NCBI GenBank assembly: GCA_025353725.1
Contig: JANXOF010000090.1
Span: forward strand, 1-43,239
Source of the DNA: Polyangiaceae bacterium
Lineage (GTDB): Bacteria > Myxococcota_A > Polyangia > Polyangiales > Polyangiaceae
Direction of reading: 5' to 3'
DNA: 43,239 nt
Shown here: positions 1 to 43,239 of the stretch, in pieces
Position numbering within the stretch: the stretch's first letter is position 1
Layout of the letters: every line of letters begins with the position of its first letter
Program-made: the position numbers and the translations under genes
The notes under the pieces: model-generated
Seen by the model: the letters and a program-made list of their open reading frames with translations, nothing else
What the model was told of the DNA's origin: nothing
Databases searched by the model: none

Positions 1-45
1 TCCGAGGGAAAAAGAGGCGAACGAAGACGCGTCCCGAATGAAAGG

Positions 46-84
46 ACGCAGAATGGGCCAGCGCCGTGCCGACCCATTCTGCGT
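46..84. repeat. Perfect 12-bp inverted repeat (hairpin)
   Basis: Arms acgcagaatggg (46-57) and cccattctgcgt (73-84) are exact reverse complements separated by 15 nt. It lies just beyond the 3' end of the transposase remnant on the minus strand. There is no T-run next to it, so a rho-independent terminator is not obvious. It could be a mobile-element end, a REP-like element or an RNA hairpin; the sequence alone does not decide. Confidence 0.6.
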
Positions 85-134
85 GCAGCATGCACGCCAC
101 GCGCTGCACAAATTCTTACGGATTTACGAGATCG

Positions 135-584
135 TTAACAGAATGCCTGACCCGTGAACTTCGACGCCGGCAAACACGAAACGCGGGCGACACTGCCGTC
201 GAGGAACTCCGCGAGATCGCGCTTCGGGCCCGGCGAGCAAGCTCGCTGCAGCGCCACGCTCAGCACTATCTCCCCGATCGAGGGACCGTCCTTCGCCCCG
301 CTACCGGCGCACGCGCGATCGATGTGTCCGATGACATCCAGCTGCTCGGCAACCCAGAGCAGCGCACCGGTATCGCCCACGGACCGAGTCCCGATCGTGC
401 GTGTCTCGCCAAGGTCCGACTTCGGAGGTGCGTCCGCTGGACCCAGCACAGCCTGCCGCGCAACCGAGCGCCCGAGCACCGAATCCCAGACCGACTGGGC
501 GGCGACGCGGTAGCGACGGCCGCTCATTTCTCGCTCGAAGATGTGCATATCCATCATGTAGCTAAAGCCTGGCGCCACATTCAA
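135..584 (-). pseudogene. IS1634-type transposase, N-terminal remnant
   Basis: About 149 residues resemble the N-terminal part of IS1634-like (IS4 superfamily) transposases: a short beta-rich start, then VGDTGALLWVAEQLDVIGHI, then PSIGEIVLSVALQRACSPGPKRD in two pieces, then a region ending in LPASKFTGQAF. In the family this is followed by Trp-Asp and several hundred residues carrying the DDE catalytic core. Here a TAA stop follows GQAFC and the downstream bases do not restore the core in any frame. No catalytic Asp/Glu can be present, so this is a dead fragment. It lies immediately beside the broken 5' end of the next gene, suggesting that the insertion destroyed that gene. No matching terminal repeats were identified. 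Confidence 0.72.
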
Positions 585-589
585 GAATA

Positions 590-1593
590 GTGCACGAATG
601 CGCAGCGTTTCCTACGCCCGGCCCATCTGAGCGCCCCGTGAGCGCGAAAGTAGGGCTAGGCGTGATCGGTGTGGGCTTTCTCGTCGGACTCAGATGGCAT
701 TTGTTTCACGACCTCGTGCCAAATACGTTTCACGCAAAAGTACCGCTTACGCTTAATCGAACGTGCTTTCGCGGCGTCGAGTATCTCTTCGCGTACACCA
801 CGCAATACGGTGTCGCGTGGCCGTGCTTCCTTGTCTGCGCGACTGTCCTTTTGACGCCAAAAAGTCGTACCTGGGTTTCGCTCTTTGGACGCGGCGGCTC
901 TGTGGAAGGCCTGGATGGCGCGATGCTCGCGACCTGCGTGCTGTGGTGTTTATACTTGGTATGGGTCGGCGGTGACTTTATGGAATTCCGATTTTGGTAC
1001 CCCTCGTGCCATTGAGCGCGCTGCTTCTCATTTCAGCCGCAAATAGCTATCGGTTCCCTGCACTCGTCCACGTTGCTTCACTCGCCACATGTGCACAGTC
1101 CGCGCTCTATCACTATCATACTTACGATGAGCCGTTCTTGCCCGACGGGGATGCGATCGAAACCATTCACGGACTTTCCGAACATTTAACAACGGGAAGG
1201 TGGCGTGCGATAGGCGAACGACTTCGCGTTATCTTCGGTGATAAAAGCGGGGTTAGTATCTCGATCGGCGCAGCGGGAGCGGTTCCGTTCTATTCCGGCT
1301 TACGCACCGTTGACGAACTTGGGCTCAGTGACCGCTGGATTGCCAAGCACGGAGACCACTTGTCGGATCGCCCGGGCCACGGGCGGATCGCACCTTTGGC
1401 GTATCTTGTCGAGCAGCATGTGAACCTCGCGATTTGGCGGGCTCTACTCGCATCGGATCGTGTTCCTCCGGGAGCCGCATGGGTAGAGTTTCCGACAGGC
1501 GATGGCTCTTGGTGCAGGGCTCTGTATCTGACCCGGAACGCTGAGGTGGACGCGGCTATCCTCCGGGACAGCTGGCGGACGTTTCCTCTCTAA
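590..1593 (+). pseudogene. AftB-like membrane glycosyltransferase, 5'-truncated and frameshifted
   Basis: Two reading frames together encode one multi-membrane protein. The first (590-1015) contains GLRWHLFHDLVPNTFHAKV and ends in WVGGDFMEFRFWYP; the second (from about 994) continues LVPLVPLSALLLISAANS and later SISIGAAGAVPFYSGL and ELGLSDRWIAKHG. These match the C-terminal half of a family of polyprenyl-phosphate-dependent, AftB-like glycosyltransferases, where GGDFMEFRFLVP is continuous. Restoring one T in the T4 run at 992-995 joins the frames. The usual first ~200 residues, with the DDAYI/RYA...EGYTN region, are missing and replaced upstream by the transposase remnant. Base composition looks more AT-rich than the surroundings. 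The family name is tentative; the truncation and frame break are seen directly. Confidence 0.62.
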
Positions 1594-1601
1594 CGGAAGG
1601 C

Positions 1602-1663
1602 TCGGGCGACGCGGCCTGAAGCCCACGCTACGGAGTGCATGGGCAGCCCGACCTGTTTTTTTT
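1602..1663 (+). terminator. Possible terminator with T8 run
   Basis: After the stop of the broken glycosyltransferase, tcgggc (about 1601) can pair with gcccga (about 1647), with a weaker inner ccca/tggg pairing, and an uninterrupted run of eight T follows at 1656-1663. The long, imperfect stem makes this a weak rho-independent terminator candidate. Confidence 0.3.
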
Positions 1664-1741
1664 GCTGGACTTAGCGAAGCGCATCACAACGTCCTGTTCG
1701 TTGGCCTTTCTGGGGCGGCCGGGGATAGAGCCTACGCGCGC

Positions 1742-2854
1742 CTACTCGGCTTTTGTTTCGGCCTTCGGCTCTCCAATGACCACGTTTTCGAGGTGCTGGA
1801 GTAAGCGCGAGGTAAACGTTCCGTTGGGGGGCTCGACCGTCCAGTCCTTAATGGAGACCGTATACATCAGCGCGTCTGGACCCACGCATTCGACCGTCTG
1901 GTGGAGTTCGCCAGGCGTCGTGATCGTCGGTATTAAGAACTGATAGGCAACGCGCATCGCATCGTGCAGGTCGCCAAAGAATCGCTTGACGTGAACATCG
2001 GCAAGTTTGAGCGAGTCGCGGAATTTACTCCGCCGCTGCGCAAGCGTCCCTGACGCCTCAGGAGGTGTCTCGTCAGAGCTCTTTTCGTCGAGGTACGAAG
2101 GGTTGAACCCCCAATCCTTGAATTCAGCTAAGTAGGCTTTGTGTGCCTTTGCGAGACTTGCAATTCCGAAAACCTCGAGAGCCCCGAAGGCATACGATTT
2201 GCTCCCGACCACTTTTAGGTCTCCGAAGCGTAAGAGAAACGCGCGATAGTCGGCGGGAAACTTCGTGCCGAACGCCGCCTCGAGCGCTTGAACGTCGGTC
2301 TCCTTGCCTGGCACTCCGACCTCGACGCCCAAGTGTTTCGCGGCCTCTTTGAGGAGCTCGTCGAGAGGCAAGCGGCGGAAGCCTTTGGGCAGCAGATCGC
2401 GAAGCAGGACGATCGACTCGGCTTCCGCGTCAGCGTTGCTATCGTCGTCTTCGTCGTCGCCCTCCTCCGGGAGTCCGACGACATCGCGCAGAATGACGTC
2501 GGTGAGTTCTAACTCTTTGAGGCCCCGTGCGTCCGTGAAGTCACATCGCGCGAGCTTGACCTTCTCGAAGGAGGCGCCCTCGAGGTTTGACCCCGTAAAG
2601 TCGCAGTCTTCGAGTTGCCCGCCATGAAAGTAGGCATTCGACAAATCGGCGTTTCGAAAGACCACCTTGGAAAGCTCGCAGCGCTCCCACTCCGACCCTG
2701 TGAGCTCGAGGCCCTCGAGGTTCGCGTTCGCACAAAAAACGCGAACGAGCGTGGCGCCGGTGAAGTCGCGCGAAAGCTTGTCTTCGAGACGGAGCTTGTT
2801 GAGTTCCGCAGAACCGAGGTTGAGAAGAGCGCCGAGCGATGGAGTCGCGATCAT
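1742..2854 (-). CDS. Pentapeptide-repeat / SMI1-KNR4 (SUKH-like) protein
   Basis: A 370-residue intact protein. Residues ~20-125 form pentapeptide repeats of the A(D/N)LxX kind (for example ADLSNAYFHGGQLEDCDFTG and SNLEGASFEKVKL), expected to fold as a right-handed quadrilateral beta-helix. An acidic linker (EEGDDEDDDSNADAEAE) follows. Residues ~185-340 resemble the SMI1/KNR4 (SUKH) fold, with LEAAFGTKFPADYRAFLLRFG as the hallmark. SUKH proteins are often immunity proteins of contact-dependent or polymorphic toxins, but some are regulatory. No signal peptide, so cytoplasmic. No toxin gene is adjacent; the flanks are the broken glycosyltransferase and the broken glycosidase. The start follows the ATG at 2854; there is no clear alternative. 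Substrate or partner unknown. Confidence 0.8.
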   Translation of the reverse strand: MIATPSLGALLNLGSAELNKLRLEDKLSRDFTGATLVRVFCANANLEGLELTGSEWERCELSKVVFRNADLSNAYFHGGQLEDCDFTGSNLEGASFEKVKLARCDFTDARGLKELELTDVILRDVVGLPEEGDDEDDDSNADAEAESIVLLRDLLPKGFRRLPLDELLKEAAKHLGVEVGVPGKETDVQALEAAFGTKFPADYRAFLLRFGDLKVVGSKSYAFGALEVFGIASLAKAHKAYLAEFKDWGFNPSYLDEKSSDETPPEASGTLAQRRSKFRDSLKLADVHVKRFFGDLHDAMRVAYQFLIPTITTPGELHQTVECVGPDALMYTVSIKDWTVEPPNGTFTSRLLQHLENVVIGEPKAETKAE

Positions 2855-3052
2855 GGGGCCCAGGACCCTAGTGGTCGCGCAGCCCGTCGTAAAGCACCGA
2901 GCTTGCTATTTCAAGTTAGCCCCACCAGTGAAGGGTGCCATAGCTTCGGTTCACTACGTCCGCGCGCGGCTCGTAGGCACGTGGTTTCAGTGCCCGTAGT
3001 CCTACCCGCACGGTCTCGATGGCGACCCACGCGCCAAAGTGATTGCGCCTTC

Positions 3053-4502
3053 TTAGTTCGAGCAACCGCTCCGTCCTTCTTGCTTTCCGTAGAGCAAAAA
3101 GTGCTGATAGCCGCTTGCCATCGCTCCCGTTTCCACGGCGTCTAACACGTCCGGATTTTCGCGCAAATAGGCTGTCTCATTGAAACATGCCACGTGCTCG
3201 TAGGCAGCAGGGAGACTCACGACGCAACTTAACTTCGTTGGCGAAACCGAAGCGAAATTTCCGTTCATTGCGCCGTCGTCCTGCATCAGGCCTCGCCACA
3301 TTGTGTCTTCGCTGCCGTAAAGTCCGGTATCGAGCGTCCACCATAACCAACCGCTGTAACCGTAAGCACAGCTTGCCTTGAAGTGGGAAGACTGGACCTC
3401 TGCTGACGCTGCTCGCGTAGGGCGACTCTCAGCGCCGAACTCGCCCATGACGATCGGTTTCTTGGAGGCCAAGGACGAAATTCCGAGCGATTGAAGTTCA
3501 AGCGCTACCCCCGAAGGCGTTTGGGTATAGTTGTGAGTGTCCAAGTAGTTGACGGTACTTCTTGCCACTTCGGCAAGCTTGAACGGGCGCCGGCCCGAGC
3601 CTTCAACTAGATTCGCGGCAAACAGACTTGCAGTCGTAAGCGCTCCAGGCTGAATCGACTTGATAGCGGCCCCTACTGTATTGATCCAGTTTTCTTTATT
3701 GTCATTCATTAGACGTTTTTTTCATTCACGGAAGCCATGTCGTAGGCCGCACCATTCGGCGCTACGAAACTCCCGGAGGTCCGGCTAAGTGGAGGCTCAT
3801 TCATGTCGAATTCGCCTTCATTGACAAGATCGTAGGCGAAAACCGTGTCGTCCAGGCCCGCGCCTACTACAGCTTTTGCTAACGAGCTGAAAAACGCAGC
3901 ATTCCCCTGAACGTACATAGGGATTAGATAGAGACCATTGACACCACCAACGCCATTATCCTGAGACGCGTACGAACTTTCAGGTTCGGAGAAACCCATT
4001 GATGAGTAACGATTGTTTTAATGTTCTCCGTGCGCTAGTTCGTTATGAAATACAACAGATTAGCGAGATACTGAGTGTTAATGTGCGAAGCAGTCTCGTC
4101 TTTTGCAGCTCCGTTTTCGTCAGCATTCACGAATGCTCGACTTACGTTGTATCCCATACTTTGCAGCCATGCCAAGTTGCTAGAGGCGAGGCCAGTATCG
4201 TACTTTCCTGAATCAAACATGGAGTGCCACCAAAGAGAGCCATTTAAGACTTGCCGGTCTACGTTTGCTCCGCGTGGCTCAAAAACTGAGCCATCACTCG
4301 CGTGTCGGAAGATTCCTCTACCGAGCGCGTCCGCGGCCACTCGGAATCCGACGGATGCGGAGCCACGAGTTGACGTCGAGGATCGGTCATCGCTTAGGCC
4401 TTTTGTAATCGCCGAAGTCCCGTAGCCTGATTCTCCAGTTGTGGCGCTGCAGGCAAAGAAGCCCGCTGTTACGCTGAGGATGAGCGCTAGGGTAATTTTC
4501 AT
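3053..4502 (-). pseudogene. Secreted GH5-like glycoside hydrolase, frameshifted
   Basis: Three minus-strand frames read as one gene. The first (from ATG at 4502) has a signal-peptide-like MKITLALILSVTAGFFACSA, then FEPRGANVDRQVLNGSLWWH and YLANLLYFI. The second (3999-3709) has the catalytic-acid-like FAYDLVNEGEFD. The third (3709-3053) has LDTHNYTQTPSG, KKPIVMGEFGAES (nucleophile-like Glu) and YSGWLWWTLD. This order (NEGE, later GEFG, then W) matches GH5/cellulase-superfamily TIM barrels. The last ~45 residues (YLRENPDVLDAVETGAMAS and YQHFLLYGKQEGRS) are a short repeat module often found at the ends of exported proteins. The second break is explained by one missing A in an A7 run (plus-strand T7 at 3716-3722). 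The first, around 4000-4045, needs more than one change and includes a TAA. Either a pseudogene or an error-prone stretch of assembly. Confidence 0.7.
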
Positions 4503-4761
4503 CGTTGGCCGGGCGACCGGACTAAGGCGGAGTGCAAACTTTGCGCCGGCTTCCGAAACCAAACAAGGGGTCCGCGTGGACGCCTGCGCCGCGCCGTTTA
4601 CGACCGAATACGACCGAAAAGTTCAGGTTAGCTTGATCTTCCGATCCGCCTCGAGCCGGAAACTTCCCACAGTGTCGCCGTAGACCCGCTCGCACGGGTC
4701 CTTAGATGAGCAACGCGCTTGCTTCGCTAGGACCGTTTCCGACGCGCCATCGGGCGCGCGA

Positions 4762-5157
4762 TCACACGAAGGCGGCGTGACGCCGGGCGAGGTGGACCAA
4801 AGCAGCTGACACGGAGGTAGCGAGTTCGCACAGCGTCTCGTCGCCCGGCGAAGAGAAGGCAAGGTAATCGCGCGCGATGACGTCGTAGCGCGGCATGAAG
4901 CGAAAACGTACGAGCTGTCGCCCGTGGCTCAGATCCATGCGCTCCGCTACGCTGCCATGATCGAGATCTTCCGCGAGAGGTTTCCCGTACCGTTTCATCA
5001 CCGCTTCGAGTGCGCCCTCGGGCAGCGGGAGACGCGTTGGTTCGGCGCCACTCTCGCCATCACATGCGACGGAAAGGTCTCCGCGATCGTTCAGGAGCCG
5101 CGTGCGCGAGAGGTCTCCGGTATCCGCGAGGGTTTCGTGGAGGGTAAGCTCTTGCAC
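4762..5157 (-). CDS. Hypothetical protein
   Basis: A 131-residue protein starting at a GTG (5157). It begins QELTLHETLADTGDLSRTRL and ends LARRHAAFV. No domain is recognised; it has no signal peptide or membrane segment, and is rich in Arg, Asp and Glu. It is transcribed divergently from the next gene with 86 nt between. Codon use looks like the neighbouring coding regions. Function unknown. Confidence 0.55.
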   Translation of the reverse strand: MQELTLHETLADTGDLSRTRLLNDRGDLSVACDGESGAEPTRLPLPEGALEAVMKRYGKPLAEDLDHGSVAERMDLSHGRQLVRFRFMPRYDVIARDYLAFSSPGDETLCELATSVSAALVHLARRHAAFV

Positions 5158-5243
5158 AGGCGCACCGTAGCGAAGTCCGCGGCATTACGATGAGAAAGCG
5201 ACACGCCTTGTGGGCGCGGCGTCTCAATGCGATGCTCTGAAGT

Positions 5244-5702
5244 ATGGAATGGGCATACAAGGCGACCGTGAAGCAAGTGGACCGAGCGGGCACCGTCATG
5301 CTCGCGAATCGCGGGCTTCTTTGTCGGCCGGTTCATGAAAAGACGGGCGTGATCTCCGACTTGTCGCGCGCCGTCGCGATCGGAGACGTCATTCACATGT
5401 ACTACACGGGCGTTCCCGGCAAGACCCCGGAAATTGGCTCGTTCGAGGTTATTACGAAGGAGAAGCACCCCAAGCCCGAGCTTTTCGGAGACCTTTTCCC
5501 CGAAACGAGCCTCTACACTGTGCTCGACGAGTCGCTCATTCGTGAGGTCGATATCCAAGGCCGCTACGAAGAAGACCGTGTTCTGAATCAATACACCGGG
5601 TGGATTATCCGGAAGCTCGGCCCCGCCAAGCCGTACGACGCAAAGGTTTTCCGCGGTCAATCGGTGCTTGTACGACTCGAACCGCTGCCCGATTCTGAAT
5701 AG
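5244..5702 (+). CDS. Hypothetical protein, possible PUA/EVE-like fold
   Basis: A 152-residue soluble protein. The stretch AVAIGDVIHMYYTGVPGKTP followed by IGSFEVITKEKHP resembles the core of EVE/PUA-like modules (GD, aromatic tyrosines, then a Gly-x-x-x-Val strand), which bind modified bases or RNA. The match is by eye and weak; the usual N-terminal W-rich strand of EVE proteins is not clear. The ATG at 5244 has no good Shine-Dalgarno sequence. Downstream, 74 nt separate it from the RCC1 lipoprotein on the same strand. Confidence 0.6.
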   Translation: MEWAYKATVKQVDRAGTVMLANRGLLCRPVHEKTGVISDLSRAVAIGDVIHMYYTGVPGKTPEIGSFEVITKEKHPKPELFGDLFPETSLYTVLDESLIREVDIQGRYEEDRVLNQYTGWIIRKLGPAKPYDAKVFRGQSVLVRLEPLPDSE

Positions 5703-5776
5703 GCGGGGTACGGAAGCGAAGCTCGCTTCGGGTCGCGCACATTGCGCCACGGCTGACCTCTTGCTAGGGACTCGGC

Positions 5777-7300
5777 GTGCCTTACAGAGCTCTTTCAAGA
5801 TTCTCGACCCCACAAAGCAGGCGCGGACTTCACTTGGCCGGGGTTCTCGTCTCCCTCAGCTGCGCGCTGCTGCACTGCGCCTCGAGCGACAGCAGCAGCG
5901 ACGCGCAGCCCGGCGTACCGGACGGTGGGCGCGGGGAAGCTGTCGTCGACGTCGACGTCGACGTTGAGGGGGGCGTCACGGTGCCGGATGGCGGAGCCCC
6001 ACTCGGTGACGGAGCCGTAGCCGTCGAAGGCCCCGGTGCTCCACTCGCCCCACCCACTGTTTTCACGGGCTCACAGCACACGTGCGCTATCAAAGCCGGT
6101 CGGGTGAAGTGCTGGGGTCTGAACTTCTCAGGACAGCTCGGCAACGGCATGAGTAGCCTCGAATCCCCCGGCGACGCTCCAGGCGAGATGGGCGCAGCCC
6201 TTGTGGCGGTAGACTTAGGCGCAGCGCGAACCGCAACGGCGCTCGCGCTAGGGCGAGACTACACGTGCGCGCTGCTAGACAACGGTAGCGTAAAGTGCTG
6301 GGGCGCCAACGATGACGGGCAGTTGGGCCAGGACGATGCCGTCGCGCGCGGTGGTGCAGCAGGCCCCCTCGGCGACGGTCTGCCGGCAGTAAACCTCGGG
6401 GAAGGTCGGAAGGCCACGGCGATCGCTTCTGGCAGTGCGCACGTCTGCGTCATCCTCGACGACGCGAGCGCCAAATGTTGGGGGGCGAATTCGTCGGGTC
6501 AGCTAGGGCAGGGCGATGACGTCACACGCGGCAACAAGGTGGGCGACATGGCGGGCTTGTTGCCGATCGCATTGCCAGCCGGCAGGACGGTGATTCGTCT
6601 GGCCGCCGGGAGCGACACGACATGCCTCCTGCTCGACGACGCGAGCGTCCGCTGCCTCGGCGCGAACATTAGTGGACAATTGGGCCTGGGTGACACGCTG
6701 CCACGCGGCAAAAGCCCCTCTCACTTAGGCGCCGGGCTCACCGCGGCCGACCTCGGCCCCGGGACCGTTCTCGGCGTGACGGTGGGCACCGGCGCAACAT
6801 GCGTTTCGCTCGAAGGAGGCTCGGTCAAGTGTTGGGGTAGGAACACTTCGGGTCAGCTAGGCGTGGGCTCCATCAATCCCTCGGGCGACTACCCGAAAGA
6901 CATGGGAGCCAAACTCCGCACGACGGACCTGGGCCCTGGGGCCTACGCGGTGAAAGTTGCGGGCGGCAACGGGTTCGCTTGCGCGCTTCTGAAGTCGGGG
7001 AACCTGAAGTGTTGGGGACTCAATACGTCCGGTCAGCTCGGGCTCGGCGATAAACTCCCACGAGGCGCAAAACCAGGCGAGATGGGCGCGGCACTTACGC
7101 CGCTCAGCCTCGGGACGAACCGCACAGCCGTCGAGCTTTCCGTAGGTTCGGCCCACGCCTGCGTTCGCCTCGACGACGGCGCGTACAAGTGTTGGGGAGA
7201 CAACTCGAACGGCAAGCTCGGACTCGGGGACAAGCCTTCCCGCGGCCTGAAGCTCACGGAAATGGGAGACGCACTTCCCGCCATTGACGTCGGACCCTAA
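5777..7300 (+). CDS. RCC1-repeat lipoprotein
   Basis: A 507-residue exported protein. The GTG start gives a basic N-terminus, a hydrophobic segment (LAGVLVSLSCALLHC) and a lipobox-like LLHC, so it is probably a lipoprotein with its mature end near residue 35. A low-complexity Asp/Val/Gly linker follows. The rest is seven RCC1 repeats, each carrying a C-(W/L)-G-x-N-x-x-G-(Q/K)-L-G core and an upstream CALL/CVIL-type cysteine; these should form a seven-bladed beta-propeller. The paired cysteines in each blade suggest disulphides in the oxidising envelope. Such proteins are numerous in myxobacteria; no enzymatic residues are apparent, so a binding or surface role is inferred. It is followed after 20 nt by the glycosylase gene on the same strand. 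Confidence 0.9.
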   Translation: MPYRALSRFSTPQSRRGLHLAGVLVSLSCALLHCASSDSSSDAQPGVPDGGRGEAVVDVDVDVEGGVTVPDGGAPLGDGAVAVEGPGAPLAPPTVFTGSQHTCAIKAGRVKCWGLNFSGQLGNGMSSLESPGDAPGEMGAALVAVDLGAARTATALALGRDYTCALLDNGSVKCWGANDDGQLGQDDAVARGGAAGPLGDGLPAVNLGEGRKATAIASGSAHVCVILDDASAKCWGANSSGQLGQGDDVTRGNKVGDMAGLLPIALPAGRTVIRLAAGSDTTCLLLDDASVRCLGANISGQLGLGDTLPRGKSPSHLGAGLTAADLGPGTVLGVTVGTGATCVSLEGGSVKCWGRNTSGQLGVGSINPSGDYPKDMGAKLRTTDLGPGAYAVKVAGGNGFACALLKSGNLKCWGLNTSGQLGLGDKLPRGAKPGEMGAALTPLSLGTNRTAVELSVGSAHACVRLDDGAYKCWGDNSNGKLGLGDKPSRGLKLTEMGDALPAIDVGP

Positions 7301-7320
7301 GCAGTCCGGCATGATGTGGC

Positions 7321-8103
7321 ATGCCTGAGGGGCACACCATCCACCGGCTCGCCCAGGACCTGTCTCGGGATCTCTTGGGTCAAAGCCTGAGCGTTTCTTC
7401 GCCTCAAGGGCGTTTCGAAGACGCGTCGAGGCTTCAGGGCACGCGCCTTATCAAAACCGGCGCGGTCGGGAAGCACTTGTTTCTCCACTTCGAGACGGCC
7501 GTGGTGCACATCCACCTCGGTCTTTTTGGGCGCTTTCGTCGCTCGAAGGCGCCAGGGCCGGAGGCGCGAGGCGCGCTTCGCCTTCGACTCGTGAGCGACG
7601 CGTACGTCTGGGATCTGAGCGGCCCGACCTGCTGCGAGGTGATCGCCGAAGACGCGAGAAACGAGCTGCTTGCGCGCCTCGGTGCCGACCCTCTCGCGGA
7701 CGCTGCGAATCCGAAGCCTGCTTGGGAGCGCATCCAAAAAACGGCTCGGCCGATAGGCGCGGTCCTCCTTGACCAGCGCATCTTCGCTGGGCTTGGAAAC
7801 GTGTACCGCGCAGAGATTTTATTCATGCTCGGCATCCACCCCGAGATGCCCGCGAAGAACTTAGCGAAGCGCGAGTTCAACGCCTTGTGGAAGCTCGCGC
7901 GCGAGCTCCTCGCCCGCGGGGTCAAGGAAAAGCGAATCGTGACGCGACCGGCCGTGAAGGGCAGGCGACTCCGGCGCGAAGAGGCACTCCACGTTTACGC
8001 CCGCCGCACCTGTGAGAAATGTGAAGGTACCGTGCGACGGTGGACGCTCGGTGCACGCGCCATCTACGCGTGCGAGACGTGCCAGCCGCAACGGCAGGCG
8101 TAG
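7321..8103 (+). CDS. Fpg/Nei family DNA glycosylase/AP lyase
   Basis: A 260-residue base-excision repair enzyme. It starts MPEGHTIHRLAQDL: Pro2 is the catalytic Schiff-base nucleophile and Glu3 the acid, and EGH/EGD at this place is typical of the Nei branch. The middle contains LDQRIFAGLGNVYRAEILFM (the helix-two-turn-helix). The C-terminus is a zinc finger with CEKC and CETC spaced by about 16 residues, with Arg before it. The length fits Nei/Nei2. The initiating ATG is fixed by the requirement for Pro2. It acts on oxidised pyrimidines or purines in DNA. Confidence 0.95.
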   Translation: MPEGHTIHRLAQDLSRDLLGQSLSVSSPQGRFEDASRLQGTRLIKTGAVGKHLFLHFETAVVHIHLGLFGRFRRSKAPGPEARGALRLRLVSDAYVWDLSGPTCCEVIAEDARNELLARLGADPLADAANPKPAWERIQKTARPIGAVLLDQRIFAGLGNVYRAEILFMLGIHPEMPAKNLAKREFNALWKLARELLARGVKEKRIVTRPAVKGRRLRREEALHVYARRTCEKCEGTVRRWTLGARAIYACETCQPQRQA

Positions 8104-8143
8104 GAGGCCATGTCGCGGGAGATCGCCGCTGCGCTTTGGAACA

Positions 8144-8849
8144 TTAAAGGCCAAAGCCTGGGATCGAACCCACTTCACGGACCGTGACATCGTAGCCCAC
8201 CCGATAGAAGCAAGCAGCCAAATCGGGCAGTTCATCGACAGCCGCGACCTCGAGGACAGCAAGCGCAGTGCTCGCGTTTCGGCTAGGCCAGTCAGGTTCC
8301 GCGTACTCGATAAACTCTCCCGCTTCTCTGCACGACTCACTCGGAGGACGGCCCTCGCTGGCCACCGCTATGCCGTCGGCGCAACTTGCAAGTAACGTTA
8401 CCTGGGTACTCGTCTTCAGGCCGTACCGGAGAGCCTCCGGCGACGGAACATGATCAAAGGTTCGAGTATCCATTCGTCTTTCGCTTGTGATTCCTGAAAG
8501 CCAACGGGCTCGTACCGTCTCCAGTGAATCAGTCGCCTTCGGGCCGTGACACACCGTATCCCGCTGGGCCTCGATGGACTTCGAGAGGGACACTCGATAC
8601 CAACAAATACGTCTCCGCGGCAAAAGGCACACGCGCAACACTCGTTACATCTGTGATGTCGCCGAGGGGATGTTTTTTTACCCGCTCCTCGATGGTGTCT
8701 GTTGAAGGGCAATCCTCACGAATCGATACGTAGGTATGCGTTAAGTACTCTTCGTGTGAGGTATATGGAACGCATCCTGATCCGAAGGTGGAGAGGGCGC
8801 TGAGAAACGCCGTTCGTAAAAGGAAAATTCGCGTATTGAACATCCGCAC
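8144..8849 (-). pseudogene. Probable small lipoprotein, frameshifted
   Basis: The N-terminal frame (8849 or ATG 8843 to 8529) encodes a hydrophobic signal ending FGSGC, a plausible though non-ideal lipobox, then a 75-residue mature part ending GYGVSRPEGD. The frame is then closed by TGA, but a second frame (8641-8144) continues with TDSLETVRARWLSGI and a long polypeptide to VGSIPGFGL. Joining the two near 8530-8545 would make one protein of about 230 residues. No domain is recognised. Alternatively the first part is a genuine 106-residue lipoprotein and the rest is chance. It is convergent with the glycosylase gene. Confidence 0.4.
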
Positions 8850-8924
8850 GGCGTACCAGAGGCCCGAGGAGTGAGCTTGACCACGCCCGCCAGGCGTACG
8901 CGTTCTCGCGCCAGCGTGTCGAGT

Positions 8925-9746
8925 TCAAGGTTTCGGATCGCTCGATGAGCTTCGCGTGATGGTTGTCCGGTAGGCCGACAGCGCGATGCCGCAACGCGCG
9001 CGAAAGCTCCTCGAAAAGTGCTCGAGGCTTCGGAAGCCCACGGCAAAAGCTACCTCGGTCACGCTTGCGCCGGTGGTCTCGAGGATCGCCCTTGCCCGCT
9101 CTATTCGAGCGTGACTCACTTGCTCGGAGAGCGACGTTCCTCGATCGCGCAACTTTCGCTGCATACTGCGCTCCGAAAACCCGAGTAGCTTGGCCAAGCG
9201 GGCGCTGTCGACATGAAGCAGGTTGTGTTCGAGAATGTGTTGAAGACGCGAAACAACATCCGCGTCGCTCTGAACGACGCACCGGCGGGTTTCATACTCC
9301 GACAAGTCAGAGGTACTTAGCCCCAAGGAGCGTGCTGCCGCGGACATGTCCGTCGTCATAGAAAAAGGGAAGGGAGCGGCGGTGATACCAAAGAAGCCGG
9401 CAGCTACCGCTCCCGTGAGCGTGCTGTCATGCACGACACATGAGTCGAGGACCATCTTGCGTAACTGATTTTCGTTGCTACGAAAGTAGTCGAGCAGCAA
9501 AGCGAAAGCCTGCGGGCTGACAAAAGTAAGATGTCGAACGTCGGCCAAGATGGCGTGGGCTTTCATTGTTTTGAAAGAGTCATTCCAAAACCGGAGTAAA
9601 CCTCGTAGCTCCTCGACCTCCAGCATTCCCCAAAGGGCATAAGCGTGTACGTCCGACGAAAAGACGGCGTAGAGCCAGTGTCGTTCGGAGTAATAGCCAC
9701 GGATTGCGCCGCTCCCAACCTCGCGAAGGCTCCGCAACGCGAGCAT
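8925..9746 (-). CDS. AraC family transcriptional regulator
   Basis: A 273-residue regulator. The C-terminal ~95 residues are a full AraC/XylS DNA-binding domain: first helix-turn-helix SARLAKLLGFSERSMQRKLR, linker SHARIERARAILETTGASV, second helix-turn-helix VAFAVGFRSLEHFSRSFRAR followed by CGIALSAYR. The N-terminal ~170 residues are an unrecognised sensory domain with no membrane segment; its region around MKAHAILADVRHLTFVSP is reminiscent of a STAS-like strand pattern. The start is uncertain. It is divergent from the amidase gene with 146 nt between, so it may regulate that gene; this is inferred from arrangement only. Confidence 0.9.
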   Translation of the reverse strand: MLALRSLREVGSGAIRGYYSERHWLYAVFSSDVHAYALWGMLEVEELRGLLRFWNDSFKTMKAHAILADVRHLTFVSPQAFALLLDYFRSNENQLRKMVLDSCVVHDSTLTGAVAAGFFGITAAPFPFSMTTDMSAAARSLGLSTSDLSEYETRRCVVQSDADVVSRLQHILEHNLLHVDSARLAKLLGFSERSMQRKLRDRGTSLSEQVSHARIERARAILETTGASVTEVAFAVGFRSLEHFSRSFRARCGIALSAYRTTITRSSSSDPKP

Positions 9747-9892
9747 GCGACCAACCTACCATTTGGAGCGCGAAGCGCGCACGTCGGATTCGGCGCCTGG
9801 CTTTTCACACGAAGCGATGCGCGAGGCTTCCGGCCCGCCACGGCTCGAGAGGGATCCGCAAGACACGGCGAAGTTCGATAGAGTGGCACGCG

Positions 9893-11203
9893 ATGAATCT
9901 TCCGTTCGACCTTAACGTCGAGGCTGCTGTCGCACGGATTCGAGCGCGTAACCCTCTCGTTCATGCCCTCATCACGACGCGCCACGAGGACGCCCTTCGT
10001 GATTCGTCTGCCCTCGCGAAAGAGGCGCCGCGGTCGCCTTTGCACGGGGTGCCTTATTCTCTAAAGGATGAATGGGAAACGAAAGGCCTCGCGACGACGT
10101 CGGGCTCCGCGCGTTATCGAACCCGGATTTCGACCTCGAGTTCGTCGGTCCATCTCGCCTTTGAGGCCGCAGGAGCCGTGCTTGTTGGCAAGAGCAACCT
10201 AAGCGACCTTGGGATCGCTCCCGAAGCCTCTTCCTACGTGGGCGGTGTAACCCGCAATCCTCACGATTTTTCGCGCACCGCGGGCGGTAGTTCAGGGGGT
10301 GCCGCCGCGGCGGTCGCCGACGGCATGGTCGGGTTCGACTGGGGTTCGGACATTGGCGGGAGCATACGGCTGCCTGCCGCGTTCTGCGGCGTCTTCGGCT
10401 TGCGACTGTCGAGCCAAACGTGGCCGATTACAGGCTTTTTTCCAGAAATTCCGCCCGCCATCGCGTGGCTATGCGGACAGGGGCCGTTGACTCGGACTCT
10501 CGACCAGATGGCGTGCGTACTCGATGCCGCGACGCCTCTTCGAACCGGACCGAACCGCCCATTCACCTTTCGCGGGGTGCGAATTTGGACTCCCGACAAA
10601 CTTGGTGACTGGCCTACCTTTGTAAGTGATGTCAGCCCCGCGCTCGCGCGATTGACGTCGGACGTACAAACGTCTCACGGGCTGCCCGGCACGACGTATA
10701 CGCGCAACGTTTTTCACGCGGTATGGGCGTCTCACCTCGACGATTTGCTTGCCGCCGACACTCTCGGCTTTAGGGAAGGACTTCAAGCCGTGATTTCAGG
10801 GGTACTCTTCCGCGGAAGGTGGGGAGACACACGCATCCACCCGGCAACGGCTGAGATTCTCGCGCTCATCACACTGGGTCGTTATACGCTGTATCGCAAT
10901 CCGAGAGCCGCACTTCGAAAAGCGCACGCCATTAGAGCTGCAATCGAGGCGATTTGGGACCGGGGTCACCTTATCGCGATGCCCGTATGCGTGTTTCCGG
11001 CGCCGCGCGTCGGGCGCTCGAATACCTACCCGCATCTCCTTTCGTGCACGATTCCCGGCAATTTGGCAGATGCCACTGGCTTGGCTATCCCGTTTGGCCA
11101 TTTCAAAAAGGGACTTCCGCGGTCGATACAGCTTCTCGGTCCCCCTGGAACGGAGCGCCTCCTCATCGACCTCGCTCGCGAGGCGCGCCGCGCGACCGGT
11201 TGA
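9893..11203 (+). CDS. Amidase signature family protein
   Basis: A 436-residue hydrolase. The catalytic lysine lies in HGVPYSLKDEW, the cis-serine in TAGGSSGGAAAAVADG, and the nucleophilic serine in GSDIGGSIRLPAAFCGVFG. Together these are the Ser-cisSer-Lys triad of amidase signature enzymes, which hydrolyse carboxamides. The ATG at 9893 gives the normal start; longer versions run into non-coding, Arg-rich sequence. It lacks the GatA C-terminal features and is distinct from the gatA further right. Substrate unknown. Divergent AraC regulator upstream. Confidence 0.9.
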   Translation: MNLPFDLNVEAAVARIRARNPLVHALITTRHEDALRDSSALAKEAPRSPLHGVPYSLKDEWETKGLATTSGSARYRTRISTSSSSVHLAFEAAGAVLVGKSNLSDLGIAPEASSYVGGVTRNPHDFSRTAGGSSGGAAAAVADGMVGFDWGSDIGGSIRLPAAFCGVFGLRLSSQTWPITGFFPEIPPAIAWLCGQGPLTRTLDQMACVLDAATPLRTGPNRPFTFRGVRIWTPDKLGDWPTFVSDVSPALARLTSDVQTSHGLPGTTYTRNVFHAVWASHLDDLLAADTLGFREGLQAVISGVLFRGRWGDTRIHPATAEILALITLGRYTLYRNPRAALRKAHAIRAAIEAIWDRGHLIAMPVCVFPAPRVGRSNTYPHLLSCTIPGNLADATGLAIPFGHFKKGLPRSIQLLGPPGTERLLIDLAREARRATG

Positions 11204-11347
11204 CGTCGAGCGTTGGCGTGGATGCGCTTCATAGGAGTACGAGAAGGAGGACGGCGCGACCGATGGATGCGACGCCCGCCTCTCCGTGCGAGACTTGTTC
11301 GCCGCCGCGTAGTACGACCCCGTTCTTCGCTGCTTAGGCGACTTCCC

Positions 11348-12676
11348 ATGACCTTTGCCTCGCTCTCCTTGTCCGCACCGCTGCTTCGTGCCGTCGAGGC
11401 GCAAGGGTACGCGTGTCCGACGCCGATTCAAGTTGCGGCGATCCCCGCCATTCTTCAGGGGCGCGATGTTTGGGCGTCGGCGAAAACGGGATCTGGCAAG
11501 ACCGCCGCGTTCGTGCTGCCGATGCTTCAGATCCTCGGGGAGGGGCGACGCGGGGTCGGGCAGCGCGTGCGTGCGCTCATCGTCGTACCGACGCGCGAGC
11601 TCGCGATGCAGATTGGCGAAGTCGTACGCCGATTCAGTCGGGCGATGCCCGCGCCGCTCAAAACGTGTGTGGTCGTAGGCGGCGTTTCGAAAAACCCCCA
11701 GCGGATGGATCTTCGCGGAGGAGCGGACCTCGTCATCGCCACGCCGGGCCGCCTTCTTGACCTCGCGGCAGACAACGCACTTCGCCTCGACGACCTCGAG
11801 CTTCTTGTTCTCGACGAGGCCGACCAACTCCTTTCGCTTGGTTTCAGCGACGAGCTCGCGCGTCTCCTCGCCATGCTCCCGCGTAGGCAAAACCTACTGT
11901 TTTCTGCAACGTTTCCCGAGGACGTCTGCGCGCTCGCGTCGCGGATCCTCGACGCCCCCGTGCGCATCGAGGCAGACCCGGCCGAGACGCTCCGAAGTGG
12001 CGTCATCACGCAGCGCGTGATCGAGGTCGACACGGCCAAACGAACGCGGCTACTTAGGCACCTTCTCGAGGTTCATGGGTGGTCTCAAGCCCTCGTTTTT
12101 GTGTCGAGTCGTCACGCCGCTGAACACGTCGCTGACAAGGTCAAGCGCGCAGGAATTGAAGCGGCCGCTCTCCACGGCGACCTCAGTCAAGGCGCACGCA
12201 CGAAGGCCCTAGCTGACTTCAAGAGCAAGCAAACGCGCTTGCTCATCGCAACCGACGTAGCCGCGCGGGGAATCGACGTTCCGCAGCTTCCCGCCGTCAT
12301 CAACTACGACCTGCCGCGGTCGTCGGTGGACTACGTTCACCGCGTTGGACGCACGGGCCGCGCCGGCGAATCCGGCACTGCGATTAGCTTTGTCACGGCG
12401 GATTCCGCGGCTCACTTTCGCCTCATTGAAAAGCGACATCACTTGTCCCTCGAACGCGAACGACTCCCGGGGTTCGAGCCGAGCGAGGTGAGCGCCGAGA
12501 GCGCTTCGCCATCGCCGCTAGACGCTGTCGAGAACGCTCCGCTAGCGCCGCTGGACGTTGTCGAGAACGCTCCGCCAGCGCCGCTGGACGTAGCGGGCGG
12601 CGTCAAAGGTCGACGAAAAAGCAAGAAGGACAAACTGCGCGAAGCCGCGGCGCGAGCCGCAGCGGTGAAGTCATGA
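11348..12676 (+). CDS. DEAD-box RNA helicase (RhlE-like)
   Basis: A 442-residue helicase with all family motifs in order: Q motif GYACPTPIQ, motif I AKTGSGKT, Ia PTRELAMQ, Ib TPGR, II DEAD, III SAT, IV ALVFVSSR, V ATDVAARGIDV and VI HRVGRTGRAG. The C-terminal tail holds a short imperfect repeat (APLDVVENAPPAPLDVAGG and a similar copy) and ends in a basic, probably RNA-binding stretch (KGRRKSKKDKLREAAARAAA). The ATG at 11348 is chosen because the core begins right after it. The stop overlaps the next start by 4 nt (ATGA), so the DUF455 gene is translationally coupled. Confidence 0.95.
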   Translation: MTFASLSLSAPLLRAVEAQGYACPTPIQVAAIPAILQGRDVWASAKTGSGKTAAFVLPMLQILGEGRRGVGQRVRALIVVPTRELAMQIGEVVRRFSRAMPAPLKTCVVVGGVSKNPQRMDLRGGADLVIATPGRLLDLAADNALRLDDLELLVLDEADQLLSLGFSDELARLLAMLPRRQNLLFSATFPEDVCALASRILDAPVRIEADPAETLRSGVITQRVIEVDTAKRTRLLRHLLEVHGWSQALVFVSSRHAAEHVADKVKRAGIEAAALHGDLSQGARTKALADFKSKQTRLLIATDVAARGIDVPQLPAVINYDLPRSSVDYVHRVGRTGRAGESGTAISFVTADSAAHFRLIEKRHHLSLERERLPGFEPSEVSAESASPSPLDAVENAPLAPLDVVENAPPAPLDVAGGVKGRRKSKKDKLREAAARAAAVKS

Positions 12677-13494
12677 CACTCGCGCACGAAGCAGAGCCTG
12701 CGCCGACTACCGGTACGATCGAGCGATGGGCGTGGGACTACATCTTGTCGTCAACGCTCGAGGCGAAGCTGACTCCGCCTCTAGTGCCCACCACATGGGA
12801 GGTCCTTCCGCCGGCTCGGCGCCTCATGGCGCCCGGTCGGCCGCCCGAGCTTCGCCTGGTCGCGAAGGCCGCAAAAACGCGTGGCCTTCAATCGGTGCAC
12901 GGCCGCGCGCGGGCGCTGCACACGTTTTTTCATCACGAACTCCAAGCGGCTGAACTTATGGCTTGGGCCGTGCTCGCGTTTCCTTCGTCGCCCGTCGACT
13001 TTCGCGCGGGTCTCGTCCGGATTGCCCTCGATGAGGTGCGGCACATGCGCATGTACGCGACTGAAATCGAACGGTTAGGACATGCGATTGGCGAGTTCTC
13101 TGTTCGTGATTGGTTTTGGGAGCGTATTCCGAGCTGCGTTTCTCCGTCCTCGTTTGTCGCGACTATGGGCTTAGGCTTCGAGAGTGCCAATCTCGAGCAC
13201 ACGGCTTCGTATTCCGCACGATTTCGTGACGCGGGAGATGTTGAGGGCGCGCGCGTTCAGGAGCTCATCGGACTCGAAGAGATCGCGCATGTTCGCTTTG
13301 GCGTGCGCTGGTTTCAGTATTTCAATGGTCATTTAGCCTTCGAGAACTGGAAGGCCGCGCTGCCGGCTCCGCTCTCTCCGTTGCTGATGCGTGGTCGTCC
13401 GTTCCGTCGTGAAGCGCGCGAGCGCGCAGGATTTCCCAAGTCTTTCCTTGACGAGCTTGAGGCATGGCAACCGATCGATTTGCCTGGGTCCTGA
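12673..13494 (+). CDS. DUF455 ferritin-like protein
   Basis: A 273-residue protein of the DUF455 family. A four-helix ferritin-like core is indicated by HHELQAAELMAWAVLAF, LDEVRHMRMYATEIERLG, the helix around LGFESANLEHT, and GLEEIAHVRFGVRWFQ. These supply the Glu and Glu-x-x-(R/A)-His residues expected for a di-metal (probably di-iron) site. No export signal. The reaction is not established for this family; oxygen activation or hydroxylation is possible. It overlaps the helicase by 4 nt and the ATP-grasp gene by 31 nt, so all three genes probably form one transcript. Confidence 0.85.
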   Translation: MTLAHEAEPAPTTGTIERWAWDYILSSTLEAKLTPPLVPTTWEVLPPARRLMAPGRPPELRLVAKAAKTRGLQSVHGRARALHTFFHHELQAAELMAWAVLAFPSSPVDFRAGLVRIALDEVRHMRMYATEIERLGHAIGEFSVRDWFWERIPSCVSPSSFVATMGLGFESANLEHTASYSARFRDAGDVEGARVQELIGLEEIAHVRFGVRWFQYFNGHLAFENWKAALPAPLSPLLMRGRPFRREARERAGFPKSFLDELEAWQPIDLPGS

Positions 13495-14357
13495 ATCTTG
13501 ACGCCGATCTCGAGCTCGCGATGGGCCCCGGATACACGCCAAGGCGAAGTGTGCGTGAAGCGATGCGCACGTTCGCGCCTGTCTTGGCGGGAACGCTCCT
13601 CGCGCCAGGAGACATCGTCATCGACGAGTCGTCGCAGCCGGGGTGTGCGCTAGGGTTTGTCGGTCGCGCGTTCTGTCCAACGCCGCATGCACGTGCGTTG
13701 CTCGCAAAAGCCTGCGCGACCGCTACGCCGCATCCGCCTGTTGAGGTGCTCCGGCGAGTCAACTCCCGTGCATTCTGCGCGGAGTTCTTTCCCCACTTGC
13801 CTGAAGCGTCGTTCGTCCTCGGTCTGGAGCGTGTAAGAGTCAAGCTTGCGACGGCGCCGCCGCCCTTTTCGCTCGGGGGCGCGTGGCGCGTCAAGAGCGC
13901 GTTCGGAATGTCGGGCAGGGGACAGCGCGTGGTCTCGCCTCGCACGATAGGCGACGCCGACTTAGCTTTCATACGGTCTCTTCTCGAACAGGGCGGTGTT
14001 CAGATTGAGCCGAATGTCGCCATCGTACAAGAATACGGGCTTCACGGAATGCTCTCGCGAGCGGGAGCCCCGTTGGAGCTCGGTGCTGTCGTGGAACAGC
14101 GTTGCGACGCGCGCGGTGCGTGGCTCTCGACAGCGCGCGCGTCAGCCCCGAACGACGTCGTAAGTCGATTAACCGAGCAAGCGAAGCAGGTAGCCTTCGC
14201 GTTGTTCCGAGAGGGCTACTTCGGCCCGTTCGGCGTCGACGCCTACACGTATCGCGATGAGCTTGCCGACATTCACTTTCACCCCTCAAGTGAAGTCAAC
14301 GCACGTTACTCCATGGGATTCGGCATCGGCTTTGCTCGCGCGCCCGACGCGGCGTAG
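13464..14357 (+). CDS. ATP-grasp domain protein
   Basis: A 297-residue protein with the ATP-grasp layout: a lysine strand WRVKSAFGMSGRGQRVV (phosphate-loop-like Gly-rich turn), a strand pair around VAIVQEYGL, then FGPFGVDAYTYRD and the metal-binding HPSSEVNARYSMGFGIGF, equivalent to the usual ExNxR. Family members ligate a carboxylate to an amine or thiol via an acyl-phosphate. The N-terminal ~150 residues should hold the preATP-grasp domain. The substrate is unknown. It starts inside the DUF455 gene in another frame (31-nt overlap) and its 3' end overlaps the convergent CDP-alcohol phosphotransferase by 52 nt. Confidence 0.75.
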   Translation: MATDRFAWVLNLDADLELAMGPGYTPRRSVREAMRTFAPVLAGTLLAPGDIVIDESSQPGCALGFVGRAFCPTPHARALLAKACATATPHPPVEVLRRVNSRAFCAEFFPHLPEASFVLGLERVRVKLATAPPPFSLGGAWRVKSAFGMSGRGQRVVSPRTIGDADLAFIRSLLEQGGVQIEPNVAIVQEYGLHGMLSRAGAPLELGAVVEQRCDARGAWLSTARASAPNDVVSRLTEQAKQVAFALFREGYFGPFGVDAYTYRDELADIHFHPSSEVNARYSMGFGIGFARAPDAA

Positions 14358-15391
14358 GTCGTATGACTATCAAGTCTTGCTACGGCTCGATGCGTGTCGC
14401 GCGCGTTTCTGGCGGCCGAAGTACCGAAGACGAAGAGCGCCGCGAGCGACGCGGTGACGTCGACCACGGGGCCAACGTCACCGCCCGCTAGCCGCCACGC
14501 GATGAGGCACACCAGGGCGGCGCAAAAAACGACCAAGCGCAGCTCAATCGTCGGAGGTACCGACGCCGTACGTACTGCAAGGCTACGGACGCCGAAAAAT
14601 ATGTTTGCGAAAGTACCAATCACGACCGCGCAAAGCGGTGAGATGACGTCAAGAAGCGCAGCGACCAACGTGCTACTTTGGATAAAGACGAGCGGCGCAA
14701 TGCGCAGAATGCGCTTGACCCCGCGAGCCTGAAGTACGCGCGCAACGTTTTGAATGATCGTCACTATTCCTCCCGCGCACACGAAACTCATGATCGCAAG
14801 ACGCGCGCTAAACGGGCCCACGCGCACGCGCTCCCAGACATCGACGCCTGCCCACGCACTGACAAGCAGCACGGCAGAGAGAAAGCAAAGCGATTCGATT
14901 TGTCCGAGTGTTCCGAGGTGGAGAACGCCTGTTTCTGCCTGCTCCCAGTACGTTGCTGCGCAGCCGGCGGGTACGACAAGCGCAATGGCTATCCACCAAG
15001 CCTGCGGCGCGCCGATCGCGATCGCGGAAACATATGCGATGTACGTGGTGTTCATTATGTCGAGTCCGTGGTCGAGCCACTCGCCCGTCGCTGAGGCACG
15101 GTTCGTGCGCCGAGCGTGCGCGCCGTCGGCGTTGTCGCACCAGTTATAGACGTGTAGGCAAAAGGCTGCCGCGACAAAACCCGCGCGAACCTTGCTTGGG
15201 GACGAGTCGTGGAAGAAAATGAAAAGGAGTACGACACCAAGCAGGTTGATGACGTGTCCGACGTGCGTAATGGCGTTCGGGTGAACCCTCTCGGGAATGA
15301 ACGGAAGAAGCGGCGTGACGAAGAAGTTTTTGTAGATCGGAAGGAGAAAGGAGCGATCTTTGACCGTGTAGACAAGGCCCTCGTCTGCCAT
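14306..15391 (-). CDS. CDP-alcohol phosphotransferase (EPT1/CPT1-like)
   Basis: A 361-residue integral membrane enzyme with about eight to ten hydrophobic segments. Residues 86-111 carry the complete signature D-x2-D-G-x2-A-R-x8-G-x3-D-x3-D (Asp86, Asp89, Gly90, Ala93, Arg94, Gly103, Asp107, Asp111), which binds metal and transfers a phosphoalcohol from CDP-alcohol to a lipid acceptor. The N-terminal FVTPLLPFIPERVHPNAIT stretch resembles eukaryotic-type choline/ethanolamine phosphotransferases more than PgsA. It may make phosphatidylethanolamine, phosphatidylinositol or similar lipids; the substrate cannot be told here. The 3' end overlaps the ATP-grasp gene on the other strand. Confidence 0.9.
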   Translation of the reverse strand: MADEGLVYTVKDRSFLLPIYKNFFVTPLLPFIPERVHPNAITHVGHVINLLGVVLLFIFFHDSSPSKVRAGFVAAAFCLHVYNWCDNADGAHARRTNRASATGEWLDHGLDIMNTTYIAYVSAIAIGAPQAWWIAIALVVPAGCAATYWEQAETGVLHLGTLGQIESLCFLSAVLLVSAWAGVDVWERVRVGPFSARLAIMSFVCAGGIVTIIQNVARVLQARGVKRILRIAPLVFIQSSTLVAALLDVISPLCAVVIGTFANIFFGVRSLAVRTASVPPTIELRLVVFCAALVCLIAWRLAGGDVGPVVDVTASLAALFVFGTSAARNARDTHRAVARLDSHTTYAASGARAKPMPNPME

Positions 15392-15525
15392 TTGGGTTTA
15401 GTTTGCCGGTACGAGTGCCACCGCGCAACCTCGAATACGCAACGAGACGGTGAGCGTCGGAGGTTCTTTTAGGGTTTCGCGGAACGTGGGAACCAAGAGG
15501 CGGCTCGCACTGTCAGCCTTGGTTC

Positions 15526-17080
15526 ATGCCTATTTATCCCGGACGGGTCCAATGGTTCGTGATTGGCGCACTTGCTTTCGCGCCTTCCTCCGCGGCGGCG
15601 GCAGACACCGTCGAGGCCACACGCTACGAGATGATTGAGCGCGCGCACTTTTTCGGTGAACGGCGTCACGAGCGTCGGGCGTAGCTGCGCGCCCTTCACG
15701 ATCGTGCCGAGCAAAGGCCAAGCGATGCTTGTCGAGCTGCGACCACGCGGCGTCGCCGTCATCGAAAGTGGGCTTGCTTCGGTGTGGCTCGCAAAAGACC
15801 GCTACCTCGTTCGAGCTACATTCTCCGCCGCCCCTCATCTCAAAGAAGCCCCGGCTCAGGCACACGTTGGCGTGCTTTTCGATAGCTCAAAGTCGAACCA
15901 TTCGGCGGAAGCGGGATTTGCGACAGTGCGCGCCTACCTCGGTCACATGCCAGGCGCGACGATAGACTTTCTCACGTTTGACCGCGAAGTGAGGTGGCCG
16001 TTAGGCCTAAAATTGCCGGTCGCACGTGCCCTCGCCAAGCTTGCCGCATTCGAGATTGATCTGCGGAACGGAAGCCGCCTAGACGACGCTCTCCGTCGGG
16101 CGGACGCGATTCTGCAAGCGAGTCCAGCGTCCGTGCGTCGCGTTGTGATGGTGACCGATATGCTTGCCCGGACCGAGCTTACTGCGGAGTTGTTAGGCAA
16201 ATTGGAATGGAAAAGCGGAGCGGTGCTGCATCTCGCGACCGTCGCCGAAGGGCCAGCGGCGCTGAATCGCGATGACAGTTCCAAGTGGTCTACGCTACCG
16301 CGGCGAACAGGAGGACTATTTTGGCAGGGCTCGACAGCCGCATTGACGGATAATGCCGCGCGAACGGTCTATAAAGGGTGGGCGCGCCCCAAGCGCATCG
16401 ACAAGCTCGTCGTCGAGGGGCTTGACGCGTCGTTCGACGCTCCAGCCTCGCTTGACGAGGGAGAGGCACTCACACACTTCGCCGTCGTCGAGACTCCGAC
16501 GCCGCGCGCCGTCGTCAGCGGCGAGTTGTGGTCTGCACCCTTCCGCGCGTCGGTTGTCTCGGACTCCGCAAGTGGAAAGCTCGCCGCGGCTCTTACGTTT
16601 GGCTCTGACTTCTGGAGTACGCTCTCAGAGCCTGAGCAACGTCGGCTCGCGATGCTCGGAGGCGTCGTCTCCCCCGTTACGAGCTACCTCGCGATCGAGC
16701 CTGGCGTGCGACCGTCCATTGAGGGGTTGAACCGGGAAAACGAGCCGAGGGGCTTCGGCGACGGAGTTGGAAGAACGGCCTCGTTCTACGGGCAATCGTG
16801 TGTAACTTGCCACGCAGCGAGAGCCGCCGTGGATAAGCGCGCTTGGCTCGACAGGCAAGTACTCGAAGCCATGCGCGCTTGCCCGAGCTCCGCACGAGAG
16901 CTTCGCGTCACCTTCGAGTCGACGCTCGATGAAGTCGTCGACGTCGGAGAAGTCGTTTTTTCCCCGAAGCGTGACGCGCGGGCAGAGGCGTGTGTGCGCG
17001 AGGGGCTCTGGAGCCTTGACCTACCGGAAAGCGCCTTCGATGCGAAATTCGAGGCCCACTCGGTCACGGTGCGACGTTAG
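15526..17080 (+). CDS. Exported VWA-domain protein with AgmX/PglI-like tail (frame break near start)
   Basis: The main frame (15635-17080) encodes a VWA-like domain with AHVGVLFDSSKSN (MIDAS-like D-x-S-x-S) and RVVMVTDMLAR, then YGQSCVTCHAA, and a C-terminal AgmX/PglI-like module (ACPSSARELRVTFESTLDEV ending in two conserved cysteine regions). This frame has no export signal. In frame 1 just upstream, an ATG at 15526 starts WFVIGALAFAPSSAAAADTV, a good cleavable signal peptide, which runs into the main frame at the T5 run at 15649-15653. Removing one T joins them. The gene is therefore probably 15526-17080 with a 1-nt indel. A periplasmic or outer-membrane, metal-dependent adhesion or scaffold role is inferred. 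Confidence 0.75.
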
Positions 17081-17083
17081 CCG

Positions 17084-17725
17084 TCACTTCTTCGAAGCGA
17101 CTGCTTTGTTGCGCGCGGCCCCGTACACGTCGGCATCGACGTCGGTGCCTGTCGACCAAGCTTCGAGCGCAGGAACGACGAGGGAACTCCACGCGGGCCC
17201 GAGGCGCAACGTCAAGAAGTCTCGGTAGAGTGCTTCGAGGATTTCTTCAATTTCCTGCGTCACGCTCATCCGTTCGTAGAAGTCCTCGTGAGCCTCGTCG
17301 TCCGCGAACGCGGCTGCGGTCTTCTTCTTCGCCGGGCGACGCGCTGGCTCGGTCACGCCCTCCGTGGGGCTCGCGTCCTCCGGTTCCTTTCGGGGTAACT
17401 TGAGGCCCGCAATGGCTGTGGCTTCGGCCTTGAGCGTGAACGTCGCGTCGTGGCCTCCCCATGACAAGTGCAGCGACGCGAGATCGGGCGTTTTGCCGCG
17501 GAGCAGGCTCTCTTTCGCCTCGCGGTGTTGACCCGGCATGGTGCCCTTGATCGTTGTCGTCTCTTGACCGGCGGAGAGCACGAGGCGACCCTCGATCCAA
17601 AACCCGAAAGCGCCGTGTTTTTTCGTCGTGAGCGTCGCGTCGAACACCTCGCTCTCGAACCAGAGCCAGAGCAGCCACTCGCGCCCAACGAACCGACGAA
17701 GCTGAATGCACTCGAAGCGATCCAT
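17084..17725 (-). CDS. RdgC C-terminal-domain-like protein
   Basis: A 213-residue soluble protein. Residues ~10-120 (FVGREWLLWLWFESEVFDAT, GFWIEGRLVLSAGQETTTIK, ASLHLSWGGHDATFTLKAEA) resemble the C-terminal portion found fused to RdgC in several deltaproteobacterial homologues. A charged, disordered linker (EPARRPAKKKTAAAFADDEA) precedes a helical tail. The start ATG at 17725 shares bases with the stop of the upstream gene (TAATG), so the two are coupled; the longer frame extending to 17929 is overlap with that gene. It is likely to act with the N-terminal half on DNA ends or RecA filaments. Confidence 0.65.
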   Translation of the reverse strand: MDRFECIQLRRFVGREWLLWLWFESEVFDATLTTKKHGAFGFWIEGRLVLSAGQETTTIKGTMPGQHREAKESLLRGKTPDLASLHLSWGGHDATFTLKAEATAIAGLKLPRKEPEDASPTEGVTEPARRPAKKKTAAAFADDEAHEDFYERMSVTQEIEEILEALYRDFLTLRLGPAWSSLVVPALEAWSTGTDVDADVYGAARNKAVASKK

Positions 17726-18345
17726 TACGACTCCTTCGCCAAAACGGTGACATCGATTTGCTGCCACGCGCTCTCGTGAGCCTTCGAGAGACCGATGCGC
17801 TCCGCGAGCGTGTAAGGCGATTGTTGGATAAGCCTGAGCCCGAATGTCTTGTGAAAGAGTTCGGTCATGCCGATTCCAGCTTTCTCGGAGTGGGTAAAGA
17901 AACGCACGACGCCTTCGTTCAACGACCACGTGAAGTCCACGACGCGCGTGACTGGGGAGAGCTCTTTACGCAGCTTGCGTGCGACCGACTCCTTTAGGTC
18001 GGCTTTCTCTTTGCGACCGAGTTTTTCTCGACCCTTTTTCGCGAGGTACGCAGCCTCGGCCTCGCGCACGCGGGCCTTGAGCATAGGCCCTGGGATTTGC
18101 CAGCGGTCCGTTCGGAGGCCGAGGACGATGAACTCATTGTAAAAGACATTGTCGTACGTCAAGTCAAGCTCGAACGGCTCGCCCAGTTTGCTCCACCCCG
18201 ATCGCTCTAAGTCCTCCTCGTCGGCCACGAGTGGCTTAATGACGCGGAGGCGGATGGCCCGCATGTACTTCTCTCGGAAGTCCTCCGGGACCTCGCCGTC
18301 GACAAAGAAGCGTGAGTAGGTAAGCGAACCTCGAAGAGCTGGCAC
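17725..18345 (-). CDS. RdgC-like protein, N-terminal part
   Basis: A 206-residue protein starting RGSLTYSRFFVDGEVP after a GTG at 18345; AGAGG six to seven nt upstream is a good ribosome site, and the longer frame to 18486 adds only an Arg-rich, non-conserved stretch. The helical segment LKARVREAEAAYLAKKGREK, then KEKADLKESVARKLRKELSP, and a strand pair (VVDFTWSLNEGVVRFFTHSE) match the corresponding part of RdgC, the ring-shaped double-stranded DNA binding protein that restrains RecA in E. coli (303 residues there). Here the protein stops early and the rest is a separate gene downstream. Assignment is by family resemblance. Confidence 0.7.
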   Translation of the reverse strand: MPALRGSLTYSRFFVDGEVPEDFREKYMRAIRLRVIKPLVADEEDLERSGWSKLGEPFELDLTYDNVFYNEFIVLGLRTDRWQIPGPMLKARVREAEAAYLAKKGREKLGRKEKADLKESVARKLRKELSPVTRVVDFTWSLNEGVVRFFTHSEKAGIGMTELFHKTFGLRLIQQSPYTLAERIGLSKAHESAWQQIDVTVLAKES

Positions 18346-18638
18346 GGCGTACCTCTCGCACAAGTCGGGCTCCGCGAGGAAGCTTGCTTCTCGAAGAAAG
18401 AACACGGACAGGCCAAAGCGATGCCGACGCCTCGCCGCGACCGCGATTCTCATGCCTCGCGCGCCGATGCGGTTGCGCTCGACCAATTCTTACCGCTCGC
18501 CGATCGCCTCCCCGAGAGACACGTCTCTGTTGAGTGAGCGCTCGAGCCACGCGATGGCGGCATCAATGGTGCATGGTTCGGCGTTGACCTACGCGGACTC
18601 AGTCGGCGCTGGGCATAACGAAGTGGAGGTTCGCTGTG
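18346..18638. other. Divergent intergenic region
   Basis: About 290 nt between the RdgC-like gene (minus) and the small basic protein (plus). Short frames here are Arg/Ser rich and look non-coding. It must carry the promoter of the RdgC pair, but no convincing -35/-10 pair stands out. Confidence 0.4.
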
Positions 18639-18860
18639 ATGACGCCCAAGACGAAACGTAACGCTTCGACGCCGTTAGCGAAGAAGGCGGCACTGAGCCA
18701 CAAGGCATCCGTCGATGCAAAGGCGAGCCCTACGCCTCGTCGCGATGGTACTGATCGCATCGAGGGAGAGCTTCTTGAAGCCGACGATGCGCGTGCGTCG
18801 AGCGCCGCCGACGTGGTTCGCCTTGCTAGGCACTGGGTTAAAGTCGCTGCGGTAACGTAG
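18639..18860 (+). CDS. Small basic hypothetical protein
   Basis: A 73-residue protein beginning MTPKTKRNASTPLAKKAALS and rich in Lys and Ala at its N-terminus, with an acidic middle (IEGELLEADDARASSAADVV). A good ribosome site (gtggagg) precedes the ATG by about nine nt. The charged, low-complexity N-terminus resembles a histone-like tail, but no domain is recognised. Could be a genuine small protein or a chance frame. Confidence 0.4.
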   Translation: MTPKTKRNASTPLAKKAALSHKASVDAKASPTPRRDGTDRIEGELLEADDARASSAADVVRLARHWVKVAAVT

Positions 18861-19140
18861 TGCGCTCATGCGGCCCCTTTGTCGCAGGCGGTAGAGCCGT
18901 GGTGTTCACGGTCGACGGAAGTACCCTGTCTCAAGAAAGACTGCGGAAGAACGTCGCCAATCGGCCGTGGGCGCAAGTGGCCACATTTTTCGACGAGTGT
19001 GGCGAAGAAACTCGACGGCTCGATGGCGCAAGCCGCCAATGCCTAGCCCTTCACGATTCCCTATTCGGCGGCTAGGCGTTGAAGGTTACCAATCACTCTC
19101 CGTTTTACGAATGTTACGCACGCAAAAAGTTGGAGTCACC
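18861..19140 (+). other. Intergenic / decayed stretch
   Basis: About 280 nt with short frames (one giving QERLRKNVANRPWAQVATFF) but no recognisable gene. It may be the eroded 5' part of the AraC-like gene that follows. Confidence 0.3.
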
Positions 19141-19569
19141 ATGACCGGGTCCGAAGGAACGCAGGTAGAGTTTGCCGCTGCGACCAGCGCGTCGCTTGAC
19201 GGAGTCTCGGGTAGGGAAGAGCGCACGCCCTCGTTCCGTCCTAAGTGGACGTCTACTCCTGCATTGCGGCATCGAGAGAGGCACCAGAGCGGGCGCGCAG
19301 GGTGGCTTCGTGCGGCCGTGTTAGGGTCGGATGACGCTATTGTTTCGACCGCGAGCCTCGTTGAGCGCGCGCGCGCCGCGTCGTGCCGTCTAATCAACGG
19401 TGAGGCCGCGGCCGCCGTGAGCGCGAACCTTGGGTTCTCTGACCAGGCCCACATGACGCGCGAGCTCGGCTCTTCCTTCGGCTTCACGCCTGCCCGCTTT
19501 CGGAAGGATCCGCTTTTGGCCGAATTGTTCAAGAATGCCGAAGCCGAAGCTGGCACGATGAGACAATGA
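19141..19569 (+). CDS. AraC-like helix-turn-helix protein, possibly truncated
   Basis: From the ATG at 19141 the protein has about 142 residues. The end, AAAAVSANLGFSDQAHMTRE then LGSSFGFTPARFRKDP, is the second helix-turn-helix of AraC/XylS regulators. The first helix-turn-helix and a sensory domain are not recognisable; the first 70 residues look low in conservation. It is either a degenerate regulator or a shortened one. The stop overlaps the start of the methyltransferase gene by 4 nt (ATGAGACAATGA context), so the two are coupled. The frame is open upstream to 18967, but that part is Arg-rich and unconvincing. Confidence 0.5.
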   Translation: MTGSEGTQVEFAAATSASLDGVSGREERTPSFRPKWTSTPALRHRERHQSGRAGWLRAAVLGSDDAIVSTASLVERARAASCRLINGEAAAAVSANLGFSDQAHMTRELGSSFGFTPARFRKDPLLAELFKNAEAEAGTMRQ

Positions 19570-20300
19570 GCAGTTCGTGTTCACCACGCCTCGATTACGG
19601 CGCGGATGGTTGGAAATATATTCTCAGTTTCTCGAGCGGCGGTGGTGTCGCGCTCCTCGGCGCATTGGGGTTAGCGAGTATGCACGAAAATGCCGTCTGG
19701 CGCGTTTCGAGCGTGCCTCTTGCCTTCGTTGGCGCCTTGGCACTCGTGACGGGCCTCCTCGGCGTTCGCTACGTCAAGGTCGGGAAGTTTCATCACCGCG
19801 ATCGCGTGCTCGATACGATTGCGTGGCGCGGTAACGAGCGTGTCCTCGACGTCGGTACAGGCGCCGGTTTGCTTCTGGTCGGGGCCGCAAAGCGCGCGAT
19901 CGCGGGCCGCGCATATGGCATCGACATATGGAATCAAGATGATTTATCCAACAACAGCGTCGCACGCGCGATGGTCAACATAAGCGCCGAGCGCGTGGTG
20001 GACCGCGTCGAAATCAGGAGTGAGGACGCGCGTAAGATGTCATTCGGCGATCGCACGTTCGACGTCGTCGTTTCGATGCTCTGCATTCACAATATTCCAA
20101 GCGAAGCAGGCCAAGACGAAGCCCTCGCCGAGATTGCGCGCGTCCTCGATAAGGGAGGGACCGCTCTTATCTCGGACCTTGCGAACACCGAGCGCTACGC
20201 GGCCACCCTTCGGCGACTCGGGCTCGAGGTAGTCCGAAGCGGGCCATTCTGGGACACGTTTCCCCCGCAGCACCTTGTCCGAGCGTTCAAACCACGGTGA
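19566..20300 (+). CDS. Membrane-anchored class I SAM methyltransferase
   Basis: A 244-residue protein. Two hydrophobic segments at residues ~25-65 (VALLGALGLASM and VPLAFVGALALVTGLLGV) anchor it. The catalytic domain follows: motif I ERVLDVGTGAGLLLVGAAKR, an acidic end of beta-2 (YGIDIW), motif for adenine contact (VEIRSEDARKMSF), FDVVVSMLCIHNI and a late ALISDLANTERY. This is the Rossmann-like class I methyltransferase fold, UbiE/Methyltransf_11 type. Substrate is unknown; the anchor suggests a lipid or quinone. Translationally coupled to the AraC-like gene. Confidence 0.88.
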   Translation: MSSSCSPRLDYGADGWKYILSFSSGGGVALLGALGLASMHENAVWRVSSVPLAFVGALALVTGLLGVRYVKVGKFHHRDRVLDTIAWRGNERVLDVGTGAGLLLVGAAKRAIAGRAYGIDIWNQDDLSNNSVARAMVNISAERVVDRVEIRSEDARKMSFGDRTFDVVVSMLCIHNIPSEAGQDEALAEIARVLDKGGTALISDLANTERYAATLRRLGLEVVRSGPFWDTFPPQHLVRAFKPR

Positions 20301-20418
20301 GATTCGCTCCTGCTGAAATGTGCCGCGCGCCCTTTTTCGCAAGACTGTCAGGCTACGTCGTGTGCGCATCCAAGGAACATGCACAAGCCGATCGTGACGG
20401 CGTAAACGTAAGAGTAAA

Positions 20419-21765
20419 GTGAGAAAGCCGGCTCCCCCAATTGCGTCAACGACGCCATCGCCTCGTCGCCGGAGCGCGCAGGCGACTCTTTTTCCGGAGA
20501 TCCTTGCTCGCTCTCAAATCGAGCGCGATCGGGGGAGAGCGCAGCGGAGTGGGTCGCCCGACCTCTTTTTAGAGAAGCTCAAACGCATGAGTGCGTCGCC
20601 GCTCGCGTGCTTGCGCGGCTCGGCGCCTCTCTTCTACGAAATCCTCGCCGCACGCCCGGAGCTCGCGACCGGTCCCGCAGGCGTGGGTTGGACGGTCGGC
20701 GACATGCATCTCGAAAACTTTGGGGCCTACCAAACCGGCAAACGCGGCGACGACACCGCGACGGACGCAAGCGCGAAGGGAGACAAGGGGTCGCTCGCGG
20801 TACGTTTCGACGTCAACGACTTCGACGATGCTGTGGTCGGACCGTGGAGGTTCGACGTCCTGCGCCTCACCACGAGCCTTCTTCTCGGTAGGCGCGAGCT
20901 CGGTATGACAGGCGTTACCGGCCTCACCGCCCTCGAGCTGTGCGACGATTTACTCGACGCCTGGAGCTCGAGCGCCTTCGGAGGCGCGTTGGCCCCTCCG
21001 CGAAGTCCGCCACCCGCGCCGATCGCGACGCTGCTCGAGGAAGTGCGCACGCGCACGAAGGCGAGTCTGCTCGATGACCGAACCGAGTTGTTGAAGAGCG
21101 GCACGCGTCGCTTTGTGCGCGGCGCGCGCTACGCGGAGCTTCCTAGTTCGGTAGCCGCGGCCGTGCCGGAGGCGTTCAAGGGCTACCTTGAATCCATTCC
21201 CGAGGAAGAGCGACCCCGCGGAGGATCGCTCGAAATCGTCGACTCCGCGTGGCGAATCGCGGGGACTGGGAGCCTCGGGGCGCTACGTCTCGCGGTGCTT
21301 GTCAAAGGCAAAGGCGGGCCCGACGGCGGATGGATCTTCGACCTGAAAGAAGAAGCCGACCCGTCAGCTTCTGCGCTCGTCGCGAGACCCTCGATGACGC
21401 CCGGCGAGCGCGTTTGCAAAGCTTTCCGTACGTGCGTCGAGCGCGCGCCGCGGATGCTCGGTTCCACGACACTTCGAGTCCGCGGCGACACCTCTGGCCG
21501 GTCGATGTTCGGACGGCGACTGGCTCCGCAAGAAGACAAACTCAACCTCCGGCGACTCAAACCGTCCGAGCTCCCGGCCGTAGTGCGAGCCTTCGGCGCG
21601 TGCCTTGGCGCGGCTCACAGGCGCGGAGCAACGAAGCGACCAAGACGATGGTCTGCGTCGGACTTCGAGCTCTTACGATCTCACGCCGTCACGCTCGCGG
21701 GAATCCACGAAGCCGTCTACCTCGCCATGTGCGAGCAGATGAGACCGCTTTTGAAAAACAAGTGA
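20419..21765 (+). CDS. DUF2252 family protein
   Basis: A 448-residue cytoplasmic protein starting at GTG. DUF2252 hallmarks are visible: SPLACLRGSAPLFYEILAAR, the GDMHLENFGAYQ block, FDVNDFDDAVVGPWRFDVLR and a later IFDLKEEADPSASAL and LNLRRLKPSELP. The GDxHxxNF and NDFD motifs correspond to the catalytic loop and metal-binding region of protein-kinase-like (APH) folds, so it is thought to be a kinase-like phosphotransferase. No substrate is known. It lies 118 nt after the methyltransferase gene. Confidence 0.88.
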   Translation: MRKPAPPIASTTPSPRRRSAQATLFPEILARSQIERDRGRAQRSGSPDLFLEKLKRMSASPLACLRGSAPLFYEILAARPELATGPAGVGWTVGDMHLENFGAYQTGKRGDDTATDASAKGDKGSLAVRFDVNDFDDAVVGPWRFDVLRLTTSLLLGRRELGMTGVTGLTALELCDDLLDAWSSSAFGGALAPPRSPPPAPIATLLEEVRTRTKASLLDDRTELLKSGTRRFVRGARYAELPSSVAAAVPEAFKGYLESIPEEERPRGGSLEIVDSAWRIAGTGSLGALRLAVLVKGKGGPDGGWIFDLKEEADPSASALVARPSMTPGERVCKAFRTCVERAPRMLGSTTLRVRGDTSGRSMFGRRLAPQEDKLNLRRLKPSELPAVVRAFGACLGAAHRRGATKRPRRWSASDFELLRSHAVTLAGIHEAVYLAMCEQMRPLLKNK

Positions 21766-21861
21766 GCGACCACGCGGCCCGCCGTATCTCGTGCGTCGGC
21801 GTCCGCGCCGTCGTCGCTTTACTAGGTCCGCGTTCGTCGCGTTCGTCTGTAGGCGACGCGA

Positions 21862-22416
21862 TCAACCGTAGACCGCGTCTACGCTTATCGAGTGGCCATG
21901 GACGACGAAACTCTCACTCGCGCACGCAGCTTCGAACTCTCAATGACCACGCTCCGGCCGTCTAAAGATCTCGATGCGCGGCTGGTCTTGAGACACGAGC
22001 ACATAGACCTCGAGCGAAGCCATTCTCATGTAGTGCGCAAACTTCTCTCCTCTGTCGTATTTCTCCGTCGAGTCGGACATCACTTCGACAAGCATCGTCG
22101 GGTTGACAATGGCTTCACCGAGCCGCGCTACGCGATGAGTGACCAAGAGGCCGCAGACGACGATTGCGTCCGCGTAAGTCGAGAACTTCGTCTCGGCGAT
22201 ATAAAGCATAGCCTCCGAGCCATAGACCACGCACGCGCCTCTCAATGAGGCACGGAGTTCTCCCGCAATCGCGGCAGAGAGCCGGGCATGCTCCGGCGTT
22301 CCGCGGGACATCGCGTACACCCTTCCGTCGAGCCACTCGTGACGAGTATCGCTTTTGTCTTCTGCCTCCAAATAGGCCTCGAACGAGGCGTAAGGCACGG
22401 ACGAAGCAGATGACAT
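21862..22416 (-). pseudogene. Uma2 (DUF820) nuclease-like protein with in-frame TGA
   Basis: The ATG at 22416 (MSSASSVPYASFEAYLEAED) opens a Uma2-family reading frame: DTRHEWLDGRVYAMSRGTPE, a beta-strand with ADAIVVCG (family usually PDxxVxC), PTMLVEVMSDSTEKYDRGEK and YVLVSQDQPRIEIFRRPERG. These are restriction-endonuclease-like (PD-(D/E)xK) elements with VEVMS and K. A TGA at 21942-21940 stops translation after 158 residues, where the family normally has Trp. Reading through gives EFEAACASESFVVHGHSISV and DAVYG, the normal family ending, with a stop at 21862. Thus one TGG-to-TGA change is likely. The core may still fold. Confidence 0.75.
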
Positions 22417-22640
22417 CCGCTGAAAAGTTAGCATGCAGGTACGAGCACTTCACGGCCTTCGCTCTGGGCTTTCCAAAGAAAATCGAACACGTGCGTGCGT
22501 CGCCCCGCGTGGTTCGTTCAATCACCTGGCACGCCGACCACCCTCAAGCAAAACCGCCAGTCGCTTGATGTTCGCTGACACCTCGTGGGTGCGTTTGCAT
22601 CTGCATCTGCAGCGAACCGAACGCGTCGCTTTTGAGGGTG

Positions 22641-22663
22641 CCGGGGGAGCGGCACTCCCCCGG
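22641..22663. repeat. Perfect GC-rich hairpin downstream of tRNA-Leu
   Basis: ccgggggag (22641-22649), loop cggca, ctcccccgg (22655-22663): a perfect 9-bp stem about 20 nt beyond the tRNA 3' end. No T-run follows on the minus strand, so it may be a processing or rho-independent-like stop, or a fold protecting the transcript end. A direct repeat cggacgtt/cggacgtt lies next to it (22661-22676). Confidence 0.5.
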
Positions 22664-22683
22664 ACGTTCGGACGTTGACACTG

Positions 22684-22767
22684 TGCGAAGGAGGGGACTT
22701 GAACCCCTACAGGATTTACCCCACCGGAACCTGAATCCGGCGCGTCTGCCAATTCCGCCACCTTCGC
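22684..22767 (-). tRNA. tRNA-Leu(CAG)
   Basis: An 84-nt gene with acceptor stem GCGAAGG/CCTTCGC, D-arm, anticodon stem CCGGA/TCCGG with loop TTCAGGT (anticodon CAG), a long variable arm typical of leucine tRNAs, and a T-arm GGGGTTCAAGTCCCC. The discriminator base is A; CCA is not encoded. Confidence 0.96.
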
Positions 22768-22883
22768 GAGAGCCCGAGATGTAGTCGATAAGGCGGTCTC
22801 ATTTCAAGCGCTGATGCGCGAAGAGCCCATTGGGGTTGTCCACCGCCAAGAGCTGGCAGGCTGAAACCTACCAAACAGGACGA

Positions 22884-22905
22884 AAACCGACGCCATATCG
22901 GCGTC
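22884..22905 (-). terminator. Probable rho-independent terminator of the OmpA-like gene
   Basis: On the minus strand, GACGCC-gatat-GGCGTC is followed by GG then TTTT, with more T further on. It lies about 65 nt after the stop of the OmpA-like gene. Confidence 0.55.
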
Positions 22906-22969
22906 TTCTACGCCGCCGCCCGGGGCACACCACGTGACGTGGCGAGCCCGAGGCAAGAGCGCCTAGCGA

Positions 22970-23536
22970 CTACTTGTCGAGGATTTGGAACTCGACGCGG
23001 CGGTTCGTGATGCGACCGGCCGGGGTTCCGTTATCGCCGATAGGCTTGGTGACTCCAAAGCCCTTCGAGGCGAGGCGCTTTCCGTCGACGCCGCGCTCCA
23101 CAAGCGCCTTCATGACCGACGCCGCGCGGTCCTGGGAAAGCTTCATGTTCGCAGCAGCGTCGCCTTCGAGCGACGTGTGGCCTTCGACGGAGACCTTCTT
23201 AATTTTTTCGTTCTCTTTAATCGTCTTCGCGATCTCTTCGACAAGGCCGAACGACTCCGGCTTGATGGTCGCCTTGTTTTGGTCGAACTGAATCTGCTCG
23301 CTGATAACGATCTTACTGTCCTGCACGGAAACTCGGCCAAATGCTTTCGGGGCGACGACGGGCTCCGGCGCTTTGACGGGCTCTGGAGCGGGCGGGGGAG
23401 CGGGCGGAGGCGGCGGCTCGGGCGCCTTGACCTCGGGATTTCCGAGTCTCGCCTCGGCGTGACAGCCCGTGACGGCGCTCAGCGTGAGCATCAATGATGC
23501 TGAAACGAATCCAACGACCACGCGATTTTTCGTCAT
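22970..23536 (-). CDS. OmpA-family lipoprotein
   Basis: A 188-residue protein. Start ATG at 23536 with ggag about ten nt upstream, signal peptide VVVGFVSASLMLTLSAVTGC (lipobox-like VTGC), a Pro/Glu-rich linker (PEPPPPPAPPPAPEPVKAPE), then an OmpA-like C-terminal domain: IQFDQNKATIKPES, VEGHTSLEGDAAANMKLSQD, RAASVMKALVERGV, GFGVTKPI and RITNRRVEFQIL. The domain normally binds peptidoglycan diaminopimelate through Asp of GHTD and a later Arg; here the position reads Ser (GHTS), while Arg of LSQDRA is kept. A Pal-like envelope tether is inferred. Confidence 0.92.
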   Translation of the reverse strand: MTKNRVVVGFVSASLMLTLSAVTGCHAEARLGNPEVKAPEPPPPPAPPPAPEPVKAPEPVVAPKAFGRVSVQDSKIVISEQIQFDQNKATIKPESFGLVEEIAKTIKENEKIKKVSVEGHTSLEGDAAANMKLSQDRAASVMKALVERGVDGKRLASKGFGVTKPIGDNGTPAGRITNRRVEFQILDK

Positions 23537-23701
23537 GTTTTTCGGTAACTCCTTCGCTCCGGCTCGACCGCGCAAACCGCGAGCGAGAGAGCCCGATGGC
23601 ATCCATACCCAGAAAAGCTGAGATGAGGGATGGCCAATTCCGCCACGACGGTATGGGAACGTCGCGCGGATGGGAAGAGCCCGATGGTAGGCTCCCTCGG
23701 A

Positions 23702-26554
23702 ATGGCGGAGGATGCGGTCAACCAGCTCGCGATAGCGAGCGACTCAGCGGGACATCACGCGGCCGACGCCGAAACCTTAAAGTCCTTGGTTCAGAGGCAC
23801 TGGGGGCCGCTTGACGTCATCCTCGCGAACGCGAGCCGCACGTCAAGCGGCGAAGGCGTGGCTCTCGGCCGCGCACGCGGCAGCTTCCTCGCGGGCTTAC
23901 TCCGTGAGCTTCACGCACGGGCTGTACAGCGCATAGGACCGGTAGCTAACGTCGCGCTTGCGGCGGTCGGCAGCCTGGGGCGCGGTGAGGTCGCGCTTCG
24001 TTCGGACGTCGACGTACGGTTGGTCGTACGACCGGGGTCGGCGTCACGCGACGCGGCCGCACGCCTCGCCGACGCGCTCCTCTATCCCCTTTGGGATGCG
24101 GGGCTCGAAGTGGGTCATCAGGTGATCGATACGACATCCGCGCTCGAGCTCGCGCAAAGCGATCTCGCGACGGCGACATCGCTCCTTGATTTGCGGTTCC
24201 TCGCGGGAGACGTGTCGGTCCTTAGCGAGCTTGAAGAGCGCGCGTACGCCGGGCTCTTCAGCGAGGGCGAGCTCGGTCTTTTCGCCGCGCGACTCGAGGA
24301 AGAGGCCGTGGCGCGACACGCGCGTTTTGGGAGCTCGTTATACCTCTTAGAGCCCGAGGTGAAAGCCGGTGCGGGGGGGCTCCGCGACCTCGACATCGGC
24401 CGTTGGGCGGCGCGCGCGAGGTATCGAACCAAAAACGCGGACTCGAGCGAAGGAGGGCCGTGGACCGAGCTCGTTCGGGTTGGGGTGCTCGTCTCGCGCG
24501 AGGCGAATGAGATTGCGCGGGCCGAAGACTTTTTGTGGCGCGTGCGCAATCGGCTTCACGCCCACGCGCGGAGAAAAAGCGACCGCCTCACGTTTGACCA
24601 GCAAGAGTCGATCGCCGTTTTGATGGGCTACGCAGACGCCCCGCGTGGCGATCTCGAAGGCGATGAGCAGGAGCAACGCGCCGCCGCGGCCGAGCGCTTT
24701 ATGCAAGTCTACTTCGGTCATGCCCGCGTCGTGTCTCGCGCGCGGGAGACGCTTTTGCTCCGCGCGACACCAACACGACGTCGCGCGAAGCCCATCGAAA
24801 TCGACTTAGGAGCGGGCGTCCGCCTGTTCGATGGCCACGTCACGGTCGACCCGGCCGCGCTCGCCACCGACCCGGCGCTCGCCCTGCGCGCTTATGCCGC
24901 TTGTGTTCAGAAAAAGGCGCCCATTTTGCCGTTCGCGCGCGACGCGATCGCGCGTGCTGCGGCGGACAGCGAGTGGGCCGCGAGGTTGCGGGCAAACGCC
25001 GAGTCGGCAGGGCTTTTTGTCGATTTGCTCTGCACGGTCCGCGAGGTGTCCCTCAAGCGCGGCTCGGTCGCGGGTGAGCTGCACGAAGTCGGTTTGCTTC
25101 TCGCCATGATTCCGGAGTTCCTTCCGGTCACGGGGCGCGTCCACCATGACGTTTATCACGTGTATACGGTCGATGTGCATTCGGTCGCGGCGGTCGATGC
25201 GCTCCGCGCGCTGTGCCGAGGCGAAAACGCAAGCGACAGGCCGCTCGCCAGTCGACTGGCCGCTGAGATCGTCCGTCCGGGTCCGCTCTTCCTCGCGACG
25301 TTGCTCCACGACGTAGGCAAAGGGTATCCGGACGCGAGTGGCTCCAGAAAGAACCACTCCGTTACAGGAGCCGTTCTCTGCGATGCGATTCTCCCACGGC
25401 TCGGCGTGTCCGCGGACGATGCCGCCGAGGTTCGCGCCCTCGTCCGAGATCACCTGCTGATGTATCACGTGGCCACGCGTCGGGACCTCGACGACCCTGC
25501 GACGACCCACGACTTCTGCGCGCATCTTCGTGGTCGCGAGGGCCTTCGCGATCTCTATCTGCTCACGGTGTGCGACCTCACCACGACCTCGCCGACCGCA
25601 ATGACCTCGTGGAAAGCGCGAATGCTCGACGAACTCTACTTCGCAGCAGACGCGACGTTTGGCGGGGCCGACGCGTTCGACGTGGCTCGCCTTCAACGCG
25701 TAAAAGACGCAACGTTTGCCATTTGGCAAAGCAAGCGCGCGGACGTCGAGGCGTTCCTAGAGTCGATGCCCGATCGCTACCTTCTCGCCAACGCTCCCGA
25801 GGCGATTTGCGCGCACGCCCGGGTGGCGCTCGACCGAGCACGGCAGGGGGCGCATGCGGTTCACGCCGCGCTCGTGCCGTCGCGGCATCCCGAGGTGAGT
25901 GAGCTTTGCATTGTCGCGGAAGACGGCCCGGGTCTGCTCGCCCGCATCGCCGCCGTGATCACGGCGAGTCGCTTTGAGGTGCTCGGCGCGCAGGTTTACT
26001 CGCGACGTGTTCGCGAGGGTAACGGCGAGGGGACCGAGGCTGTGGACCTCTTTTGGGTGAGAGACGCGCGAGGCAGCGCCGAGGGCGTGGTGCAAGCCAT
26101 GCCGCGTCTCCTCCGCGATCTCGAACGTGTTTGCACCGGGGTTCAGTCGGCCGACGAGCTCCTCCGCGAGCGTATCGGTACGGTTTCACCGTGGCGCGAG
26201 CGCCCCAGCCCCGCGGTACTTTGCGAGGTTGTGGTCGACCATCGAGCGTCGCCACGCCACTCCGTTGTCGAAGTTTTTGCGAAGGACCGGCCCGGCTTGC
26301 TCTACAGCCTTGCTCGCGCGATGCACGAGTTGGGGCTGAGCATCGCGCTGTCGAAAATCAATACCGAAGGCACGAAGGTTGCGGACGTATTCTACGTGAA
26401 CGAGGCGGACGGTTCGAAGGTCGCGCCGGGGCCTCGCTCGAAGGTCATTCGTGAGGCCCTCCTCAAGGCCGCCTCGCCCGTGATTCCGGCTGCTTGCACG
26501 GGTTTAGCTTCGGCGTCAGTCGAACCTGCAGAGTCTCTGAAAAGCGCTGTTTGA
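23702..26554 (+). CDS. glnD: Bifunctional [protein-PII] uridylyltransferase/UR enzyme
   Basis: About 950 residues from ATG 23702 (the frame is open to 23630). Domain order is that of GlnD: nucleotidyltransferase (LAAVGSLGRGEVALRSDVDV), a nucleotidyltransferase-associated helical region, an HD domain (VHHDVYHVYTVDVHSV, then LLHDVGKGYPD, with later RDHLLMYHVATRRDLDDP), and two C-terminal ACT domains (EDGPGLLARIAAVITASRFE; KDRPGLLYSLARAMHELGLS). It uridylylates PII when glutamine is low and removes the group when high, sensing glutamine through the ACT domains. The N-terminal start is less certain. The TPR lipoprotein follows after 15 nt. Confidence 0.95.
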   Translation: MAEDAVNQLAIASDSAGHHAADAETLKSLVQRHWGPLDVILANASRTSSGEGVALGRARGSFLAGLLRELHARAVQRIGPVANVALAAVGSLGRGEVALRSDVDVRLVVRPGSASRDAAARLADALLYPLWDAGLEVGHQVIDTTSALELAQSDLATATSLLDLRFLAGDVSVLSELEERAYAGLFSEGELGLFAARLEEEAVARHARFGSSLYLLEPEVKAGAGGLRDLDIGRWAARARYRTKNADSSEGGPWTELVRVGVLVSREANEIARAEDFLWRVRNRLHAHARRKSDRLTFDQQESIAVLMGYADAPRGDLEGDEQEQRAAAAERFMQVYFGHARVVSRARETLLLRATPTRRRAKPIEIDLGAGVRLFDGHVTVDPAALATDPALALRAYAACVQKKAPILPFARDAIARAAADSEWAARLRANAESAGLFVDLLCTVREVSLKRGSVAGELHEVGLLLAMIPEFLPVTGRVHHDVYHVYTVDVHSVAAVDALRALCRGENASDRPLASRLAAEIVRPGPLFLATLLHDVGKGYPDASGSRKNHSVTGAVLCDAILPRLGVSADDAAEVRALVRDHLLMYHVATRRDLDDPATTHDFCAHLRGREGLRDLYLLTVCDLTTTSPTAMTSWKARMLDELYFAADATFGGADAFDVARLQRVKDATFAIWQSKRADVEAFLESMPDRYLLANAPEAICAHARVALDRARQGAHAVHAALVPSRHPEVSELCIVAEDGPGLLARIAAVITASRFEVLGAQVYSRRVREGNGEGTEAVDLFWVRDARGSAEGVVQAMPRLLRDLERVCTGVQSADELLRERIGTVSPWRERPSPAVLCEVVVDHRASPRHSVVEVFAKDRPGLLYSLARAMHELGLSIALSKINTEGTKVADVFYVNEADGSKVAPGPRSKVIREALLKAASPVIPAACTGLASASVEPAESLKSAV

Positions 26555-26569
26555 AAGAGGTCTGCAAAG

Positions 26570-27661
26570 ATGAAGCGACAGGTTTATACAGGCGTCCGCC
26601 ACGGTGTCGCTGGGGTTCTCGCGAGTGCGTTGGTGGCGTGCGGCGGCGCGTCGTCGAAGCCTTCACGGCAGCCCGCCGACGCGTTGCCGGGTGTCGTTCA
26701 ACCAGCAAGCTCGGGCTCGAACGACTCGACATCTGGCAGCGGCGTTGCTTCGACGAGCGACGACGTGACAAAGGGCGTCGGCGCAATCAAAGCCGGTGAC
26801 TGGACACGGGCTCGCGCCTCGTTTGAGTCCGCCATCGTTAAAAATCCGAAGCACGCGGAGGCTCACTACTACCTCGGTCTTGTCATGGAAAAGACAGGGG
26901 ACAAGGCGGCCGCTCAACAGAGTTACCATGTCGCGCTTAGCCTTCAACCCGACCTTCAAGAGGCCGCCGAAAACCTCACCGCGCTCCTCATCGAAGACAA
27001 GAAGTTCGATGACGCCATTTTATTGTCGAGAAAAGCGCTTACGCGGAACGCGAAGAACGCCGACATGCAGCTTAATCTCGCGGTCGCCCTTTCCGGAAAT
27101 GGGAAGGGGGACGTTAACGCTATTGACGCGGCGACCAAAGCTTTCGAGGACGCTCTAAAGCTATCTCCCAACGACGCAAGGTTCTATCTCGCGTACGCTC
27201 AGCACCTTAGCGCAGCAAAAAAGGGCGACCAAGCGACCGCCCAGCTTTTGCAAGCGCAGCGGGTCGCGGGAGAAGATCCTACCTTACTCGGAACGATTGG
27301 CTTCGAGCTTCGGACGGCGCGCGCGCCCGCGGAGTGCATTCAAGTATTCGACAAGGCCATAGCACTCAACGACAATGCCGACTTTCGCACGAACCGTGCA
27401 CTTTGCAAGTATGCACTAAAAGACAAGACCGCGGCTATCGCCGATCTCACGATCGCCACAAAACGCGAGCCCACGTTTGCGCCAGCACACTACTGGCTTG
27501 GCTCGTGGATGCACGAGGACGGTCGCTTTCCGGAGGCCCTCACTGAGTACACCGCCTACTTGGCGAATGCTCCCAAGGGGCCCATGGCGAGAGCCGCCGA
27601 GGCGAAGGCGAAGCTCGCGAGGGAAAAGAAGAAGCCTGAAAAAGCTTCGCTCAGGAAGTAG
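26570..27661 (+). CDS. TPR lipoprotein
   Basis: A 363-residue exported protein. Signal peptide with lipobox LVAC (VLASALVACGG), a Ser-rich linker, then tetratricopeptide repeats along residues ~60-340 (for example ARASFESAIVKNPKHAEAHY and FEDALKLSPNDARFYLAYAQ). It likely sits in the outer or inner membrane facing the periplasm and mediates protein contacts. It starts 15 nt after glnD on the same strand, so co-transcription is probable although a functional link is not known. Its last 11 nt overlap the end of truB on the opposite strand. Confidence 0.88.
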   Translation: MKRQVYTGVRHGVAGVLASALVACGGASSKPSRQPADALPGVVQPASSGSNDSTSGSGVASTSDDVTKGVGAIKAGDWTRARASFESAIVKNPKHAEAHYYLGLVMEKTGDKAAAQQSYHVALSLQPDLQEAAENLTALLIEDKKFDDAILLSRKALTRNAKNADMQLNLAVALSGNGKGDVNAIDAATKAFEDALKLSPNDARFYLAYAQHLSAAKKGDQATAQLLQAQRVAGEDPTLLGTIGFELRTARAPAECIQVFDKAIALNDNADFRTNRALCKYALKDKTAAIADLTIATKREPTFAPAHYWLGSWMHEDGRFPEALTEYTAYLANAPKGPMARAAEAKAKLAREKKKPEKASLRK

Positions 27662-28673
27662 TCGTCGGCCCGTCCGGTCGCAGTTTTTCCGGCTGTTCGT
27701 GCTGCGGGAAGCCCCGGAGCACGCGGCCGCCCCCATCGCTGTCGACCTCTCCTATCGCAACGAGTCGACCGCTCGGGTCAAGCCACGCCGAGGGAGTGCC
27801 GTGCGGTGAGCGAAGTTGGCCGGGCATGAGTCGCTGGCCGAATCCGACGGCGCGCACGCCCTCCGGCGTCAGGACACTGACGGGTAGGGCGCGAGCAGCG
27901 GCGCGCGCGACGGGAAGGAGAGCGGCACGAAGCTCGTCGGGACTTCGCTCGAGCGTCACGGCGTCATCGATCGTGAACGCCCCTGACCGCGTGCGACGCA
28001 GCGCCGTGAGGTGTCCCACCGTTCCGAGCCCTTCGGCAAGGTCCCGAGCGAGCGCTCTCACGAAGTACCCCTTGGTCACCTCGACGATGAGGCGAAGATG
28101 CGGCTCGGGATCCACGCCCCCTCCCGTGACTTCTAGGCGTCGAATGGCGCATGCGCGCAGGGCGAGCGCAGGCACCTCGCCACGCCTCGCGACCGTGTGA
28201 GCGCGCTCGCCGTTCACCCGAAGCGCCGAAATCAAAGGCGGCATTTGCCAAACGCGCGCGCGCTCGACCGCTAAAATAACTTCGATGACGTCGGGACACG
28301 GGGGACCTTCAGACACGCGCAAGAGAGCCTCGCGAAGCGCGTTCGAAAGGGGAACTGAATCCGTTTCTCTGCCGTCAGCGTCGAGTGAATCCGTCGTCAC
28401 TCCGAGGCGAATCGTCGCTTCGTACGTCTTGTCTTCAGCCGTAAGCCAAGGAACGAGCTTGGTCCCATCATTGATAGCGACCACGAGCACACCCGTCGCC
28501 ATAGGGTCGAGCGTCCCACAGTGGCCCACGTGCTTCGTGCGGAGCACGCGCCGCATCTTGGCGACGATGTCATGGCTCGTCGGTCCCCGAGGCTTATCGA
28601 CCACGACTACGGCGTCGGTTTGCGATGCCTGAGAGGCCAACGGAGACGAAGAACCCGTAGAAATTGAGCTCAT
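27651..28673 (-). CDS. truB: tRNA pseudouridine(55) synthase
   Basis: A 340-residue enzyme converting U55 of tRNAs to pseudouridine. VVVDKPRGPTSHDIVAKMRR, GHCGTLDPMATGVLVVAIND (catalytic Asp in the GTLDP motif), DKTYEATIRLGVTTDSLDAD and VTKGYFVRALARDLAEGLGT are all standard TruB blocks. The C-terminal ~60 residues fit the small PUA-like extension. The first ~20 residues (SSISTGSSSPLASQA) are likely dispensable. Not linked with rbfA or infB here. Divergent from the Ser/Thr kinase gene with 62 nt between; convergent and overlapping with the TPR gene. Confidence 0.95.
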   Translation of the reverse strand: MSSISTGSSSPLASQASQTDAVVVVDKPRGPTSHDIVAKMRRVLRTKHVGHCGTLDPMATGVLVVAINDGTKLVPWLTAEDKTYEATIRLGVTTDSLDADGRETDSVPLSNALREALLRVSEGPPCPDVIEVILAVERARVWQMPPLISALRVNGERAHTVARRGEVPALALRACAIRRLEVTGGGVDPEPHLRLIVEVTKGYFVRALARDLAEGLGTVGHLTALRRTRSGAFTIDDAVTLERSPDELRAALLPVARAAARALPVSVLTPEGVRAVGFGQRLMPGQLRSPHGTPSAWLDPSGRLVAIGEVDSDGGGRVLRGFPQHEQPEKLRPDGPTTTS

Positions 28674-28735
28674 AGGCGGAACTTGAGCGACGACTTACGC
28701 TTTATGAACCGCATGCGCTACGCTTTCTTCGCTGA

Positions 28736-30910
28736 ATGAGCACGTCGATCCATCCGCCTCCGCTCATGCTCGGTCCGTACGAGTTACTTCAGCGGATAGC
28801 GACCGGCGGAATGGCCGAAGTCTATCTCGCTCGCCGCGCCGGGCCGCACGGCTTTCAAAAGGTCGTTGCGGTGAAGCGAATCCTTCCGCAGCTCGCGCAG
28901 GACCACGATTTCGTCGCCATGTTTGTCGACGAAGCCCGCGTCTGCGCGCGTCTCGCTCACCCGAACATTGTTCAAGTGTTCGACTTCGGCGAGCACGACG
29001 GCGAGCTTTACATGGCCATGGAATACGTCGACGGCACGACGGCGGCGCGCCTCGTCCGTGCGGCGGCGACCCGAGGGGATGAGGTGCCGCTGGAGGCCGC
29101 TCTCTACATCGCTTTGGGGGTTCTCCGTGGCCTCGACTACGCCCACAGCGCGCGCGACGACGAGGGCAAACCTCTCGATCTCGTGCACCGCGACGTTTCC
29201 CCCGGCAACGTCCTCATCGACCGGTATGGCGCCGTGAAACTGACGGATTTTGGTATCGCGCGAGCCGCGGAAATCGAGCGACGGACCGATGCGGGACAGC
29301 TGAAAGGCAAGCTTGGCTACATGTCGCCCGAGCAGGTAGTGGGCCGCGAACTCGACGCGCGCAGCGACCTTTTTACCGTGGGCATCGTGCTCGCCGAGCT
29401 CGTCATGCTGCGGCCGCTTTTCTCCGGCCCGAACGAGATCGAGGTGCTGATGCGGATCCGCGATGCCGACCTCGGCGTGGTGGACCGCGCCGGCACGCGC
29501 ATCCCTGACGACGTCCGTGCGTTGCTCTTTCGCGCGCTCGCCCGGGACCGCGCGCTCCGTTTCCAGACAGCTGCGGCGTTTGCGGAAGCTATCGAGGAAA
29601 TTCTACGCCGCCGACGGCTCCAGGTGGGCCCGGCCAAGCTTGCGGCTTGGGTCGACCGGTTGGGTCTCGTACAAAACACCGGACCGAACGAGCCGGAGGA
29701 GGAGAGCAATATCCGCCAAACGGCAAACTTGGGGGCGCTCGCTGCGCGAGAACGCATTCCGGGAGCGGAGTCGTCGATGCGACGGCTCAGCGCGACTACG
29801 GGCCCGCCGCGCCCACCGGATTCATCGGGACAGCAGGGCTCCCACGATTCACAGGGTTGGTCGCGTTCCCACCATGATCCTTCCGTGCCTAAGGTCGGGG
29901 CACACGGTGCGGGTGCTGGGTCGAGCATCCCGCCGATTCGAGGCGACCACCGCGACGTGTCGCCGTCTATCTACCACGTGAGGATGCCCGGCAGCCCAAC
30001 GATAGGGCCACTCAGCTACCCGCGACTCGTCGAGCTCTTTGTGACGGGCGGCATCGACCATCGCGCGCAGATCTCGCGCGAGGCGGGCGAATTTCGAGAA
30101 GCATCCAGCATCCACGAACTTTCGCGGTTCGTGTCGAGCACCGCGCTTCGGTGGGACGAGAGCGCGTTCTCGTCCGCCAACGGGGTCGGGGCCATTGACC
30201 GCGTACTCCTTCCAGCGCGCATGTTTCAGCTCGCGTTGCGGCGAGACACGGGCGCGCTGTATTTGAGAGACGGTGCGAAGAGAAAGAAGATCTACATCGT
30301 CGAGGGCGTCCCGGAATTCGTCGTTTCCTCCGACAAGCGCGAACTCTTCGGTGAGCACCTCGTGGCGCGAGGCCAAGTGCTTCGGATGGAGGTGGAGATG
30401 GGACTCGCGATGCTTCCGCGCTACGCGGGTCGCCTCGGAGACGCGCTCTGCGGACTCGGAGTGCTACGCCCCATCGAGCTCTTTCGCGCGATAAGTCAGC
30501 AGACGCAGGACCGGTTCCTCGAGGTCTTCCAGTGGCGAAAGGGTGAAGTCGCCTTTGTCCGCGGAGCGCGATCGCACGAGGAGACGTTTCCGCTGGGTAT
30601 GGACCCCTTCGAGCTCGTCGTGCGAGGGGTGAGGCAGCACTACAGTGCGACGGAGCTTGAGGGCATTGTCGCGCCTCTCGAAGGCGCCACGATCGTACCC
30701 GTCGTGCCTCTTCCGGTTCGCATTGAGGCTTTCCGATTCGGCGAAGCCGAGGAGTACGTTATCCATCGCATCCGAGAAGCGATGTCTGTCGCCGCCGTCG
30801 TGCAGGCTGCACGCAAGTTCGCAACCCGAGAGGAGACTCACCGGGCCATCTTTTGCGGTCTTTCGTGCGATCTTCTGAGGTCGCACGCGTGGGCGAGTCA
30901 CGATTCGTGA
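28736..30910 (+). CDS. Ser/Thr protein kinase with GYF-like and DUF4388-like domains
   Basis: A 724-residue cytoplasmic protein. Kinase domain (residues ~13-290): glycine loop IATGGMAEVYLA, Lys47 in VVAVKRIL, HRDVSPGNVL, DFG in KLTDFGIARA, and GYMSPEQVVG. A disordered linker (Ser/His/Gly) covers ~300-405. Residues ~412-475 (YHVRMPGSPTIGPLSYPRLV ... REAGEFREAS) resemble the bacterial GYF_2 module. From ~485, repeated strands with LYLRDGAKRKKIYIVEGVPE and GEVAFVRGARSHEETFPLG are like DUF4388/PATAN domains of myxobacterial signalling proteins. No membrane segment, so not a PASTA-type kinase. Substrate unknown. Divergent promoter shared with truB. Confidence 0.9.
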   Translation: MSTSIHPPPLMLGPYELLQRIATGGMAEVYLARRAGPHGFQKVVAVKRILPQLAQDHDFVAMFVDEARVCARLAHPNIVQVFDFGEHDGELYMAMEYVDGTTAARLVRAAATRGDEVPLEAALYIALGVLRGLDYAHSARDDEGKPLDLVHRDVSPGNVLIDRYGAVKLTDFGIARAAEIERRTDAGQLKGKLGYMSPEQVVGRELDARSDLFTVGIVLAELVMLRPLFSGPNEIEVLMRIRDADLGVVDRAGTRIPDDVRALLFRALARDRALRFQTAAAFAEAIEEILRRRRLQVGPAKLAAWVDRLGLVQNTGPNEPEEESNIRQTANLGALAARERIPGAESSMRRLSATTGPPRPPDSSGQQGSHDSQGWSRSHHDPSVPKVGAHGAGAGSSIPPIRGDHRDVSPSIYHVRMPGSPTIGPLSYPRLVELFVTGGIDHRAQISREAGEFREASSIHELSRFVSSTALRWDESAFSSANGVGAIDRVLLPARMFQLALRRDTGALYLRDGAKRKKIYIVEGVPEFVVSSDKRELFGEHLVARGQVLRMEVEMGLAMLPRYAGRLGDALCGLGVLRPIELFRAISQQTQDRFLEVFQWRKGEVAFVRGARSHEETFPLGMDPFELVVRGVRQHYSATELEGIVAPLEGATIVPVVPLPVRIEAFRFGEAEEYVIHRIREAMSVAAVVQAARKFATREETHRAIFCGLSCDLLRSHAWASHDS

Positions 30911-30931
30911 TGCGTGATTCTGGCGGGGGGG

Positions 30932-31525
30932 TTAATCACTTGGGGGAGCGATAGCTTTTCGATAAACGGGATACGCGGCGTCGTCGTGAACGAGGGTAAA
31001 GCCCAGTTCGACGAACACTCGCTCGGGTCCCTGCCAAGCCTGTTCGTCGTGTAACCGCGCGGCGTCGCGACGCGGATAGCCCTCTAAGAACCTCGCTCCC
31101 CAGGCTCCAACATGCTCGACTGCGGCACTGACGAGCGCTCGAGCCACGCCGCGCCCGCGAGCCGCTGGATGCACCAAGAAGCACCCTATCGACCATGTGG
31201 CGGGCTCGAACGGAAGGCGCTTGTACACGGGCAATCCGACAAGCTTGGGCATGGCGGCGCGTGGGGCTACCTTCGTCCATCCGATAAGGGCGTCGCTCGC
31301 GCTGCGGTCGATGGCGACGAACCCTCGCGCGGTCACGTCGCCGCGGATCAGGCGAGCCACCTGTTCGTCGAGGTTGACTTCGGGACAGGCAACGGCGCGC
31401 GCCAACCACTCGTTCTTTGTGCCCTCGAAATGCCAATAACGGCAAAAGCACGAAGACGACGAGCCCTCGAAGAGCTTTGCGAACCCGTCGAGGTGTTGAG
31501 GCGCGAATGGCTCGACGACGATCAC
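30932..31525 (-). CDS. GNAT family N-acetyltransferase
   Basis: A 197-residue enzyme. The acetyl-CoA-binding motif A is IGCFLVHPAARGRGVARALV (R/Q-x-x-G-x-G/A, here RGRGVA), preceded by a beta-4 strand and followed by EHVGAWGARFLEGYPRR and a strand near RVFVELGFTLVHDDAAYPVY. N-terminal residues FEGSSSSCFCRYWHFEG contain three cysteines of unknown role. Substrate unknown. The start overlaps the end of gatA by 4 nt, so it is coupled to the gat operon. Confidence 0.88.
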   Translation of the reverse strand: MIVVEPFAPQHLDGFAKLFEGSSSSCFCRYWHFEGTKNEWLARAVACPEVNLDEQVARLIRGDVTARGFVAIDRSASDALIGWTKVAPRAAMPKLVGLPVYKRLPFEPATWSIGCFLVHPAARGRGVARALVSAAVEHVGAWGARFLEGYPRRDAARLHDEQAWQGPERVFVELGFTLVHDDAAYPVYRKAIAPPSD

Positions 31526-33006
31526 GCCTGACCTGAAGCGCTAGGTCGTGCACTCTCCCACGCGGCCGCGATCGCAAACATCGACGTTTCACGCAGGGTA
31601 GGCGCGATGATTTGCAGGCCCACGGGCAAGCCCTCGCGTGTCGGTGTGCAGGGTACACTCATGGCTGGAAGTCCCGCGAGGCTTGCGGGAAGCGTGTAGA
31701 CATCTTCAAGATACATGGAAAGTGGATCCTCCGTTTTCGCGCCAAGCTTGAACGCGGGGGTAGGCGCAGTCGGGCAGACAATGGCATCGACGCCCTCCGG
31801 TCCTGCAAAAGCTTCGTCGAAGTCGCGCCGAATCAATGTGCGAACTTTTTGCGCCTTTAGGTAAAAGGCATCGAAGTGGCCCGCCGACAGTACATAGGTA
31901 CCGAGCAAAATCCTCCGCTTCACCTCCGTCCCGAACCCTGCATCCCGCGTCGCGCCGTACATCGCACGAAGCGGGCTCTTGTCGACGTTCGAACCCGCTG
32001 CGTCGCGATCGGGCGCGACGCGAAGCCCATAGCGAACGCCGTCGAAGCGCGCGAGGTTGCTCGAAGCCTCCGCCGTCGCGAGGACGTAATACGTCGCGAC
32101 CGCGTGCCGCGTGTGAGGCAGCCGCACGTTCACAACGGTGCAGCCTTCGGATTCAAGCCGCCGAATCGCAGCTCGAACGTTCGCTTCGACTTCCGGATCG
32201 AGGCCCTTCGCGAAGTACTCTTCGGGCACGCCAATCCGTAGTCCGCGGACGCGGTTTTCACACGCGGCCTCGAAGTCGTCGACCTTCGCCCACAGAGACG
32301 ACATGTCGCGCTCATCGTGGCCCGAGATGACGGAAAGAACGCGCGCGGCGCCGCGCACGGTCGTCGCAAAGGGGCCGACTTGGTCGAGGCTCGACGCGAA
32401 CGCTACCAGTCCGAAACGCGAGACTCGGCCATACGTCGGCTTCACGCCAACGGTGCCGGTGAACGCCGCTGGCTGGCGAATCGACCCGCCCGTATCGCTA
32501 CCGAGTGCGGCAGGGGTCATTCCCGACGCCACGGCCGCGGCGCTGCCGCCGGACGAACCGCCGGGCGTTCGTGACGGATCGATAGGGTTTCGGACGGGAC
32601 CGTAGGCCGAGTTTTCATTCGATGAGCCCATCGCGAACTCGTCCATGTTGGTTTTGCCGGGCAGAAGCGCGTCGGCCTGGCGAAGCCTCGCGACCACCGT
32701 AGCGTCGTACGGAGACACCCACTGCGCGAGCATCTTGGAACCGGCCGTGGTTCGCGTGTTTCGCATGCATAATGCATCTTTAAGCGCAATAGGCACGCCG
32801 GCAAGGATGCCGAGTGGTTCGCCGCGCTCACGCTTTGCGTCCACGCCACGCGCCTGCTCGAGGACCTCTTCCCGGGCGACGGTGAGAAACGCGTTGAGCT
32901 CGCCGTTACGCTCGTCGATACGTGCGAGCGCTTGCTTCGCGACGTCGAGCGCCTTGACTTCGCCCGTTCGTACGCGAGAGGCGGTGAGGAGAACGTCATC
33001 GAGCAT
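31522..33006 (-). CDS. gatA: Asp-tRNA(Asn)/Glu-tRNA(Gln) amidotransferase subunit A
   Basis: A 494-residue amidase. Catalytic Lys lies in AGVPIALKDALCM, cis-Ser in TPGGSSGGSAAAVASGM and nucleophile Ser in GSDTGGSIRQPAAFTGTVG; VKPTYGRVSRFGLVAFASSL and LDQVGPFATTV are GatA-typical. It releases ammonia from glutamine for the transamidation of misacylated tRNA, with GatB (not in the window) and GatC. It starts 3 nt after the gatC stop; the GNAT gene overlaps its end. Confidence 0.97.
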   Translation of the reverse strand: MLDDVLLTASRVRTGEVKALDVAKQALARIDERNGELNAFLTVAREEVLEQARGVDAKRERGEPLGILAGVPIALKDALCMRNTRTTAGSKMLAQWVSPYDATVVARLRQADALLPGKTNMDEFAMGSSNENSAYGPVRNPIDPSRTPGGSSGGSAAAVASGMTPAALGSDTGGSIRQPAAFTGTVGVKPTYGRVSRFGLVAFASSLDQVGPFATTVRGAARVLSVISGHDERDMSSLWAKVDDFEAACENRVRGLRIGVPEEYFAKGLDPEVEANVRAAIRRLESEGCTVVNVRLPHTRHAVATYYVLATAEASSNLARFDGVRYGLRVAPDRDAAGSNVDKSPLRAMYGATRDAGFGTEVKRRILLGTYVLSAGHFDAFYLKAQKVRTLIRRDFDEAFAGPEGVDAIVCPTAPTPAFKLGAKTEDPLSMYLEDVYTLPASLAGLPAMSVPCTPTREGLPVGLQIIAPTLRETSMFAIAAAWESARPSASGQA

Positions 33007-33009
33007 TCG

Positions 33010-33318
33010 CTACTCCACGAAACTCGGCACGGCGAAACCTTCCGACTCGACGCTCGGGGCGCCGCGGAGCGCGTCGTCGTGCGCTAGCCCTTCCGCCACG
33101 ATGTCGACTCTCCACCCGTCGCCCGACCGCTTCGATTCGAGCTCGCATTCGACCATGTTTGCCGTCGCCACGATGCCCGTCGTGTCCACAGTTTCGAGCT
33201 CCGTCATGTACGAAAGAATGCGGCCTACGTCGCCCGCGAAGGCTGCTTCCTCTGCAGGGGAAAGCGATAGCTCGGCGAGGTTTGCAATCGGACGAAGGCG
33301 ACTGAGCTCAAAGTTCAT
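33010..33318 (-). CDS. gatC: Asp-tRNA(Asn)/Glu-tRNA(Gln) amidotransferase subunit C
   Basis: A 102-residue protein. The ATG at 33318 gives NFELSRLRPIANLAELSLSP, the start of GatC; the longer frame to 33471 is Arg-rich spurious sequence. The core RILSYMTELETVDTTGIVA and the tail HDDALRGAPSVESEGFAVPS are family features. It stabilises the GatA-GatB complex. There is an unusual insertion (ESKRSGDGWRVD) before the conserved region where many GatC read R-x-D-x-V. Gene order lipoprotein-gatC-gatA-GNAT indicates one operon. Confidence 0.92.
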   Translation of the reverse strand: MNFELSRLRPIANLAELSLSPAEEAAFAGDVGRILSYMTELETVDTTGIVATANMVECELESKRSGDGWRVDIVAEGLAHDDALRGAPSVESEGFAVPSFVE

Positions 33319-33338
33319 ACGGGCGCCAGCGTACCAGG

Positions 33339-33533
33339 TCACGGGGCAGGGGAAAGCGAGCTCGGTGCCGGATCGCTTCCTGCATTTGCGCCCGACGCGT
33401 GAACGGCGCTCCCGACGGTCGGCTCTTCGTACTCCGGAGGCGGCCCGGTCGGTGCCTTGGGCGTTGGGCATCCGGCTTCCGCGATGAGGAAGATAGAAGT
33501 AAGGAGCAACGTCGCGGGCCGAGACGAAAGCAT
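33339..33533 (-). CDS. Small lipoprotein upstream of gatC
   Basis: A 64-residue protein from ATG 33533. Signal peptide LLLTSIFLIAEAGC (lipobox-like EAGC), mature part Pro/Ser/Ala-rich (PTPKAPTGPPPEYEEPTVGS). Probably a short envelope lipoprotein of no known function. The stop is 20 nt before the gatC start, so it may be first in that operon. Divergent from rpsB. Confidence 0.6.
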   Translation of the reverse strand: MLSSRPATLLLTSIFLIAEAGCPTPKAPTGPPPEYEEPTVGSAVHASGANAGSDPAPSSLSPAP

Positions 33534-33582
33534 GGTGGCTCGTCCCTCAAAAACCCATCGCCGGCAAGAGTTAAGCCAGGCC

Positions 33583-33610
33583 TTGACGTCCGACGCCTCC
33601 AGACTATGGT
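33583..33610 (+). promoter_or_regulatory. Candidate sigma-70 promoter of rpsB-tsf
   Basis: TTGACG (33583-33588) and TATGGT (33605-33610) with 16 bp between, about 170 nt ahead of the rpsB start. The position in the divergent gap fits a housekeeping promoter; the long leader may carry regulation. Confidence 0.55.
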
Positions 33611-33782
33611 GCACGCTCCTTCGTCCGGACTTGTGCTCACTTTCGAGCATCGGGCACGACCGAGGGCAATTCACACGCTTCCCGCGCAAGCCGCAGGTCC
33701 GGTGCGACTTTCCTGAATTTTCAGGCAGGTTGCTGGCCTCGGAGGGAGGCGGAGGTCCAACCGAAATGGAGCGCGTCGAACC

Positions 33783-34745
33783 ATGACTCAGTCAAGCATT
33801 CAGAGCAGCATGCAGGCGGAACTTCCCCAAGCAAACCCGGCGAACCAGGGAAAACTCGACTTTCCTCTGCCCCTTCGCTCACTCTTGGACGCGGGCGTCC
33901 ACTTCGGTCACCAGACCAAGCGGTGGAACCCGAAGATGAAGCCGTTCATCTACGGCGCACGCAACGGAATCCACATTATCGACCTCGACCAGACGGCACG
34001 CCTTTTTCAGCGCGCGTTCAACTTCGTCACCGAAACCGTGGCTCGCGGCGGAAACATCCTCATGGTTGGCACGAAGCGCCAGGCCCAGGAGATCTGCCAA
34101 GAAGAGGCAACCCGGTCGGGCTCCTTCTACGTGATCAACCGCTGGCTCGGGGGCACGCTCACGAACTTCCGCACCATCAAGCAAGGACTTGATCGGATGC
34201 GCCAGCTCGAGCGTATGAAGGAGGACGGTACGTACCTCCAGCTCCCCAAGAAGGAGGTCTCGCGCCTGGAGAAAGAGCGCGAGCGGTTTGAGAAGTACGT
34301 CGGCGGCTTGAAGCTCATGACCTCGCTGCCCGCGGCCGTTTTCATCATCGACCCTGCAATGGAGACCATTGCGGTGTGCGAGGCGAAGAAGCTCGGCATT
34401 CCGATCATCGCCATCACCGACACGAACTGCAACCCCGACGTCGTCGACTATTGCATCCCCGGAAACGATGACGCGATCCGGTCCATTCGTTTGATCACGC
34501 AGCGCATTGCAGACGCCGTCGTCGACGGAATGCAACGACGCAAAGACAACAGCAACCGCGACGACGACGGCGGTCATCGTGGTGGCGGTGGCGGTGGCGG
34601 TGGCGGTGGTCGACCCCAGGCGGACGTGCAGTACGCACGTAACCGAGGCCCTCGTCCCGGCGAGGCTTCGGCCGGACCTGTCGCGTCTGTCGCGTCGGAG
34701 GCTGTCCCCGCCGTCGCCGTCAGTGCAACTCCGACAGGCAACTAA
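33783..34745 (+). CDS. rpsB: 30S ribosomal protein S2
   Basis: A 320-residue protein, longer than the usual ~240. The core is typical: [78 protein letters not shown] and [20 protein letters not shown]. The C-terminal ~75 residues are an extra tail: Asp/Arg-rich, then a run of about ten Gly coded by a GGT/GGC repeat near 34579-34610, then Pro/Ala/Val. It also has an N-terminal extension of ~25 residues. A ggag about nine nt before the ATG is the ribosome site. tsf follows after 79 nt. Confidence 0.97.
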
Positions 34746-34824
34746 CCTTCCCTGAACAGCGCTGCGCGCCGCGCTTTATCGCGTACCTAATCACGCGCGT
34801 TTGCGCGGAAAGCAGAGAATTTCA

Positions 34825-35766
34825 ATGGCTTCGATCACACCCGCACTGATCAAGGAGCTTCGTGAGCGTACGTCAGCCGGCATGTCCGACTGCAAGAATG
34901 CGCTTGTGGAAGCAGACGGCGACCTCGACAAGGCTGTCGACGTAATCCTCAAGAAGGGGCTCGTCAAAGCGGCTTCGCGAGCTGGAAAAATCGCAACCGA
35001 AGGTGAAGTTGCGACGTGGGTTAGCCCGGACGGGAAGACCGGAGTCATCGTCGAGGTCAACTGCCAGACCGACTTCGTTGCCCGCGGTGCGGACTTCAAA
35101 GGCTTTGTTCAAAACGTTGTTCAAGTGGCCGCAACGCTTGGCGTTGCCGGGAAAGACATCGGAGCAGAAACGTACCCGGGGTCTGGCAAGTCGATCGACC
35201 TCACGCGACAGGAAATGGTCGGCCGTATCGGTGAGAACATTGTGGTGCGGCGTTACGACTTGGTGGCCGCAAAGAGCGCCAATGGCGTCGTGACTTCTTA
35301 CGTTCACATGGGCGGCAAGCTCGCCGTTCTTGTCGAAGCCGAGGCGCCTGCAGACGTCGACGCAAAGTCGAACGCGGACTTCCGCGCGTTCGTCGAAAAT
35401 TGCGCGATGCAAGTCGCCGCCATGAGCCCACTCGTGGTGAGCAAGACCGAGGTGCCCGAGAGCGACCTCGCGAAGCAGAAAGAAATCTTCCACGCGCAGC
35501 TGAAGGAGGAGGGAAAGCCGGAGGCTGCGTGGGCGAAGATCACCGAAGGTAAGGTCGCGAAGTGGTTCACTGAGGTGACGCTTCTCGGTCAAGACAACGT
35601 GTGGGAGCAGGGCGCTGGAACGATTGATAAGTTGCGCGGCGAGCTCGGGAAGAAGCTCGGCGGCGACGTGACCATCAAATCGTTCGTTCGTTTCGGCCTC
35701 GGTGAAGGCATCGAGAAAAAGGTCGAAAACCTCGCAGAAGAAGTCGCGAAGACCATCGGCGCCTAA
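34825..35766 (+). CDS. tsf: Translation elongation factor Ts
   Basis: A 313-residue guanine nucleotide exchange factor for EF-Tu. ATG 34825 gives ASITPALIKELRERTSAGMS (family LVKELRExTGAGMMDCK), then NCQTDFVARGADFKGFV, the signature in the N-domain, and a core/coiled region to SFVRFGLGEGIEKKVENLAE. A long acidic/neutral C-terminal part is normal. It forms an operon with rpsB and ends before a strong terminator. Confidence 0.97.
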   Translation: MASITPALIKELRERTSAGMSDCKNALVEADGDLDKAVDVILKKGLVKAASRAGKIATEGEVATWVSPDGKTGVIVEVNCQTDFVARGADFKGFVQNVVQVAATLGVAGKDIGAETYPGSGKSIDLTRQEMVGRIGENIVVRRYDLVAAKSANGVVTSYVHMGGKLAVLVEAEAPADVDAKSNADFRAFVENCAMQVAAMSPLVVSKTEVPESDLAKQKEIFHAQLKEEGKPEAAWAKITEGKVAKWFTEVTLLGQDNVWEQGAGTIDKLRGELGKKLGGDVTIKSFVRFGLGEGIEKKVENLAEEVAKTIGA

Positions 35767-35807
35767 TACGCCGCGTCGTCGCGGGCGGACTATCCGTCCT
35801 TCAGTGA

Positions 35808-35847
35808 AAGGTGGGCACAACGCTGTTGTGTGCCCGCCTTTTCCGTT
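35808..35847 (+). terminator. Rho-independent terminator after tsf
   Basis: A stem formed by ggtgggcaca and tgtgcccgcc (one G-T pair, loop in aacgctgttg) is followed by TTTT, CCG and TTTT. It ends the rpsB-tsf transcript. Confidence 0.85.
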
Positions 35848-35926
35848 TTGTTGGGCAGCTTTTGGATGCGTCGGTGGTGATCGACATTTAGACATCGTCC
35901 GATTGAGCCGTTAGGCTGGGCAACCC

Positions 35927-36841
35927 GTGCGGCTTGCTTCTGTCAGCGTCGACCTCGACGAAATTCCGAACTATTTTGAGATCCACGGACTCGGTGTGGC
36001 ACCGGAAACGGCCGCTACGCAGGTCTACGACACGGCCGTGAAGCGCTTGATGGCGCTGGCGGATGCTGGAAAATTTCGCCTTACGCTCTTTGCGATTGCG
36101 AAGGATCTGGAGCGAGCCGCGGCAGCCTCATGCCTGCGCGCGGCGGCGCGCACCGGACACGAGATTGCCAATCATTCGCTGGATCATCGCTACGATCTTG
36201 TTCGGCTCGGGCGCGAAGAGATTCGGAGGCAAATCGTCGACGGCGCGAGGTCTATCGAAGCTTCGACCGGCTACGCGCCCGTCGGATTCCGCGCGCCGGG
36301 CTACACCGTAAGCGACGAGGTGTTCTCAGTCCTTCAAGACGTCGGAGTCGCGTATGACTCGTCTGTTTTCCCGTGTCCTGCTTACTTCGCCGCAAAAGCG
36401 GCCGCGATGGGCTTGATTCGGGCTCGTGGTCGCGTGAGTCGTTCGGTTGTCGATACGCCAAAGGTGCTTCTCGCGCCGCGACGTCCTTATCGCGTGGGCA
36501 CGCCGTATTGGCGACGGGGCGCAGGCGTGCTCGAAATTCCGGTCCAAGTCACGCGCGGCCTGAGGTTGCCGTTCATCGGAACGTCCGTCACCCTCGCGGG
36601 TCCGTCGCGTGCGCGCCTGCTCGCGAAGATGTGTGTGGGTGAGCCACTTGTACACCTCGAGTTGCACGGGATTGACGTGCTCGACGCGAACGACGGTCTC
36701 GAAGCGCTTCGTCCCTACCAACCCGACGTTCGCATCCCGTACACGCGCAAGCTCGAAGCCATTTTGGCCGCGGTCGATGAACTGCGACGCGCGGACTACA
36801 CGTTCGTCACGATGCGAGAAGCTGCTTCTGCGTTTTCATGA
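35927..36841 (+). CDS. Polysaccharide deacetylase family protein
   Basis: A 304-residue NodB-fold enzyme starting at GTG. Motif 1 VSVDLDEIPNYF supplies the catalytic and metal-binding Asp, motif 2 HEIANHSLDHRYDL the H-S/T-x-x-H metal ligands, motif 3 GFRAPGYTVSD the substrate groove, and VHLELHGIDVLD near the end a later conserved histidine. It removes N- or O-acetyl groups from envelope or capsular sugar. The DLDE form resembles the DUF3473-linked/exopolysaccharide group. No signal peptide is evident. pyrH and frr, which often follow tsf, are not here. Confidence 0.9.
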   Translation: MRLASVSVDLDEIPNYFEIHGLGVAPETAATQVYDTAVKRLMALADAGKFRLTLFAIAKDLERAAAASCLRAAARTGHEIANHSLDHRYDLVRLGREEIRRQIVDGARSIEASTGYAPVGFRAPGYTVSDEVFSVLQDVGVAYDSSVFPCPAYFAAKAAAMGLIRARGRVSRSVVDTPKVLLAPRRPYRVGTPYWRRGAGVLEIPVQVTRGLRLPFIGTSVTLAGPSRARLLAKMCVGEPLVHLELHGIDVLDANDGLEALRPYQPDVRIPYTRKLEAILAAVDELRRADYTFVTMREAASAFS

Positions 36842-36853
36842 CGGCGCGCGTCG

Positions 36854-37693
36854 CTAGAAGGCGATGCGCTGAGGCGAAAACGATGGCGAACGTGGGTGAG
36901 GCCGGACCGCGGGCTTGGAGCGCCGCGGAGGCTGACTCCCCTGCAGACTCCGGGCGCGATGCGCACTCCGCGCGAACGTGCCGAGGACGGGCGCCATGTT
37001 TTCCGGAACGTTGGCGTCCCACGCGTCGGCGCTAAGCGCGTCGGTGGGCTGCGCCTTCGCGTCAAGCCGGTAGAACCACGGAACCGACTCAGTGTCGACG
37101 CGCATGGACTTGAGTTCGTCTTCAAAAGCCTCCACATCGACACGCACCAGTGTCACGTTGGCGAGAGCGCGCTGCATGCGTGAATCAGGCAGGGCGGCGG
37201 CGACCTCCGCGCATTCTGAGCTCGTGCGGACGTAGGTTTGGAGAAGGAGAGTCCGCCCCTTTCCCGTGGACGCCGTCGCTAACGCGCCGAGCTGCGCCGC
37301 TAAGCCGCCTGTCGCGTCGAGGTCCACGACGTCGAGTGGACCGTACGAACGGGTACCTGGGGGCACCGACGGGGCCTCTGATGAACCCACGCCCGCCGTC
37401 TCGAAACGCGCGGCGGGAAAGGCCGTCTCGACCGCGCTTCCGACCAAAGCAACGACAAGAATCAACCCGAGGCCCGTTCCAAAAAGACCCGTGACGATAC
37501 CACCGGCGGCTAAACGGCTCCCCGTGAGCGCTCCCCGTGAGCGGTCGATCTCCTTCCGTGAGATCGCCCCAAGTACGATAGCCGGAATACCGGTTAGAAA
37601 CCCCAAACATGCCAAACTGCTTAACCCAAGAACGAAAGCGGCAGTCGCTCGGCTATCCCTCCGAGGTGACGCTCCGTCGGACCGCTCCGGCAT
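36854..37693 (-). CDS. DUF4190-type membrane protein with thioredoxin-like domain
   Basis: A 279-residue protein. Two membrane segments near the N-terminus (AFVLGLSSLACLGFLTGIPA and LAAGGIVTGLFGTGLGLILV) with an intervening ISRKEIDRSRG match DUF4190. The C-terminal half reads like a thioredoxin fold: GRTLLLQTYVRTSSECAEVA, a strand VTLVRVDVEAFEDELKSM and a cis-Pro loop SVPWFYRLDA; the active-site CxxC is absent. The last ~45 residues are Arg/Pro rich and not conserved in appearance. Probably a membrane-bound stress or assembly factor; function unknown. 41 nt after mlaF, same strand. Confidence 0.65.
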   Translation of the reverse strand: MPERSDGASPRRDSRATAAFVLGLSSLACLGFLTGIPAIVLGAISRKEIDRSRGALTGSRLAAGGIVTGLFGTGLGLILVVALVGSAVETAFPAARFETAGVGSSEAPSVPPGTRSYGPLDVVDLDATGGLAAQLGALATASTGKGRTLLLQTYVRTSSECAEVAAALPDSRMQRALANVTLVRVDVEAFEDELKSMRVDTESVPWFYRLDAKAQPTDALSADAWDANVPENMAPVLGTFARSAHRARSLQGSQPPRRSKPAVRPHPRSPSFSPQRIAF

Positions 37694-37734
37694 GGTTTAG
37701 AGCATAGCGGCGCTTTTTCCATGCGCACGCGCGT

Positions 37735-38577
37735 TCACGCCGTGGTGCGTCGTTTCTGGTTCAGTCCGCGGGGCTTGACCCGGGACAGCGCGCGGACGTC
37801 GACGCCGCTGTTTCGGATGAACTCTCTCGCTATCGTACTTGGGCCTTCGAGTAACTCGTCGGGTGTGCCGGAGGCCTCGACGCGCCCGTCGATGAGCAGA
37901 ATGGCTTGGTGAGCGATTCGAAAACAGCTCGCAATATCGTGCGAAATAACGAGGCTCGTGACGTTGAACTTCTCGCGCATCTGCTCGATGAGGTCATCGA
38001 CCATGCGACTGGTAAGTGGATCGAGTCCGCTGGTCGGCTCGTCGTAAACCAAAATGGGCGGCTCCAGCATGAGCGCGCGCGCGAGACCCACACGTTTGCG
38101 CATACCGCCCGAGAGCTCGGCGGGAAACTTACGCGCCACGACCTTCGGGTCGAGTCCGAGAATCTCGAGCTTCTCCATGACGCGGTCGTTGATTTCGCTT
38201 TTCGATAGCTTCGTATGCTCGACAAGCGGAAACGCGACGTTGTCGAGCACGTTGATAGAGTCGAGCAGAGCGGCGTACTGATACACCATGCCGAATTTTT
38301 TCCGGATTCGGTTGAGCTCGCGATCTGGAAGGACAGCGATGTCCTCACCCTCGATGAGAATCTGACCGCTGGTCGGACGATCGAGGGCGACAATCAAGCG
38401 AAGGAGCGTCGTTTTACCCGCTCCCGAGCCTCCGATCAAAACGACGGTTTCGTTACGACGCGCGACGAGGTCAATTCCCTTGAGGACCTGTTGTTCGTCG
38501 AAGTCTTTCTTGACGCTTCGCAAGACCACGACGTCATCGGGCGAGACGTTCGCACTCGGCTCGTGCGCGTTCGACAT
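37735..38577 (-). CDS. mlaF: ABC transporter ATP-binding protein, MlaF-like
   Basis: A 280-residue ATPase from ATG 38577. Walker A GGSGAGKTTLLRL, Q-loop near YQYAALLDSINVLDN, signature LSGGMRKRVGLARAL and Walker B ILVYDEPTSGLDPLTSR match the MlaF/Ttg2A family of retrograde phospholipid transporters (the MRKRVG signature is typical). It would energise lipid movement between membranes, with a MlaE permease and MCE substrate-binding protein that are not in this window. Upstream start versions to 38652 are Arg-rich and rejected. Confidence 0.88.
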   Translation of the reverse strand: MSNAHEPSANVSPDDVVVLRSVKKDFDEQQVLKGIDLVARRNETVVLIGGSGAGKTTLLRLIVALDRPTSGQILIEGEDIAVLPDRELNRIRKKFGMVYQYAALLDSINVLDNVAFPLVEHTKLSKSEINDRVMEKLEILGLDPKVVARKFPAELSGGMRKRVGLARALMLEPPILVYDEPTSGLDPLTSRMVDDLIEQMREKFNVTSLVISHDIASCFRIAHQAILLIDGRVEASGTPDELLEGPSTIAREFIRNSGVDVRALSRVKPRGLNQKRRTTA

Positions 38578-38700
38578 GCGCCCCCATCGTAACCGCAGCG
38601 CACCGCGGCGAGCAGAACTCTCTTTCGCGCGGCCGCCGAGCGAGCTAGTCAAGGAGAGTCAACGCCGTAAGCCGCCAGAAGCTACACCGAGGATCGACCC

Positions 38701-38979
38701 ATGACCCGCGACCAAATCGAAGCCATTCTCAAGAACGCAGGGGCTACGGCAGACAAGGACGGCCAGTCCTTCCCCGAGGGGTCGAACGTCACCTTTCACG
38801 TGGCGCACGACGGCGCGAGTCTCTCGTTCCAAAAGATCGAAAACGTGCGCTTTGACGGCGAACTTGCTTACGCGAAGAGTGCGAAGCAGTCCCTCGCGCT
38901 GGCCATCAGCGACGTCTTTGCCGTCGCCATTGAGGGCGCGTCTGGGCAGCCCGTGCGCCGACCGGCAGGGTTCCTCTGA
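38701..38979 (+). CDS. Small hypothetical protein
   Basis: A 92-residue soluble protein beginning TRDQIEAILKNAGATADKDG and containing VTFHVAHDGASLSFQKIENV. It has no signal peptide or known domain. Its good codon use and tight spacing (17 nt) to the acyltransferase gene suggest a real, co-transcribed gene. Divergent from mlaF. Confidence 0.7.
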   Translation: MTRDQIEAILKNAGATADKDGQSFPEGSNVTFHVAHDGASLSFQKIENVRFDGELAYAKSAKQSLALAISDVFAVAIEGASGQPVRRPAGFL

Positions 38980-38995
38980 GGTTCGCGACGCCTCG

Positions 38996-39922
38996 GTGAG
39001 CCGTCTTCTGCGCGGTTTCGCCGTCCTTGTTGCTCGGCTCCCGTGGCACGGACTTGCGACCGCGGGGGCGGCTGTCGGCTGGCTCGCGGGCTCCGTGCTG
39101 GGGATAAGGCGCCGCGCCGTGCTCGAGGCGATGACGACCGCGCAGCTTGCCGAGCCGAAGCGCGAGGCGCGCGCAATGTATGCGAACCTCGGGACTGGCG
39201 CGGCGGAGCTCCTATGGCTTGCGGGCTCGAAGCCATCGCTTCGCGCCGCCGCCGTACGAGAGCAGGTGGCGCTCGATGCCGACCTCGCCTTTGCCGTGAC
39301 CGCAGCGTGTGCGCGCGGTCCCGTCGTCTTGGCGGCCTCGCACACGGGGAACTGGGAACTCTCGGCCTACGGCATGGCCGCGTTCCTCAAAGGTCTGGGG
39401 CGAGGGCTCGGTATCGTCGTCAAAGCGCAGTCCGTCGGTGTTGTGCATGCGTTCTGCACGGACTTGCGCACCGCGTGCGGGGTCACGCTCATCGCGCCGA
39501 AGGGAGCGCTGGCCGAAGCCAAGCGGAGACTCACCGCAGGCGACGTCGTCGCGATGCCGATCGATCAGGTACCGGATAGCGCGAGGCACGCGATAGCTGT
39601 TTCGTTCTTAGGCGGTCGCGCACATGCCGATCGCGCGCCGTCAGCGCTCGCGCGGGCGACAAGCGCGACGCTCATCGTGCTCGCGAGCTCCCGCGTTGGG
39701 CGTGTACAGCGCATGCATCTCCTGGCAGAACTCGCGCCGGACAGCCCGCGCAACGTGGGTTCGCGAGCGTGGATAGACTTCGCGACCGCGCGAGCAAGTG
39801 CTTCACTCGAGGCGTTCGTGCGAGATCACCCCTCCTCATGGCTTTGGTTGCATCGACGGTGGCGTGCGCCGTTCGAGCGCGGCATAGCTTCAAAACAGCG
39901 CGGGATCGCTTGTCACGACTAG
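38996..39922 (+). CDS. Lipid A biosynthesis acyltransferase-like protein
   Basis: A 308-residue member of the LpxL/HtrB family. GTG 38996 is the start; the longer frame overlaps the previous gene. One N-terminal membrane segment ([20 protein letters not shown]) is followed by the catalytic HxxxxE/D motif ([15 protein letters not shown]: His and Glu) and MPIDQVP (family D-Q). It adds a secondary acyl chain to lipid A on the cytoplasmic face of the inner membrane. Whether the substrate is lipid A or another glycolipid is not shown. Confidence 0.88.
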
Positions 39923-39945
39923 GCATTCCGGCTACCTCCGTCACC

Positions 39946-40728
39946 ATGCAGGACGCCCTCGTCATCGCCGGACGAACCTTTTCGAGTCGCCTCATCGTGG
40001 GTACCGGAAAGTACAAGGACCTCGACGAAACAGAGCGTGCGATCGATGCTTCCGGCGCACAAATCGTGACGGTTGCTCTCCGACGCGTCGACCTCGCCGA
40101 TCGGTCGAGCACGTCGCTCATGAGTCTCCTTGCTCGAAAGTCATGGACACTCTTGCCCAACACGGCGGGTTGCTACACGGCGGACGAAGCCGTGCGTACG
40201 TTGCGTCTCGCGCGAGAGCTCGGACTGAACGAGGCACCTCACATGGTGAAACTAGAGGTTATCGGGGATCCGAAAACGCTTTACCCCGACAACGAGCAGA
40301 CGCTCGAAGCGGCCAAAGTCCTCGTTAAAGAAGGATTCGTCGTACTTCCGTATTGCATCGATGACCCCGTCCTTTGCCGGAAGCTCGAGGACGTGGGCTG
40401 CGCCGCCGTCATGCCACTCGCGGCGCCGATTGGCAGCGGTCTCGGTATTCGCAACCCGCATAACCTCTCGCTTATCCTCGAGCATGCGAACGTGCCTGTC
40501 ATTGTCGATGCCGGCGTGGGGACGGCGAGCGACGCCGCTCTGGCGATGGAGCTCGGGTGCGACGGCGTGCTGATGAATACGGCCATCGCGCACGCGAAAA
40601 ACCCCGAACTCATGGCGGCGGCGATGCGGGAGGCCGTTATCGCAGGCCGAAAGGCGCGCCTCGCGGGCCGGATGCCGCGCGCGCGCTACGCGAATGCTTC
40701 GAGTCCGCTCGCCGGGCTTATCGAATGA
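39946..40728 (+). CDS. thiG: Thiazole synthase
   Basis: A 260-residue TIM-barrel enzyme that makes the thiazole phosphate of thiamine from 1-deoxy-xylulose-5-phosphate, dehydroglycine and ThiS-thiocarboxylate. [60 protein letters not shown] (catalytic Lys in VKLE), [17 protein letters not shown] and [20 protein letters not shown] are diagnostic. ATG 39946 is chosen; the frame extending to 39769 overlaps lpxL. No thiS or thiF is seen in the window. Confidence 0.96.
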
Positions 40729-40759
40729 GCATGGCCGTACGCGTGCGAACCGGAGCGCG

Positions 40760-41041
40760 ATGATGCGCGCACTGACCTCGGGCGCCTTTGTTTGGGCTCT
40801 CGCCACGGCGCCGCTGCAATGCCGTCACGATCCCGAACCGGGCTTGCGCACGGAGGACTCTGCAGGGGACGCGCTCTTCGCGCTCTCCGAAGACTTTCGC
40901 GCGAAGGGAGACGAGCCGGCGGCAAAGCAAACGCTGAGGTACCTTGTCGATCGCTATCCTTCCAACCGTCACGTGCCGGCCGCGCGCGCCGAACTCGCGA
41001 GGGAGGCGGCGCTCATCGCGAAGGCCGATGCGGGCAGGTGA
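40760..41041 (+). CDS. Small lipoprotein, TPR-like
   Basis: A 93-residue protein from ATG 40760 (or 40763). Hydrophobic segment GAFVWALATAPLQC gives a possible lipobox (PLQC), then a helical region with DALFALSEDFRAKGDEPAAK and LRYLVDRYPSNRHVPAARAE, similar to one TPR/BamD-like pair. It is only one repeat, so an assembly role is speculation. Its stop overlaps the start of the thiE-like gene (GTGA), and thiG is 31 nt upstream, so it sits inside a thi-type operon. Confidence 0.65.
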   Translation: MMRALTSGAFVWALATAPLQCRHDPEPGLRTEDSAGDALFALSEDFRAKGDEPAAKQTLRYLVDRYPSNRHVPAARAELAREAALIAKADAGR

Positions 41042-41715
41042 CGCTACCGATTGTTGTCTTCATCACGAGTCCGAAGCTGTCGCTCGACACGACTTTGAAC
41101 GCCATTCGAAGCGCGAGCGAGATCGTAGGCAAGGGGCGACTGCTCGTTCAGTTCCGCGACAAAGAAGCGCCGGCCGCCGCACAGCTCGCGTCGGCTCGAA
41201 TCTTACGCGCCGTGACGCGCGACGTGGGCGCGTGGCTCGTCATCAACGGCTCGCTTGAGGTGGCGTATGAGACGGCCGCCGACGGAGTCCACTTTCCTAA
41301 CGAGGGCGTGGCTACCGAAACGCGGGTAGCCGCGGCCCGCGCTCTCCTTGGCGAACGCGCCTTCGTCACGACGACCGCCCACAGCGATGCCGATGTGCGC
41401 CATGCTACGAACGCGGGGGCTACGGCGGTCCTTGTCAGTCCGGTGTTCGAATCGCCTGGAAAGGGCGCGCCGCGCGGCCTTGGCGCGCTAACCTCGGCGC
41501 GGTCGATCGTCGCGTCGACCTTGCAAGGGCGGTCGATGCTGGTCTACGCGCTCGGGGGAGTCACCCACGAACGTGTCCGCGCGTGTGTGCACGCGGGCGC
41601 TGACGGCGTCGCGGCGATTCGCGGCGTGTACGAGAGCAACGAGCTCGCATGTGCCGCGGTCTCGGCGTACGCGCGACGGGTCGTGCCCGTATCCCGATGT
41701 CTTGACGAGTGCTAG
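41038..41715 (+). CDS. thiE: Thiamine phosphate synthase/TenI-like protein
   Basis: A 225-residue TIM-barrel protein from GTG 41038. TLPIVVFITSPKLSLDTTLN, GKGRLLVQFRDKEAPA, YETAADGVHFPNEGV, VLVSPVFESPGKGAPRGLGA and VYALGGVTHERVRACVHAGA follow the ThiE/TenI pattern, including the Pro-Val-Phe phosphate-binding turn. ThiE joins thiazole phosphate and pyrimidine pyrophosphate; TenI is a related aromatase that also acts on the ThiG product. Adjacent to thiG, so either role fits thiamine synthesis. Start overlaps the previous stop by 4 nt. Confidence 0.82.
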   Translation: MTLPIVVFITSPKLSLDTTLNAIRSASEIVGKGRLLVQFRDKEAPAAAQLASARILRAVTRDVGAWLVINGSLEVAYETAADGVHFPNEGVATETRVAAARALLGERAFVTTTAHSDADVRHATNAGATAVLVSPVFESPGKGAPRGLGALTSARSIVASTLQGRSMLVYALGGVTHERVRACVHAGADGVAAIRGVYESNELACAAVSAYARRVVPVSRCLDEC

Positions 41716-41729
41716 CGTCGCGCAAGCGC

Positions 41730-41978
41730 ATGACGACGTACGACGAGACGCTGCAGGTCACGACCGAGATCTTGAAGAAGCATGTCGACGCCGGCCGTGC
41801 CATTCAGCCGACCGACCACATTCAAAACGACCTCGGACTCGACAGCCTCGGCGTGATGGAAGTTGTTGCGGACATCGAAGACCGATTCTCCGTGACGATC
41901 CCGAACGAAGTCCTCGGCGATATGGCAACTGTAGCCGACGTCGCGAAAGCCCTCGTCCGCTTGACGACGGGTCCGTAG
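41730..41978 (+). CDS. Acyl carrier protein
   Basis: An 82-residue protein. Ser39 in DLGLDSLGVMEVVADIEDRF is the 4'-phosphopantetheine attachment site; the helices on each side (TLQVTTEILKKHV, VADVAKALVRLTT) are normal. It is a stand-alone carrier, distinct from the fatty acid synthesis cluster, 15 nt after the thiE-like gene. A convergent alpha-oxoamine synthase gene lies 0.7 kb on, and such pairs occur in sphingolipid synthesis; link inferred only. Confidence 0.9.
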   Translation: MTTYDETLQVTTEILKKHVDAGRAIQPTDHIQNDLGLDSLGVMEVVADIEDRFSVTIPNEVLGDMATVADVAKALVRLTTGP

Positions 41979-42115
41979 AGAACCTGGTTCAAAGTCAATC
42001 CAGCGGATCAAAAGAAACCCCCAAGCATCGATAGTTCGGAGCAAAAAACCACAGGATTTTGCTAGGTCATCAAAGGCGTGCTCATGTGGCACCAGCGGTG
42101 CAACATGCTTGGCCC

Positions 42116-42619
42116 ATGAAAGCAAGACTAGCCGCGCTGCCGGTAGCCGCGATCTCGGCATCCGCGATATTCACGATGTCCGTCCTAACGGGATGCGGTC
42201 CTAGCGACACGTCATCGCCGAGCGGCGAGGACAGTCCAAAGCGCGGCGCGTTTGACCCCCGGGCAGCAATGAAGGACGCCGCGAGTGACGACGTGGATGC
42301 GGGTCCCACCCCTAAAGAGCCAGGCAGGAACACGCTTGCCCCGACCGGAAGCACGAGCTTCGCGTGCGAGACACTCGCGGGCGCTACTGAAACATGCGAT
42401 TCCGCAACGCAGTACTGTCTAACGACGAAGGTAGCCCGTGGTGCACGAGGCATCGACTTTAACGGCAGATGCGTCGCCAAGCAGACGACGTGCAACGACT
42501 GCGACTGTGCGACCACGGATGCTGCTTCGGCCAACTCGAACCCGAAAGGATTTTGCAAAACGCACACGACCGTTACGTGTTCGCTCAAGAATGGCCAGAT
42601 CAACGTGAGCTGCCAGTAG
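42116..42619 (+). CDS. Cysteine-rich lipoprotein
   Basis: A 167-residue exported protein from ATG 42116. Signal peptide LPVAAISASAIFTMSVLTGC (lipobox LTGC), then a low-complexity Ser/Pro/Asp region, and a Cys-rich C-terminal part with nine or so cysteines (CETLAGATETCDSATQYCL, CVAKQTTCNDCDC, FCKTHTTVTCSLKNGQINVS) that probably form disulphides in the envelope. No domain recognised. The longer frame to 42059 is non-coding. Confidence 0.75.
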   Translation: MKARLAALPVAAISASAIFTMSVLTGCGPSDTSSPSGEDSPKRGAFDPRAAMKDAASDDVDAGPTPKEPGRNTLAPTGSTSFACETLAGATETCDSATQYCLTTKVARGARGIDFNGRCVAKQTTCNDCDCATTDAASANSNPKGFCKTHTTVTCSLKNGQINVSCQ

Positions 42620-42653
42620 CCGACTCACCTCTTCTAACGTGCGCAAAACCACC

Positions 42654-43239
42654 TCAGACCTCCATCGGGCCGATGTCGTCTCCGGAGAGTACGAAGAAAG
42701 CCTCTCCGTACGTTTTGAGCAACTCAAGTGCCGTGTCCATGTCTTCTTGAGTGTGGCCGCGCGTAATATTGACACGCAGTCGCTCTTCGCCGTGTTTCAC
42801 GGCGGGGTAGGTAATCGGCACCATCAGCACTCCGCACTCGAGGAGCGCGACGTGCATAAAAAGTGTCTTTCGCTCTTCGCGGCACATGACCGGCATGATG
42901 TGCGTGTTGCTCGCGCCGAGGTCGAAGCCGGCCTCGGTGAGCTTCGCGCGGAAATAACCGGCCTTCTGCTGCAGCTCACGGACCATGTTCGGTCCGTCCT
43001 CCTCGAGCATATCGAGGATGGTCGACGCCGCGGCGACCACGGGGACGGGAAGGGACGCGCTGAAGAGGAAGCTCCGCGCATTGTGCTTCACGAGATCGAC
43101 GACCTCTTCGCTCGCGAGCAGGAGTCCGCCGATGCCACCGAACGTCTTCGAGAAGGTCGACACGAGGACGGGGACGCGCGACCGCAGGCCGCTCTCTTCG
43201 AGGACCCCCGTGCCGCGCTCACCGAGGGTGCCGGTGCCA
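42654..43239 (-). CDS. Alpha-oxoamine synthase (BioF/SPT-like), 3' part, cut by window edge
   Basis: About 194 residues at the C-terminus of a PLP enzyme. The frame is open to the window end, reading GTLGERGTGVLEESGL, then VLVSTFSKTFGGIGG with the PLP-binding Lys in FSKTFG, FLFSASLPVPVVAAASTILD, and the C-terminal HIMPVMCREERKTLFM and VPITYPAVKHGEERLRVNIT. The family includes BioF, glycine C-acetyltransferase and serine palmitoyltransferase; the part seen does not tell them apart. A nearby acyl carrier protein gene raises the sphingolipid option. Convergent with the Cys-rich lipoprotein gene. Confidence 0.88.
   Translation of the reverse strand, partial: GTGTLGERGTGVLEESGLRSRVPVLVSTFSKTFGGIGGLLLASEEVVDLVKHNARSFLFSASLPVPVVAAASTILDMLEEDGPNMVRELQQKAGYFRAKLTEAGFDLGASNTHIMPVMCREERKTLFMHVALLECGVLMVPITYPAVKHGEERLRVNITRGHTQEDMDTALELLKTYGEAFFVLSGDDIGPMEV

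Follow-up and report, generated by a model that had tools for sequence, protein, structure and literature searches.

Gene content and layout of the locus

The analysed DNA, a stretch of 43,239 nucleotides referred to here as the window, carries four overlapping genes between positions 11348 and 15391. A RhlE-like DEAD-box RNA helicase (11348-12676, forward strand) is followed on the same strand by a ferritin-like protein of the DUF455 family (PF04305; 12673-13494), a probable diiron oxygenase judged from its Pfam match, putative ligands, AF2 model and fold matches. Next on this strand is an ATP-grasp amino-acid or peptide ligase homologue (13464-14357), assigned by phylum search, alignment, a profile match and the predicted fold of a fused relative. 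A CDP-alcohol phosphotransferase (PF01066, Pfam E = 9.6e-12) is convergent on the reverse strand (14306-15391) and, like the helicase, lies outside the conserved module. The genes and the overlaps described in an earlier note on this DNA were confirmed by coordinates, with 4 nt shared by the helicase and DUF455 (ATGA, 12673-12676), 31 nt by DUF455 and the ATP-grasp gene (13464-13494), and 52 nt by the ATP-grasp and phosphotransferase genes (14306-14357).

Within the 31 nt overlap on the forward strand the ATP-grasp gene is read in the -1 frame. Its ATG falls within Ala-Trp codons close to the C-terminal end of DUF455, whose stop in turn falls within Val-Leu-Asn codons of the ATP-grasp gene. 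The same nesting was found in several near relatives. Furthermore, the relative frame was identical (-1) in 27 of 34 split DUF455/ATP-grasp pairs, two of which were non-adjacent (binomial p = 4.7e-8, with related pairs taken as independent). This common frame prompted consideration of a programmed -1 frameshift by which the two window genes would give one fused protein. No slippery heptamer was present in the final 90 nt of the window DUF455 gene, and three, scattered, were found among the 34 split pairs; given this scarcity, frameshifting was set aside in favour of a nested, coupled start. The earlier note had regarded a shared transcript as seen from the overlaps. The overlaps are real, and from them we infer, rather than observe, that the overlapping genes share a transcript; promoter and terminator scans were near expectation and not above shuffled sequences (1 site compared with 0.8 expected, and 6 compared with 5.6, respectively).

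Distribution of the DUF455 and ATP-grasp pair

Adjacency of the two genes, which the original proposal required not to be rare, was common. Among the 94 ATP-grasp matches listed from 282 genomes of the phylum, 74 either lay beside DUF455 or shared a single open frame with it, comprising 49 within 1.5 kb, 23 in one frame, and 2 within 6 kb. All 23 fused frames in the Myxococcota loci carried the ATP-grasp domain when examined with an iterated profile. Of the 91 genomes carrying the ATP-grasp gene, 86 also had DUF455 (five showed none), compared with 80 of 191 others (Fisher p = 1.6e-19, relatedness of genomes ignored). DUF455 itself was found in 166 of the 282 sampled genomes, 80 of which had no match to the window ATP-grasp protein, and 76 of the 150 DUF455 matches listed were unpaired, 37 of them in open frames of at least 600 aa. 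Ten genomes of one family (f21) have kept both genes though apart, on different contigs in eight of them and separated by 69 and 126 kb in the other two.

A search with a fused protein gave at least 493 relatives. The best 80 were all single fused frames, most of them in Verrucomicrobia-type records, and a query of this kind biases the result toward fusions. A fused homologue also occurs in Plesiocystis pacifica (L174). In a sample of a Verrucomicrobia order, the matches of 6 of 71 genomes were confined to the C-terminal portion of the fused query and lay in frames of 471-532 aa, indicating that fusion is not universal in that sample. The DUF455 and ATP-grasp proteins form a genuine enzyme unit that is widespread and not yet characterised. 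Adjacency, fusion in one polypeptide, co-occurrence, and the invariant ligands described below strongly support the suggestion that a probable diiron ferritin-like protein is coupled to an ATP-grasp ligase. No DUF455-ligase link was found in the literature searched, most subscription journals lying outside its reach.

Family, putative ligands and predicted fold of the DUF455 protein

The window DUF455 protein matched PF04305 with 149.7 bits (E = 1.4e-43), compared with a curated cut-off of 34.3. Its putative diiron ligands (E89, E121, H124, E170, E203, and H206) follow the E, ExxH, E, ExxH pattern of ferritin-like diiron oxidases. Conservation of the metal-binding Glu and His residues, on which the earlier claim also depended, was complete, as the six expected ligands were invariant in 47 of 47 aligned rows, part of a set of 66 DUF455 domains, and in 35 of 35 rows formed by the window and 34 of the 80 fused loci.

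Structure prediction gave a ferritin-like bundle for the window DUF455 protein and an ATP-grasp fold for a fused relative. The AF2 model of the former (pLDDT 89.9) contains four long helices (75-102, 108-134, 158-186, and 190-218) arranged as a four-helix bundle, with ferritin-like matches by both Foldseek and VIA-align. The DUF455 fold matches were weak and mixed, with a best Foldseek E of 5.4e-3 and with Dps-like (PA4880), bacterioferritin, and aldehyde deformylating oxygenase entries tied at Z 14-15, so that the fold alone leaves storage or peroxidase roles possible. Taken with the ligand pattern, the model points to a probable diiron ferritin-like protein. Haem_oxygenas_2 was touched by 3 of the 47 DUF455 rows (best E 0.0017), and the diiron partner in the window belongs to PF04305 with ferritin-like fold matches, not to the heme-oxygenase-like family. 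A weak profile match (E 0.55) was obtained to 8fhc, named a tRNA hydroxylase, the entry title of which refers to aldehyde deformylating activity. The strongest PF04305 match in the phylum sample (G107, locus L123; E = 1.2e-97) occupies a very long branch of the tree and had no ATP-grasp match in that sample.

Identity and predicted fold of the ATP-grasp protein

The window ATP-grasp protein had no significant Pfam match; only DUF3182 was returned (E 0.044, below cut-off), and no Pfam ATP-grasp family was matched at E <= 0.1. Its identity is therefore taken from its relatives and their fold. PF02222 was matched by 4 of 37 relatives at E <= 0.01 (best 0.001), and a profile search gave a match to 8YND (E = 8.4e-9). 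According to the alignment, the window protein is shorter than the fused form and keeps the catalytic residues K144, D259, E277, N279, and R281, which are largely retained among the aligned sequences (Asp and Arg in all 37 rows, Asn in 36, and Lys and Glu in 34 each).

The fold evidence derives from the fused relative L142, not from the window protein. Its AF2 model (pLDDT 93.7, pTM 0.92) placed the ATP-grasp half closest to the solved structures of PGM1 (Z 28.1), 8YND (26.4), SAOUHSC_02373 (25.7), and BesA (25.6); PGM1-type ligases took VIA-align ranks 1-7 (Z 24.7-28.1), followed by PurK at 20.8. The window protein is predicted to share this ATP-grasp fold, with PGM1-type amino-acid or peptide ligases as its putative nearest matches among solved structures. 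Used alone as the query of a genome scan, the window ATP-grasp protein gave no confirmed relative, and a plasmid search with the ATP-grasp gave one weak match in 72,556 records. A defence-system role was considered and rejected, as PADLOC gave no match for DUF455, the ATP-grasp protein, the fused relative, or the phosphotransferase.

Neighbouring genes

A search of the ORFs at 73 Myxococcota loci, two of the same genus included, found no counterpart (E <= 1e-8) of the helicase, phosphotransferase, or amidase of the window. The four overlapping genes are not one unit. Among 80 wider loci, a DEAD-box helicase was next to the fused gene in 7 (five upstream, two downstream). The helicase was thus rejected as a conserved functional partner, with no match in the 73 Myxococcota loci or in 59 of 60 further Verrucomicrobia loci (18 of these 60 had already been counted among the 80, and 42 are new).

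A helicase neighbour does recur in Verrucomicrobia-type loci. The subfamilies differ, the window copy being RhlE-like and one scanned elsewhere CshA/DbpA-like with a DbpA domain. On the DUF455 tree, 6 changes of the helicase-neighbour label were counted among 8 helicase rows, with short-flank loci scored as negative (23 of the 80 have less than 2.5 kb on one side). A protein of about 120 residues beside the Verrucomicrobia-type helicase, presumably L7Ae, had no Pfam match in the copy scanned.

ORFs of at least about 80-90 aa were clustered beside the 73 Myxococcota loci and the window, and beside the 80 wider loci. No third gene was conserved throughout, the clusters consisting of the module genes and otherwise of lineage-limited groups. 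Two larger Myxococcota groups (15 and 7 loci) were, by eye, protein kinases and short-chain dehydrogenases, in scattered positions. In five near relatives the immediate same-strand neighbour of the module encodes a PLP-dependent amino-acid decarboxylase (PF00282), which lies upstream of DUF455 in three (L064, L065, where it spans 8759-10201, and L069), upstream of the ATP-grasp gene in L096, and downstream in L068, where it is more distantly related (about 30% identity). It was limited to these 5 of 73 Myxococcota loci and was beside the module nowhere else among the 222 sequences searched; a search without positive control gave no match in the window's own genome.

Proposed function and alternatives

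The adjacency, fusions, co-occurrence, invariant ligands, fold of the fused relative, ligase matches, and decarboxylase neighbour together favour a diiron oxygenase working with an amino-acid ligase on a common substrate, the DUF455 and ATP-grasp genes of the window encoding the two parts of a bifunctional enzyme made elsewhere as one polypeptide of about 700 residues (probability roughly 0.53). The DUF455 half would bind two irons in its predicted four-helix ferritin-like bundle and activate O2, oxidising the substrate by hydroxylation, desaturation, or cleavage. The ATP-grasp half would convert a carboxylate to an acyl phosphate and join it to an amine, most likely forming an amide bond that links an amino acid to a second one, to an amine, or to a small peptide. 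Both halves may act in turn on a common small molecule. In the window's clade they are two chains, encoded by nested genes whose translation is probably coupled. The small-molecule or peptide modification suggested previously fits the ligase-type structural neighbours and the decarboxylase of five near relatives, whose product amine is a candidate substrate of the ligase. In a more speculative version, which we think rather unlikely, the single-chain oxygenase-ligase would suffice to produce a small oxidised metabolite, dipeptide-like or amide-like and as yet unseen, in several bacterial phyla and mostly without a gene cluster; the enzyme would have been split into nested genes in the window lineage, with the decarboxylase joining in some near relatives.

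Other roles can be envisaged. If the DUF455 half were an iron-storage, peroxidase, or structural protein, its pairing with the ligase would be regulatory and not catalytic, and PA4880 and bacterioferritins are indeed among its best structural matches (Z 14-15). Fusion in one chain with the ligase, and the greater coverage of DUF455 by aldehyde deformylating oxygenases (mostly 182-187 residues compared with about 141 for bacterioferritins), make this improbable. Protein- or RNA-directed modification is likewise poorly favoured. RimK adds an amino acid to a protein, and the ATP-grasp half could similarly modify a protein or nucleic acid that the diiron half hydroxylates, with RNA helicases as occasional partners. 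The same-strand DEAD-box helicase beside the module (seen in the window, at 7 of the 80 fused loci, and at 1 of the further 60), the label changes on the tree (short-flank loci being negative), and the weak 8fhc match are consistent with such a target, whereas the lack of helicase matches in the remaining Myxococcota and Verrucomicrobia loci, the differing subfamilies, and nearest ATP-grasp structures that work on amino acids or small peptides are not.

A further alternative, which we regard as very doubtful, is a RiPP-type, graspetide-like role, with the product of a small neighbouring gene, a ribosomal peptide, as the target of the pair. Graspetides are ribosomal peptides modified by ATP-grasp ligases (PMC8939145), but ORFs in the size range clustered beside the module were conserved only as lineage-limited groups, and the main text of that survey does not contain the terms 'ferritin', 'diiron', or 'DUF455'.

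Comparison with known systems

The bifunctional oxygenase-ligase reading can be set against several known systems. PGM1-type ligases (PGM1 3WVQ/3WVR, 8YND, BesA 8YI6, and SAOUHSC_02373 7R8P/7R8Q) resemble the L142 ATP-grasp half over the whole domain (340-379 residues) and share the ATP-site Lys, Asp, Glu, Asn, and Arg with the window protein. However, identity is 12-18%, the protein here is paired or fused with DUF455, and most copies lie without a recognisable biosynthetic cluster. SAOUHSC_02373 is listed as an L-aspartate-L-methionine ligase (PMC12235713), and PGM1 joins a nonproteinogenic amino acid to a small peptide (PMC8939145). The predicted four-helix fold of DUF455 is shared with cyanobacterial aldehyde deformylating oxygenase and other ferritin-like diiron oxidases (Z about 14), although at 12-18% identity and with the first ~70 residues of DUF455 uncovered.

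The oxygenase-ligase reading offers a testable prediction for DUF455, a domain of unknown function in more than half of the genomes sampled, and for an ATP-grasp family named above cut-off by neither Pfam nor NCBIfam in the window protein or in the fused relatives scanned (three with Pfam, one with NCBIfam). One protein of some 700 residues would hold both activities, making its function approachable through one purification and one knock-out metabolome. Peptide-synthesis clusters predicted earlier combine heme-oxygenase-like diiron oxygenases with peptide ligases (PMC2922099), and in the mangotoxin cluster mbo the diiron oxidase MboA occurs with the ATP-grasp ligases MboC and MboD (PMC13185094). 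If correct, the reading would extend this diiron-plus-ATP-grasp logic from the heme-oxygenase-like to the ferritin-like family. As in mbo-type clusters, a probable diiron oxidase is encoded here with a putative ATP-grasp amino-acid ligase; in contrast to them, the probable diiron enzyme is ferritin-like DUF455, no further gene is conserved throughout, and the two halves are often one polypeptide.

Gene arrangement in the window

The RhlE-like DEAD-box helicase gene (11348-12676), the DUF455 gene (12673-13494), the ATP-grasp homologue (13464-14357) and the convergent CDP-alcohol phosphotransferase gene (14306-15391) overlap in succession by 4, 31 and 52 nt, exactly as the earlier note had stated. 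The helicase/DUF455 overlap is a plain ATGA. The DUF455/ATP-grasp overlap is nested: the ATP-grasp ATG lies within Ala-Trp codons close to the C-terminal end of DUF455, whose own stop falls within Val-Leu-Asn codons of the ATP-grasp gene. The same nesting is present in several close relatives, and the second-frame offset was identical in 27 of 34 split pairs (two of which are non-adjacent). Since no frameshift signal for a DUF455/ATP-grasp fusion product was found in the window, we infer translational coupling as the simplest reading of this overlap.

Pairing of DUF455 with ATP-grasp in the Myxococcota

DUF455 (PF04305) matches were detected in 166 of 282 Myxococcota genomes, 148 of them above the cut-off, and the window ATP-grasp was matched in 91 of the 282. 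Comparison of the 94 listed ATP-grasp matches with the 150 listed DUF455 matches placed 49 on the same strand and no more than 1.5 kb downstream of DUF455 and 23 in one open frame with it, while 2 lay within 6 kb, 2 were on the DUF455 contig but far off, and 18 were on contigs without any listed DUF455. The pair noticed in the window recurs, adjacency or fusion being common among these 94 listed matches from 282 genomes. By counts that ignore kinship, DUF455 was present in 86 of the 91 genomes with the ATP-grasp gene versus 80 of the 191 others. Furthermore, a fused frame was found in 23 of 73 fetched Myxococcota loci, these 23 having been picked by clustering, and an iterated profile located ATP-grasp in all 23.

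One Myxococcota family, f21, holds 10 genomes in which both genes occur apart (on different contigs in eight, and separated by 69 and 126 kb in two), and one (G135) with ATP-grasp and no DUF455. At the f21 loci L117-L122 and L128-L134 the two genes are far apart, each with its own lineage-limited neighbours.

Active-site conservation and predicted folds

Residues E89, E121, H124, E170, E203 and H206 of the window DUF455 protein, which by the familiar pattern we take to be ferritin-like diiron ligands, were invariant in all 47 aligned rows (47 of 66 Myxococcota DUF455 domains, including the window and L123, a relative on a long branch) and likewise in all 35 rows of a second set (the window and 34 of 80 fused loci). 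The presumed metal-binding Glu/His residues on which the earlier note had placed weight are conserved in these rows. In 37 ATP-grasp domains aligned out of 63, the site residues were also well retained (Lys 34/37, Asp 37/37, Glu 34/37, Asn 36/37, Arg 37/37), the three domains without the Glu carrying Asp there; the window protein has all five.

Structure prediction gave a ferritin-like bundle for the window DUF455 protein (pLDDT 89.9). Its longest alignments were to aldehyde deformylating oxygenases (mostly 182-187 residues, Z about 14), with bacterioferritins and Dps-like proteins tying on Z over about 141 residues; the best Foldseek E-value was just 5.4e-3. Of the ferritin-like protein and ligase proposed in the earlier note, the former is supported by a model of the window protein itself, and the ligase-type fold comes from a fused relative rather than from the window ATP-grasp. 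This relative, a 707-residue Latescibacterota protein (L142), was modeled from 39 sequences with pLDDT 93.7 and pTM 0.92. Its C-terminal half best matched PGM1, 8YND, SAOUHSC_02373 and BesA (Z 25.6-28.1), clearly over PurK (20.8), in agreement with Foldseek. A sequence profile of the ATP-grasp pointed the same way, matching 8YND (8.4e-9), BesA (6.6e-6), 7R8P (4e-5) and PGM1 (6.4e-5). By their PDB names, the activities of these closest structures are amino-acid or peptide ligation. Two papers name such an activity for PGM1 (PMC8939145) and the activity of an Asp-Met ligase (PMC12235713).

A database paper (PMC12828279) links DUF455 with PDB 4BGF and a Cys-His-Asp triad, an assignment at odds with the ferritin-like proteins of PF04305 analyzed here.

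Proposed function and precedents

In the most likely reading, the module combines a diiron oxygenase with an amino-acid ligase, and the two would act one after the other on the same small amino-acid-derived substrate. The BesA pathway also includes a diiron enzyme. The precedent is the mangotoxin cluster, where, according to PMC13185094, two amino-acid ligases of the ATP-grasp family are encoded alongside MboA, a diiron oxidase of the heme-oxygenase-like type; the same paper counts 1447 oxidases of this type in the vicinity of ATP-grasp genes and no fewer than 25 unique clusters. An older survey (PMC2922099) predicted peptide-synthesis clusters with heme-oxygenase-like diiron oxygenases. Unlike mangotoxin-type clusters, the module draws its diiron partner from another family, is often one polypeptide and mostly stands without a gene cluster. 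Oxidase-ligase pairing is already known as a kind. No description of DUF455 linked to an ATP-grasp ligase was found in the literature searched, outside of which most subscription journals lie, and within it this family seems not to have been described, nor its fusion and spread.

One neighbor that bears on module function is a decarboxylase of the PLP-dependent amino-acid type (PF00282, E 3.6e-46 to 7e-64). Five loci, every one of them from the family or order of the window, carry it immediately next to the module and on the same strand. It lies upstream of DUF455 in L064 (8756-10168), L065 (8759-10201) and L069 (6686-7966), directly upstream of ATP-grasp in L096 (3571-5253), where that genome's DUF455 is on another contig, and downstream of the module in L068 (5633-7210). 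Four are close orthologues (57-73% identity), and the L068 protein, on the other side, is more distant. Among 222 sequences searched, the window included, matches occurred in these five loci only, and a search of the window's genome, run without a positive control, gave none. NCBIfam matches (diaminobutyrate, aspartate, tyrosine decarboxylase and others) were all far below cut-off.

The fused form beyond the Myxococcota

A one-genome-per-species collection scanned with fused proteins yielded at least 493 relatives. The best 80 were all single open frames that cover the query from its first residue to residue 611 or beyond (of 711). Using a fused query and keeping the top-scoring relatives alone skews this set toward fusions. 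The ExNxR site of the ATP-grasp was recognized by a strict motif in 71 of the 80, and record titles included Latescibacterota, Gemmatimonadetes, SAR324, Verrucomicrobia, Oligoflexales, Myxococcota and others. Samples taken around one Verrucomicrobia genome gave matches in 23 of 188 genomes at class level (E <= 1e-30) and in 71 of 196 at order level (E <= 1e-60). This order, too, seems to include split forms, since 6 of the 71 matched by the C-terminal part of the query only, in frames of 471-532 residues.

In a quick DUF455 tree of 146 rows (root uncertain, long-branch outgroup, L092 and L174 representing one place), the 103 fused rows formed one side of a single branch (SH-aLRT 98), a pattern that a single fusion or fission event can account for.

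Five metagenome-assembled genomes with Klebsiella pneumoniae or Akkermansia muciniphila in their titles (L166, L172, L198, L202, L203) carry fused proteins that cluster by sequence with those of uncultured Verrucomicrobia, and some titles look wrong. A Parabacteroides distasonis plasmid record (L215:4476-5684) encodes a stand-alone ATP-grasp relative, annotated as a hypothetical protein (26% identity to the fused query over ~350 residues, E 6e-18), with no DUF455 among its 8 annotated neighbors.

Other neighbors of the module

Clustering of open reading frames across the 73 Myxococcota loci and the window showed that in most loci just the two module genes recur. The window helicase, which the earlier note had placed in one operon with the pair, had no match at E <= 1e-8 at these 73 loci, two of them same-genus, nor had the phosphotransferase, amidase, VWA, AraC and 17084-17929 proteins. 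At the 80 wider loci the helicase alone of the window neighbors found matches (7/80), all on the strand of the fused gene and either adjoining it or separated from it by a single small gene, five upstream and two downstream. It was matched in 1 of 60 further loci, 18 of which duplicate loci among the 80. The single helicase scanned was CshA/DbpA-like with a DbpA RNA-binding domain, not RhlE-like. The helicase is treated as a recurrent neighbor only.

Helicase-adjoining fused loci are Verrucomicrobia-type and from two orders (L157, L159, L170, L177, L182, L183, L196, L244). All of these except L182 and L183 have a conserved ~120-residue protein beside the helicase, with no Pfam match in the one copy scanned. 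In Latescibacterota and Gemmatimonadota (L135-L148), the fused gene is accompanied at 11 loci by a ~424-residue gene, usually encoded on the other strand, and at 8 by a downstream ~326-residue gene; both companions probably reflect lineage synteny.
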